Shown in pieces: positions 1-64,000 of a stretch of 64,000 nucleotides of DNA. The DNA is from Rhabdophis nuchalis. Lineage: Eukaryota; Chordata; Lepidosauria; Squamata; Natricidae. The position numbers and the translations under genes were made by a program. Within the stretch, counting starts at the first letter, position 1. Each line of letters opens with the position of its first letter. The DNA lies in assembly GCA_039707465.1 (NCBI GenBank), contig CM077647.1, positions 44,949,110-45,013,109 of the forward strand, written 5' to 3'. The notes beneath the pieces are model-generated. The model was not told the origin of the DNA and ran no database searches. It saw nothing but the letters and a program-made list of their open reading frames with translations.

Positions 1-1440
1 GAAATGGAAATATATGAAAGCAATAGCAAAGGATGATGGTTACAAGTACCTAGGCATATTGGAAGCAGATAAGATCTTGAATGAAAAAGTCAAAGAGTCA
101 ACACAAAAGGAATACATCAGGAGGGTCCACAAAATATTAAAATCAAAGCTGAATGACAGAAACATAATTAAAGCCATTAATACATGGGCAGTTCCAGTGA
201 TATGCTATTCAGCTGGAATTATCAACTGGACTCTGGCTAAACTGGAAAACCTGGACCAGAAATCACGGAAACTTTTGAATATATACCATGCTTTACATCC
301 ACGAAGTGACATTGACAGGTTGTACCTGCCAAGAAAAATAGGGGGCAGGGGGCTATTGCAAATCCATCATACTGTAGAAGAAGAAAAACGAAGTTTGAAT
401 AATTATGTGAACCAAAGTACAGAAAAATTGCTGCAGGCTGTAAAAATGGAGAACAGCATAAAAACAACAGAAACAAAGGCAGAATATAAGGAAAAACAGT
501 TGGATGACAGATTAAATAGATGGAAGACCAAGGCTGTGCATGGACAGCACTTGAAAAACATTGAAGGAAAATGTGATGACAACTTGATATGGGCATGGCT
601 TAAGATGGGAACTATCAAGAAAGAAACGGAAGGTTTAATACTGGCCGCTCAAGAACAAGCACTACAAACTAATGCCATGAAAGCGAAGATTCAAAAATCC
701 ACTGACAACCCAAACTGCCGACTTTGCAATAACAAAGTCGAAACTGTTTCACATTTAATATGTGAATGCAGCAAAATCGCAACTGATTACAAAGCTAGAC
801 ATGACCGAGTTGCTAAATTAATTCACGGGTCATTATGTAAAAAATATGGTTTACCTGTATCCAGATAGTCATGAGAACACAAAGTGGAAAAGGTTATCAA
901 GAATGAGAGGGTGAAGATCTTGTGGGACTTTTGAGTACAAACAGACCGTCATTTGGAGCCCAACATACCAGATGAGTCCCAAATCGGGAGAGAGGGCGGT
1001 ATATAAATAAAATAAAATAAAATTAATTAAATTAAATTAGATATCACGGTTGTAGAGGGCCAAAGTGTACAGTTCATTGATATCGCTGTTCCTGGAGATG
1101 CCAGAGTCAAAGAAAAAGAACTACAAAAAATAATGAAATATCGCGACCTGGCCATCAAAACCACACGGCTATGGATGAAGCATGTCATAGTGATACCCAT
1201 TGTCATTGGGGCACTTGGCACCATGTCCAAGAATTTACTAAATATCTCAGCAAATTGCAGCTTCCTGCAATAACACCAGCGGAACTGCAAAAAACTGCGC
1301 TACTTGGAACATCTTACATCCTAAGAAGATACTTGGTTGATACCTAGGATGCTGGCAGCAAACTATCAGCCATTGGCACCAGTCAGTGGTAGTTGCAATG
1401 CATTTTTGAATGTTTAGTTGGCTGAGTTTCATGTTTTATG
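1..1440 (+). mobile_element. R4/Dong-clade LINE relic, 3' half
   Basis: The open frame 14-868 encodes the region after the reverse transcriptase, ending in a zinc knuckle of the type CRLC-X7-H-X4-C (about residues 237-251), as in R2/R4-type LINEs. The restriction-like endonuclease follows in pieces: residues resembling IDIAVPGDARVKEKEL from 1078, a KYRDLAIK segment, a VIPIVIGALGT segment near 1190-1225, then after a frameshift a KTALLGTSYILRR segment ending with a stop near 1345. The unrelated stretch at 973-1036 interrupts it. There are stops and at least two frameshifts, so it is dead. Clade assignment rests on the zinc knuckle plus restriction-like endonuclease order; the 5' part is outside the window. 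Confidence 0.8.
973..1036 (+). repeat. Short retroposon 3' tail inserted in the R4 LINE
   Basis: The R4 reading stops near 972 and resumes near 1037. Between them is a stretch beginning with GAGTCCCAAATCGGGAG and ending in (AAAAT)n/(TTAAA)n. The same kind of end (GAGTCCCGG...AGCGGTATAGAAAT followed by (TTAAA)n) occurs at 38440-38525, so it looks like a heavily truncated copy of one retroposon family. Confidence 0.55.
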
Positions 1441-1446
1441 AGTAAA

Positions 1447-1912
1447 GCAAATAATAATAATAATCTTTATTGTCATTGTAGTAAAATTACAATGAAACTG
1501 GTTTTAACTTCCTGGTGAAAAATTATAACAGAAACAAAAAAAGAGAGAAAAGAAAAAAGAAAAAACTAGCATGTGCATGGAGTAATTGCGGTTGAATTTA
1601 AAAGTATCACAGCCCAAGGATAGAAGCTATCTTTAAACCTGTTTGTTCGGCTGGCTATACTTTGATATCTTCTGCCTGATGGTAGAAGTGCAAACAGATA
1701 CCAACCAGGGTGTGAATCATCTTTGAGAATCTTCCTTGCTCTGCTAAAGCAGCGTGATCTGGCAATGTTATCCAGTGATGTCAGAGGGCAACCGATGGTT
1801 TCTTGTGCCGAATTGATCACTCTCTGTGGTGCCTTGTAGAACAGTAGTTTAATATAGAGATTTTTAACCTCTGCAACTTTAAGATGTATGGACTTCAATT
1901 CCTAGAGTTCCA
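1447..1912 (-). mobile_element. L2/CR1-superclade LINE 3' end
   Basis: On the minus strand, 1898-1566 encodes 110 residues that look like the C-terminus of an L2/Rex-type LINE protein: an FYKAPQRVI segment, HPGWYLFALLPSGRRYQSI and RTNRFKDSFYPWAV. A 3' UTR and an end reading ACAATGACAATAAAG plus (ATT)n follow at 1447-1475. The same terminal motif is found on the + strand at 22610-22640. The copy is strongly 5'-truncated. Confidence 0.65.
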
Positions 1913-2044
1913 CAGTCAGTTTATACATTTTAACATTGGTGAGGTTAAGAAACACTGATCTAAATATGTCTAGATTAGATAAAAGACTGAATTAATTAAA
2001 TAAAACCTCAACTTCTTTGCTTATGATATTTTTATTTTCTGTAG

Positions 2045-2154
2045 GTATAGCAGCCTCTTTTGCTGTCAAGCTTTTTAAAGCATGGATGCTTGAGAAAGAT
2101 GCCAACTCTGTTACCTCTTCTTTAAGAAAGGCTAACTTAGACAAGAGACTGCTT
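2045..2154 (+). CDS. BZW2: BZW2 coding exon ([20 protein letters not shown]...)
   Basis: The acceptor AG is at 2043-2044 and the donor GTAAGT at 2155. The exon begins in phase 1 (last two bases of a Gly codon) and ends on a codon boundary with ...NLDKRLL. It encodes a helical segment upstream of the W2 domain. Confidence 0.95.
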
Positions 2155-3763
2155 GTAAGTATTCCTATTCATATAATCGATGTGACCAATAAGCAAGTTT
2201 TCCTAGGAATCCTGAAGTAAAAAATTAAAACTGTAGATAAATAAAATATAAATATGAATTTTAAAATGGCAAAACCATAAAATCTGAAGAAAATCATCAA
2301 AGAAGAACTAACATCTACTGTAAAAAAAAATTACCAGAAGGGAAGAATAGAAAGTAGGACATTTAAATCCTGAAGTAAATAAAAACACATCCAGTGTGAA
2401 ACACGTCCTTCAGAACTTTGGATTATTCAAATAGTTTCTGGCCAGAACTGGGTGCTGCCCATATGTCAGTTTCCTTTCTTTAATCCCTTCTGCTGTTTAA
2501 AGTACTTTGATCTACCAGATAAACTGTTGAGAGTTACCCAAATAGCTAGCAGTTATGCTCAGCCAGTTAACTCTCTAGATTCAGTGATTCTCCACGTGCT
2601 GTTTTTGAACTGTGGCAATTTGTGTAAGCCAACTAGGTTCTTCATGATTAATATATATTATCTTGCCTCTTTCTGCAACTTAATGATTTTATATGCAAGT
2701 CTGTAAGGATGTATACAAATGCAATCTTCCCCCATCTCTCAGATTATTTATGATTTTGAACAGGATTTAAAATGAGTTTACAAAAATAAAGAATAGTCTT
2801 TTTATTATTCGATTCTAGGAATTGTTTCCAGCCAACCGGCAGAATGTGGACCATTTTGCCAAATATTTCACAGATGCTGGCCTAAAAGAGCTTTCAGACT
2901 TCCTTAGAGTCCAGCAATCATTGGGGACCCGAAAAGAACTACAAAGAGAACTCCAAGAACGTCTTTCTCAAGAATGTCCAATTAAAGAGGTGGAAAAAAT
3001 AGTTTTTCTCTTATTTAAGCTACATAAAGAGAAAAATAAAATGTATTGCTTAAGAACAGAATAGCTTCATGTAATGCTTGTTCCATGGACAGTTGATGTT
3101 ACTGCTCTGATTTTCATAAGGGTTTGCATGCATAAAATTTAATTATGTAAACCTAGGCATAAGGAATTGTAGGCTCAATTTTAGTTACATTTTAACACAT
3201 TTTTGCCATAGCCAATTTTTAAAAAGCCTGAGACATAGGCTCAAGTGAAAAAAAATCCAGAAAAAAAATTCTCAAATGCATCTCTGTGGAGAGGCAACTG
3301 AGCGTATCTCAGAATAGTCTGTGTTGCTCCGTACTTCGCTCTCCCTCCCAGTTTTGGACCTAGAGTAGAGCTCATGTAAGATATTGCTGATGCTATCTAT
3401 TGCTTCAGTTGTTGACTTGTGACATTAACAAAACTGAGTCACTATTTACCATGCAAGAGAGCAGTCATAATAGTTGTCAAATGAGAATGGGTGAAAAAGT
3501 GACATTTCTGAACTTGGACTGACTGGATAATTTTTATCAAAGAGATGGAATAACTTAGCATATCATATGAAGAAAATCCCTTTAGTGAGGAATTCCTTTA
3601 TCGAGGAAATAAAGCTGCCTCCCACTATGCGGTTTTACAACTGTAGGAATTCTCACTCACTATGTGAGGATAAAAATGCAGTGAATTTGCAGTGAAGTTT
3701 ATGCAGTTGAACATTTCCTGTGGAGTGAATCAAAGGCATACAGGAATATGACATACTTACTTC

Positions 3764-3794
<31 letters not shown>

Positions 3795-4362
3795 GTTTTT
3801 GAGCTGATCAATAAATAAGTCAGGGAGACTTTAATTGGTGCTTAACAGGGTGTTGTGACACAAATATATGTGTGTGTGTGTTACGTTTTTGACCTGATCA
3901 ATAAATAAGTCAGGGAGACTAGTATAGATCTCTTTCGAGCTTTTTAGCTCTCATCAGCTAGCCATACCCTTACTGGGATTCGAACCGGGGCTGTATTGCA
4001 TGTCAGGCAAGAGCGTTAGCCATTAAACCAGCCAGGTTTTCTTATTGCATCAGCTGAGACAGGAGGATAAGTATATATAATTGTTCCACAACACCCTGTT
4101 AGGGCCCCAATTAAGGGAGGAAGCATACTGCTTTCCTCTTCTGCCTTTCGGCTGATCACCAGAGACCATCTAGACAGTAAGCCATGTGTTCCGTTGTGTG
4201 ATTTTTTTAAAATATGTGTGTTAGTTTTATGAGTTGATCAATAAATACAGCCCCGGTTCGAATTCCAGTAAGGGTATGGCTAGCTGATGAGAGCTAAAAA
4301 GCTTGAAATAGATCTATACTAGTCTCCCTGATTTATTTATTGACAAGGTGTTGTGGAACAAT

Positions 4363-4396
<34 letters not shown>

Positions 4397-7300
4397 ACTT
4401 TTTTTTTGAATACAAGTTTTTATTGATTTTACAATTTTATAATATTAGGGAAGGGTAATTAGGGTTTATATTATACATTTTAGAGCTTCCATACCAGAGA
4501 TGGTGACTGCAATCGGGTCCTCATACAATATCATGTTAAACAAGTAGTGTTAGGAGATATATACATTTGGCACATTTTTAAGATTCATACTTTCAATCTT
4601 TGGTTTTACATTTTCATCCGTTTCAAGAATTACAATAGTTCAAAATTAATTATTTTTGAGATCTGAGCCTTTTTGCTATCGCACCTTCTTTCTCCCTCCC
4701 CTCAGAGGGCGGGGCCGTGGCTCCTCCTGTCCCTTCTTCATTGCCCAGGATTGAGGAATGTTTTTTAAGAAAGGCCTCGGCCTCTGCAATTGTTTTAATT
4801 CTAATTCTGCCTCCCTCCCAGAATACCAACATTCCTTCAGGCATTAACCATTTAAACCAGATCCCATTTTTATATAATTTTTTAGACAAGAAGGAAAATT
4901 TCCTTCTTGCTTCTCTAATCTTTTCTGGGATCTGCTTTAATATGGCAATATCTTTTTGTTCATATTTCAACGGACCCTCCCATTGTGCCCTTAGTATCTC
5001 CTCCCGTGTGTACCTTCTTAAAAATTTAATATGAATCTCTCTGGGAACTTCATTTATTCTAGCATATGCTGAATTAATTCTATAAATTAAATCTATTTCC
5101 CCCCCAAAGATATTCTTTAGTTTTTTTGATATAATATGCTAAAATTCCACTCATTAAATCTCTTAAATTTTCACCTTCCCTTTCAGGAACATTCTGAAAC
5201 CTAAGGAAGAAAGACATTCTTTCAAATTCAAATTTAGACATGTGCCCAGAAAATTCTGACGTTTCTTTCTGCAATTGTTTTAACTCGTCCCTCATCTCGG
5301 CTGCCCCCTTCTTCAACTCTCCAATTTCCTGTTGGTTAATTGTTATAGTTTTTTGTGACTCCCGCAGTTCATCTCTTAAATCTGAAAAATCTTTCGTCAG
5401 GCCTATCCGCATTTCTTGTATTTCTCTCATTATGTCATCAAGCGTTAGTCCTTTCTCTTTCTCTTTGTCTCCTCCTGTTGCCCCCTTCTGTAACATGGTA
5501 GAAATTTTGGCTTGTTGTGAAGTCGGGGTGGCTCTAGATGAAGTTTGAGCTGGAAGGGCTTTCTGAAAGCACTTCTGTTGCCGTCGAGAACCGGAAATGA
5601 AGTCGTGTGTGACATTTTTGAGCTGATCAATAATATATATATATATACATACATACATTCCTTGGTTTCTCTATTTTCTCCATATACCACTGAGAATTGG
5701 ATCAAAAGAAAAATGCAAAAATACTCTTATTGGTGGCAGATAGGGCAGTGTTATTTAAGGTAATGGCTTGAAAAATGTTGCTTTTATTGTTTTAAACTTC
5801 CCATTCCAGATGGTGCTTTATGTAAAAGAAGAAATGAAAAGAAATGATCTCCCTGAACCAGCAGTGATTGGACTCCTGTGGACTTGTATAATGAATGCTG
5901 TTGAATGGAACAAGAAAGAAGAACTGGTTGCAGAACAAGCACTTAAGCATCTGAAGGTGTGCATGTGGGAAATGTTAGTACATTGAGAATACTTGTTTGA
6001 ATCCTAAAGCTGTGTAAGCAGCTGTTTGAATAGAAGTATGACTACAAAGAAAGAGGCACAGTGGCCTAGCAGTTAAGATGTTGGGCTTGTCAACTGGAAG
6101 ATTGGCAGTTTGAGATCAAAGTACTGCGTGATGGGGTGAGCTCCTGTTCTTGCCCCATCTCCTGCACACCTACCAGTTTGAAAGCATGCAAATTCAAGCA
6201 GATAAATAGGTGCTACTTCAGTGGGAATGTAACAGCATTCTGTGTGCCATTGCTGTATAGTCATGCCAATCACATGATCACGGAAGCGTCATCAGACAGC
6301 ACCGGCTTCTTCAGCTGGGAATCAGCGATCTCACCACTCTTAGAGTCAGGCATGATTGGATAAGGGAAGCCTTTACCTTTTTATTTATTATTGCTAATTG
6401 TGAGGTATGGGATATATATCCCAACAAAATACCTTTTTGGTACGCCAGCATTATGTGTCTGTGATAATAAATTGCACTAACCTCTTTCAAAATCCATCAA
6501 GCTCTTTAAACTTAATACTTATAACATGATAATTTTGCAGTTTCAATTTCAGTGGAATTCTTACGCTGTACTGAGAATAAAGAAATGAGAAGAAAATATG
6601 TGTGTGAATATCTATGTGTGCATACAGCCACTTATCACTCGTCTTCTGAGTTTATATTTTGTAAGAGTAAAAGCCACTTAAACCAACATAAAATGCATTA
6701 TTTTTTTAAACACTGCAATATTGGTATTCCTTAACTTATGACAACAATTGAATCCAACATTTCTGTTGTTAAATGAGATATTTATTAAATGAATTTTCCC
6801 CTATTTAGAAACTATTGCCACCGTTGTTAAGTGAATCACTGCAGTTGATAAGTTAATAACACAGTTTTTAAGTGAATCTAGCTTCCCTATTGATTTTGCT
6901 TGTCAAAAGATCGCAAACGGTGATCACATGACCTTGTGACACAGCAATGATCATAAGTATGAGCCAGTTGCCAGGCATCTGAAGTTTGGTCACATGATCA
7001 TGGGGCTGCTACAAAGGTTGTAAATGTGAAAAATGGTCATGAGTCACTTTTTTCAGTGCCACTGTAACTTTGAACAATTAAGTTGCAAGTTGAGGATTAC
7101 CTGTATTGAAAATATTGCAAAATAAACTTCTGTAGCCTTTGAAACATTTGGATAATATTCTCCTTGGTATTTATCTATAAATAAATAACTCAATTTCTTC
7201 TTTGATTGTTTTAGCAATATGCACCTTTACTGGCAGTATTCAGTACCCAAGGCCAGTCAGAGTTGATCCTCCTTCAGAAAGTTCAGGAATATTGTTATGA

Positions 7301-10300
7301 TAACATCCACTTTATGAAAGCCTTTCAGAAGATTGTGGTGCTCTTTTATAAAGGTACTTTCTTGCATCTATATTTTTTTATTTCAGAGTTATTTTTATTG
7401 CTTTGATTTTTTTAATCTCATTTTTATTATATTTATAAATAACTCAAGGCAGCCACCGTATCTAATACTCCTTTCTTCTCCTCTCCATAATAAACCTATC
7501 AGGTGGGCTGGACTGAGAGAGAGTGACTGGCTCAAAGTCACCCAATTGGCTTTCATGCCTAAAGTGGAACTAGAACTTCCATTCTTCTAGTCTCTAGTCT
7601 TGGGCCTTAAACAATGCAACAAATTGTCTCTACGTACAAATTTCCATATACATATGCATATACATACATGCATGCAAGTATGTATGTATGTATGTACAGT
7701 ATGTATGTATGTAAATAAGAAATTAGTTATGAAAACTTATTATAAGGAATATATCAAATTATGATCCATTGCTATTAAAGTAAATCATAAAATGCAATTA
7801 GGTTTGATAAAATTGGGTTTTACTTCTTGTATGATCAACTGTGGATGGGTAGGTCTTGATACAATCTCTCTTTTTCATTTCAGTATATAAAAAGTAATAA
7901 AAATGTAACAGCTGTGTGTATATTTTTACATTCCAATCATATTTATTTATTTTTCACATTTTTGAAAAATGTCTCCCTCCTCAAGGCAATGTACAATAAA
8001 GTGTAAAAATATAAAAACATCATTTAAGAATTGAAAATTTTTAAAAAATGAATTTAAAAGGAGACAAGGAAGGATGACCCCAGTTAAAAGTTAGCTTAAA
8101 AGGTAAAGGAAGGACTCTCAGGACCCCAACCCCCTGGACTCCCCCATGTGAGGGTAGAGAGCTATGTTTTAATTTCTTTTCAGAAAAGAGATATCCTGGA
8201 GGAGTATTAATATTTTCCATGGAAAAATTCATATTCATTATCCTTGGTGTCTATTTCTATGGATTTTGATATTAGACAATGTTTGTAGTTTTACAAAAGA
8301 GTAAAAGCTTTAAGCATTTATTAGACCAGCTTCAAAAAGTCCAGCATGTTGCTCAGGACATGTCTTGTCAGAATATCAATATGGAAAGGCTTTTTTCTAA
8401 GCTGGAATGAAACTTTACTTTCAGCTACAGACTTTGTTTAGCAAAAGGTGTCTGAATTCCCTAGCAATTTTACTTGTTGGTACATATGCATCATATAATA
8501 ACACCCAAGAGACTAAAGTTTTCCTGCTTCCTGTAATCACTAGTATGGCTATTATTACCCCTCTGGGTCTAAATGCATCACAAAAAAATTAGGTTTCAGA
8601 TCAAAGGTCAAAACATTACCTGATGTTTCTATTTTGATTTAATTACAATTGACTAGTGACTTGATCAGCATAATCAACTGAATTACCTATCAGCTAATTC
8701 AAATAACTCTCACTAAGTGGAAAATATATTCTAGCATAAAACTGAATGACAAAAAGTGATAAATGAAGTAAGGAGAATGAAACAATCAATTTGAAAAGAT
8801 TTCATTGTCTGGCCTAGTATGCCAAAGAATCTACTACAAGTTGACAAGACTCTTTGTTTCTAGCTTGTTTATTAAAAAGATTTGCACAGGTGGGCCAATA
8901 CATTCATCATGAGAGGATGTCAGATAGTTCCTATTTTATTTTTCATATATTTGTAAACAAATTTTATCTGGAAATTCATGTAGCATACACTAATCTGATA
9001 CACAAGAAATGAAGGTTTGGTTTTTAGGGTTTTTTTAAGGTTTTATTGGACTTATATGCCGCCCTTCTCCCAAGGACTCAGGGCAGCGTACAACATAAAA
9101 AACACATATTACAAAAATTTTAAAAAGAGTAAATAAAAAAATCCAATAACCCAATTGACAATTAAAATTAACAATTAACAATTAAAATTAATAATTTATT
9201 TTATTCAGGCCAGGCCGGCTTCTGAAAAAGCCAACTTTTTAGGGAGCGCCGGAAGGACCAGAGATTGGGAATTATGTGGCGCTCCGGGGGCAGCTCATTC
9301 CAGAGGGAAGGCGCATCCATAGAGAAGGCTCTCCCCTTGGGGGTCGCCAGCCGACACTGCCTGGCCGACGGCACCCTGAGGAGGCCGACTTTGTGGGATT
9401 GTACTGGACGATGGGAGGCTACCGGTGGCAGTAGATGGTCTCGCAAGTATCCTGGGCTGAAGCCATGAAGCACTTTGAAGATCATAATTAATACCTTGAA
9501 TCCACCCGGAAGACAACCAGCAACCAATGCAGGATGTCTAAAAGGGATGTAACATGGGAGCACCTAGGTACCCCCATGACAACCCACCCGGCCGCATTCT
9601 GGACCAGCTGGATCCTCCAGATGCTCCTCAAGGGCAGTTCCATGTAGAGAGCATTACAGTAGTCCAGGCAAGAGAAGACGAGGGCATGAGTGACTGTGCA
9701 CAGGGCATCCTGATTCAGAAAGGGGCACAGCTGGTAAAAGGCCCCCCTGGTCACGGCTGTAAAGTGTTCTTCTAAATTAAGCCGTGAAGTCCTTTGGGCT
9801 CTGCACAAACCATCAATACTTCAAGATTGCATTGCTGAATTTTGGCAGCACAAAGGCATTGTGCAATTTTGAGTAATTTGAAGGTGGGAAAGGTGACATC
9901 AAAGAAACTTCAGTTATAACCTACTTTTAAAAAACATCAACATGCAATGGAAATCATAACTGCAACCCTTCTTGTGGTATAACCACATATTTAGTGTTCT
10001 GCTACAGTCTCCATAACGATAGGGGCAGAATTATAGCTGCCATCATAGTCTCATGCATTTGTTGCTTGTAGGTACACTGAGAACTTATGCACAAATTCTT
10101 TGTGTGTTCAATCACACTTGGCCAATAAAGGATATTCCTATATTATAGTCCTTATTCTTTGAATTTGTTCTGACTGTTCTATAGATAAGGTCAACAGCTG
10201 TAAGTCCTCTCTAAAAAGTTAAAGTTGCCCAGACCAATTTTTCAATTTTTCTTGGGTCAGAGGTCATACCAGGGTTTTAAATGGTTGTGAGCCATTCATC

Positions 10301-13300
10301 AAATTAAAAAAATAAAAGGGACATGCAGTTGACATGTTTTTAGGCCTCAAGTAGTATAATAAAATTTAATGAATTGAAGTACCCAGAACATCATCATCTT
10401 CCACGAGATGGTCTCCCTATTAATTTGATTAAAAGTAGACATAGGCATGCTTTCTATCACTTGTTTCTGGCAGTAAAAGAGGCAGAACTGAAATCAAGGC
10501 AGGTTTGTTTGGTTGCTTCTCTGGTGCTGATCTGAACTTGCATTCAGGCACAGCTAGAAGGATCTGAAAGTTGAGTATTGGAAATATTAAACAGCCTATA
10601 ATTCATGGGAAGAGGTTTCCAAAAGGAACAAGCAGTTTATTTTTTGTTCAAAAAGCTTACATGAAAGCAGTCAATTCTTTGGCTAAATTATTATTTTCCC
10701 ATTTTCAGTTTTATTTAAGAATTGTGTTCACATTGATCTTGGATTAGTTGTCATGGAAACCAAAATTCTTTGGTTGGCTCTTACTGGGATTGCTGCTATA
10801 AATACTTGAAGGGGAAAAATAGTTTCAGTAGAACAATTTCAGAATAGTTTTGTTTGTATTGTTTTGAATAATGGCCACTTTAAATGGAAGGCTTCTTTTG
10901 TTTGTTTGTTGTCAATAAGTCTATTCTTCCTTTACTGGAAATAAATATTTTATTAAGCCACTATCTTATTCTTTAACTCAATGTGAAACCTATGTCTCCT
11001 ACTATATTTTCCTTCTCCCATTTTCACCTGAATCTCTTAAGAATGAAAGAAGTTCAGAATATAACAATAGCTCGTATGGGCCACATCAAGATCCATGTTA
11101 TTCTGCCATTTTGTATTCATAGTGGCCAACTGGATACCACTGAGGTGCTTATTAGCAGGAAATGAAGAAATATATTTCTTTTCCCCTTTTCCCTTGTAAT
11201 TCATATTTGAAATGTGCTGATTGAAAAACTGGTGGGCTTTCACAGACCTTCATATAATAGATTCACTGTTCTTTCAAATCCATTAAGTTAATAGCTCTTA
11301 ACATGTCTTGTACTAATGAATTCTACAGATAAATTATGGCGCTATGTGAAGATGTGATTTCTAAATCTGTTTTCAATTAGCTTATTTTTTTTTAATTATT
11401 ATTATATTTATACCCCGCCCTTCTCCAAGTGGACCCAGGGCAGCGCACAGGAATATTAAAATACATACAAAAAACATATAAAATTTTTAAAAACTTATTC
11501 CAATAAAATCCTGCGCTAAAAACCGAATTAAAAATCCCCAAATTTAAAACTATCTAAAAGTCAGTAATGGAGGTTACGCTAGGCCGGCTAGATGGAACAG
11601 ATGTGTCTTCAGACACTTGCGGAAGAGGCGGAGGTCGGAGATGGTGCGAAGTTCAGGGGGTAAGTCATTCCAAAGGGCTGGTCCCGCCACAGAGAAGGCT
11701 CTTCCCCTGGGTGTCGCCAGTCGGCATTGTCCAGCCGACGGCACCCTGAGGAGGCCCTCTCTGTGGGAGCGTATCGGTCTGAGGGATGTATGGGGCAGGA
11801 GGAGGTCTCGCATAGGCCCCGAGCCATGGAGCGCTTTAAAGATGGTCGTCAGAACCTTGAAGCGCACCCGAAAGACCACAGGAAGCCACTGCAGCTCGCG
11901 CAGGATTGGTGTTATGTGGGAGTGTCTAGGCGCTCCCATAATCACCCGCGCGGCTGCATTCTGGACTAGCTGCAGCTTTCGGGTGCACCTCAAGGGAAGC
12001 CCCATGTAGAGAGCATTACAGTAGTCGAGTCGAGAGGTGACGAGTGCTTGAGTGACTGTGCGTAAGGCACCCCGGTCCAGTAAGGGGCGCAATTGGCGCA
12101 TCAGGCGTACCTGATGGAACGCCCCCGTGGCCACGGCTGCCACATGGTCCTCCATAGACAGCCGGGAGTCCAGGAGGACACCCAAATTGCGCGCCCTCTC
12201 CATGGGGGCCGGTGTTTCGCACCCAATGGCCAGGGTTGAAATAATCTGGCTGAACCGGGGTGCCGGAAGCCACAGCCACTCAGTCTTGGACGGGTTGAGC
12301 TTGAGTTTGTTACTACCCATCCAGATCCGTACGGCCTCCAAGCACCGGGACATAACCTCGACGGCATCGTTGGGGTGGTCTGGGGTGGATATGTACAACT
12401 GAGTATCATCAGCGTACAGATGATATCCTACCCCAAAACCACGGATGATCTCACCCAGCGGCTTCATATATGTGTTGAACAGTAGGGGCGAGAGGACCGA
12501 CCCCTGAGGAACCCCACATATGAGGGGCCTCGAGGCCGACCTCTGCCCCTCTGCCAACACACATTGCGACCGACCAGAGAGGTAGGACGAGAACCACCGC
12601 AAAACGGTGCCTCCCAGCCCCAACTCCCCCAGTCGGCGCAATAGGATACCATGGTCGATGGTATCGAAAGCCGCTGAGAGGTCTAATAGGACTAGGATAG
12701 AGGAATATCCTCTATCCCGCGCCCTCCAGAGATCATCAACCAACGCGACCAATGCCGTCTCGGTGCTGTGCCCGGGTCGGAAGCCGGACTGGCGCGGGTC
12801 TAGATAATCAACTTCCTCCAAGTGTCGCGGAAACTGTTGAGCCACCACACTCTCTACAACCTTCACTAAAAAGTGGAGGTTGGAGACGGGACGATAGTTC
12901 TCTAATAATGCTGGATCCAGGGACGGCTTCTTGAGGAGGGGCCTTACTACCGCCTCTTTCAAGACGGCAGGCAAGGACCCCTCACTCAAAGATGCGTTGA
13001 CAATGCCCTGGAGCCAGCCTCGTGTCGTCTCCCAGGATGCCAGTACAAGCCAGGAGGGACACGGGTCCAATAAACATGTGGTAGCCCTAAGTCTCTTTGA
13101 CAACTTGTCCATATCCTCGGTAGTAACAAAATCAAACTCCTCCCAAGATGGTGTCACAAGAGCAGCTTCGGCCCGCTCGACTGGACCACTGTCGATGGAG
13201 GGTAGCTCGCTCCGAATCCGAGTGATTTTCTCCTGCAGATAAATCCCAAATTCCTCTGCTCGACCCTGTAAAGGGGCTTCCCGTGCCCTCTGTTGAAGGA

Positions 13301-14949
13301 GGGAGCGGGTCACCCCAAACAGGGCGGCAGGGCGGTTATCTGCGGATGCAATAAGAGTGGCACAATACTCACGTTTGGCCACTCTTATCGCCACTAAGTA
13401 AGTCCTAATATGGTCTCTCACTAGTGTTCGGTCGGCTTCGGAGTGAGAAGATCTCCATCTGCTCTCTAGGCGTCTCTTGTGGCGCTTCATCTCCCTAAGC
13501 CCCTTGGTAAACCAAGGAGCCCAGGTGGTTCGTCGCTGCAAGAGAGGCCGCAAGGGCGCGACTCAGTCCAAGGCCCCCGTGGCCGCACTTAACCATGCGG
13601 CCACTAGGTCCTCAGTCGAGTTGCGGGGCAAGTCCACAGGAATTGGCCCAAGCTCCCTCTGGAACCTTATCGGGTCCATCAGGAGCCTGGGGCGGAACCA
13701 TATAGGAATGTCCAGAATTGGAAACATTTATTTTGTGAGATATCTTATTAAATTAAACATTTTCATTGATTGCAATTCTTCATAAATCAAATGGTCTGAC
13801 TTCAATAATTTCATCAAATTTCTAATTTCTGTAAATTATAGTTTGGCCAGAATATATTCTGTACTGCCCTTCATTCACAACTATTGCATATTCAGCTTTA
13901 AAGGATAAACCCTGCCAACTAATTTGGTATTCTTATCTCTTATCCTCCAGCCATATGGAAGCAAACATAATTTATATTGACTTGCACTTTAGTTTTGCAA
14001 ATCAGAAAGCATGCCAATTTTTCACAGCTTATTTTGCTATATGTCTCTTCTTACATCTATTGCTCTTCCTTGGAAATGTAGTAGATGGCAATCTCTAAAA
14101 TTTTACTCTCTCAGTGCCTCAGTTTGTGTGCTTTGTTCCAAGTGATGATTCTCTAAGAGTTATTGGGGAATTATCATATCCTGTAAAAGTTCATCAAAAA
14201 TTGTAGCAGCATTTAAAATAGCTGTGTAACTTACTATTCCAAAATGTAAGCTTGAGAGATGTTCAAAGATGATTGCTTAATTGAGGCAAAATCTTTATTT
14301 TGCAAAAGAATATATGTGAAAAGCATACAAAAGTTACAATCAGAATTTTTTCAAATAAAGAGAGAAATCAATTGACCTCTGAATTCCTCTAGGTGGCATG
14401 TTTCACTTTTGTGCTCCTTTATGATCTATTAAGATCTCTCTGTTCTCTTTCATTTCTAAGCAAATAATGCACAAAATAGTGTAAACAGATCTTTCTACAG
14501 CTTTTTTAATTAGACTTGTTTCCCTCTAGTTCATTTTCCTCCTCTGGAGTACTGTACATCTGAATCTTTGTTTCCTTCATATCTTAATATCCAGCTGAAG
14601 CCTTGTTATTTGTCTCTGTCCACAGTAGTAAAATTATTTCAGGATGTATTTTTTAAAGCAGCAATAGTATTTACAGGTGGTCTACGACATATAACCATTT
14701 GTTTAGTGAACATTTAATATTACGGCACAAAAAAAGTAACTTACAACTGTTTTTCACATTATGATTGTTGCATCATCTCCATGGTCTCATGATAGAAATT
14801 TGGGTGCATATTTATGACATGTACAGTGTCCCAGAATCATGTCATCATCATTTGTAACTTTCCCAGCCAGATTCACTTAAATTCATTTAACCACAGTGTT
14901 TGTTTTAAGAACTGTGGCAAAAAAGGTTATAAAATGGGGCGCAATTCAC

Positions 14950-14996
<47 letters not shown>

Positions 14997-17900
14997 TTAT
15001 TTGGATTTATTGGATGGGTTGAGTCTGAGTCTGTTCCTTCCCATCCAGACCTGCACGCTTCCAGACACCGGGACATCACTTCGACAGCATTGTTGGGGTG
15101 GTTTGGGGTAGAAATGTACAGCTGTGTATCATCAGCATACAGATGATACTCTACCCCAAAACCACGGATGATCTCACCCAGCGGCTTCATATATGTGTTG
15201 AACAGGAGCGGTGAGAGGACCAACCCCTGAGGCACCCCACATGTGAGGAGTCTCGAGGTCGACCTCTGCCTTCCTGCCAACACAAATTGCGATCGGCCGG
15301 AGAGGTAGGAGGAGAACCACCGTAAAACGGTGCCCCTCACGCCCAACCCCTCCAGTCGATGCAATAGGATACCATGGTCGATGGTATTGAAAGCCACCGA
15401 GAGGTCTAATTGGACCAGAATGGAGGAACAACCCCCATCTCTAGCCCTCCAGAGATCATCCACCAAGGCGACCAATGGCGTCTCAGTGCTGTGCCCGGGC
15501 CGGAAGCCGGACTGGCGCGGGTCCAGATAATCAATTTCCTCCAGGTGACGGGGAAACTGTTGTGCCACCACACTCTCTACAACCTTCACCAAAAAGTGAA
15601 GGTTGGAGACCGGACGATAATTTACTAACAATCCTGGGTCCAGGGAAGGCTTCTTGAGGAGAGGTCTCAGCACCGCCTCTTTCAGGACGGTAGACAAGAA
15701 TCCCTCACTCAAAGAAACGTTCACTACTTCCTGGAGCCAGCCTCGTGTAACCTCCCAGTATGCCAGTACAAGCCAGGAGCGACACTGGTCCAATAAACAT
15801 GTGGTGGCTCTCAGTCGCCCACGTAACCTGTCCATATCTTCGGAAGTAACAGAGTCAAACTCCTCCCAAAAAGGTATCTCAAGACCTGCCTTCGACAATC
15901 CCTCCAGACCACTTTCGGTGGAGACCAACTCGCTCCGAATCTGAGTGATTTTATCCTGCAGATACTCTCCAAATTCCCCTGCTCTGCCCTGCAGAGGGGC
16001 TTCCTGCTGCCTCTGATGAAGGAGGGAGCGGGTAACCCCAAACAGGGCGGCATGGCGGTTCTCTGCAGATGCGATAAGAGTGGCATAATGATGGCGCTTG
16101 GCCACTCTCATCGCCTCAAATGGGATCTTACCTGTGTTCGGTCGGAGTCAGACCGTGTGGATCTCCATCTCCTCTCTAGGCGTCTCTTGCGGCGTTTCAT
16201 CACCCTTAGCTCCTCGGTGAACCAAGGAGCCTGGGTGGCTCTCCGCCGCAAGAGAGGCTGCAAGGGCGCGACCCGATCCAAGGCCCCCATGGCCGCGATA
16301 CTCCATGCAGCCACTAGGTCCTCCATCGGGGCGCGGGTCAGGGTCACAGGTAATGGCCCAAGCTCCGTCTGGAAACTCTCAGGGTCCATCAGGCGCCTGG
16401 GGCGGAACCACCTAGGAATTTCTGGTTCCACCTCCCCGCGGTGGGGTGTAGCGGTTAGAAAGTCGAGCCGGAGAAGTGAGTGATCCGACCATGACAACTG
16501 TCTTGCTTAGCAATGGAAATTTTGAGTTCAATTTTCATAGTTAGCAGAGGATTACTTGTATAGTTCAACCCTTTACCCAGAAATATTTACTAATGGTTAT
16601 TTTTCTGAATTTGAATTTCAGCTGATGTCCTAAGTGAAGAAGCCATTTTGAAATGGTACAAAGAGGCACATCTTTCTAAAGGCAAAAGTGTGTTTCTTGA
16701 TCAAATGAAGAAGTTTGTGGAATGGCTGCAAAATGCTGAAGAAGGTAATTTTTAAATTAAAAAAAATTAAAAATTTGAATTTCATGAACTGTTCTTTGCT
16801 TATCTGGAGCTCTGAGATTCTTTGGTCTACAGAACAAAATCTTTTGGATTATCCATTGCCCAAACTGAATAAGCTTAAATAGGTTATGCATTGACTAGTC
16901 AGCTTACACATTGGCTAGTCCCTGGGTGAGACTTGAATCAAGGGAAGAATATGATATTTTTGGTCTAATCTCAGGCCCAAAATGTTTAAATAACTGCTGT
17001 GACTTTATGTAATACATTTGCAAATATTTAGTTGGTCTTTAATTTAGATGAGGTGTTTGACATTGTTGTTATAGATGAGCTGTGTGCTATTCTTCCTTCA
17101 AATGATCAGCACATAGATTACTTATCTCCTCTGTTGGTGAATTTAGTTCTTTCTATGAATTCTAAAGGAGGTATTTTACTCTCTTTTCTTTCTTCCCATT
17201 CTAATATTGCCTTGCCTTGCCTTGCATTGTCTGAATAGTTACTTTCCACTTTCCTCACTTCCATACTTTATTTTTCCTTTTCTGGTTTCTGGAGGCAGGG
17301 AGAGGAAAGTGTGTGAACCTGTATGTGACCATTGTGAATGTGAAAATGACAGCTGCTCTCTGAGGTTCACAGAACCAATGTCTTATTTTATAGATGTTTA
17401 ATATTGTTTGTCTTTCTTTGTCTCTAAATATCTTGCTCTCTTTCTTGTATATTCACCCATAAATACACACTATCCATGCTCTTTATTGGAATTTGTAACA
17501 TATATATTAGAATTCTGAAATTTTTTCACATTGACGCATACCATGCAACAATATCTTTTTATAGGTTCATACTTGCTTTTCCAAAGATGTTCCTATCTAT
17601 CTTCATATAATGTACAGCCATGTCATTTTACTGTCACCACTGGCAATTGTAACTATTACATTTCATGATAAAATTATAAAACATTTCAACAGGAAAAATT
17701 GGGAAGAAGGGAGTACAACAGCTACATCTCATGATACACGAAGTGTAGCAGTTGTACTCTCCTTCCCAATTTTTCCTATTATAGTTTGAAGGCTCCCATC
17801 TTAAGAAGGCCCCTATAATGAGGTTTAATTTTAATCTTTGTTAATGATTAATTTATAGTCCAGAGTTCATCAGTATATTTGCAGGTCTATTTTGCCCTGC

Positions 17901-18224
17901 CAGATGCACCACCACATATATTGGATGTTAAATTCAACATCCTTATTAGCACAAGTTACTGAGGAACATGTGAAATATTCAGAGCGAAGAAGCTTATTCT
18001 TGACAATAGAGGACATTTATACCACTGATTGAAATAAATGCTTCTCACTTTCAACTTACTCCTTTTGGCTTGTGGATAATTTATTTATGGAATTGTATAT
18101 ATGTGTGTGTGCGTGTGTGTATGTGTGTGCGTGTGTAGTATTTTTAAAGCTATAATAAACTTATTATTTTTCTCTTTGTTTTATAGAATCTGAATCAGAA
18201 GGGGATGAAAATCAAGATGGTTAA
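2045..18224 (+). CDS. BZW2: BZW2, basic leucine zipper and W2 domain protein 2 (eIF5-mimic protein 1), 3' six exons
   Basis: Six exons (2045-2154, 2819-2989, 5810-5956, 7215-7353, 16622-16744, 18187-18224) join without a frameshift and encode about 209 residues. From memory of vertebrate BZW2 they match the region from [14 protein letters not shown] to the acidic C-terminus almost residue for residue. Family knowledge: BZW1/BZW2 resemble eIF5, bind eIF2 and eIF3 through a C-terminal W2 (HEAT-like) domain, and modulate start-codon selection and eIF2 recycling in the cytoplasm. Here the W2 domain is spread over the last four exons and ends in an AA-box-like acidic tail ([14 protein letters not shown]). 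All introns have GT-AG ends. The exons for the first half of the protein are upstream. The introns, especially the 9.3-kb one after 7353, are filled with LINEs. BZW1 is less likely because the exon sequence and the neighbour TSPAN13 fit BZW2. Confidence 0.96.
2155..3762. other. BZW2 intronic sequence, no recognised element
   Basis: Apart from the exon at 2819-2989 I see only AT-rich unique sequence here: no repeat family, no long open frame and no hairpin that stood out. Confidence 0.5.
2819..2989 (+). CDS. BZW2: BZW2 coding exon ([17 protein letters not shown]...)
   Basis: 57 codons in phase 0, from [10 protein letters not shown] to QECPIKE. The acceptor is TTCTAG at 2813-2818. The donor is GTGGAA at 2990, a weak match to GTAAGT. 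Reading on past the donor gives only 24 intronic codons before a stop, so intron retention would truncate the protein before the W2 domain. Confidence 0.95.
3912..3970 (-). ncRNA. Hammerhead ribozyme, subfamily A copy
   Basis: Read on the minus strand: outer stem I AGGG, internal loop UAU, inner stem I GGCUAG, core CUGAUGA, stem II GAGCU-AAAA-AGCUC, core GAAA, stem III, cleavage triplet ending UA, then CUAGUC-U-CCCU closing stem I. One G.A mismatch lies in stem III (GAGAUCUA instead of UAGAUCUA). Cleavage is predicted between 3923 and 3922. It lies directly downstream, in transcript sense, of the tRNA-like module. Confidence 0.8.
3966..4036 (-). promoter_or_regulatory. tRNA-like polymerase III promoter module
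   Basis: On the minus strand the segment reads GGCTGGTTTAATGGCTAACG (A-box-like TGGTTTAATGG) and then, about 30 bases on, GGTTCGAATCC at 3986-3976, a perfect consensus B box. It is a tRNA-derived head as in SINEs, not an intact tRNA gene: I could not draw a full cloverleaf. Confidence 0.65.
4271..4329 (+). ncRNA. Hammerhead ribozyme, subfamily A, best copy
   Basis: Segments in order: AGGG, UAU, GGCUAG (4278-4283), CUGAUGA (4284-4290), stem II GAGCU/AGCUU with AAAA loop (4291-4304), GAAA (4305-4308), stem III UAG-AU-CUA, U16.1 and H17=A at 4317-4318, then CUAGUC (4319-4324), U and CCCU (4326-4329). Every invariant core position of a type I hammerhead is present, and both parts of stem I pair around an asymmetric internal loop as in natural hammerheads. 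Cleavage is predicted after 4318. Confidence 0.88.
4399..5604 (-). mobile_element. ORF1-only L1-derived retroposon (HAL1-like)
   Basis: The insertion is bounded by a perfect 9-bp target duplication GTGTGTGAC (4390-4398 and 5605-5613). Read on the minus strand it holds an L1 ORF1p-like frame, a non-coding 3' region of about 250 bases, AATAAAAACTTGTATTC and a short oligo(A). No reverse transcriptase lies between ORF1 and the tail, so it is either an ORF1-only non-autonomous family like mammalian HAL1 or one internally deleted L1. A related 3' end sits at 45903-45989. Confidence 0.72.
4650..5604 (-). pseudogene. L1 ORF1p-like RNA-binding protein, one frameshift
   Basis: The first frame runs from the 5' end of the element down to about 5105: a polar N-terminus, a Met at about 5506 (MLQKGATGG), a coiled coil of about 100 residues rich in Glu/Lys/Leu ([20 protein letters not shown] onward) and the start of an RRM-like domain ([20 protein letters not shown]). 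A run of seven C at 5099-5105 marks a frameshift. The other frame continues [20 protein letters not shown], then the C-terminal domain to the stop near 4650. The order coiled coil, RRM, C-terminal domain is that of L1 ORF1p, a trimeric nucleic-acid chaperone. Confidence 0.75.
5810..5956 (+). CDS. BZW2: BZW2 coding exon ([16 protein letters not shown]...)
   Basis: 49 codons, phase 0 at both ends; acceptor CCAG at 5806-5809, donor GTGTGC at 5957. The first codon is ATG (Met) where I remember Val in mammals; it is the first codon after the junction and is not a start site. It covers the start of the W2 domain, including [19 protein letters not shown]. Confidence 0.95.
6052..6385 (+). mobile_element. 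Sauria-type tRNA SINE
   Basis: The tRNA-like head GTGGCCTAGCAGTTAAGATG is followed by the diagnostic body: GGGGTGAGCTCCTGTTC, AGTTTGAAAGCATGCAAAT, GGGAATGTAACAGCATTC, CATGCCAATCACATGATC and a 3' end AAGCCTTTACCTTTTTATTTATT. This is the structure I know for Sauria SINEs of squamates, whose 3' end derives from BovB/RTE. It is diverged, so fairly old. Confidence 0.85.
6726..7103 (-). mobile_element. Tc1/mariner-type MITE, squamate family, copy 1
   Basis: The right end GAGGATTACCTG followed by TA matches the reverse complement of the left end CAGGTAGTCCTC expected for this family. The body holds the family landmarks GTCACATGATCATGGGGC and TTAAGTGAATC. Terminal inverted repeats starting CAGG next to TA suggest a Tc1/mariner-mobilised non-autonomous element. 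Five more copies occur in the window. Confidence 0.6.
7215..7353 (+). CDS. BZW2: BZW2 coding exon ([14 protein letters not shown]...)
   Basis: Acceptor TTAG at 7211-7214, donor GTACTT at 7354. Encodes [20 protein letters not shown] and continues through [21 protein letters not shown], ending in phase 1. This is the middle of the W2 HEAT-like repeats. Confidence 0.95.
7354..9039. other. BZW2 intron, mostly unique sequence
   Basis: Contains a degenerate (CATA)n/(TATG)n tract at 7650-7715 and otherwise AT-rich sequence without a recognisable gene or repeat family. Confidence 0.45.
9040..9793 (-). mobile_element. L2-like LINE 3' end, copy 1
   Basis: On the minus strand the frames encode the C-terminal part of the L2-like protein seen intact elsewhere in the window (segments equivalent to [26 protein letters not shown] and [15 protein letters not shown]), broken by frameshifts. 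They are followed by the characteristic 3' UTR end GGGCGGCATATAAGTCC. 5'-truncated and old. Confidence 0.8.
9794..11393. other. BZW2 intron with one LINE-tail-like motif
   Basis: Around 10060-10140 the sequence CAATCACACTTGGCCAATAAAGGATATTC resembles a retroposon 3' end with a poly(A)-type motif. The rest, including AT-rich blocks at 10600-11380, shows nothing I recognise. Confidence 0.35.
11394..13712 (-). mobile_element. L2-like LINE, copy 2, long open frame
   Basis: 5'-truncated copy on the minus strand, beginning in the region between endonuclease and reverse transcriptase (near 13712) and ending in the family 3' UTR at 11394 (AT-rich tail, ATATTTATACCCCGCCC). It lies in the 9.3-kb BZW2 intron, antisense to the gene. 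Only one stop (TGA near 13560) interrupts the reading over about 2.1 kb, which points to a recent insertion. Confidence 0.85.
11574..13553 (-). CDS. L2-like LINE reverse transcriptase, 659-residue open frame
   Basis: The frame holds the reverse transcriptase palm from about residue 190 on: [38 protein letters not shown] and the catalytic YADDTQLYI box, then the thumb/connection and C-terminal region with [10 protein letters not shown] and LWNDLPPE. The endonuclease is missing and upstream in-frame sequence runs on to about 13712 after a single TGA. The domain is intact but cannot act alone without its endonuclease. Clade by motif style is L2; CR1-like alternatives are less likely. Confidence 0.82.
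   Translation of the reverse strand: MRPLLQRRTTWAPWFTKGLREMKRHKRRLESRWRSSHSEADRTLVRDHIRTYLVAIRVAKREYCATLIASADNRPAALFGVTRSLLQQRAREAPLQGRAEEFGIYLQEKITRIRSELPSIDSGPVERAEAALVTPSWEEFDFVTTEDMDKLSKRLRATTCLLDPCPSWLVLASWETTRGWLQGIVNASLSEGSLPAVLKEAVVRPLLKKPSLDPALLENYRPVSNLHFLVKVVESVVAQQFPRHLEEVDYLDPRQSGFRPGHSTETALVALVDDLWRARDRGYSSILVLLDLSAAFDTIDHGILLRRLGELGLGGTVLRWFSSYLSGRSQCVLAEGQRSASRPLICGVPQGSVLSPLLFNTYMKPLGEIIRGFGVGYHLYADDTQLYISTPDHPNDAVEVMSRCLEAVRIWMGSNKLKLNPSKTEWLWLPAPRFSQIISTLAIGCETPAPMERARNLGVLLDSRLSMEDHVAAVATGAFHQVRLMRQLRPLLDRGALRTVTQALVTSRLDYCNALYMGLPLRCTRKLQLVQNAAARVIMGAPRHSHITPILRELQWLPVVFRVRFKVLTTIFKALHGSGPMRDLLLPHTSLRPIRSHREGLLRVPSAGQCRLATPRGRAFSVAGPALWNDLPPELRTISDLRLFRKCLKTHLFHLAGLA
13713..14673. 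other. BZW2 intron, unique AT-rich sequence
   Basis: No gene, repeat family or structured element recognised. Confidence 0.45.
14951..15000. repeat. (TTTA)n microsatellite at the L2 3' junction
   Basis: About twelve TTTA units lie exactly at the 3' end of the truncated L2, where a template tail would be, and next to MITE sequence on the other side. Confidence 0.9.
14953..16495 (-). mobile_element. L2-like LINE, truncated at both ends
   Basis: Minus-strand reading starts in the last part of the endonuclease ([12 protein letters not shown], 16497) and runs through the spacer, with a frameshift near 16110, into the reverse transcriptase ([19 protein letters not shown]). It then ends abruptly after the RT core, at SRCLEAC, in (TAAA)n (14951-15000 as TTTA). 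The 3' UTR and the C-terminal 250 residues are missing. LINE copies are usually 5'-truncated only. Confidence 0.82.
16622..16744 (+). CDS. BZW2: BZW2 coding exon ([17 protein letters not shown]...)
   Basis: Acceptor TTTCAG at 16616-16621, donor GTAATT at 16745. Encodes [20 protein letters not shown] through [10 protein letters not shown] and ends in phase 1. The LKWY and FVEWLQ signatures are typical of the W2 domain end shared with eIF5 and eIF2B epsilon. Confidence 0.96.
16745..18186. other. Last BZW2 intron; hairpin inside, otherwise unique
   Basis: Holds the inverted repeat at 17691-17776 and a (TG)n-like tract at 18097-18140. No other element recognised. Confidence 0.5.
17691..17776. 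repeat. Long intronic hairpin with about 34-bp arms
   Basis: The left arm 17691-17726 starts AGGAAAAATTGGGAAG and ends CAGCTACA. The right arm 17743-17776 is its reverse complement except for a two-base insertion in the left arm and two or three substitutions. The loop is about 16 bases (TCTCATGATACACGAA). In a BZW2 transcript this folds into a miRNA-precursor-sized stem, but it could equally be a small MITE. Confidence 0.75.
18187..18224 (+). CDS. BZW2: BZW2 terminal coding exon ([12 protein letters not shown], stop)
   Basis: Acceptor TTATAG at 18181-18186. It completes the Glu codon split by the intron and encodes the acidic tail with stop TAA at 18222-18224. The tail ends GDENQDG, a few residues longer than the mammalian ending I remember. 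Confidence 0.93.
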
Positions 18225-18380
18225 ACAAAGCACAAACCAGACAAAATTACAGCTGGCTGCTCTTTCATAATTTTGTACTATCTAAGCAAAATTGTTCCTT
18301 CAGTGTCATATTGAAACTTTAGTCTAGATTTTTTCTTTTTTAGTTTGTTTAGAAAAATAAAATAAATAAATAAAAAGCAT
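18225..18380 (+). promoter_or_regulatory. BZW2: BZW2 3' UTR with poly(A) signal
   Basis: The UTR follows the stop at 18224. AATAAA hexamers start at 18356 and repeat in an AATAAATAAATAAA run to about 18374. This gives a very short 3' UTR of about 150 bases. Longer isoforms cannot be excluded from sequence alone. Confidence 0.6.
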
Positions 18381-18388
18381 TATTGTTG

Positions 18389-18634
18389 CTATACATGAGC
18401 CTCTTTTGGCAAGCTGTATGCCATGAAGACAATGACATTCAGCAAGGAGACAATTAGGGAAATTGTGATTAAAAGCTTAAGAACTTTTTCTTCACTTATT
18501 TTCAGGTACTTCATTTTCTGCCCATAAGGGTTTTTTTTATTTATTTCTATACTTAGCTCAGTATTTGTTTGTGTATGTGACTCAACATCGCTAAGGTTTT
18601 GTTTTTTTAAATTAAATGGATTTTGTATATTCAT
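18389..18634 (-). CDS. Unrecognised 81-residue ORF with a predicted membrane helix
   Basis: Antisense, starting MNIQNPFNLKKQNLSD, polar for about 50 residues, then a hydrophobic stretch of about 22 residues (LLITISLIVSLLNVIVFMAY) and a short tail SLPKEAHV. Just upstream on the same strand (18925-18770) another frame reads a hydrophobic LLALLWFIAVFVWNISL followed by a polar stretch with N-glycosylation-type sites (NIS, NNS), ending in a stop. I recognise neither. They might be exons of an unknown membrane protein, a decayed gene, or chance. Confidence 0.2.
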   Translation of the reverse strand: MNIQNPFNLKKQNLSDVESHTQTNTELSIEINKKNPYGQKMKYLKISEEKVLKLLITISLIVSLLNVIVFMAYSLPKEAHV

Positions 18635-19147
18635 GTTTCCAGACTTTTTGTTTAGAAGTGGTTAGTATGGAAATAAAACCACTGCTGAACTTTTACAGCA
18701 GAATTATTAAAAGAACATTACCTTATCCATATGGCAAGCTGCTTCTTAGTATAACCCATTCTGTACACTACCAATGTGAATTGTTTCCAGATTTGAAGTT
18801 GATGCTGCCAGGAATATTTGATGCTGGGGCAGAAACCTCCTGGGTTAATGAGATATTCCACACAAAAACTGCAATAAACCAAAGTAGAGCCAGCAAGTAT
18901 AGGTGTGTATAGGTAACACCTATCCAGCCATAAGATATTTACATTAAACTGGATCCTGTTTTCTTTTCTTTTTTTTAAACAGTTATGTGACTGTTCTTAC
19001 ACAAGAGAAACAGTGATAAATCACAAAAAAAGGTTTTAAGACCTGTTTAATTGACTGAGTGGTTATATTAACCAATTAAAATAATTTTCAATCAATTGAA
19101 GAGGTCCTGTGCTTAATAACTGGGTAAATTTTTAAAATATCTAGAAT

Positions 19148-19492
19148 GCAAATTATCAACTTACAATCATTTGTTTAGTGACTGTTCAAAGTTACAGTGG
19201 TAGTGAAAGAAGTTACTTATGACAATTTTCATATAACCATTGCAGCAGCCCCATAGTCACATGATCAAAATTCAGACACTGGGCAACTGGCGTGTATTTA
19301 TGACAATTGCAGTGTCCTGCGGTTATGTGACCATCTTTTGGGACCTTCTGCAAGCAAAGTTAATGGGGAAGCCAGATTCTCTTAACAACCACGTTAGCAG
19401 TTTGACAACTGCAGCGATTTGTTTAATAGCTATGGCAAGAAGGTTTAACTGTCTTGGCTAGCAATGGACATTTTGCACTCAAGATTTGTGTT
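19148..19492 (+). mobile_element. Tc1/mariner-type MITE copy 3
   Basis: Family landmarks in order: ACTTACAATCATTTGTTTAG, GTCACATGATCAAAATTC, GGGGAAGCCAGATTC, TTGACAACTGCAGCG, and an end near CACTCAAGATTTGTG. Terminal bases are diverged. Confidence 0.6.
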
Positions 19493-19817
19493 AGAAATAT
19501 GATGTTTACCTTTTGGAATTTATAACTAGATAGTGAACTAAATTTTATACCTCAAAAGCAAGAAAGAGAGAGATCAGTTTTATATTTGCTCCTGAACTAT
19601 GAAGCCTAAATTAGCAAGGTAATTGCAAATATGTATGATAAATGGTTTTTTTAAAATAACCACCTGATATATATATATAGAAAAATCCTCAAGGACATTG
19701 ATAAAATTGCTTGAAAGCCCTGCTGATGAAAAAATCTATTCTAGGACAGAACAAATATGTATCAATAATCCATTGGTGTGAAGTAAATGGAGATCTATCC
19801 TTCATATTTATATTAAA

Positions 19818-20699
19818 CTAGCTGTACCCGGCCACGTGTTGTTGTGGCCCAGTCTGGTTAAATGGCCAACCAATCTGTATGTAGATGTACACCTGCACAT
19901 ATACACACAAACACGTACACACAACCACTGTATAACCCCCACTGTACCTACCTACTGTATTTTTCAGTCTCTCTCTCTATCCCTCTACCTGCCTACCTAC
20001 CTATTGTATTTCTCCCTCTCTCTATCCCTCTACCTACCTACCTACTGTATTTTTACCTACCTACTGTATTTTTCCCTCCCTCTCTCTATCCCTCTACCTA
20101 CCTACCTACTGTTTTTCTCCCCCTCTATCCATCCACCTACCTACTGTATTTTCCCTCTCTCTCTTCATCCCTCTACCTACCTACTGTATTTCCCCCCCTC
20201 TCTCTTTATCCCTTTCCCTACCTACCTATTGTATTTTTCCCTATCCACCTACCTACCTACCTACTGAATTTCTCCCTCCCTCTCTCTCTATCCCTCTACC
20301 TAACTACCTACCATGCAGCCTCCTGGGACCAAAAGTGGGCCACATGGGAGTGTGCCATCCTCTGTGCCTTGTTTGGGGCCTAGTGGGCCTCCATGCAGTG
20401 TGGGAACATTGGAGGCTTATTTGGTTGCTGAGGAAACGACCGTTGGAAATGTGAGGGGTGTGTGCGTGACGCATCATAAGCAGCCGGATGGGAGGAGCTA
20501 CAGGAAGGTGAAAACCTGAGAAGTGCGTACCTTTTATGTTTGTGCTGCTTGCACATGACACGTGCCAGCCACATAAAATGTACGTATGATTGCATCGGAT
20601 GTCCTTGGGAACATTGTGTGAAAATTTGGTGCTGATCTGTACAGTACTTTCTGAGATTAGCAGCTTTGCACAAACTATTTTACATTTTTATTTATATAG
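19818..20699 (+). mobile_element. Unclassified element with internal minisatellites, tandem unit 1
   Basis: Head: TAGCTGTACCCGGCCACGTG (19819). Then a pyrimidine-rich minisatellite (19940-20310; units of about 39 bases around CTACCTACCTACTGTATTT), one copy of the 80-bp unit (20312-20400), and a conserved tail from GAGGCTTATTTGGTTGCTGA to TTTTATTTATATAGA (20698). The next unit starts immediately. I do not recognise a protein. The head and the TATATAGA tail resemble repeats in other animals that I cannot classify with certainty. Confidence 0.6.
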
Positions 20700-21780
20700 A
20701 CTAGCTGTACCCGGCCATGCGTTGCTGTGGCCCAGTTTGGTTAAATTGCCAACCAATCTGTGTGTAGATGTACACCTGCACACACAAACACGTACACCCA
20801 ACCACCGTATAACCCCCAATCTACCTACCTACTGTATTTCTTCCTATCTTCCTCTACCTACCTACCTACTGTATTTTTCCCTCTCTTTCTCTATTCCTCT
20901 ACCTACCTCCCTACTCTATTTCTTCCTCTCTCCGTCTACCTACCTACCGACCTACTGTATTTCTCCCTATCTCTCTGCCTACCTACCTATCTACTGTATT
21001 TCTCCCTCTCTCTATCCCACTACCTACCTACCTACTGTATTTTCCCTCTCTCTCTCTACCCCACTACCTACCTACCTACTGTATTTTCCCTCTCTCTATC
21101 TCACTACCTACCTACCTGCTGTATTTCTCCCTCTCTCTCTTTATCCCTCTACCTACCTACCATGCAGCCTCCAAAATGGCTACCTGGGAGTGTGCTACCC
21201 TCCCATGCCTAGGTTTGGGCCTAGTAGGCATCCATACAGCCTCCTGGGACCAAAAATGAGCCACCTGGGAGTGTGCTACCCCCCATGCCTAGGTTTGGGC
21301 CTAGTAGCCATCCATACAGCCTCCTGGGACCAAAAAATGGGCCACCTGGGAGTGTGTTACCCCCATGCCTAGGTTTGGGCCTAGTAGACCTCCATACAGC
21401 CTCCTGGGACAAAAAAGGGCAACCTGGGAGTATGCTACTCCCCTTGCCTAGTTTTGGGCCTAGTAGACCTCCATACAGTTGGAGGCTTATTCGGTTGCTG
21501 AGGAAACGACCATTGGAAATGTGAGGAGCGTGTGTGTGACGCATCATAAGAAGCAGACAGGTGGGAGGAGCTACAGGGAGGTGAAAACCTGAGAAGTGCA
21601 TACCTTTTACATTTGTGCTGCTTGCACATGACAAATGTGTGCCAGCCACACAAAATGTACATATGATTGCATCGGAAGTCCTTGGGAAGATTGTGTGAAA
21701 ATTTGGTGCCGATCGGTGCAGTACTTTCTGAGATTAGCGGCTTTGCACAAACTATTTTACATGTTTATTTATATAGATAG
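20700..21780 (+). mobile_element. Unclassified element, tandem unit 2
   Basis: Same order as unit 1: head CTAGCTGTACCCGGCCATGC, pyrimidine minisatellite 20821-21160, 80-bp minisatellite expanded to four copies (21161-21479), conserved tail ending TTTATTTATATAGATAG. It is head-to-tail with unit 1, sharing the junction TATATAGACTAGCTG. Confidence 0.6.
21161..21479 (+). repeat. 80-bp minisatellite, four copies
   Basis: Units begin CATRCAGCCTCC at 21161, 21233, 21313 and 21393, with the closing CATACAG at 21472 (spacings 72, 80, 80, 79). Each holds ACCTGGGAGTGTGYTACC and CCTAGGTTTGGGCCTAGTAG. Unit 1 of the host element has only one copy, at 20312. Confidence 0.85.
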
Positions 21781-22587
21781 AGGTTGCAGAGTTTCTGTAG
21801 CTATTTAAAATGAAGAATAGGCATTTAGGAATATTCTGAACCAAGCCAGATAAACAAGTTCAAATAAGATGGGAAACAAATGAAGTTTCTAGATTTAATA
21901 TATTAAGATGCATAGATCTACATCAGATCAAACGATTGGTTTGTATGATTTTGTCTTGAGTTTCTTGGTCCACTAATGACCTGTATCAACTACCAACATA
22001 GTTCTAATGCTGAGAGAATAAGTGAGTTAATTTGCAAGATGCCTAGCAAAGAGGTAGTAGCAATCTATCATCACATTCCAAGCAGGTTGTGTTTTGCCTT
22101 AAACTGTATTACTGGATAAATTTGAATGCTTTACCATATTTACTGATAGGCCTTAATGTTGGCTTGTACCATGTCTAATGTGCTCCTTGTCTTGTGTCTC
22201 TTGCTATCACATTAGTGTCCCTTTTGCCTCTTCATTCCCTGAAACTCTTAATCTTACTCCAGTATCTCCATCAAGATGAGGCCTTTCAAGGCCCATCGCA
22301 TTCAGTCACCTCTGATTCCAAATTAGTACCAATCAACAAAAGAAGCAGTGTCAGTTTTGCTATCACTTCTATATTAAGTTGAATTAATTTCTATTTCCAA
22401 TTATGCACTTGAACATTTACAAACCCGCAAAACTGTTTTATATGAAGAAAAGGTCAGTTAAGAAACACTCCACTTTGCCAACGTTTTCAGCAAATAAAAC
22501 CTGTGAAAGCCTTTAATCTAAATTTTGGTTTTAGTGCCCTCTAGTGTGGATTAATAGAAAGTCTATTTCTATTTTAATTTAAAAAAT
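21781..22587. other. Intergenic unique sequence
   Basis: Nothing recognised. Confidence 0.45.
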
Positions 22588-22638
22588 TAAAGTGAAGTTA
22601 AAACCAATTTCATTGTAATTTTTACAATGACAATAAAG

Positions 22639-22716
<78 letters not shown>
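22588..22716 (+). mobile_element. LINE 3' end with (ATT)n tail
   Basis: TTTCATTGTAATTTTTACAATGACAATAAAG runs directly into (ATT)n (22638-22716). The end is the same as that of the minus-strand LINE at 1447-1912. The tail adjoins the 5' end of the next LINE. Confidence 0.7.
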
Positions 22717-22770
22717 TCAGTTTCTGACTCTTTAAATGATTATCAGGCAGCTTTTCGTTTGCGTGTTCGT

Positions 22771-23007
22771 TTGCGCATGCGTGGAAGATGGCGGCGCGCC
22801 AGTGAGTGCAATGCAGGTCGCGGGGCCTTTCAGGCCTCGGAAGATACTGCCTGGCCCATTTTTATGCTTTGGGGGCCAGGCCTGGCAAGATGATGACCCC
22901 GCCGTCCCGCAGGGACCTTCGCGGTGCGAGATTGGGGTCTGGAACGGCGGGAAATGCTGGACGGTGGGGATGCTGATTACAGACTGCGCAGGCGCGAAGA
23001 TGGCGAC
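22771..23007 (+). promoter_or_regulatory. NRF1-YY1-like promoter modules in the L2 5' UTR
   Basis: Two modules about 212 bases apart: TTGCGCATGCGTGG followed by AAGATGGCGGC (22785-22795), and CTGCGCAGGCGCG followed by AAGATGGCGAC (22997-23007). TGCGCATGCG is an NRF1-type site, and AAGATGGCGGC matches the YY1 motif that positions L1 transcription in mammals. Function here is inferred from motif and position at the 5' end. Confidence 0.5.
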
Positions 23008-23102
23008 CTAGCTCCGAGCTCGGCATGGGCCGGGAGCTCGTTGGTCGCAGATTCAGTGCCCCAGCTCTCTACTTACCACCTTGAGGGCTGGGATCGGTGG
23101 GT

Positions 23103-23470
23103 GAGCCACCCTGGACTCCCAGGGTGAGATCTGGATGGCGGTAGCGGCGGCAGCGGCGACGACAGCGGCGTCGGCGGTGGGAGCGGCGTCGCCGTCCTCG
23201 GCGCCTCTTGATGACGGCGGGCGCCGGCCGCCGACGATGGCGGGCCGCTGGCTGCCCGCCTAGAGGCCTGGAAGGCCTGGAAGACCTGGAGCCACCCTGG
23301 ATTTCCCAGGGTGAGGCCCGGACGGCGGCAGCGGCGACGGCAGTGGCGGCGTCGGCTGTGGGAGCGTCGGCGGCGTCCTCGGCGCCTCTTGATGACGGCG
23401 GGCGCCGATGATGGCGGACCGCTAGGCTGCACGCCTAGAGGGCCTGGAAGGCCTGGAGGGGCCTTGAGGG
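23103..23470 (+). repeat. Tandem GC-rich units in the L2 5' UTR
   Basis: A unit beginning GAGCCACCCTGGA at 23103 recurs at 23289 (186 bases later), including TCCCAGGGTGAG, a (GCGGCA)-rich block, CCTCTTGATGACGGCGGGC and GCCTGGAAGGCCTGGA. Shorter GATGGCGGTGGT/GGTGAGAGCGCC repeats continue to about 23850. The arrangement recalls promoter monomers of rodent L1. Confidence 0.65.
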
Positions 23471-24232
23471 CCTGATTCCCAGGCCGAGATTCCCGGGCCG
23501 AGACCTCTGCCGAGGTAGCGGCAAAGACGGCGGTGGCGGCCGTGATGGCGGTGGTGAGAGCACCGGACTGAAGGGCGCCAGACCTGGTGGGCCGTGAGGA
23601 CCTTGAGGGCCCGAAGACCCCCAAGTTGAGACCGCTGTGGTAGCGGTGAAGACGGCAGTGGCCACGGCGGAGGCGGTGAGAGCGCCGGATGCGTCGTGGA
23701 GGGCCTGGAGGGCCAGGCAGGCCCGGGGGGCAGCTGTAGGCACGGAGACAGTATGGAGGTGGCGGTGAGAGCGCCAGAATGGGGTCCGGGGACACAGTGG
23801 CGATGGAGGTGGCGGTGAGAGCGCCGGCGAGAGCGCTGGAGCGGAGGTTGGTGTCCTGGTACCTGAGTGTGGCTGCGAACGGAGATAAGACCTGGAAAGC
23901 AGCCTAAAGGAGATGGAGAAGATCTCTTCGGCCTATGGACACTTTTACACTTTATATATAAGACCTTAAGATCTTGTAACCCTCTAGAAGGAGAGAAGAT
24001 AAGAACTTAGCCGGACTAACTGCCCACTGACGCACTTTAAAGTTCGGACTATATATATATATATTTAAGTATTTATTAATATATGTATTTATTTACATCT
24101 GGAACTTATTTACACCTGAATTGCGGCCAAACGATGCTTTAAAATCTTAGGACCCATGCTTTTTATCTATTCATGTATTTACAACTGACTGTTATTTTTA
24201 AATAATTATATTTTTAATTATTTATTAATACA

Positions 24233-24550
24233 ATGTACTCGAAGCTAGATTTGCTACGACTGCGAGAGTCCCCGCTCTCGCAGGTTTGTCCCTCCATGCT
24301 AACGAGGGCCCGCCTCGATGAGGGATTTATTAATCCGGAGAGGTGGAAGAAACGCGGTCTCAGGGGTTTTTTAAGTAGTAGGCTTTTGTTTATTTTAGGG
24401 GGTACCAGGGAGGGGGGTGGGTATTATAGACAGGTAGAGGCGGAGGGAGAAAGAGAGGGCCAGGCCAGCAGGCGACGGAGGGAGGTGGAAGGTACCGCTA
24501 GGGGGGGGGGAACTAAGAGTCGTCCCTGTGGAGGGCATATCCATCAATAG
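24233..24550 (+). CDS. N-terminal ORF of the L2-like LINE
   Basis: 105 residues starting MYSKLDLLRLRESPLSQV. The other large copy has the equivalent YSRADLISLRESPLSQV at about 30978-31031, with ATT in place of ATG and a 20-bp tandem duplication just after. Amino-acid similarity continues (LTRA.L.EGFI, ERW.KR.LRGF, GT[RK].G.G.Y). I recall a YS..LL.LR motif before the endonuclease in vertebrate LINE proteins. It ends just after a run of 10 G (24501-24510) in a frame different from the endonuclease. Confidence 0.5.
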   Translation: MYSKLDLLRLRESPLSQVCPSMLTRARLDEGFINPERWKKRGLRGFLSSRLLFILGGTREGGGYYRQVEAEGEREGQASRRRREVEGTARGGGTKSRPCGGHIHQ

Positions 24551-27493
24551 GGTCGTGGGGAGAGGCAGGTCCGAGGGGAAAGTTCCATTCACCCGGTTGG
24601 GGGCACGCGGCCGTTGGTTGCAAACGGTCAGGTGCCACAACCCCTGCAGGCTAGGTGGTCAGGGAATACAGAGCCAGGGCCTGCGGCTGATGTTTTGCAA
24701 TGCCAGGTCCGTTGTCAACAAAGCCCCCCTCATTCATGACCTTGTGTCAGAGGGGGAGCCGGACCTGGTAGGAATTGCGGAGACCTGGTTGGGCCACGAG
24801 GGAGGACTCCCCCTCGTTGAAATGTGCCCACCAGGTTACCGCGCTTTTCATCAGCCCCGGGCCCTAGGCAGGGGTGGTGGGGTAGCGGTTATTATCAAGG
24901 AAGGTCTTGAGCCGAGAGAGACCATTGTGCCGCAGACCACCGGTTGTGAGTCCCTCTGCGTGAAGTGGGGCCTAGGGAGGCAGTTGGGCTTGCTGGTTGT
25001 ATACCTGGCTCCCCGCTATGTAGCAGCAGCGCTGCCCGAGCTCCTCGAGGTGATCGCTACGATGGCAATGGAGACCCCCAGGCTGTTAGTCATGGGGGAC
25101 TTCAATTTGCCATCGGTGGGCGAATCATCCGAGGTAGCTCGGGAGTTCATGGCTTCCATGACGGCCATGGACCTGACCCAACTAATTCAAGGCCCCACCC
25201 ACGAGGGTGGACACACACCGGACCTCATCTTTGTCTCTGGCCAATGGAAGAGTGATCTGGGTACAGGGGATATAGTCATCACACCCTTGTCATGGTCAGA
25301 CCACTCACTTCTCCGGCTCGACTTTCCAACCGCCACCCCCCACCGCGGGGAGGCGGAGCCTGAGTTACCTATCTGGTTCCGCCCCAGGCGCCTGATGGAC
25401 CCTGATGGGTTCCAGGCGGCGCTTGGGCCACTTCCTGTACCCCTGACCCGCGCCCCAACCGAGGACCTCGTGGCCGCTTGGAATACTGCGACCACGGGGG
25501 CCTTGGATCGGGTCGCGCCCTTGCGGCCTCTCTTGCGGCGGCAAGCCACCCTGGCTCCTTGGTTTACCGAGGAGCTAGGGGTGATGAAACGCCACAAGAG
25601 ATGCCTAGAGAGAAGATGGAGGTCTACTCGATCTGAATCTGACCGGACACAGGTAAGAGCCCATTTACGGACTTACATTGTGGCGCTGAGAGTGGCCAAA
25701 CGTCATCATTGTGCCGCTCTCATAGCATCCGCAGAAAACCCCCTGCCGCCCTGTTTAGGGTGACCCGCTCCCTCCTTCAACAGAGGGTGCGGGAAGCCCC
25801 GTTACAGGGTAGAGCAGAGGAATTTGTGTCTTTTCTGCAGGAGAAAACCGCTCAAATACAGAACGAGCTAGCCCCCATTGATGGCCCAGTGGGATGCCAC
25901 GAGACAGATCTTGTTTGGGAGGAGTTTGACTCCGTTTCTTCCGAAGACATGGACAGGTTACGTGGGCGACTGCGAGCCACCACATGTTTATTGGACCCGT
26001 GTCCCTCCTGGCTTGTACTGGCATCCTGGGAGGTGACACGAGGCTGGCTCCAAGAGGTTATCAACGCATCTTTAAGTGAGGGTTCCTTGCCCGCCTCCCT
26101 AAAAGAGGCTATGGTGAGGCCCCTCCTTAAGAAGCCCTCTTTGGATCCAGCTCTTTTAAACAACTATCGTCCAGTCTCCAACCTTCCCTTTCTGGCGAAG
26201 GTTGTCGAGAGTGTGGTGGCACAACAGTTTCCCCGTCACCTGGAGGAAGTGGATTATCTAGATCCACGCCAGTCCGGCTTTCGGCCCGGGCATAGCACCA
26301 AGACGGCATTGGTCGCGTTGGTCAATGATCTCTGGAGGGCCAGAGATGGGGGTTGTTCCTCCATCCTGGTCCTATTAGACCTCTCGGCGGCTTTTGATAC
26401 CATCGACCATGGTATCCTATTGCGTCGGCTGGGGGGGTTGGGGGTGGGAGGCACCGTTTTACGGTGGTTCTCCTCCTACCTCTCTGGCCGATCGCAATTT
26501 GTGTTGGCAGGAGAGCAGAGGTCGACCTCGAGACCCCTCACATGTGGGGTGCCTCAGGGGTCGGTCCTCTCGCCTCTCCTGTTTAACACATATATGAAGC
26601 CGCTGGGTGAGATCATCCGTGGTTTTGGGGTAGAGTACCATCTATACGCTGACGACACTCAGCTGTATATATGTACCCCAAACCACCCCAACGATGCCGT
26701 AGCGGTGATGTGCCAGTGCCTGGAAGCCGTACGGATCTGGATGGGAAGAAACGGACTCAGGCTCAACCCGACCAAGACCGAGTGGCTGTGGTTTCCGGCT
26801 GCCCGATTCAACCAGCTGACTCCATCGCTGGCCATTGGGGGCGAACATCTTGCCCCAGTGGATGGGGCGCGCAACTTGGGTGTCCTCCTGGATGCCCGGC
26901 TGTCCATGGAAGATCAAGTGACAGCCGTGGCCAGGAGGGCGTTTTACCAGGTTCGCCTGGTTCGCCAGTTGCGCCCCCTATTGGATCGGGATGCCCTGCG
27001 CACAGTCACTCATGCTCTCGTGACGTCCCGACTGGACTATTGTAACTCTCTCTACATGGGGCTCCCCTTGAGGAGCACTCGGAGACTTCAGCTAGTCCAG
27101 AATGCAGCCGCGCGAGCAATTATGGGAACCTCGAGGTTTACCCATGTAACACCGCTCTTGCGCGAGCTGCACTGGCTGCCTGTCGTCTTCCGAGTGCGCT
27201 TCAAGGTTTTAATTACCATCTTTAAAGCGCTCCATGGCTCGGGACCTAGCTATTTGCAGGACCGGATCCTGCCCCATACATCCTCACGGCCGATTCGCTC
27301 CCACAGAGAGGGGCTTCTCCGGGTGCCGTCCACTAGACTTTGTCAGCGGGCGACGCCCAGGGGAAGGACTCTCTCTGTGGCGGGCCCAGCCCTCTGGAAC
27401 GACCTTCCCCCCGACATTAGAACAACCACGGATCTCCGCTCCTTCCGTCTTAAACTAAAAACACATCTGTTCTGCTTGGCCGGCCTAGGGTAG
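24528..27493 (+). pseudogene. L2-like LINE endonuclease-reverse transcriptase, one frameshift
   Basis: The first frame (24528-25763) holds the apurinic-like endonuclease: [32 protein letters not shown] and [12 protein letters not shown], with catalytic residues in the ETW, GDFN and SDH motifs, and the linker. The second frame (25709-27493) begins where a single base is missing near 25740 relative to sister copies and contains [35 protein letters not shown], the catalytic [33 protein letters not shown] and the C-terminal LWNDLPPD region. Target-primed reverse transcription is the known role. There is no intervening stop. Confidence 0.85.
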
Positions 27494-27671
27494 TCTCCCG
27501 TCTATAGGATTGTTAATTTTAGTTAGGAACTTTAGTAGTTTTAACTGGGATTTTAGCGCAGGGATGTATTTAATTCGTTTTTATTGTATGTATGTTGTTT
27601 TTTATGGTTTTATTTGCCCTGTGCACCGCTCCGAGTCCCCCCAGGGAAATGGAGCGGTCAATAAATTCAAG

Positions 27672-27674
<3 letters not shown>

Positions 27675-27766
<92 letters not shown>
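27675..27766 (+). repeat. (ATT)n tail of L2 copy A
   Basis: About 30 ATT units follow the 3' UTR directly. The 5' end of the next L2-like element begins at the last unit. Confidence 0.9.
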
Positions 27767-27767
<1 letters not shown>

Positions 27768-28146
27768 GCTGGACGCCAGGGACACCGGGATGCTCAGGAC
27801 GCCGGGGCGCTGGAGGCCGGAAGTATCAAAGGCCGGACGCTGGAAGCCGGAAAGATCGGAGGCCTCCAGCGGGGGGTCAGAACATCGGAGGCCTCCAGTC
27901 CTCCAGGCTGGGAACCAGAGGACTGGGTGGCCAAAGGAGCAGCCAGCTCGGTGAGGCACGAGGGGCCCATGGACCTGAAGGCAGAAGGAGGAGAGTCGGA
28001 GGGCCGGAGGCTGAAGAGTTGGTTCAGACCGGGCCGGACCAGGCTGGACCAGGCAGGACGGTGAGGAACGGGCCGGCGAGGAGCAGCTAGGAGACCTGGG
28101 CCTGAGCGGCATACCATCCAAGCCGCCTTAAGGTGAATGGAAGAGG

Positions 28147-30109
28147 TTTTTTACCAGGTAGGTACTTAAGAGATAATGTACGGACAATAATTAATTGTTT
28201 AGAATATTATGAGGCTCACCCAAATAAAGAAATGAGTATGATTTTCCTAGATGCACAAAAAGCTTTTGATAGGGTTAACTGGAAGTTCATCACACAACAA
28301 CTACAAATTATGAAATTCGGCCCTAAATTCACCAATACAGTCCAGGCCATTTATACAACGCAATCGGCAAGGTTGCTACTTAATAAGGCTGTTTCAGACT
28401 GGATTCCAATATGTAGAGGTACTAGACAAGGATGCCCGCTATCACCCCTTTTATTTATTTTGATGCTGGAACCCCTCCTAAATATAGTTAGACTAGAGAA
28501 AAGTATTAGAGGACTGCAAGTCAGAGGGGAAGAATACAAAATCCAGGCATTTGCCGACAATCTGGTTTTTGTGTTAGAAGAACCCCTGACCTCAGGACCA
28601 AAACTAATCACAATAGAAGAATATGGAGAGGTGGCCGGTTTAAAAATTAATAAACAAAAAACTAAAATGCTAGCTAAAAATATGACAGGACAACAAAAGG
28701 AACAGATACAGAAACTATTGGGAATTGAAATTGTTAAAAAAGTCAAATATTTGGGAATCTGGCTAACCAATAGATGTTCTGCGATCAAAGAATTAAACTA
28801 TAATAAACTAACAAATGAAATGACTAAGGAACTTGAAAAATGGAGCAAAATCCCACTATCACTGTTAGGGAGGATAGCTGCCATAAAAGCTTATATCCTC
28901 CCAAAGTGGATATACCTTTTTCAAACTGCTCCTGTAAAGCTAAATAAAAAATTTCCCCCAAAAATTAGATCACATTACATTGAAATTTGTCTGGCAGGGG
29001 AAAAAATCCCGTATAAAAAAGAAAATGCTTCAAGAACACAAATTGAGAGGAGGTTTGGGACTCCCAAACTGGGAACTCTACTATCATAACTTCGATTTTA
29101 ATTTGGGTCAAGGATTGGGTCACCCTAATAAGAGGACGGATATTAACAATTGAAGGTTATGATTTGCTTCAGGGCTGGCACTCATCCCTTTGGCCCAAAA
29201 ATAACAGACAACCCAAAAGTTTTACCATCCACCACACTAGGGCGACCCTCTTTATGACATGGCGGAGAATTAAACAACAACTATACACCCAAATCCCAAG
29301 ATGGTTAGCCCCAATCGAAGCAGTAACCTATCCAACTGTTCACAACCCAAAAAGAAATCTAACATATGGAGACCTGATAGATGAAGGGGGTAACATCAGA
29401 ACGCGGGCAGATTTACAACTAAGGGGTTGGAAGATAGACTGGTGGTCATATACTCAGGCAGTATCCAAATTTAACAAAGATAAACAAGAATTTGGAATAT
29501 GTTTAACAAATCAAGATATCGATAAGATTCTGTGGGACACGCCGACGAAATTTATCTCTAAGGTTTACAAACTTACTGCAGAGACATATTGGTGAAGAAA
29601 TAATTAAAGGTGCCATGATTGCCTGGGGGAGGAACATTGGAAGGAACATTAAATTAGAAGAATGGCAAACAATTTGGGGGGAAACCATGAAAATGACCCT
29701 GTCTTCCTCCTTTAAGGAAAACGCATACAAAATGCTCTACAGGTGGTATCTACCACCAGCCCGAATTGCACATATGTTTCCAAATTCCTCAGACAGATGC
29801 TGGAAATGTAAAACGGCCAGGGGTACGTTTTTTCATCAATGGTGGACTTGCCCAACTATTATTCATATCTGGAAAAAAATACAAATTTGGCTCCTGGAAA
29901 TAATAGGTACCAACTTTCCCCTTAAACCTGAATTATATCTCCTAGGCATTAAGCTAAACGAAATCCAAAAACAAGATTGGTACCTTTTCACTCACATTAT
30001 AACAGCGACTAGGATGGCCATAGCGCAACATTGGAAAAATATCAACCCACCAACAGAGGGTTTAATTATATCAAAAAATTTCCCAAATGCGCAGAATCCG
30101 ATAAGCTAA
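28147..30109 (+). pseudogene. L1 ORF2 reverse transcriptase and C-terminal domain, broken
   Basis: The first frame to 29089 has MIFLDAQKAFDRVNW and GTRQGCPLSPLLF, and reads FADN in place of the catalytic FADD, so the second catalytic Asp is lost. Further frames 29164-29595 and 29615-30109 give the L1 C-terminal region with the zinc-type motif CWKC...H...C (about 29800-29850). Two frameshifts. Inactive. Confidence 0.82.
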
Positions 30110-30535
30110 CGTATATTCTAAAAGACAAGTCAAACTCAATTCATGCCCAATCCTGGGGAAAATGGTATATATGGTACAATAAGAGAATAATGGATACCAA
30201 AGAAACTAATTAGATAAAACTATGGTGAAATATATACGAGGAACAAACAAGATAATGGTGAACCTGAGACAATTTTATAGATATATATGTAAACATCTAA
30301 ATACAATTGTAAATAATAATTGATGTTAGACTGGGACAAACATATCTTTATAAATTAGGGGAGTAGTTATACTCCCGGTATGTCCCTTCCCCCCTTCTTT
30401 TTTCTCTCGCTTCCTTTCCTTTTTTCTCTCTCTCTACCTATGTATGTTTTTCCCACTACCTCTATCCTATAATTGTTAAATGTTTGTTTTTTATATTGAT
30501 ATTAATAAAGACTATTTTTTTTTTAAAAGAAGAGG
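28147..30535 (+). mobile_element. 5'-truncated L1 LINE inside L2 copy B
   Basis: A perfect 10-bp target duplication ATGGAAGAGG is at 28137-28146 and 30536-30545. The copy begins within the reverse transcriptase (GFLPGRYLRDNVRTI) and ends with ATTAATAAAG and a T/A-rich tail. The insertion splits the GC-rich 5' UTR of L2 copy B. Confidence 0.88.
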
Positions 30536-32635
30536 ATGGAAGAGGACGGGAGAGGCGAGGACGATTTGAGGACAGGCTGTGGCATACCATCTGGCCGGGC
30601 TCGACTGTGCGTGGATCCATTGGGCCAGGCGGCTTTCCATTCGACCATGTGGCGTTTACATCTATTTCCATCTGGCTGCACGTGGCTTTCCATCAAGCTG
30701 TTTGTTGAACTCAGGGGAAGGACGAAGGATGAATGGTGAAGAGATTGGGGGTGAATGGCATACCATCAGCCTGGACAATCCCCCACCCCATCCCCTTACC
30801 ATCCCGTTACCCTCTTCTCCCTTATGCCTAATTAAGATCTCTCCTATTGTATTTTACTATTCTGGATACAGACAATATCACCACCCGTGACTTTATGTCT
30901 TTTATAGTTTTACGTCTTGCTAGATAACACCTATTTGTGGCCGATATGGCATCCCGCAATCGTTTATTCCCGTCATTTACTCAAGGGCAGACCTCATCTC
31001 CCTGCGGGAGTCCCCACTCTCGCAGGTTTGGCCCTCCTTTTTAACAAGGGCCCACCTCAATGAGGGATTCATTGATCAAGAGAGGGATTCATTGATCAAG
31101 AGAGGTGGGTGAAGCGCAAATTGAGGGGGTTTTAAACGAAATTCTTAAGGAAATCTTCAATTCGGATTTTAAGGGGCACCAAAGTGGGATGGGGGGTGTA
31201 CTCAGTCGGGCTTTAGGAACACCGTCAGGCCCGCTGGCGGATCCGCTAGGAAAGCGAGTAGGCCCAATAAGGGGGGGGGGGAATAGGGGTCGATCCTAAA
31301 GAGGGTTTTGCCATCAGAACGGTTCAGGGGAGGGGGAGGAATGGTGGGGGACAGGGAATCCATCACTCGTTGGGAAAACGAGGCCGCTGGTTCCAGGCGG
31401 TCTCACATCCCAATGCCCTGTGCCCCCCCCCCGCAATCTAGGAGGTCAAGGATCACAGAGCCGGGGCCTTAGGCTGATGCTATGCAATGCCAGGTCCGTG
31501 GTCAACAAAGCCCCCCTCATTAATGACCTTGTGTCTGAGGGGGAGCCAGACCTGGCGGGTATTACAGAGACCTGGTTGGGCCGTGAGGAACTCCCCTCAT
31601 TGACATATGCCCACCAGGCTACCGCGCATTTCATCAGCCAAGGGCCCTAGGAAGGGTGTGTGTGGCGGTTATTGTTAGGGAAGGTCTTCAGCTGAGAGAG
31701 ACCACTGTGCCTCAGACAGCCGGTTGTGAGTCCCTCTGCGTGAAGTGGGGCCTAGGGAGGCAGTTGGGCTTGCTGAAGGTGTACCTGGCTCCCTGCTACG
31801 TATCAGCAGCCCTGCCCGAGCTCCTTGAGACGATCGCCGAGGTGGCAGTTGATACCCCCAGACTGTTAATCATGGGGGATTTCAACCTGCCATCAGTAGG
31901 CGAGACATCCGAGGTAGCTCGGGAGTTCATGGCCTCCATGACGGCCATAGACCTGATCCAAATAATGCAGGGCCCCACACACGAGGGAGAACACACACTG
32001 GGTCTAATTTTTGTCTCTGGTCAGTGGAGGAATGATCTGGGAATAGGGGATTTAGTCACCACACCCCTGTCATGGTCAGATCACTCTCTCCTTCGGCTGG
32101 ACTTTCCAACTGTCACACCCCACCACGGGGAGGTGGAACCAGAGATTCCAAGATGGTTCCGCCCCAGGCCCCCGATGGTCCCCAAAAGGTTCCAGATGGA
32201 GCTTGGGCCAGTACCTGTGACCTTGACCCGCGACTCGACTGAGGACCTAGTGCCCGCATGGCATAGTGCGGCCATGGGGGCCTTGGACTGGGTCGTGCCC
32301 TTGTGGCCTCTCACACGGCGTCGACTCACCCAGGCTACCTGGTTTTCCGAGGAGCTGTGGGGGATGAAACGCCGCAAGAGACGCCTAGAGACTAGGTGGA
32401 GATCCACTCGGTCCGAATCTGACCGAACACTTGTAAGATCCCATTTAAGGACATACCTAGTGGCGATAAGAGTGGCCAAACGTAATTACTGTGCCACTCT
32501 TATCGCATCCGCAGATAACCGCCCTGCCACCCTGTTTGCGGTGACCCGCTCCCTCCTTCAACAGAGGCCGTGGGAAGCCCCTTTGCAGGGCACAGCAGAG
32601 GAGGTTGGAGAGTATCTGCAGGATAAAATCACTCA
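30536..32635 (+). pseudogene. L2 copy B endonuclease part
   Basis: Frames 31420-31650 and 31656-32635 encode [44 protein letters not shown] and [13 protein letters not shown], then the linker up to [10 protein letters not shown] stop near 31648 and lost residues separate them. The 5' part has a run of 11 G at 31271-31281, equivalent to the run of 10 G in copy A. Confidence 0.8.
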
Positions 32636-35499
32636 ATAATACAATACAATAGCAGAGTTGGAAGGGACCTTGTAGGTCTTCTAGTCCAACCCCCTGCATG
32701 GGCAGGAACCTTATACCATTTCAGACAAATGGCTGTCTAACATCTTTTTAAAGACTTCCAGGGTTGGGGCATTCACAACTGTTGGAGGCAAGCTATTCCA
32801 GAGGTTAATTGTTCTTACTGTTAGGAAATTTCTCCTTAGTTCTAAGTTGCTTCTCTCCTTGGTTAGTTTCCACCCATTGCTCCTTGTCCTGCCCCCAGGT
32901 GCCTTGGAGAAAAGTTTGACTCCCTCTTCTTTGTGGCACCCTCTGAGATATCGGAACACTGCTATCATGTCTCCCCTGGTCCTTCTCTTCATCAAACTAG
33001 ACATACCCAGCTCCTGCAGCCGTTCTTCATATGTCTTAGTCTCCAGTCCTCTAATCATCTTGGTTGCTCTTCTTTGCACTCTTTCCAGAGTCTCCACGTC
33101 TTTTCTACATCGTGGCGACCAAAACTGTATGCAGTATTCCAAGTGTGGCCTTACCAAGGCACTATACAGTGGCATTAACACTTCACGCGATCTAGATTCT
33201 ATCCCTCTGTTGATGCAGCCTAGAACTGTGTTGGCTTTTTTGGCAGCTGCTGCACACTGCTGGCTCATATTTAAATGGTTGTCCACTAGGATTCCGAGAT
33301 CCCTCTCACAGTTGCTACTATTGAGCAAGGTACCACCTATACTGTACTTGTGCATTTGGTTTTTCTTGCCTATATGTAGGACCTTACTTTTTTCACAATT
33401 GAATTTCATTTTATTAGACATTGCCCAATGTTCAAGTTTGTCTAGATCCTTCTGTATCTTAAGCCTATCTTCTGGAGTGTTGGCTATTCCTGCCAGCTTG
33501 GTGTCGTCTGCGAATTTGATGAGTTCCCCATTTATCCCCTCATCCAAATCGTTGATGAAGATGTTAAAGAGTACTGGGCCTAAAACAGAGCCTTGGGGGA
33601 CTCCACTGCATACTTCCTTCCATGTAGATGCAGTTCCATTGAGGACTACACGTTGAGTGCGGTTGGTCAGCCAGTTACGAATCCATTTGGTGGTGCTGCT
33701 GTATAACCCACAATTTTCTACTTTATCTAATAGTAGGTTATGGTCTACTTTATCAAATGCCTTACTGAAGTCCAGGTAAATTATATCAACAGCATTCCTC
33801 TGGTCCACTGATTTTGTTACTTTGTCAAAGAATGCAATTAGATTCGTCTGGCATGATCTGTTTTTGACAAACCCATGTTGGCTTTTGGCTATTACTTTGT
33901 TTGCTTCTAGGTGTTCACTTATTTGTTGTTTAATTATCTTTTCCAGAATCTTTCCTGGTATTGAGGTCAGGCTGATGGGTCTATAGTTTCCTGGATCTGT
34001 TTTTTTCCCTTTTTTGAAGATGGGAACCACATCTGCTCTTTTCCAGTCTTCTGGCAGTTCCCCGGTGCTCCAGGATCTCTGAAAGATATAGTTCAGTGGT
34101 TCTGAGATCTCGTCTGCCAGTTCCTTCAGAACCCTGGGGTGTAATCCATCCGGTCCTGGTGATTTGAACTCGTCCAGGGCAGACAGGTGCTCACTTACCA
34201 TTTTCTTCCCTATTTCAACTTGTGTTCCTAATCTGATATTTGTGGTGCTGTTTTTGATTGATTGGACTGTTTTATCCCTTTGTGTAAAGACAGATGCAAA
34301 AAAAGAGTTAAATAGTTCTGCTTTCTCCCTGTTGCTTATCATCTTCTTGCCATTTTCTCCCAGCAGTGGACCAATTGTTTCCTTAACTTTTTTCTTATTT
34401 TTAACATGTTGGAAGAAGCTTTTTTTGTTATTTTTTACTTTTTTGGCAAGCCTTTCTTCATTGTGAGCCTTAGCTTTCCTCACTTCATCTTTACAGGCTC
34501 GGGCTATTTGCTGATATTTTGCCTTGGTTATGTCCCCCTTTTTCCACTTTTTATATTTATCCTTTTTGTCTTTCAATTTGTCAGAGAGTTCTTTATGCAG
34601 CCATGCTGGTTTCTTTTGGGAACTGTTATTTTTCTTCTTCATTGGTATTGCGCTGGACTGGGCTTTTATAATCTCATTTTTCAAAATTTCCCAAGCTTCT
34701 TGAGTTGTTTTCCCCTTGAGGATTCTCATCCATGGAATCCTTCCCAAGCTCTCTCTGAGTTTATTGAAATTAGCTCTCTTGAAGTCTAAGACTCTAGTTT
34801 GACTTTGTTCAACTACTTTTGTTTGCATAATGTTGAATTCCAGTATTTCATGATCGCTTGCCCCCAAAGTTCCTGTAGCTTCTACACCTTCTATCATTTC
34901 CTCTCTGTTAGTGAGAATTAAGTCCAATATTGCTGATCCCCTTGTTCCCTTCTCTACCTTTTGGGAAACAAAGTTGTCTGCTAGGTTTGTTAGGAACCTG
35001 TTGGATCTTCCACTTGGTGCAGAGTTTGTTTCCCAATTGATGTCAGGGTAGTTAAAATCTCCCATTACTATTGCAGTGTGCTTCCTACATACCTTAGTTA
35101 GCTGGTTAGCAAAAAGTACATCCACTTCCTCTGCTTGGTTGGGTGGCCTGTAGTATAGACCTATGACAATATCATTCCCCCCCAACCTTTAATATTGACC
35201 CAAATACATTCAAGATAGTTCTCATCATTGTTGTGCTCTATTTCTGTAGAGATGTAATTATTTCTTATATATAGTGCAACTCCACCTCCTCTTTTATTTG
35301 GTCTATTTCTTTTAAATAATTTAAATCCTTCTAGCTGTATGTTCCATTTGTGGGTTTCATCCCACCAAGTTTCTGTAATGGCAACAATATCGTATCTGCC
35401 CTCATTTACTTGAATTTCTAATTCACCCTGTTTATTCCTCATACTCTGTGCATTGGTGTATAGACATTTGAGTCCATTTTGATTGACCCTGTGTTTTCA
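32636..35499 (-). mobile_element. CR1 LINE with nearly intact ORF2, inside L2 copy B
   Basis: Minus strand. The 5' end lies just upstream of the endonuclease (CLYTNAQSMRNKQGELEI), so ORF1 and the 5' UTR are absent. The 3' end carries GTAGGTCTTCTAGTCCAACC on the + strand with a short (AATAC)n terminal repeat at 32636-32653, the usual short CR1 tail in place of poly(A). No clear target duplication is visible, as is common for CR1. Confidence 0.9.
32711..35442 (-). pseudogene. CR1 endonuclease-reverse transcriptase, single frameshift
   Basis: The frame 35442-35161 gives the endonuclease start (YDIVAITETWWDETHKWN). After a run of seven C at 35177-35183 the second frame (35185-32711, 824 residues, no stop) continues IVIGLYYRPPNQAEE, MGDFNYPDINW, GASDHEI (endonuclease catalytic SDH), then [39 protein letters not shown], catalytic FADDTKLAG, and the C-terminal region through LEYCIQFWSP to VRTINLWNSLPP. 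All catalytic motifs are visible. One homopolymer slip is the only break seen in about 915 codons, so this is a young copy. Confidence 0.9.
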
Positions 35500-37341
35500 G
35501 GGTTCGGAGCGAGTTACCCTCCACTGAAAGTAGTCTGGAGAGATCTTCCGATGCAGGCCTTGAGGCAATATTATGGGAGGAGTTTGACTTTGTCACTACC
35601 GATGATATGGACAGGTTGTCGAGAAGACTAAAGGCCACCACATGTTTATTGGGCCCATGTCCCTCCTGGCTTATACTGGCATCCTGGGAGGTCACACAGG
35701 GCTGGCTCCAGGATATAGTGAACGCCTCTCTGAGTGAGGGGTTCATGCCTACCGCCTTGAAAGAGGCGGTGGTGAGACCCCTCCTCAAGAAGCCTTCCCT
35801 GGACCCAGCATTTTTGGTAAATTACCGTCCGGTCTCCAACCTCCGCTTTTTAGCGAAGGTTGTAGAGAGTGTGGTGGCACAGCAGTTTCCCCATCACCTG
35901 GAGGAAATTGATTATCTAGACCCGTGCCAGTCCGACTTCCGACCCAGTCACAGCACCGAGACGGCATTGGTCGCGTTGGTGGATGATCTCTGGAGGGCGC
36001 AGGATAGAGGTTGCTCCTCTATCCTGGTCCTATTAGATCTCTCAGCGGCTTTTGATACCATCGACCATGGTATCCTATTGCACCGACTGGGGGGGTTGGG
36101 GGTGGGAGGCACCGTTTTATGGTGGTTCTCCTCCTACCTCTCTGGGTGGTCGCAATTCGTGTTGACAGGAGGGCAGAGGTCGACCTCGAGGCCCCTCATA
36201 TGTGGGGTACCTCAGGGGTCAGTCCTCTCGCCACTCCTGTTCAACACCTATATGAAGCCGCTGGGTGAGATCATCCGTGGTTTTGGGGTAGAGTACCATC
36301 AGTATGCTGATGACACTCAGCTGTACATATCTACCCCAAACCACCCCAACGATGCTGTCGAAGTGATGTCCTGGTGTTTGGAAGCCGTACGGGTTTGGAT
36401 GGGGAGTAACAAACTCAAACTCAACCTGTCCAAGACCGAGTGGCTGTGGTTTCCGGCGTCCCGGTTTAGCCAGCTGACTCCAACACTGGCCATAGGGGGC
36501 GAACTATTAGCCCCGTGGAGAGGGCGCGCAATTTAGGCATCCTCCCGGCTGACCATGGAGGACCATGTGACGGCCGTGGCCAGGGGGGCGTTTTACCAGG
36601 TGCGCCTGGTCCGCCAATTGCGCCCCTTACTTGACCAGGATGCCCTCCGCACAGTCACTCAAGCACTTGTGATATCCCACCTACCGTAACGCTCTCTACA
36701 TGGGGCTCCCCTTGAGGTGCACCCGAAGTTTGCAGCTAGTTCAGAATGCGGCTGTGTGGGGGATTACGGGAGCCTCACGGCATTCCCATGTAACACCTCT
36801 CCTGTGCGAGCTGCACTGGTTTCCTGTGGCCTTTCGGGTGCGCTTCAAGGTGCTGATAACCATCTTTAAAGCGCTCCATGGCACGGGGCCTAATTATATG
36901 CGAGACCATCTCCTACCCCACACATCCCTTCGACCGATCCGCTCCCATAGAGAGGGTCTTCTCCGGGTGCCGTCGGCCCGGCAATGCCGATTGGCGACGC
37001 CCAGGGGAAGGGCCTTCTCTGTGGCGGGCCCAACCCTCTGGAATGACCTTCCTCTCGAACTCCGGACCACCTCGGACCTCCGTCTTTTCCGCCAGCGCTT
37101 GAAGACACACTTTTTCCATCAAGCTGGCCTAGCGTGATCACCCTATAAGGACTGAGTTTTAAATTAGCAATTCATTTTAATTAGAGGGATTTTAGTAATT
37201 TTAGCACAGGGTTTCTTAATTTAATTGGTTTTATGATATTTATTATGTATTTATGTATATATCTGTTTTAATTTCCTGTGCGCTGCCCTGGGTCCCTTCT
37301 GGGAGATAGGTGCCGGATACAAGTCGATTAAACTTTAAACT
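35500..37341 (+). pseudogene. L2 copy B reverse transcriptase part
   Basis: Resumes at RSELPSTE and reads [39 protein letters not shown] and YADDTQLYI to 36536. Two short deletions (near 36536 and 36680) break the frame. 36700-37137 gives the C-terminal region, WNDLPLELRTTSDLRLF. The catalytic residues are present but the protein is split. Confidence 0.82.
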
Positions 37342-37672
37342 TTGTATTTTTACTGTCACATTTAAATGAAGATCTTTACTGTCCTCGCAATTTCTAAATG
37401 TATACTTCTGTCTCCCAAGAAAAGCTTATTTCATTTTATTGTCCCCCCGCCCCCGCTTCCATTATCTCTGAAATATGTCCCCTTCCTTTTCCTTCCTAGC
37501 TCCATCTGAGAATGTTCTTTTTGTTTCTTCTGAAATACATGACATTTATGTGTGAGTGAGTAAATGAGTTTGTGTTTGTGCGCGCACACGTGCACGTATG
37601 TGCGAATTCCCTAGATTTTAGTATGGCAAATCAGTGCACCCTAAACCATTACAAAACGTGATGTCATTCTAG

Positions 37673-38092
37673 TAATACATCCCTTCGGCCAATCCGCTCC
37701 CACAGAGAGGGTCTTCTCAGGGTACCATCGACCGGGCAATGCCGTCTGGTGACACCCAGGGGAAGAGCCTTCTCTGTGGCGGGCCCTGCCCTTTGGAACG
37801 ACCTACCCCCTGAATTGCCGACCTCCGCCTCTTCCGCCAGTGTCTAAAGACACGTCTTTTTCAGCAAGCCGGCCTAGCCTAACCTCCCGTGGGGACTATT
37901 TTAGAGAGTTTTAAATTGGGGATTTTAAAATTGGTTTTAGCATAGGACTAGAATAATTTAATATGTTTTTAAATTATGTATTTATGTTTTTAAATTCCTG
38001 TGCGCCGCCCTGGGTCCTCTGTGGAGAAGGGCAGGATATAAATATGATTAAAATAAATAAATAAATAAATAAAATAAAAATAAATAAGTCCA
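37673..38092 (+). mobile_element. L2-like LINE 3' end, short copy
   Basis: Begins in the C-terminal coding region ([22 protein letters not shown]) and ends with the family 3' UTR and an (AAAT)n-type tail at 38050-38092. A short deletion is visible near 37815. Confidence 0.8.
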
Positions 38093-38169
38093 GAATAGAT
38101 GGAATTCATCTTTTGATTCCCCAAAGGAACACTTTCTATGTAATCCCACTTCTTCACAATCATTAGCAG

Positions 38170-38527
38170 AGACGGTCATTATAATTTCAGAGCAGATTGT
38201 TAGGCAGGGATTGTGAAGTTGGTGGGTGCAAGCCAGAATGCATGGTAGTCAAAAAAGCAGGGATTGGGCAGAAATGGGGGGGGGGAGCTGAAGCACACCT
38301 GGTAACCATAAATTTACCAGGGAGGTTGCAGAGCTCCCAGATTTGGATCATGTGACAACAGAGATGCTGTAATGACTAACTTTGTGTAAGTACCATTTGT
38401 AAGCAACATTGTAAGCTGAGCAAATGGTCATTAACACCGCCCTGAGTCCCGGAAGGGAGAAGAGCGGTATAGAAATTTAAAAATTAAATTAAATTAAATT
38501 AAATTAAATTAAATTAAATTAAATTAA
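38170..38527 (+). repeat. Composite repeat fragment with (TTAAA)n tail
   Basis: GTGACAACAGAGATGCTGTAATGACT and following bases resemble the Tc1/mariner-type MITE family. It is joined to CGCCCTGAGTCCCGGAAGGG and (AATTA)n at 38480-38527, the same retroposon end as at 973-1036. Boundaries are unclear. Confidence 0.4.
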
Positions 38528-38691
38528 GTGAGGATTAACTCACTGTCATACTTTTCAGCAGTGTTATATGTAGTCATTTAAAATTTCTGTTCATTTGATC
38601 ATCTCAACCTTTTTTTCTTATCACCAAACATGGTTTTTAGTTCATCCTGTAAGCAGTTGGGCTACATTAAGAAGCCTTTCCTGACAAGAGG

Positions 38692-39092
38692 CATCATCTC
38701 CTTCCGCCAAAAATTAAAAACACACTTTTTCTGCTTGGCCGGCCTAGGGTAGCCTCTTCCTTTATGGTTTTTAGGGAATGATTAGTTTTAATGGGGATTT
38801 TAGTGCAGGGACGATTGGTTTAATCCAGGGGTCTGCAAAGTCGGCTCTTTTAAGACTGGTGGACTTCAACTCCCAGAATTCCCCAGCCAGCTATGCTGGC
38901 TGGGGAACTCTGGGAGTTGAAGTCCACCAGTCTTAAAAGAGCCGACTTTGCAGACCTCTGGTTTAATCTATTTTTAGGTATTGTATTTATTCATGTATAT
39001 ATTTTATGTGTTTTAGTTTTCCCTGTGCACCGCCCCGAGTCCCCTTGGGGAGAGGACACGGTATATAAAATAAATATATTATTATATTATTA
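38692..39092 (+). mobile_element. L2-like LINE 3' end split by a palindromic hAT MITE
   Basis: Starts at the last coding stretch (ending in FCLAGLG-equivalent) and continues to CTGTGCACCGCCCCGAGTCC and an ATT/ATA-rich tail. The hAT element at 38826-38960 is inserted in its 3' UTR. Confidence 0.78.
38826..38960. mobile_element. Near-perfect palindromic hAT MITE
   Basis: Two 66-bp arms (38826-38891 and 38895-38960) are almost exact reverse complements around the trinucleotide TAT. Ends are CAGGGGTCTGC and GCAGACCTCTG. A perfect 8-bp target duplication GTTTAATC (38818-38825, 38961-38968) identifies the superfamily as hAT. Confidence 0.92.
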
Positions 39093-39144
39093 TATCTGAC
39101 TGTTTTTGTCTCACCTCTGAAGATAATCAAGGTTAGGTCCAGGG

Positions 39145-39418
39145 CAGGGGTGGGTTTAGGAGGTAACTACTGCTGGTTCTCTCATGGGCATTTCTCATGC
39201 ACACACTTTATGTGTGCTGCATGCGCATGCGCAGTACAATAAAAATTGTTCTGTGCATGCGTAGAAGCAAAAAATGAGATGGCAGCACCTAAGATGCTGC
39301 CCAGAGAACCAGTTTGGGGGTGTGGCAGGCCTGGGTCACTGCCGGTTCCAGCAACCCAGGCTGCCAAACCACTACCGGTTTGGCTGAACTGGTCCGAACT
39401 GGTAGGAACCCACCACTG
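39145..39418. mobile_element. hAT MITE with 8-bp target duplication
   Basis: Ends CAGGGGTGGGTTT and AACCCACCACTG; target duplication GTCCAGGG at 39137-39144 and 39419-39426. Subterminal GAACTGGT motifs are repeated near the right end. No coding capacity. Confidence 0.88.
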
Positions 39419-39426
39419 GTCCAGGG

Positions 39427-41874
39427 TGTACACAGGAGATCTCCAGGAGATTACAAGGATTACAAGTTTATAGTGAGAAATTACAAGTGAGAACTAAAAA
39501 AACAAAATCCTAAAATGATGGCAAACCGTTTCCATATTGCTGACTAGAAAATTACAAAGGTATCTCTGAGAAAGTCAGCATGAATTGAGTTTGATTTGAA
39601 AGAAACTTTCTTTAGCTATGCAATGAGACTTACTGAATGTCCTGAAACATTGCCTTGCCATGACTACCACTCACAATCATATATGCACAGTTCCTTGCAA
39701 AAGGAAATGAACAAGCTTCTTTAGCCACCATTCACAATTATGCCAGCAATGAAAAAGTAACTTCTTGTGTTTTTAACTTTCACAGATTTACAATGCAAAG
39801 GAAAACTGAAGTAAAATCATAAGCACAATCGTGATTTCACCCTAACAACCTCTTCATTTAATGGCCACGTTGTTTGGCCCAATTATGTTGGAAAAACAAG
39901 GATTACCTTAATTAGAAGTTCAGGAAAATAAATAATTTGACCAGGGGTGCTAAACCTTTGCATACAACAATTATTCTACACTCTCCTAGCACTTACGTAT
40001 AATAGCATTTTTCCTTGAGTTGGCAGAGACGCTGAGTTTTTGTAAAACATGATAGAAGAGCAGGTGGCTGGTTGGGCTGTTAATCAGTTTGTCAGTTTAT
40101 TTAACAGACCTTTGTTTTCAATTTGTGATGTTTCATTTAACACTGGGCGTGTTTCATTTTCTTTCATCTGTTGCTATATTTATAGATAATGTCAGCCTGT
40201 TACCACTCAAAGAGGCCCAGCTTGTGAATTATGATTGCAGCTATCATAATCAATTAGTCAGTGCAATAGTGAGATTTGGTACCTGCAAAAAAAGTAGTAA
40301 TGATGAATTTAACGGGCCATTTATGACTGCCAAAATAACAGTGGAGCCAATGGTGAAATAATGAAGAAAAGGAAAAGAAAAATGATGTTTGAAGTATTGC
40401 AACAATAAACTCTGTGTTAAAAATAAGGGGGAGATGATTACTATAAAAGCCTTCATCTTTTAATTTAACATATGTGGCTGTATTTCTTGTCACTTAATAA
40501 TAGAATATGTTGCCATTTTGATTTGATGTTCTAATGTTACGTCTTTCCAAACTCTTTTGTAGTTTTGTGGTTTAATTTAGTGGGTCAGGAAAGCTAATAA
40601 AAAGCTTGCATTGTTTAAATCTGGTAGAAAAAAAGGAAAAAGTACTGGCTGCTATTATCTACAAATGTAATTCAGCATTTTGTCTTCAGTAATCACTAAG
40701 TCACCCTTCCCAGCCAAGTATCCTGCAAATGGGCATGACTAAAGAAAATTCTGCAGATCAAATATCTCTTAAGGGTACCAGCAATAGCATTTTCCAGAAA
40801 CCAGCTGAAGAGTGTCTGGCTCCCTTGCAAGGTCCCCCCAACTGATTTTGTATTTTGCTAATCAAAATTATCAAAAATTTGAAATATGCTAGTTCAATAT
40901 GCTGTCCAATTAATTGGGACTATGCTGTGCATAAATGATGCCTACTGAAATGACAAAGCCTGGAGTAGTTACAGAATGGACAAATCCCTTTTCACCATTT
41001 CATTTATTATGCAATTTATTCAATGATATGTAGAGAAACCCCAGAGTGGAAAAAGAAAAGTTCCTGCCCTTTCCCATGGAAGAAACAATCCATGGTCTTT
41101 AGACACTAGCCACTTACTAGCAATGATATTGAAAGAGAATAAAATAGCCTGAAAGAAACAATGGATGCACAGAGGATGGAGTGAAGCCTCTAACAAAACA
41201 AGCAGCAGAAGTACCACAGATGCTGCAAGGGCCTAGTTGTAACAACAATATTACACTGGTATGATAGATGTCCGCCAGCTTTAATACCGTAAAACTCAGA
41301 TAACAGATGGTAATAAGCATTGGACCGTGTCTGGTGCACAACTTCCTCTGATTGAAAACAGCACTTTTGTCTAAAAAGTGTTGAAACTATTGCAGTCTGC
41401 ATCTCTTAAATCCTGTATATAACTGAAAAATGACTTGGAATGATTCAGAGATTTCAGAGCCATTCTGTTATTTATTTATTTTTGTAGCTGCAACTTAACG
41501 AAACAACAAACAATGAATTTTGTACAGTTGCTGTCATTGTAATTAGAAGCAGAATTCTAACATTCTAAGTTTGACTTGGCCTTCTCCAGCAGGCTGCCAT
41601 CAGGTACCAAATGTTGGGGTGACAATTTTTTAGAGCTTTTCAGCATCTATCAGTAGTGATGCTGACTAGGAATAGTAGTTTTAGTGTCTTAAGGGGATCA
41701 GAATGAATTCCTACACTTTGAGGCTACTTTTTCTCCAAAATACTACTTCAGCTTTTCACAGCCTTCCATTCAGACTTTCCTGATAGATAAATAATTGACA
41801 ATTCTGGAAGTGCCCATCAAAATTATTTATAACATTTCCTTCCTACACTTTATCATATTGTACCTCATCATATT
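39427..41874. other. Repeat-poor intergenic block
   Basis: No mobile element, microsatellite or recognisable exon over about 2.4 kb, unlike the flanks. The part around 40190-40360 and 40560-40620 reads like complex, non-repetitive sequence of the kind often conserved as enhancers, but that is only an impression. Confidence 0.35.
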
Positions 41875-42384
41875 GGCTCATATTGTACCTTACCCATACC
41901 TATTTTTATGTTTTTTCCTTTGCAATGTTTCTTTTACTTTTACACAGTATACAATGTTTTTTTTTCTATGGCTATGCTCACATGTAATTGGTGATGTAAT
42001 TTAATTCTGGCAATGTAAGTGAGCAGATGACTATTTCTAAACCAAACAACTTTTGCTTTGAAATTCTTTGTTGTACAACTATAAAAGTAAATGTAATTCA
42101 TTTTTCATGGTTCCCTCTTTTTTATAGTAAGACTACACTTTACCACTCCACTCTACTAAATTACTCTGAAATGGTCTTCCAACTTAGTTTCTTACTTTCT
42201 AAACTAAGAAAGAACCTACAGTCAGATTTGGGCAACACTCAGACAAAGAGTAGTCCCACTTGATAAATTGCATGCAAATGTGTGTTTTGTGCATATGAAA
42301 TAGATGTTATGTTAGTGGATTCTTATATTAGATTATACTTTGCTCTAAATGAAGAACTCATTCAATACTCAATGTTGCATAATA
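41875..42384 (+). repeat. Local direct duplication, copy 1
   Basis: 510 bases from GGCTCATATTGTACCTTACC to AATGTTGCATAATA, nearly identical to 43257-43747. It has a 19-base insertion relative to copy 2 (AGAAAGAACCTACAGTCAG near 42206-42225) and scattered substitutions. Confidence 0.93.
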
Positions 42385-43256
42385 ATTGTTGACATACAAA
42401 TCTGAAGAACATTAGTTTGGAGGGAATGTGTCCCAGGCAAAACTACTCAAGCATGTTTCTTCTGGTCATTTTTATGATAAATAATTTTATTTTTTTTCTA
42501 GCAATTGTCTCTATTCTTGTTTCTACAATGCATGTAGTGGAAGGATAATATCTCCAATTAAAGCTGGAGAGAGATCCAGGTTAATAGTGGATTTAACTTC
42601 ATAAATGGACAATGGGATTTATTGCATTTGTTTTCTCTCAGTAGCTTCTATCCTTCATTTGATCTTTATGGGATTTATTGTGTTTAAAACTATTGTGTTA
42701 GCTTGCTTTGTCCTCCATAGGGGACAGAGGAAAATGTTGCTATTCATTGGTGAAAAAAAGAGTCCTCTAAACAATGCATGAAGAAAAAGGATCAGGACAA
42801 CTAACGGCAAATGCTGAAAAATCCAGAGCAGTGACAAAGAGAACATCTCCCAGTTATTTGACCTTTGCTTTGGCATTGGCTCCCCCAAAGCATAAAGTTT
42901 TGAGAAAGGAATTATAGATAGTGTTACTATATTTAAATAAAAAGTGATGAAGCCATTTCCCCTATATTTGAACTTCCTTGCTGAAGGCCACTGAGCATGG
43001 ACTTTGTAATACTTGAAACCTGGTTTTTGTAGTTCTGTTGAATTGGCTAAATAACATGGGTTTTTTGTGTCTTAAATTTGTTTTTTCAATTGTATTGTTA
43101 ATAATTTCCTGTAAGCCTTAACCTTAAAGAAAAGGCTCTCTTTCTAAAACCAGGATTGGCAGGAGAGCGCTCAGGATATTGTAGATAACAGTTTCCTTTT
43201 TAGCTCTTCTCAAGCCTCCATGAACAAAGAAAATAGCCAAGCTCAACCTCGGGAAG
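42385..43256. other. Spacer between the duplicated copies
   Basis: Unique AT-rich sequence; nothing recognised. Confidence 0.4.
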
Positions 43257-43747
43257 GGCTCATATTGTACCTTACCCATATCTATTTTTATGTTTTTCCT
43301 TTGCAATGTTTCTTTTACTTTTACACAGTATACAATGTTTTGTTCCTATGGCTATGCTCACATGTAATTGATGATGTAATTTAATTCTGGCAATGTAAGT
43401 GAGCAGATGACTATTTCTAAACCAATCAACTTTTGCTTCAAAATTCTTTGTTATACAACTATAAAAGTAAATGTAATTCATTTTTCATGGTTCCATCTTT
43501 TTCATAGTAAGACTACACTTTACCACTCCACTCTACTAAATTACTCTGAAATGGTCTTCCAACTCAGTTTCTTACTTTCTAAACTAAGATTTGGGCAACA
43601 CTCAGACAAAGAGTAGTCCCACTTGATAAATTGAATGCAAATGTGTGTTTTGTGCATACGAAATAGATGTTATGTTGGTGGATTCTTATATTAGATTATA
43701 CTTCGCTCTAAATGAAGAACTCATTCAATACTCAATGTTGCATAATA
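43257..43747 (+). repeat. Local direct duplication, copy 2
   Basis: About 95% or more identical by eye to 41875-42384, same orientation. It begins sharply after GGGAAGGGCTC and ends at CATAATA. No transposon ends are visible, so it is a segmental duplication rather than an insertion of a known element. Confidence 0.93.
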
Positions 43748-44578
43748 TCCAAAATGTCATATCATATAGTCTAGTGGAAAATTCATGTGAATCAGAGATC
43801 TAAAATAGGCAACTTTTGGAGTCATACAAAAACTAAAATCCTTACATACCAGGAATCTGGCAGGCATGTTTAGTTGGCAAAAAAACCTAGTCTGTGGAAA
43901 ACTAGAATGCCTGAAGTAACTCCTTTGATGACTCCTTATATGCACAAGCAAGAGGGGGAAAAAATAAAAAGTGACCCAATATGATCTATCTATACTAAGA
44001 CTGGGCAAATATTCAATTTTTTCCAATATGATTACCAAGTCCTAGTTAAAACTGTGGCGGAAATAGCAAAGGAAAGCTACATAAGATAATATTTCCAGAA
44101 GCATAAGCTCTTCCTGGGTCATTCCATCCATTAGTCAGAATAATAGGCATCTATTCTGGGAAACCTTGAAGGCAAAGCTTTTTCAAAGAACTTTAGGGAC
44201 CTGATATCAAATATTGCTTTGGGGAAGGAATGGTAGCAATTATATTAAGGTACTTATCATGAATTTGATAAATATTTTAGTAACTTGTTGGTTTTTTTAA
44301 AATAAAAGAATGGCTCTGGAAATCGTTTTTCAGGGCTACTAGCCTTTTGAAAATTCTGTTGTTCAGATAATTCAGCTTGACTGCCTGGCTCAGTCATTAT
44401 TGTCCGGCTCACTCATTATTGCCCCATATTCTCTCCCATATGTTAGTTTTGATACTCATGGCACCTTTTTATTCAGATAGATTGCCTTCCTTATAAAATA
44501 AGAAAGGTGATCTCTGTTTGAGTTTTTTATATCAGTAGCTGACCTCACTTAGGTAAGAAGGACTGAATAATGACAAGA
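43748..44578. other. Intergenic unique sequence
   Basis: Nothing recognised. Confidence 0.4.
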
Positions 44579-44586
44579 GTATATAG

Positions 44587-44962
44587 CAGTGATGGCTAAC
44601 CTTTTTTGGTTTGTGTGCCAAAAGCAGGGGGAGCGCAGGGGGGTTGTGCATGCACATGCCACACCCATAATGCTATATGTGTGACCCCCTGCTTTTGGTG
44701 CACTTTTTTCACCCTCCCCAGGTTCCAGAGGCTTTCTAGGAGCCTGGGGAGGGTGAAAACAGCCTTCCCCCCCCCCACCTCCAAAGGTTTCAGGAGCTTC
44801 CCTGAAGCCTCCAGAGGGCAAAAAACAGCCTCAAAAGAAGGCCTAAATCATCTGGCCAGCGCAAACATGCATGCTGGAGCTGACAGGGCAATGCCTTGCG
44901 TGCCCTAAGAAATGGTTCTGCGTGCCACCTGTGGCACCTGTGCCATAAGTTCGCCATCATGG
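44587..44962. mobile_element. hAT MITE (CAGTGATGGCTAACC ends)
   Basis: Left end CAGTGATGGCTAACCTTTTTT; right end GTGCCATAAGTTCGCCATCA. Target duplication GTATATAG at 44579-44586 and 44963-44970. The terminal sequence resembles a hAT family I remember as widespread among tetrapods. No coding frame. A further right-end relic (ATGCATGCCATAGGCTCACC) lies at 45070-45117. Confidence 0.85.
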
Positions 44963-45117
44963 GTATATAGCAACAAGAGTATATTTGAATCTATCTGCTG
45001 AGAGTGAAACGCAATGGAGAAACGCAATTGGAACTTGGCTGTGGCGATTGCCCGCATGGCCACAGAGTGGGCTCTGCTTGCCACATCTGGTATGCATGCC
45101 ATAGGCTCACCATCATG

Positions 45118-45902
45118 GCCCTAGATCACAATAAGTGTACATTGACCCTATACTTATAATTAATATAGCTAATTAATATATATCAATAATGTTTTAATTA
45201 AATCTATCAAATGAAATCAAAACTGGAATAGATGTACTAAAAAATTAGAGATATGTACACAACACTACATTGACTGAAGTATAGAAGACTGAACTCATCT
45301 GGAAAGTAAAAATGAAAAGTCAAATATCTATGTTAATGGTAAATATTAAGAAGACTAATTTTACATGAATGAGCATTATAGATTTGGAAATTGTAACTAA
45401 CAATAAAGGTACCCCTCAAGTTACAATCACAATTGAGCTCAGAAATTATTATTAGCACAGAATGCTGGCAAATATTAATGAACAGACACCAACTCCAGAA
45501 TGAACAGAACCCATTGGAGCTCTACAAAGAAAAAAAATATTTCTGCAAGTTTATAGCAGGCCCATGGACATTCATTACAATATACTCTGGCATTGTTTAG
45601 TGTAGTTCAATCTAGGAGTTTAACCACTGGAGTTAGTGTTTTTATCTCTTAAGGTTATATGTCAAACAAAATCACTATGGCTTTCCCAGCAAACCAAATC
45701 AATTGTACACATTTATAAGAAGTATAGGGATATAGCATCAAATTTCCAATACAAATACATTTTGTTTCCGTGCAGTTCAGTCCCAACTATGCCAAATTCA
45801 AACTCTGAGCAATTGCCAATGGCATTTATTTCCACATTAAGCAGAAATCTTCATCAAAGTCAGGCATATCTATAAGGCTGTGGTTTTTATGCTTATATAT
45901 AC
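45118..45902. other. Intergenic unique sequence
   Basis: Nothing recognised. Confidence 0.4.
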
Positions 45903-45989
45903 TTTTTTTTCCAAAAGAATTTTATTGGTTTTACAAATTATAATAGGGGAAAGGGTATAAAAGGTGGTTACATCCGGGTTATATATATT
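45903..45989 (-). mobile_element. Extremely truncated L1-type insertion, 87 bp
   Basis: A T-run (minus-strand poly(A)) at 45904-45910 is followed by the reverse complement of an L1-type 3' end containing ACCAATAAAATTC. A 15-bp target duplication TGCTTATATATACTT is at 45890-45904 and 45990-46004. The sequence resembles the 3' end of the ORF1-only element at 4399-5604. Confidence 0.78.
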
Positions 45990-46461
45990 TGCTTATATAT
46001 ACTTAATGACACAGAATTAAGTTAAATGTATGCTTAGATTTTCAGAATTAAAACTCCAGTCCTTCAGAGGCCAAACATTCAAGTATACTCACATTTTAAA
46101 CTTCTTTTAAAAACAGTGGCATGGGAAAAATCTACAAATTGTACAAGGACCTCTGCCATGTGTATTTGTGTTGAAGATTACCTTTTTCTGAGTTGTTTTT
46201 CCAGACTTACAAATGCACATGGCATTTCAAAATGCAAGCATAAGAAATTGCACCTACATGATATATGACCTAATGCTATAATAGAACACCGAGAATGCTC
46301 CCCACCACCACTGGATTCACACATTATATTATCACTGCAAAAATTTCAAGGTAGTTTAAAAGCATTCCCTCCTTTGCATTTGATCGACCTATTTTTCATA
46401 CCTACTGCATTTTTATTTCTACATTTATATATAACACATGACTTGCGCCTGACATACATAT

Positions 46462-46792
46462 TGTTGTGACTTCGGTGAATAAGTGGGTCCACATCAGGTT
46501 TGCTCAGAAACATAGCTTTTATTTAGCTAGGCACAGCTTACAAGGAAAGAAAGTTCAGTTAAAGAAAAGGTGCGGTAGACAGGGGCTCCCGCGCTTTGAC
46601 AGCTCTTTATATTTGGAGCTGTCAAAGGGGGAGCCAATCAGGCTGCAGCAAGGGCCAGGCGCGCCTCAGCCAATCAGGTGCGTCTGTCAGTTGGCTGCCT
46701 TGCTACAGCCTGTTGCCAAGGCTCCAAGAGGCAGCCTGGAAGACCTGCGGCCGGTCGTAAGTCGAGACCGGTCGCAGGTCGAGGACACAACA
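46462..46792 (-). repeat. 3' LTR, a different family from the 5' LTR
   Basis: Minus-strand start TGTTGTGTCCTCGACC, end GAAGTCACAACA. Just inside the start is a 15-bp inverted repeat (46742-46756 / 46766-46780, one mismatch). Two GATTGGCT boxes, a TATA element at about 46606-46614 between 11-bp inverted arms (46595-46605 / 46616-46626), and AATAAAAG near 46515. It shares only the promoter core and the CCAAT-box context with the 5' LTR. Confidence 0.8.
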
Positions 46793-46807
46793 CCCCTTTC
46801 CCCCCTC
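46793..46807 (-). promoter_or_regulatory. Polypurine tract
   Basis: The minus strand reads GAGGGGGGAAAGGGG immediately before TGTTGTGTCC, the classical plus-strand primer position that marks the following LTR as the 3' one. Confidence 0.75.
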
Positions 46808-47080
46808 GGTCTGCGCATGCGCGAAAAGCTGTCCATCAGGAGAGCGGAGCATGCGCAGTCCGCTGGATTGTCCCAGAGTCTCGTCAGGAGCTGGAGGAAG
46901 AGGACGTGTCCCTGGAAGCTCCTCCTTGCCGGGGTGTAGCTCCAGGCGACGTCATCGGAGAGGCCTACCGGATAGGCGGAGTCCTCTGGAACGGTGAGTC
47001 GGGGCGAGGGGGCGTGGCGATTGTTGTGTAGGCCTGGTCGTCCGCTCGGCTTGAGCTAGGCCTATGAAGGTTGCCGGTAG

Positions 47081-47710
47081 TCAGGCGAGGAGGCGTGGTC
47101 TTCGATAGGGAGGCCTGGTCGACTGGTCGGCTTGGGCCAGGCCGATGATGGCGGGAGGCAGGACAGGCCTGACAGGGAGGTGGCAGGGAGGCCTGACTAG
47201 CGAAGGCCCTTTTGCAGGTCTCACGGATCTCGGCGTGGTCTTCGATGGGAGGGTCTGGTCGGCGTCAGCCCGGCCAGGCCGAAGATGGTTGCTGGGAGTC
47301 GGGGAAACCCAGGCCCGGCCGGGCGGGCTGTTGGGCCCCGGCGAGGCAGCCGGATGGTTTGCCGCTGTTGCTGCTGCTGGCGCTGCGGTGGTCTGGTGCC
47401 TCGCCTTGCGTTTGAAGGCTTGTCGGTTTCTTTTGGGTGCGAAGGCTTGTCGGTTTCTTTTGGGTGCGAAGGCTTGTCGGTTTCTTTGGGTGCGAGGTTT
47501 GTCGGTTTCTTTGGGTGCGGAGGCTTGTCGTAGCGGCGGTAGGTGGGCCTTGCACGGCGACTCAGGAGTCCCGTAGGCCTTGGCTGCTTCTGTCGGCTCG
47601 ATCCGAGGAAGAAGCGGTGCGTTTCTTAGTTCCTGGCTGTTTCTGTTGGCTTTGTCCGAGGGCGAAGCGGTGTCCCGCGGCAGGTCGTCGACCGCTGCCG
47701 GGGTAGCCAC
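47081..47710 (-). CDS. Internal ORF of the LTR element, possible gag remnant
   Basis: 209 residues, very rich in Pro, Ala, Arg and Lys. It contains a short tandem repeat encoding RNRQAF(A)PK units (27-bp DNA repeats, about 47412-47527). No zinc knuckle, protease or polymerase motif is visible and frames overlap on both strands in this GC-rich DNA, so it may not be a real protein. Confidence 0.25.
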   Translation of the reverse strand: MATPAAVDDLPRDTASPSDKANRNSQELRNAPLLPRIEPTEAAKAYGTPESPCKAHLPPLRQASAPKETDKPRTQRNRQAFAPKRNRQAFAPKRNRQAFKRKARHQTTAAPAAATAANHPAASPGPNSPPGRAWVSPTPSNHLRPGRADADQTLPSKTTPRSVRPAKGPSLVRPPCHLPVRPVLPPAIIGLAQADQSTRPPYRRPRLLA

Positions 47711-47920
47711 GGCTTGCGCGGTTTCGAGGTCTCGGCCGCCGCAGCTCGAGGGGTCTTCGAGCGTCCTGGCCCGGTCGTACTAGCTGGCAGGGAAGCGCTC
47801 GAGGCGGGCCGTAGGAGACCCAGGTTTCCGTGGCCGCTTCGATGGGTCGAGCGGGATCGTACCGCAACAAAACAGGGAGGGTAAAAATTCTTTTCGCTAT
47901 TTCTCGATGAGCGCTGCCTG

Positions 47921-47938
47921 ATCCCACCTTCGTCGCCA
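47921..47938 (-). promoter_or_regulatory. Primer binding site, tRNA-Ser-like
   Basis: One base after the LTR the minus strand reads TGGCGACGAAGGTGGGAT. Complementarity to a 3' end ...ATCCCACCTTCGTCG-CCA fits tRNA-Ser(GCT) with a few mismatches, as recalled from vertebrate tRNA-Ser. It establishes this LTR as the 5' one. Confidence 0.65.
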
Positions 47939-47939
47939 G

Positions 47940-48191
47940 TGTTATGAGTGTAAGAAGGGTCCAGACCCGGCAGATCCAACGGCTCTTTATTGCAACAAGC
48001 AACAACAAACACAACTGTAAGTATAGTCGTACAAAAAGCGCGCGCCTTCGCTCTGACAGCTCCTTTTATACGAGCTGTCAGAACGCCGGCCAATCGGCGC
48101 GTCTCCCGCTTCGGCTGCAGCCAGTCGCGTCTTAGCCAATCAGACGCGACTGGCTGTTGCCGGGGAATTTAAGCAGGTGTCGTATGCAACA
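47940..48191 (-). repeat. 5' LTR
   Basis: Minus-strand start TGTTGCATACGACACC, end CACTCATAACA. Two CCAAT-type boxes (GATTGGC near 48142 and 48093), TATAAAA at about 48071-48064 inside an 11-bp inverted repeat (48052-48062 / 48072-48082), and AATAAAG near 47987. U3, R and U5 are all recognisable in order. Confidence 0.8.
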
Positions 48192-48196
48192 CATAT

Positions 48197-49534
48197 CGTT
48201 TGCAGCAGCTTGCTCTTTAAACTCTGAACTTGCTGCAGCAAATATTTATATTTGCCTTTATCTAGCAAACTGGACATTTTAGTGCAAGAAAGCATCTTGA
48301 GTATGCAGATAATGAACATTGGCCATCTTATCGCAATCATTTATAGAAGGGTGTGCAGAGTTCATAAGATTATTGAATGTAGTCAGTTGCAACTCTACAC
48401 CAGCTAATACTAAAAAAATCTTGTAATGCTGCCTACTAATGTTGTTGACTTTATCCACATTCAATAATTTAGGACCAGGTTACTAAACATCTCTCTCTCG
48501 ATTTTCCCAGTTTGGGGAGGGGGGCTTAAAACACCTGCAGAGCAGAAACAAAAGAATTAGCGATAATCAGGAGTAACAAATGTATAATCAAATAAGCTTT
48601 TGTGAACTAAACTTTAATTCAGTGTTAGGTAAAGCCAAGGATAACAAGGTAGTCTCACAGGGCACATTTGGAATCTTGAAAATATATGGTAGTTACACCA
48701 TAAAATGGCTGCCAAGTCTGATCCAGCAGATCCAGTTCATTTAAGATATCCACTTTTAGATTACTGAACAGTATACTTTGGAATAAGCAAAGACTTGCCA
48801 GAAATGGGGAGAGGACTAAAAATGGCAATTTATCTAATTTGCTCTTCATTCGGGTTATTTAGATTTTGCCCTCCTTCCCTGTATGGTTGGCTTAGATATC
48901 AAGATATTTTTGCTGTGTCTCTGTGACTGAAAACAGTTGCAAAATCATACCATTGACTGGAATCCATTTCACAAAATGCTTCCAGCTTTGCTTTACACAT
49001 GCACTATCTGTCACCTTTCCTTCACATGGATCAACACTGATAAGGTCTGTATTTCACATTGCAATGTAATATAATACTTGCTATTGTTTCCACACTGAGG
49101 TTTTATTCTTATAGTGCTGGCATTGAACCTGACCAAAAAGGTCACATCTTCATGTATGATGAGAATGAGAGGCGGAGGGTGCCATATAAACTTCTGCATG
49201 TAATTACACTTTTTCATCTTTAGTGCCTGACACTTTCTTTCTTGTGTAAGGCTAAAATGTTGCAGGATTAAGAGTTCAAACATAAAAAAAACTGAAGCCG
49301 AAAACACAGAAGTTTCACTCTATTATCAGATATTGATCAGATACTCATAAGCAAGAAACAAATGCAGTCTTGCAGCCATTTCATTCTTCCAAAACCAACT
49401 GATCTTTGAAATATAATGCTTCCTGTCATGCAAGAAACAATATAAAACCATTGTGACGCAGTCATTAGAATCCTTTCACTTCTGAATTTGAACTAAGCCA
49501 TCCAAGTTGATATCCATCATGCCATTTTGCATCA
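48197..49534. other. Repeat-poor intergenic sequence
   Basis: No element or exon recognised. Confidence 0.4.
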
Positions 49535-49919
49535 GTGTGTGTGTGTGTGTGTGTATTTGTGATACGTTTTTGAGCTGATAAACAAATAAATAAGGGAGAC
49601 GAGTACAGATCTATTTCAAGCTATTTAGCTCTCATCAGTTACTGGGACTCGAACCACGGCTGTTTTACATGTGAGGTAGTTGTAATTGCCACTAGGCCAC
49701 AGGTTCTCATCCTGATCAGCTGAGCCAGGGGAACAAGTATATATACTGTGTCACAACACCCTGTTAAGCCTCAATTAAGGTTCAAATCCCAGTAAGGGTA
49801 TGGCTAGCTGATGAGAGCTAAAAAGCTCGAAATAGATCTATTTCTTAATTGGGGCTTAACAGGGTGTTGTGACACAAGTATGCACTTATCCTCCTGTCTC
49901 AGCTAATCAGGAAGAGAAT

Positions 49920-49985
49920 CTGGTGGCATAATGGCTAAGGCTTCTGCCTAACATGTAATACAACCCCGGTTCAAATCCCAGTAAG
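49920..49985 (+). promoter_or_regulatory. tRNA-like polymerase III promoter module
   Basis: TGGTGGCATAATGGCTAAGG (A-box-like) and GGTTCAAATCC at 49968-49978 (B box), followed immediately by the hammerhead ribozyme. Confidence 0.65.
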
Positions 49986-50042
49986 AGTATGGCTAGCTGA
50001 TGAGAGCTAAAAAGCTCGAAATAGATCTTTCCTAGTCTCCCT
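49984..50042 (+). ncRNA. Hammerhead ribozyme, subfamily A copy
   Basis: GGCUAG (49991-49996), CUGAUGA (49997-50003), stem II GAGCU/AGCUC with AAAA loop, GAAA, stem III partly mispaired (UAGAUCUU), UC before the cleavage site (H17=C), CUAGUC (50032-50037) and outer stem AGAG/CCCU with one mismatch. The core is intact. Confidence 0.8.
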
Positions 50043-50072
50043 GATTTATTTATTGATCAGCTCAAAAACCTA

Positions 50073-50111
<39 letters not shown>

Positions 50112-50113
50112 TA

Positions 50114-51762
50114 CAGTCAGGTCTAGAAATATTGGGACATTGACACAATTCTAACATTTTTGGCTGTATGCACCACCACAATGGATTTGGAATGAAACAA
50201 ACACAGTGCGTTTTAACTGCAGACTGTCAGCTTTAATTTGAGGGTATGTACATCCAACTCAGGTGAACGGTGTAGGAATTACAACAGTTGGCATAGGTGC
50301 CTCCCACTTGTTAAGGGACCAAAAGTAATGGGACAGAATAATAATCATAAATCAAACTTTCCCTTTTTAATACTTGGTTGCAAATCCTTTGCAGTCAATC
50401 ACAGCCTGAAGTCTGGAATGCATAGACATCACCAGACATTAGGTTTCATCCCTGGTGATGCTCTGTCAGGCCTCTACTGCACGTGTCTTCAGTTCTTGCT
50501 TGTTCTTGGGGCATTTTCCCTTCAGTTTTGTCTTCAGCAAGTAAAATGCATGCTCAATGGGATTCAGGTCAGGTGACTGACTTGGCCATTGCATAACATT
50601 CCACTTCTGTTACTTCAAAAACTCTTTGGGTACTTTTGCGGTATGCTTTGGGTCATTGTCCATCTGCACTGTGAAGCGCTGTCCAATGAGTTCTGCAGCA
50701 TTTGCCTGAATGTGAGCAGATAATATTGCCCGAAACACTTCAGAATTTATCCTGCTGCTTTTGTCAGCAGTCACATCATCAATAAATACAAGAAAACCAG
50801 TTCCATTGGCAGCCATACATGCCCACGCCATGACACTACCACCACCATACTTCATTGATGAGGTGGTATGCTTAGGATCATGAGCAGTTCCTTTCCTTCT
50901 CCATACTCTTCTTTTCCCATCACTCTGTTACAAGTTGATCTTGGTCTCATCTGTCCATAGAATGGTGTTCCAGAACTGTGAAGGCTTCTTTAGATGTCGT
51001 TTGGCAAACTCTAATCTGGCCTTCCTGTTTTTGAGGCTCACCAATGGTTTACATCTTGTGGTGAACTCTCTGTATTCACTCTGGTGAAGTCTTCTCTTGA
51101 TGGTTGACTTTGACGCACATACACCTACCTCCTGGAAAGTGTTCTTGATCTGGCCAACTGTTGTGAAGGGTGTTTTCTTCACCAGGGAAATGATTCTTCG
51201 GTCATCCACCACAGTTGTTTTCTGTGGTCTCCCAGGTCTTTTGGTGTTGCTGAGCTCACTGGTGTGCTCCTTCTTTTTGAGAATGTTCCAAACAGTTGTT
51301 TTGGCCACGCCTGATGTTCTTGCTATTTCTCTGATGGGTTTGTTTTGTTTTTTCAGCCTGATGATGGCTTGCTTCACTGATAGTGACAGCTCTTTGGATT
51401 TCATCTTGAGAGTTGACAGCAACAGATTCCAAATGCAAATGGCACACTTGAAATGACCTCTGGGCCTTTTATCTGCACATTGTAATTGGGATTATGAGGG
51501 GATATCACACACCTGGCCATGGAACAGCTGAGAAGCCAATTGTCCAATTACTTTTGGTCCCTTAACAAGTGGAAGGCACATATGCCAATGGTTGTAATTC
51601 CTACATAGTTCACCTGAGTTGGATGTACATACCCTCAAATAAAAGCTGACAGTCTGCAGTTAAAGCACATTGTGTTTGTTTCATTCCAAATCTATTGTGG
51701 TGGTGTATATAGCCAAAAATGTTAGAATTGTGTCGATGTACCAATATTTCTCGACCTGACTG
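50114..51762 (-). mobile_element. Tc1-like DNA transposon, full length
   Basis: 1649 bp flanked by TA (50112-50113, 51763-51764). Terminal inverted repeats of about 230 bp begin CAGTCAGGTC with only scattered mismatches; each arm contains GGTCCCTTAACAAGTGG-type inner sequence near its end. It was inserted next to (CA)n/(TATG)n microsatellite DNA at the edge of ribozyme repeat cluster 2. Confidence 0.95.
50367..51422 (-). pseudogene. Tc1 transposase, inactivated by in-frame stops only
   Basis: One continuous minus-strand frame. The N-terminal paired-like DNA-binding region has two helix-turn-helix parts (SVKQAIIRLKKQNKPIREIA and a GRPQKTT linker), then the catalytic domain: WTDETKINL (first Asp), QMDNDPKHTA (second Asp) and SPDLNPIEHAF (Glu). 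All three D,D,E residues survive. Stops lie after INL (50928), after FLK (50610), near 50470 and near 50440, with a final TAA at 50367. No indel is visible, so decay is by point mutation. Confidence 0.9.
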
Positions 51763-51815
51763 TATGTATGTATGTATGTATGTATGTATGTATGTATGTA
51801 TGTATGTATGTATAT
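51761..51815. repeat. (TATG)n microsatellite
   Basis: Thirteen or so TATG/TGTA units directly adjoin the Tc1 right end, followed by CA-rich degenerate repeats to about 51915. Confidence 0.9.
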
Positions 51816-51956
51816 ATTACATACACACACACACACATATATACACACACAAACATACATACATATATACACACACAAACACACACACAAACATACATAC
51901 ATATACATATACATACTGTATGTATGTATATATAAGTTGTTTTTATTCTTTCTATA

Positions 51957-52257
51957 TAGATTGTCCTCAACATACAAGCATAAATGAGTTTGAAACTTCT
52001 ATTATTAAGTGATAAGTTTATTAACTGAGTTGCTTTTATTACCTGTTTGCTGCAGTTTTTTAAGCAAATCACTATCACACTGTTGTTAAGCAAATCCAGC
52101 TTCCCTCATTGGCTGAACTTTTCAGAATCTCTCTGGGAAGATCATAAATGGGGATCATTTGACCTCGAATACTAGAACCCCGGGCTATGCCAGTTTCCAG
52201 GCACCCATAGGTGGAGGTCAGTTGTAACTGGAAGTTGTAACTGCAAGAACTGATCCA
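51957..52257 (-). mobile_element. Tc1/mariner-type MITE copy 4
   Basis: Begins ATTGTCCTCAACATACAAGC and contains GTTGTTAAGCAAATCCAGC and ATCATTTGACCTCG, the minus-strand form of the family. The right end is missing. Confidence 0.55.
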
Positions 52258-53419
<1,162 letters not shown>

Positions 53420-53584
53420 TAATTATCACAGCTCCTGTTCGGGGTCCCTTTAAGGGGAGGAGACTCAACGTCTTCCCTCTCTGTCCTTCGACTCATCCCA
53501 GAGATCAACCAGACAGAGAACCAATTAGATTACTGCTGTGTGACATTTTTTAGATATGTGTTAAGATTTTTAAGGGCTGAAAAT

Positions 53585-53643
53585 AAAGAGACCAGGATGG
53601 ATCCATTTCAGGCTTATTAGCCTTCTTCAGCTGGCCATACTCC
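53585..53643 (-). ncRNA. Hammerhead ribozyme, subfamily B, best copy
   Basis: Minus strand: GGAG, UAU, GGCCAG, CUGAAGA (53630-53624), stem II AGGCU-AAUA-AGCCU, GAAA (53609-53606), stem III UGG-AU-CCA, U and H17=C (53597, 53596), CUGGUC, U, CUUU. Relative to subfamily A, one stem I pair, two stem II pairs and one stem III pair have changed on both strands, keeping pairing. Cleavage is predicted between 53596 and 53595. Confidence 0.9.
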
Positions 53644-53647
53644 TTCT

Positions 53648-53712
53648 ACTGGGATTTGAACTGGTGCTTTCCACCATATGAGACAGGCTTCTCTATGCCT
53701 TGAGCTATCCAG
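53648..53712 (-). promoter_or_regulatory. tRNA-like polymerase III promoter module
   Basis: Minus strand: GGATAGCTCAAGGCATAGAG (A-box-like TAGCTCAAGG), then AGTTCAAATCC (B box with one change). It immediately precedes the ribozyme. The second unit has the equivalent at 53985-54048 with GGTTCAAATCC. Confidence 0.6.
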
Positions 53713-53921
53713 TATCCCTGATATATCAGCCAATTTACAGGACTCTTAAATGAGAGATAATTATCACAGCTCCTGTTTGGGGTCCCTTTAAGGGGAGGAG
53801 ACTTAACATCATCCCTCTCTGTCCTTTGACTCAACCCAGAGATCATCAAGACAGAGAACCAATTAGATTACTGCTGTGTGAAATTTTTTAGATATGTGTT
53901 AGATTTTTAAGGGCTGAAAAT

Positions 53922-53980
53922 AAAGAGACCAGGATGGATTCATTTCAGGCTTATTAGCCTTCTTCAGCTGGCCATACTCC
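53922..53980 (-). ncRNA. Hammerhead ribozyme, subfamily B, second copy
   Basis: Identical to the copy at 53585-53643 in stem I, core and stem II. One substitution in stem III (UGAAUCCA) gives an A.C mismatch. In a dimeric transcript the two copies would lie 337 nt apart. Confidence 0.85.
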
Positions 53981-54077
53981 TTCTGCTGGGATTTGAACCG
54001 GCACTTTCCAGCATATGAGGCAAGCCTTTCTATGCCTTGAGCTATCCGTTTTCCCTGATTACATCAGCCTTTTACAG

Positions 54078-54418
54078 CAGGGGTCCCCAACCCCCGGTCC
54101 GCGGACCGGTGCCGGTCCGTGGCTTGATAGGAACCGGGCCGCAAGGCCCGAGAGGAGGAGGAGGAGGGAGGAGGGAGCAGCCCCCTGGGCAGAGCGCACG
54201 CCAGATGCGGGAGAGCGCAGGCACGGCCGTTCGCGCCGTTGGAGGCCTTAGAGAGCTGAATGAGCCAACTCCCCCCGCGTGCGCATGCACCGCCTGTTCC
54301 CCCTCCCCCCGCATGCGCATGCGCTGCCTGTTCCTCCCCCCGCTCCTCCTCTACGCCAGCCGGTCCGCAGAATTTTCTTTTAAATGAAATGGTGCAAAAA
54401 AGGTTGGGGACACCCCTG
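54078..54418. mobile_element. hAT MITE (CAGGGGTCCCCAACC ends)
   Basis: Target duplication TTTTACAG at 54070-54077 and 54419-54426. Left end CAGGGGTCCCCAACCCCCGG, right end GGTTGGGGACACCCCTG. The GC-rich interior has no transposase. The ends match a hAT group I remember from tetrapod genomes, including opossum Charlie-type elements; not verified. It is inserted into ribozyme repeat cluster 3. Confidence 0.88.
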
Positions 54419-54426
54419 TTTTACAG

Positions 54427-54765
54427 GACTTTTATTAATGAGAGTAAACAAAAGACAACGAAACTAATAGCTTTCTGTCTGCATGGTCTTTAGTGAAGAG
54501 CTGAAAGACAGAAAAGGAAAGCAGTAGGCTTCCTCCCTTAATTGGGGCTTACCAGGGTGTTGTGACACAAGTGTATGTATGTATGTAAGTATGTATGTAT
54601 GTATGTATGTATGTATGTATGTATGTATGTATGTATATATGTATGTGTGTCACAACACCATGGTAAGCCCCAATTAAGGAAGGAAGCGTACTGCTTTTCT
54701 TTTCTGTCTTTTGGCTCATCACCAGAGACCATCCAGATAGAAAGCTATTAGTTTCATATAATACA
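54427..54765. repeat. Inverted ribozyme-repeat arms around (TATG)n
   Basis: The left arm (about 54455-54570: AGCTTTCTGTCTGCATGGTC ... CTTAATTGGGGCTTACC ... TGTTGTGACAC) and the right arm (about 54648-54760) are reverse complements, separated by (TATG)n at 54574-54645. The arms are the ribozyme-free part of the 340-bp unit (subfamily A), so the whole is a palindrome with a microsatellite at its centre. Confidence 0.75.
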
Positions 54766-55099
54766 GGAATTACCTGTAGGCAATTCATTACAGTCTCCAA
54801 CTATATGCATTGCATTAGAAGCCAGACTTTTCCAAATAAATACTTCAAAGACATATTGGTCTACAATACCTATGCATCTTAGACATAGGAAAGAAATAAT
54901 GAACAATGGTTTTCAACTCATGGGAAAGGCAAACAGCTGTTCTAAATTTACTTTAACTCAAAATCAAGCAAATGTTAGGTGTGCGTGGAACTACTTCAGT
55001 GAGAATTTTGCTTTCAGGGCAACCAATGTCTCCCCAGGAAGCAGCAATCTTGCTCTAAAAGCTAACATAAAATACTATAAACTGACAACGGGAAAGGGC
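54766..55099. other. Unique sequence upstream of TSPAN13
   Basis: Nothing recognised. Confidence 0.4.
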
Positions 55100-55436
55100 T
55101 AACCGCGTCGCACTCTTCCACGACTTCGTTCAAAACCAGGTCGCCGGGCCGGAGGTATTTGCATATTTTTACCTTTGTCTCCGAAGATCAGCCAATGAGG
55201 GCCTTGGCTGCCTGCGGTCCTCCTCCCCCCCTCCCGGAGGTTTCTGAGCTGGCGCTGGCAGCTAGCTGAGAAAGCGGGGTTTTGTGACCGCTGTTCCTGC
55301 AGTGCCGCTCTGGTTCTACCTGCCCTTTTACACTTCTGTCAGGGGAGGCAAAGGTTTGTTTTCCCTCCCTTGAAGGAAGAGGGGAATTGTCCAAATCAGG
55401 GGACGCTGCGGCAGCGACCACAACCTCAGGGGCGCG
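55100..55436 (+). promoter_or_regulatory. TSPAN13: TSPAN13 promoter and 5' UTR
   Basis: CpG content rises sharply from about 55105. Candidate sites: octamer ATTTGCAT at 55157-55164, CCAAT at 55192-55196, and a GC-rich block to the start codon. No TATA box at a convincing position. The transcription start cannot be fixed from sequence. Confidence 0.55.
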
Positions 55437-55499
55437 ATGGTTTGCGGCGGATTCTCTTGTTCCAAGAATTGCCTCTGTGCGCTCAACCTGCTTTACACG
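55437..55499 (+). CDS. TSPAN13: TSPAN13 exon 1 (coding part)
   Basis: ATG at 55437 and 21 codons [21 protein letters not shown]; donor GTAAGT at 55500. The start is fixed by the match to the known N-terminus. Confidence 0.95.
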
Positions 55500-56196
55500 G
55501 TAAGTCCAGCCGCCGCCCGCATTCTCGAATCAGGTGGCGATTGAATGGAAGCTTCCTGCGGTTGGGCGGTGGGTGGGCGTGGGAGATCTTGCCGTGACTG
55601 GTCTTTTTTTTTTTTCCTGGGGAGCGAAAAAGCACTACGGCAGGCCTGTGCGAACTCCATAGTCCGCAGAGAATGAGAAGCGGTAGTGATCGCCAGATAT
55701 CTCGGGGCGAGTCGCCTTCGCTAAAAACGCTTCTCGCATGCGGCTGTAGCCCATTGGCAAAGGCGGTGCACCTGCCGCGGTGAGAAAGAGTCTCCACGAG
55801 GGACTGCGGGAACTCGAATCTGCTAGAAGCCCCTTTCATGCAGGCTTTCTTCGGCGCCTAGGCAACAGACCGCTCTGTTAAACCCCAGATTACGCGCTGG
55901 GAGCTCCACAGATGTGTACTTTGGGGTGACATATGACTCCGTCCAGCAGGATTGTCTGTCTCGAGGAACTGCCGAAAGGAAGTTTAGCTTTTTTTCCTCT
56001 CCTAACAGAGAAATCCAACAGTGGGGAAATCTTCAGGCTGATTATTGTTTGTAGAAAAGCAAAGTTAGATAATTTGGCTAATAAGTCTAATTACCTGAAA
56101 TAGTTATTAGTTTCATCTTTAAAAAGTTTGAGACTGTTGGTTTTAATTTAAATCCAAACCCCTGCATGTCCAAGCTAACTCTAATTGACACTTATT

Positions 56197-56287
<91 letters not shown>

Positions 56288-56962
56288 CCTGACACTTGTT
56301 TAAATTGTGGAATAATAATCCATAAAATTTTATGCTGTTTTATTTTAGCTTCTAGAACTCTACAAAACTCAGACTTCCATTTGTGCATTTGCACTTGGAA
56401 ATGAACTATCGATGAGTAGGGAGCCACAAAGTCCTACATCTGACACTTGCTGAAACAGGTCAAATTACCAAGATTGCGTAGTTGCATAGTTAAGGCTGCT
56501 ATCTTGCCTTTTTTTGACTCCTCCCCTCCCATTAGAGAGGACATTTGTTTTGTTTGCTTGTTTATTATTATATTTATTCTCAGTCCATTTCGCTATTAAG
56601 CAACTCTGACCGTGATATGATATTGCAATTCCTATTTTCCTGGTTATAGGCTGAGACTGATGGAAGCTGGCATCCCATAATATTCAGAGGGATTTGGGGT
56701 TTCTAACTATGTTACCTTATTGGATAATATTCTTTGCTTTTGTATCCACAAAAACTGCTCAAACACTTCTTACACATTTTTAAGCAGGGGTAGAGGAGCT
56801 ACTTTCTCCACTTTTTAATAGTTTACATTGGGAAGCTATTGGAAAATTCACACAATCTGCTCAGCAAAGATTTGCTTAAGCACTGTCCTAAATAAATCGT
56901 GTCATGTTAAGCCAAATGTACACAACTGAAGTCCCTGAGCAACTGCATTCAAAAATCCTTGG

Positions 56963-57046
<84 letters not shown>

Positions 57047-60000
57047 TTTAATACTTATAAACCGCTCCCTCTCCCCATAGGGACTCGGGGCGGTGCACAG
57101 GTAGAATAAAAACAATAAATACATACAAACATTCCTTAAAAACAAATTAAACCTAACCTGCGCTAAAATTTCCCATTAAAACTGAACTATACTAAAACTA
57201 CCCAGTAAAACCCCAAAGACAGAGAGACTATCCTAGGCCGGCCAGACAGAAAAGATGAGTTTTCAATTTAAGACGGAAGGAGCGGAGGCCTGTGGTCATC
57301 CTAATATCGGGGGGAAGGTCATTCCAGAGGGCCGGGCCCGCCACAGAGATAGCCCTTCCCCTGGGTGTCGCCCGCTGACAGTGTCTAGTGGACGGCACCC
57401 GGAGAAGTCCCTCTCTGTGGGAGCGAATCAGCCGCTAATATGCCTCAAATTTCTTCAAAAGTTGTTTCCCACTTATTAAATACATAAGGAATCATATTTA
57501 ACTATAGTTAATTTTAATTACTATTACATGGGGGGGGGGGATTTTTAATACTGGGAAGCAGAATTTCCGTACACTATGGACATGTTACTCTTAGCATGCA
57601 CACCTTCACATTAGTTCCTGAATCATGATTTACAAGAAAATGGATGAATCTACGCTCCACATTGTGACAGTGCATTGAATGAACCCATTTAATACATATC
57701 TAAACATTGTTTACTACTAATTATTTTGACTATTTGCTATTACTACTACTTTACCTTGTTATATCTGTAGTTTTTCATGGAAGCAGCTGGATGGCTATAA
57801 TAGAAACCCAGATTGTAGATTAAGGTAAACCTCTAGATAGATTTGTTCTAGCAATATCCATAATCTATTCTGGATGTGTGTGAAACTTTTTAAGAGCAGG
57901 AAATTCCAGGAAATTCCTTTCCAACCTCAGCCCCTTTCCATGGACAGCCCCTTTGGTAAGGCTACACTTCAGTTGTTTTGTCATTGGAGCAGAATAAAAT
58001 GGAACAGGACTTTTCAGGATCATGCTCTACATGATATCACTTTATCTATGACTTTTGAATTACAGACTGTCTCACGTAACAGCTATAGCCATCTTATTTT
58101 GCTTATTTTTTTGGTCTTAAATTAACTTTAAAAAATTAGATTTCTCATTTTCAAACATTAGAAATGTGGTTACTATAGTTTAACTTTGCATTAAATTATT
58201 AAGCTTTTAAAAATGGAAAGTTAAGTCATGTCATTTCTGCAGTAAATCGGAAAGCATTGCAACCTCTGACATCAGCACATAGATGAAAAACCATCATGTC
58301 TAGTCAAATCATGTGATTCAGGTCCCAGATAAGGAAGTAATGGAGAAATATGTATCTTGCCACATCATGTGCGAAGCATCCTGGATGCTGAATAATATTT
58401 AGTTTAGTTGAGGGTTTAATTACTCAAAGCCTGTGTTCCAGGTTAGTTTCAATATAGGCCTTCAGATTCTTACATTTAAAAACCATAGAACCTGCCAACA
58501 AGATGAAGCTGACAAGACGACTAGGAATTACAGTGATGAAAGTTACTGGGGCTTGCAAACAATTACTGGGGCTTGCAAACAATTACTGGATCCTGTTGAA
58601 GCTAAACATTTACATTGGATAAAATTCCAGAGTTTGAGAATGAGTGTTTTAATTTGCATAATGTATACTTTGCCTTTTATTATAATTGCAGTATTGTGCA
58701 GCAGTGTTATCGCATTTCTCTGTAATGGTCCAGCAAGTCAACTTTTAAAATAAATATTTGTTATTGACATCTCGTGCTTAAGTTTTTACTGCATGTAGCT
58801 AGTTGTAAATGAGTTGAAACTGTTACTGAATTGCTTTCCTGCTTTTTACATCTTATCAAAGACATTTTTTCCTGGTCTGGGTTTTGAATTCACTGAATAC
58901 ATTTCAACAGTTTGAACTGTACCCTAATAAAACTACAATAGAAAAGTAAAAATGGAAGTAATACCGTACATGTACCACTTTAAATTTACCAATGGGATTA
59001 AGGTATAATTTGGAAACTTTTTAAAACATGGAGATTGCAACAATTTTTGGAACTGGGGCTGCTAGTACTAGAGAAGAAATAGTGGTTGGGTTGATATGTC
59101 AACTTCATCCCATTTGGCTGTTTGTAAACATCATATAATTCTGGAATTTTTGAATGTGTACAGTCAGAAAGCCAGATATTTACAACACAGTTTGTGCCCT
59201 TTTATTCTGGATCGGTCACAATAAAGCATTACTGAATATTGCATAAACTTATCAGCTTCTCGGAAGTAGTTGATATCTGCATAATTGTTTAAACCACTTA
59301 TGCACACAAGTGGACTATTCATTTAGCATTTATACCAAATAGAATAGAAGCATTGTTTTGGGAAGCTTTGTGTCATGTGATACCCTATAGGTCAAAAAGT
59401 TAGCCAATCTGGTAGTCTCCACATGTATTGGTATTGCAACTTTCCAAATTCCCTGACAGTATGCCCAACTATGTTAGTTTTTATTTCTGCTATTAGTTTT
59501 TATTTCTGCTATTTTCTGAATGGCACTAGATTGAAGGTGCTATTCTGTATTACAATAGCTCTGTTTTTCAGTACTTTTCTTTTTTACAGAAACAGGAAAG
59601 GTGGGGGCTTCCTGCATTTAAAAAATGATTTCCTCAACTTAAAACATGGCTTGTCAAATATTTCTTTGTGCCAAAACTGTCCAGTTTGAAATGTGGTGCT
59701 AGGGAAAAAACGTGCTATGCAAACTTTAACTTAATTTTAATTAAAGTCTGGGCAAAAGTAAAAACCTTTATAAGTAGTCCTGGTCTAGTGGCTACAATTG
59801 TGACCAACAACTTGGTTGTTAAGCAAAGCTAAATGAAATCACAACTGTGCTTGTGATCATACTTTAACTTTCCTTTGCTTTATGAATTATGACTTCGAAG
59901 GTCATAAATGTGAGGATTTATGTTCAAGTTAAATTTAAGTTACTTTGTTGTGATTGTTGTAATTTCAGTCACTAAACCATGATTACCTGTATTCCATTCA

Positions 60001-63000
60001 AAAATGTTAACGTGACATCATACAAATGACACAGATTAATCTCTTCCTCTATCGCAGGTGGTATATATATTTATTGCCTGTTATATACCAAAAGAGTGTA
60101 AGATTTCTGATATTCTTTGTGAAGCCGAATTGCCATTTAATTTCCAGTGTGGCTTTAGCATTGTGGATTAAAATATTAACTTTCTGTTGTTCGTAGATGT
60201 CAGACTATTTTTTATTAAGGATACTTTTTTTGCCTGATTTACAAAGGTTGATTATGAGCTGCTGTTACAAAAATTAATTCAAAATTATGAACTAGATGGC
60301 AGAACTTAGCTGACCTTGGATGATCTTAAGGGGGAAAAAGCAACTAATCAGGTCAAACCAGATGAGCACATGGGAGATTGCCAGAAAACTGCAAAACTCT
60401 AAACTAGACAGGGCGTTACAAATATTCTGGAAATATTTCAGAAAAGAAAATAATGACAAACCACCTCCATACTGTTATCCATAAAATGTGGAAAACAACA
60501 TGAGAAACAACATTTTTTCCTTTGATTTTTTTCTTATGATTTTTTTTTAAAAGCTATAAAACTCATCAAACCTGTGAACATGAACTACATATATTACGAT
60601 GTTTTTTTAAATGCATAACATATGATTAAAAGTAGCATTTTAAATTAATGAACAACAACTTCCTATCTGGATCTGTGGATTTCCTTTAAGTTTGTCTTTG
60701 GTTCCCAAAAGGAAATGTGTATAATTTTAAAACTGCCATAAGCATTTTAGAGAGTTAAAGTAGCACGTCAAACAGGAGATTTTTAAGATCATGAAAATTA
60801 AGCTAGATTTAATCCTTTTAAGTTATTGTGAATATATTTTACGCCCAGGATAAATGTTTGTGGCAGGGGTGAAATTAATCAGGTTCTGACAGGTTCTGGT
60901 AGTGGAAATTTGGAGTAGTTCGGAGAACTGCCAAAACCACATCTGGCTGGCCCTAGAGTGGGGTGAGAATGGAGTTTGCATCCTTCCCCTCCCACACCTA
61001 CCAAGCCAGGCCCACAGAACCAGTAGTAAAAAAAATTGAATATCACCACTGGGATGTTTGGACCAAGATTATTGTACTGTTTTGGATATGTTCACCTTTC
61101 ACTTGGCTAGGGAAGGAACACTACACTGCTCTAACATATGAGCAAACTTTTTCTTCACTTTTTCTCTTTCTTAACAGTTGGTCAGCCTGTTGCTGATTGG
61201 AATTGCAGCTTGGGGCATTGGCTTTGGCCTCATCTCCAGTTTCCGGGTGGTTGGAGTAGCAGTGGCAGTTGGAATCTTTCTGTTCCTGATTGCTCTGGTG
61301 GGACTGATTGGAGCCATCAAACACCACCAAGTCCTGCTTTTCTTTGTATCCTTTGACTTGAAAGTAATCTAACACAATTTGCCTATTTCTCTGTAACTCC
61401 TTTGAATAACAACTTCACAGTTTCTTCTACTTCATGGCAGTTCATTAAATGGAAGGCAGTATTTTGTTGAAATTCCCTAACGTACAAAAAAATAAATGTG
61501 GGTTTTTTAAAAAAAAAACACACAACCTCAACTTCTATCTTGTTACGACACTAAAAGTTAATAAATTAGATCTTTCTCCAGTGGTATAACTGGTTTCTTT
61601 TAAATGGCTGCAGATTAAATCTCGAGTTTGTTTATTTATTGAGCTGCCAGAGTTTCCAGAGAGAAAACTAATTTGAGTCCTTTGGAATTGAATGGCTAAT
61701 ACATAAATAAATAAAATATTGATCAATTTAATGGGGAAAAAAGCTTTAACTTTTTTGAATCTTTTTTAAAAGATAAAAATGAAAAAAGTGCTCACTGCTT
61801 ACTGTAACATTATTGTATTATTAGATCACACAATTTTGGGTTGTTTCTTTTAAATATACATCTCTTGGAGTTAAACTTTGAGCATATATGGATGATTTAA
61901 AACTCCAGCATAAAGAAATCATGTGGACCTATGATCTTTTTAATTTAATGTCTAACTTGTCCATGACTCCTTAAATAACAGATAGTATTTGACATATGAC
62001 CACAATTGGAACCAAAATAATCCATAGTGAGTTGGGGTATAAACATGATTTTCTCCAATTGACATTCATTGTTGGAAACTGGTTGGAAAGGTTGCAGATT
62101 GCAGTGTGACCTCAAGAAGCAGCAACCAATCATAAATGTGAGCCAGCTGCCAATTTCCCAAATTGCAACCATGTGACTGTAGGTGTGTGTGTGTGTACAA
62201 CAGTCATAAGTACCGGGACTGGTTGTAAATCACTTTTTTCAAAGTTATTGTAATTTTGTACCATCATTAACAAATTCTTGTATAGTGAGGATTATCAGTA
62301 AGGAACAGAGTATAGCTCAGTGTATAAATATTCATGTAGCTTATGTTATTTGACTGCAGAATATTTTATGAAAATTAAACTACATATTAAGTTCAGAAAG
62401 AGGTGCAATGATTCAGTGGTTAAAGACACTGCACTTGTCCATTGGAGAGCAGACAGCCCAGGTATGAGACCCAAGATCTGTGCAATGGGGTGAGCTTCTG
62501 TTACTTGTCCTAGTTCCTGCTCACCTAGCAGTTCAAAAGCATGCAAATGCAAGTAATTTAATAGGTACCACTTATTGGGAAGATGGGAAGTTAACAGCAT
62601 ACCATGGATCTTTGGCTTATAGCAATGCTAGCCACATGACCATGGAAATTGTCTTTGGACAATGCTGGCTCCCTCAGGCAAGACATGGAGATGAGCATCA
62701 TGCCCTAGAATTGGACATGACTGACAGGGAAATCTTTACCTTTACCAAAAGTTCAAAAGGAAAGCTTGTACAAAAGGTGCCAGATGTTTATCACACGGCA
62801 GGTCAATTGCTTCACTTTCCAGAAAATTCTAACAGCATCTCCTCTTACTATGTGTGAGTATAGAATGCCTCACTTTTATTTTACATGCAAATTCAGTTAT
62901 TTCAATTGTTACATTAGGAAATAATATAATTAGGATTATTCGAGGAGTGTAAGGCAAAGAAGAAAATGTTAATTCAAGAAGAAGGCCCAAAGTCAGGTTG

Positions 63001-63473
63001 AAAAATGGCAACTACAACAAAGCTGGAATGTTTTGGAGGCAACATATAGAATGCTACAGGGTTGCATGTAGCTGACGTGACAACTAATATCCCTTAATTG
63101 GTTGATGGGACAGGTGGAAATTTTGGCATAATCCCAAATGTGTTCCATCGTGTCATCTCTCCATTCAACTGGGCTTCCTTTGAATCAGTTCAAAATATCT
63201 TAGTCTTTTAAATTTGTATCTACACTTTATCCATGTGTATGTGTGGCATACCACCCAGAGTCACTTGGTTGAGTTGGGTGGCATACAAGTCAAACAAACA
63301 AATAAAATGAATGAATGATCAAACAAACAAACAAATGCATGTGTATCATTTCTGCAAATGTGGTTTTGATGACTTTAACTAAACTATTTCAGTATATGAT
63401 TATACTCTTGCTCGTGTTTGTTATACAGTTCTCTGTCTCGTGTGCTTGTCTGACATTGAATAAAGAACAGCAG
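55437..63473 (+). CDS. TSPAN13: TSPAN13, tetraspanin-13, first three coding exons
   Basis: Exons 55437-55499, 61178-61345 and 63393-63473 join in frame and encode 104 residues: a cytoplasmic N-terminus with cysteines typical of palmitoylation ([20 protein letters not shown]), TM1 ([19 protein letters not shown]), a short extracellular loop, TM2 ([20 protein letters not shown]), a short KHHQ turn, and TM3 ([20 protein letters not shown]), ending LNKEQQ before the large loop. This agrees closely with the vertebrate TSPAN13 I remember, including the unusually short first loop. The large extracellular loop with the CCG motif, TM4 and the C-terminus are outside the window. Tetraspanins organise membrane microdomains; TSPAN13 has been linked to calcium-channel modulation. 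The neighbour BZW2 supports orthology. Confidence 0.96.
55500..56962. other. TSPAN13 intron 1, CpG-rich start and microsatellite
   Basis: CpG-rich to about 55900. (TTG)n at 56195-56234 runs into (TTA)n at 56235-56285. Nothing else recognised. Confidence 0.5.
56963..57434 (-). mobile_element. L2-like LINE 3' end with (TAA)n tail
   Basis: (TAA)n at 56963-57046 is the minus-strand (ATT)n tail. Then come the family 3' UTR (GGGACTCGGGGCGGTGCACAGG) and the last coding segment ([17 protein letters not shown], antisense) up to about 57434. Same family and tail as copy A at 22741-27766. Confidence 0.82.
57435..59772. other. TSPAN13 intron 1, unique sequence
   Basis: Contains a 19-base direct repeat TTACTGGGGCTTGCAAACAA near 58544-58585. 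Nothing else recognised. Confidence 0.4.
59773..59989 (+). mobile_element. Tc1/mariner-type MITE copy 5, internally deleted
   Basis: Left end AAGTAGTCCTGGTC, right end CATGATTACCTG followed by TA. Internal landmarks TTGTTAAGCAAAGCTAAATG. About 215 bp versus about 380 for longer copies. Confidence 0.5.
59992..60863. other. TSPAN13 intron 1, unique sequence
   Basis: Nothing recognised. Confidence 0.4.
60864..61051. mobile_element. Old hAT MITE relic
   Basis: Ends CAGGGGTGAAATTAATC and AATATCACCACTG resemble the hAT at 39145-39418, and internal GGTTCTG motifs are shared. No clean 8-bp target duplication remains. Confidence 0.55.
61178..61345 (+). CDS. TSPAN13: TSPAN13 exon 2
   Basis: 56 codons, LVSLLLIG to HHQVLLFF, phase 0. 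The acceptor is TTAACAG at 61171-61177. The donor is GTATCC, weak at positions +4 to +6. Confidence 0.95.
61346..61949. other. TSPAN13 intron 2, unique sequence
   Basis: Nothing recognised. Confidence 0.4.
61950..62305 (-). mobile_element. Tc1/mariner-type MITE copy 6
   Basis: GAGCCAGCTGCCAATTTCCC, CATGTGACTG and CACTTTTTTCAAAGTTATTG in the minus-strand order of the family, ending GTATAGTGAGGATTATCAG. An internal (GT)n tract has grown at 62184-62195. Confidence 0.6.
62398..62752 (+). mobile_element. Sauria-type tRNA SINE
   Basis: Head GATTCAGTGGTTAAAGACAC (A box), AGACCCAAGATC (decayed B box), then GGGGTGAGCTTCTGTTACTT, AGCAGTTCAAAAGCATGC, CCACATGACCATGGAAATTG and a 3' end GAAATCTTTACCTTTACC. 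Lies in TSPAN13 intron 2. Confidence 0.87.
63160..63310 (+). repeat. Retroposon 3' end
   Basis: GGCATACCACCCAGAGTCACTT...GGGTGGCATACAAGTC followed by (AAACA/AATG)n is a typical squamate LINE/SINE 3' end. The body is not recognisable. Confidence 0.5.
63393..63473 (+). CDS. TSPAN13: TSPAN13 exon 3
   Basis: 27 codons [12 protein letters not shown] through LNKEQQ; acceptor TTTCAG at 63387-63392, donor GTAAGG at 63474. It encodes TM3. Confidence 0.95.
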
Positions 63474-63687
63474 GTAAGGTATTTCTTATATCTTTATTTA
63501 AAATATATTATTATTATGCAGATAATCTACAATTAGATCCACAATAAAAGATTGGTGAAAATTTAATAATTCTAGTCCTAACATAGGATGTAATATTATT
63601 AAAATATGTATACAAGCAGTTCCAAGCTGGATTTCATTTATTTATTTGTAAAATTAGGGTGTAAAATGTCAAAAATGTTCCGGCATT

Positions 63688-63736
63688 ATTATTATTATTA
63701 TTATTATTACTACTACTACTACTATTACTACTACTA

Positions 63737-63768
<32 letters not shown>

Positions 63769-63770
63769 AC
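63688..63770. repeat. Compound (ATT)n(ACT)n(GCT)n microsatellite
   Basis: Consecutive ATT, ACT and GCT trinucleotide blocks in TSPAN13 intron 3. Confidence 0.9.
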
Positions 63771-63960
63771 TATGTAGTCAATCTTCGATGAGATTCACAG
63801 CCCTTGGGGCTGCTTGGTAGCTCAACAGCTTGAGTCCTAACCAAGGACCTAGGAACTGTTAAGGTAACGTTGGAGGATATAAGCTGTTCCAAGTAGGGTA
63901 ACCCTTTGTAGAATCAGAATGCTCAAGTCCAGCAAGTCTAGAACCTCCACATAGCTAGGT

Positions 63961-64000
63961 CAGTGGTTAGCAAACCGCGGCTCGCGAGCCACATGCGGCT
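63961..64000. mobile_element. Left end of a hAT element cut by the window edge
   Basis: CAGTGGTTAGCAAACCGCGGCTCGCGAGCCACATGCGGCT resembles the start of tetrapod hAT (Charlie-type) MITEs that begin CAGGGGTCGGCAACC and continue GGCTC...GAGCCACATG. Confidence 0.5.

What the first reader, a model, noticed from the sequence alone, without database searches (positions are those of the whole stretch)
53585..53980. A tRNA-promoted hammerhead ribozyme repeat family in a squamate genome
An approximately 340-bp repeat unit carries, in one transcript sense, a tRNA-like module with a consensus B box and immediately after it a complete type I hammerhead ribozyme (CUGANGA, stem II, GAAA, short stem III, UH, two-part stem I with an internal loop). 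Five copies are essentially complete (3912-3970 -, 4271-4329 +, 49984-50042 +, 53585-53643 -, 53922-53980 -) and two are damaged. Hammerhead-bearing tandem repeats of about 330 nt are known from newt satellite 2 and schistosome Smalpha, and hammerheads occur in Penelope-like elements. I do not know of this composite in squamates, so it may be undescribed.
Basis: partly seen in the sequence, partly recalled or inferred. Interest (0 to 1): 0.92.

Follow-up and report, generated by a model that had tools for sequence, protein, structure and literature searches.

The report
tRNA-hammerhead repeats inserted Penelope-style
A short jumping element in a lizard or snake genome fuses a tRNA-like start signal to a self-cutting RNA, and the way its copies end suggests that it is carried by a separate mobile element of the Penelope type in the same genome.

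Summary
The window carries hammerhead (HHR) repeats of two families, A (337 nt, tandem, 53409-54077 minus) and B (~339 nt, older, near 3.8-4.4 and 49.5-50.1 kb). A covariance model finds five full and two damaged HHRs; a strict scan finds three, against none in 100 shuffled windows. A and B HHRs differ at 11 of 53 positions without breaking core or pairs. A tRNA-like module with A and B boxes adjoins the HHR; in 7 of 29 B loci ARAGORN calls it tRNA-Val, ending 7 nt before the core. The window's own assembly holds more copies, some 99% identical. I read them as squamate retrozymes with a tRNA head. New here is how copies end: 36 of 41 A and 47 of 60 B arrays (>=86% identity) end at two internal sites after the HHR, often at (TA)n/(CA)n microsatellites, and many meet inverted copies at the 5' side. 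Penelope-like elements (PLEs) with open frames in the same genome end in a like way (32 of 39). I infer that PLE protein inserts these retrozymes in trans, a published guess now given junction evidence. Cleavage, Pol III use and circular RNA are untested.

The parts
53409..54077 (-). Family A array: about two 337-nt units, transcript sense on minus; 5' end at unit position 193, 3' end at position 186 (position 1 = first nt after HHR cleavage)
53588..53640 (-). Type I hammerhead A2, all 15 pairs formed; predicted cleavage between 53596 and 53595
53925..53977 (-). Type I hammerhead A1, one mismatch in the innermost stem III pair; predicted cleavage between 53933 and 53932
53975..54051 (-). tRNA-like module of unit A1 (extent approximate): A box 54044-54035, B box 53999-53989
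   Evidence: extent inferred
53638..53714 (-). tRNA-like module of unit A2 (extent approximate); B box with one mismatch
53305..53413 (.). (TA)54 microsatellite abutting the array's 3' end, read as the insertion target
3875..4247 (-). Family B copy, unit position 16 to position 48 of the next unit; 3' end abuts CA-rich sequence
3915..3967 (-). Hammerhead B1m, core intact, one stem III mismatch
3965..4038 (-). tRNA-like module, ARAGORN at relaxed score: tRNA-Val (gac)
4244..4343 (+). Inverted family B piece with hammerhead 4274-4326 (all 15 pairs), head-to-head with the previous copy
4343..4369 (+). Family B piece, positions 162-188, abutting (TG)n
3785..3830 (-). Family B 3' piece ending at position 48 before (CA)n
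3831..3868 (+). Family B piece, positions 147-185, abutting (TG)n
49554..49780 (-). Family B copy with damaged hammerhead (stem I 5' strand missing), 3' end at position 50 before (CA)n
49779..49841 (+). Family B fragment: B box plus hammerhead up to position 338
49844..50079 (+). Family B copy with hammerhead 49987-50039, 3' end at position 48 before (CA)n
54445..54570 (+). Family B body piece ending at position 180, abutting a TGTA microsatellite; not in the finding
54651..54748 (-). Family B body piece ending at position 174, abutting the same microsatellite from the other side; not in the finding

Best explanation
These are non-autonomous retroelements of the retrozyme kind. Each unit of about 337-340 nt has a tRNA-like module (inferred internal Pol III promoter) fused to a type I hammerhead whose very short palindromic stem III favours action as a dimer. 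Multimeric transcripts are made and can be cut by the hammerheads (inferred). A PLE protein (RT; GIY-YIG-like motif read by eye) from elements in the same genome takes unprocessed, circular or partly cut RNA in trans, opens AT- or CA-rich microsatellite DNA and starts reverse transcription at one of two internal sites, about 44-48 nt or 175-190 nt after the cleavage position, extending on both target strands, so that copies often sit head to head (inferred from junctions). Shown: anatomy, covariation, young copies, the end signature, and a like signature in the genome's PLEs. Inferred: every biochemical step.
For: HHR: 3 strict hits, 0 in 100 shuffles; 8 double-change cells in 4 pairs among 5 window copies, 0 of 500 shuffles as high on cells; 39 such cells among 24 distinct copies, 0 of 500 shuffles as high and 0-1 with slid helices; A and B differ at 11 of 53 HHR positions with none breaking core or pairs, against 3 of 200000 random and 123 of 200000 transition-biased simulations; cofolding two A2 or two B1p strands gives the dimeric hammerhead with a shared stem III. 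A and B are homologous along the unit: 60% identity, body score 334 against at most 116 in 500 shuffles. tRNA: 8 ARAGORN calls in 7 of 29 B loci (0 of 25 A loci), each ending 7 nt before the core. 3' ends, recount of the arrays with overlapping rows removed: A at >=86% identity 36 of 41 (11 at 25-51, 25 at 173-192), at any identity 40 of 63; B at >=86% 47 of 60 (35 and 12), at any identity 58 of 75; 20 A arrays end at 186 and 21 B arrays at 48 exactly. Microsatellite within 30 nt, any identity: A 7 of 12 and 22 of 28, B 36 of 40 and 11 of 18; other ends A 5 of 23, B 4 of 17. Head-to-head piece at the 5' side: A 22 of 33, B 35 of 50 arrays >=180 nt; at the 3' side 2 and 10. PLE: 3426 first-look candidates, 150 scored, RT up to 96% identical to P0040, open frames up to 1011 aa; 47 PLE segments in 15 loci, 5 cut by the locus edge and 3 continuing into the next unit left out: 32 of 39 end at +46-57 (10) or +85-91 (22) after the PLE cleavage site, 26 of the 32 at a microsatellite; 9 of 15 loci head-to-head. 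+85-91 is ORF nt 113-119; the Anolis PLE protein starts reverse transcription 111-118 bp into its ORF, cuts AT-rich DNA and extends both strands (PMC11167929, main-text section read). Same-sense PLE/retrozyme joints with <=12 nt between, the first element ending at or near one of its sites: 10 of the 22 neighbour pairs in 68 loci, 8 without inverted duplicates, in 6 loci (counted by me).
Against: PLE tail and retrozyme tail regions show no similarity (164 and 167 of 500 shuffles score as high), so what the PLE protein would recognise is unknown. The two retrozyme sites are ~140 nt apart, the PLE sites 33 nt. Pfam finds only the RT in the PLE frame, no GIY-YIG. Closeness of PLE and retrozyme (7 of 15 PLE loci; 16 of 56 retrozyme loci; some of these loci overlap) may only reflect shared microsatellites, and the base rate is poorly known (one B fragment in 36 kb of four arbitrary stretches). 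Units within an array are not clearly more alike than between arrays (261 of 2000 permutations). The unit RNA is not unusually stable (z -0.28). Cofolds of B1m and B2p2 do not give the dimeric hammerhead, and A1 gives it with separate stem IIIs. The pair-count measure of covariation is not above shuffles (86 of 500; 210 of 500), nor is the number of further pair types (486 and 500 of 500). ARAGORN at default finds no tRNA in the window; Rfam finds no tRNA or hammerhead at gathering in 20 loci. In copy B1m a T4 run lies just after the first end site, so Pol III termination could play a part there.
Confidence: 0.72

Rival explanations
1. A tRNA-derived SINE mobilised by a LINE by ordinary target-primed reverse transcription from the RNA's 3' end, with a hammerhead as passenger.
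For: tRNA head with A and B boxes; dispersed copies with microsatellite tails; squamate tRNA SINEs with simple-repeat tails are known (PMC7983390, part 1 of 4 read); a T4 run just after the first end site in B1m.
Against: Two alternative internal 3' ends; in A the only T>=4 run is at about +13, not at an end site; head-to-head copies in most longer arrays examined; hammerhead held by compensatory change. LINE 3' ends were not compared.
Confidence: 0.12
2. Rolling-circle retrozyme model: HHR cleavage, ligation to a 337-nt circle, reverse transcription round the circle to give tandem cDNA (with PLE or another RT). It differs from the best explanation only in the template.
For: Arrays of up to ~4.6 units (1563 nt); published circular RNAs of axolotl and other animals (PMC7229834, sections 13 and 15 read, further passages).
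Against: No clear within-array homogeneity; B 5' ends cluster at +10 to +20 (19 of 75) and at the T-loop (8 of 75 at 276-279), which a circle does not predict; multimeric linear RNA explains arrays as well.
Confidence: 0.35
3. Satellite DNA spread by unequal exchange; the ribozyme is a relic.
For: Tandem head-to-tail units; SINE-derived satellites exist in squamates (PMC10702118, parts 1-2 of 5 read and passages).
Against: Short arrays at many places with preferred 3' ends at microsatellites.
Confidence: 0.04
4. PLE and retrozyme merely share microsatellite hot spots; the retrozyme uses another, unseen enzyme.
For: No shared tail sequence; site spacing differs between the two.
Against: Same kind of internal end choice, inversion habit and target in both.
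Confidence: 0.2

Closest known systems
Metazoan non-LTR retrozymes of axolotl/newt (330/350 bp, HHR_Amex1/2)
   Same: Unit length, tandem type I HHR, very short helix III with palindromic loop, dimer preference
   Different: No tRNA-like module is mentioned in the sections and passages I read; here junctions give an end signature
Sm-alpha / Sj-alpha of schistosomes
   Same: SINE-like repeat carrying a hammerhead; Sm-alpha relates to tRNA-Gln
   Different: Flatworm, different tRNA relation; PLE-type ends not tested there
Poseidon-type PLE of Anolis (PAc)
   Same: Internal end sites downstream of the HHR, AT-rich target, both strands extended
   Different: PLE is autonomous; the retrozyme has no ORF, different stems and other site spacing
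Amniote hammerhead HH9 (RF02275)
   Same: Core and loop II resemble the family B HHR (29.8 bits)
   Different: Below Rfam cut-off; not a repeat (intronic by the literature, PMC3088659 passages)
Squam1/2/3 SINEs of squamates
   Same: tRNA head, simple-repeat tail, squamate
   Different: No ribozyme mentioned in PMC10702118 main text (term count 0); sequences not compared

Membership tests
Type I hammerhead ribozyme | CUGANGA, GAAA, UH and three stems with stem I open | tested here: met
Type I hammerhead ribozyme | Self-cleavage | not testable with these tools
   none
Metazoan non-LTR retrozyme | Short tandem repeats (150-450 bp) each with a type I HHR, no ORF, no LTR/PBS/PPT | tested here: met
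   337-340 nt units, longest frame inside the A array 73 aa; LTR features judged by eye only
Metazoan non-LTR retrozyme | Expressed as linear and circular unit-length RNA | not testable with these tools
   none
tRNA-derived SINE | tRNA-like head with A and B boxes | tested here: met
   cloverleaf recognised in 7 of 29 B and 0 of 25 A loci
tRNA-derived SINE | 3' end shared with a partner LINE | not tested
   no LINE comparison made
PLE-type insertion | 3' ends at fixed internal sites downstream of the HHR | tested here: met
PLE-type insertion | AT-rich or microsatellite target and inverted copies | tested here: met
PLE-type insertion | Template recognised by PLE protein | not testable with these tools
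   tail regions show no similarity
Autonomous PLE | RT and GIY-YIG ORF in the unit | tested here: not met
   no long frame in the 337-nt unit
Rfam HH9 | Score at or above gathering | tested here: not met
   29.8 of 52 bits

The most novel reading that the evidence does not exclude
Retrozymes are to PLEs what SINEs are to LINEs: a Pol III-type tRNA-hammerhead RNA parasite whose copies are made in trans by PLE protein through internal initiation, with template jumping between PLE and retrozyme RNA in one reaction (direct same-sense joints in L002, L029, L050, L057, L072, L074).
Probability: 0.6. Interest if true: 0.85.

Novelty: new variant of a known kind. Interest (0 to 1): 0.74.

Why it matters
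Animal retrozymes have been known without a proven carrier; PLEs were named a strong candidate on circumstantial grounds (PMC7229834 discussion passage; PMC7761336 section 8 read). Here the junctions of young retrozyme copies resemble those of PLEs with open frames in one genome, so the question can be tested with one purified protein and two RNAs. It also gives a squamate repeat whose hammerhead resembles HH9 of amniotes, relevant to the idea that such ribozymes were kept from hammerhead-bearing elements (PMC3088659 passages).

Tried and rejected
Scans of viral contigs and genome contigs: no hit, as expected of a eukaryote repeat. The Pfam GIY-YIG search of the assembly (150 of 1267 candidates scored) gave one hit, which I read as an SLX1-like gene, so that search missed the PLEs that are there. 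Rfam at gathering on the window and on 20 of the 60 repeat loci then held: nothing. Within-array homogenisation as a sign of rolling circles: inconclusive. A shared PLE/retrozyme tail: not found. A search for the L074 PLE-retrozyme joint elsewhere did not complete, nor was a genome-wide count of HHR cores, so copy number is unknown; 1631 and 2487 are first-look candidates, 40 scored each. I first thought the PLE/retrozyme co-location decisive; the B fragment in the control stretches made me lower it.

Ends near the cleavage site: one search shows 10 of its 69 B arrays ending at about 340. In one search, which lets arrays run on, 3 of 75 B arrays end near the cleavage site; 8 of 63 A arrays do (overlap removed), but these are 71-84% identical copies (seven of 67-81 nt, one of 323 nt) that by eye run on into family-B-like sequence, so I take them for alignment breaks. 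In one search two arrays cut by the locus edge fell into the 25-48 class; one search is the corrected count, and its microsatellite rule (four repeats) is laxer than that (five).

Rows dropped: L004, L007, L015, L016 (overlap L003, L006, L008) and L031 in A counts; L006 and L008 still overlap in part (shared rows removed); L064 and L069 overlap in the PLE counts (without L069: 30 of 36); L001, L032 and L069 were left out, which still holds L006 and L008. Loci are the best-scoring matches, so ends come from young, long copies. Of the 23 distinct HHRs, 21 went into; the two left out were one with four unpaired stem I pairs and one with a change outside the pairs. The regex required an intact core; without it 64 of 71 A and 61 of 78 B cores are intact.

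Papers: PMC11167929 main-text section (both parts) and passages; PMC7229834 sections 13 and 15 and passages; PMC7761336 section 8 and passages; PMC10702118 parts 1-2 of 5 and passages; PMC7983390 part 1 of 4; PMC2770079, PMC3088659, PMC6155905, PMC6050309 passages; others search listings only; PMC2933863 not held. That I found no squamate retrozyme in print rests on searches of open-access papers; Repbase and Dfam were not available. Recalled, from no call: GIY-YIG motif reading in the PLE frame, A/B box and hammerhead consensus, hAT-like terminus.

Full report
What was claimed and what is there. Tandem Repeats Finder gives a 337-bp dimer at 53412-54077, 91% matching. A regular-expression scan recovers all seven motifs. 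A strict structural scan finds three hammerheads and none in 100 shuffled windows. A covariance model of 24 distinct copies gives five full and two damaged matches in the window, plus two at chance level. Rfam has no hit at gathering; the nearest family is HH9, 29.8 of 52 bits for the best B copy, and the A copies match no hammerhead family.

Two families. The copies near 4 kb and 50 kb (family B) and the tandem copies (family A) are 60% identical over the unit, and the body outside tRNA and ribozyme is homologous (score 334, shuffles at most 116). Between A and B the hammerhead differs at 11 of 53 positions and none breaks the core or a pair; four pairs differ on both sides. Among 24 distinct copies 39 cells carry double changes, above all 500 shuffles, and 0-1 when helices are slid. 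The other covariation counts (pairs, further pair types) are not above shuffles, and relatedness can inflate the first, so I lean on the slid helices and the simulation. Stem III is UGGAUCCA or UAGAUCUA, a palindrome; cofolding two A2 or two B1p strands yields the dimeric hammerhead with a shared stem III, A1 gives it with separate stem IIIs, and B1m and B2p2 do not give it.

The tRNA module. All five exact B boxes of the window lie in these repeats, and A and B boxes are 44-45 nt apart in the four copies that match both patterns (one has a second A-box match at 72). In loci from the window's own assembly ARAGORN calls tRNA-Val(gac) eight times in 7 of 29 B loci and never in 25 A loci, each time ending 7 nt before the core. 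So tRNA and ribozyme are directly joined in B. Default ARAGORN finds none in the window; at a relaxed score it finds tRNA-Val(gac) in B1m, other or odd calls in A1 and B2m, and nothing in A2 and B2p2. Transcription by Pol III is inferred.

Copies in the genome. The assembly (1.92 Gb, 348 contigs) was searchable. The A unit has full-length matches up to 99% identical elsewhere and arrays of up to about 4.6 units. The B unit matches at up to 96%. Only 40 candidates were scored of 1631 and 2487. Some A units at different places differ by 0.3%, so family A was active recently.

How copies end. Number the unit from the first base after the cleavage site. With exact ends and overlapping rows removed, among arrays of at least 86% identity 36 of 41 A arrays end at 25-51 (11) or 173-192 (25), and 47 of 60 B arrays at 25-51 (35) or 173-192 (12); at any identity the figures are 40 of 63 and 58 of 75. 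Twenty A arrays end exactly at 186 and 21 B arrays exactly at 48. The two windows lie at like positions in the two families. Near the cleavage position end 0 of 41 A and 3 of 60 B arrays (8 of 63 and 3 of 75 at any identity; the 8 look like alignment breaks). In the window nine of eleven pieces end at these sites (my count). A microsatellite lies within 30 nt of 7 of 12 and 22 of 28 A ends and of 36 of 40 and 11 of 18 B ends at the two sites, against 5 of 23 and 4 of 17 elsewhere. Many longer arrays meet an inverted piece of the same family at the 5' side: 22 of 33 A, 35 of 50 B; at the 3' side 2 and 10.

Who does it. Published work on the Anolis PLE protein shows cutting of AT-rich DNA, extension on both strands, and internal reverse-transcription starts 111-118 bp into the ORF that match the PLE 'tail' (PMC11167929). 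I looked for PLEs in this assembly with a Crotalus tigris PLE protein found through a query typed from recall. There are many: 150 scored of 3426 candidates, up to 96% identical, open frames up to 1011 aa. L067 holds a 2972-nt tandem unit whose 658 overlapping bases are identical, and a 989-aa frame with a reverse transcriptase domain; Pfam finds no GIY-YIG there, the motif is my reading by eye. The frame starts at stem II of the PLE's hammerhead, as described for Anolis. Of 39 PLE 3' ends, 10 lie at +46-57 and 22 at +85-91, 26 of these 32 at a microsatellite, and 9 of 15 loci show head-to-head copies; +85-91 is ORF nt 113-119. Thus PLE and retrozyme share target type, inversion habit and a pair of internal end sites. 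They also abut: 22 neighbours within 45 nt in 14 of 68 loci; ten are same-sense joints of 12 nt or less where the first element ends at or near one of its sites (my count; two are inverted duplicates).

What speaks against it. The PLE tail and the retrozyme tail have no detectable similarity; the spacing of the two sites differs (33 against about 140 nt); shared microsatellites could bring both together without a shared enzyme; four arbitrary 9-kb stretches hold one B fragment, so B pieces are not rare. B 5' ends cluster at +10 to +20 (19 of 75) and at the T-loop of the tRNA module (8 of 75). The first may reflect RNA with a hammerhead-made 5' end or second-strand priming in TTTATTTATT; the second is unexplained.

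Placing it. By anatomy it is a metazoan retrozyme with a tRNA head: the axolotl ones have the same size and ribozymes that work better as dimers, and Sm-alpha gives a precedent for tRNA plus hammerhead. Authors of the retrozyme work already named PLEs as a strong candidate for the carrier. The contribution here is a squamate family with direct tRNA-ribozyme fusion and junction-level evidence for PLE-type insertion. I call it a new variant of a known kind.

Noticed in passing
   Followed up: yes
window 49983-50051 +: Family B hammerhead resembles Rfam HH9 (29.8 bits, below cut-off); possible kin of the source of the conserved amniote ribozymes.
   Followed up: partly
L035, L036, L040, L041, L053, L055, L056 (unit position 276-279): Eight family B arrays begin inside the T-loop/B box of the tRNA module, as if reverse transcription stopped there; a base modification is one possible cause.
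   Followed up: partly
L034, L037, L042, L046, L049 and others (unit position 10-20): 19 of 75 family B arrays begin 10-20 nt after the cleavage site.
   Followed up: partly
L062, L063: Short PLE-like pieces with a different hammerhead arm, about 75% identical to the L067 PLE: probably a second PLE family.
   Followed up: no
L074:737-860 - and 3314-3437 +: A PLE hammerhead segment set directly between two family B pieces, present twice as inverted copies.
   Followed up: partly
window 54078 upstream: The A array begins beside GGGGTTGGGGACCCCTG, which looks like a hAT transposon end (recalled).
   Followed up: no
window 32711-35188 - and 11574-13562 -: Long reverse transcriptase frames of CR1 and other LINE type; the first was used to place the organism.
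   Followed up: partly
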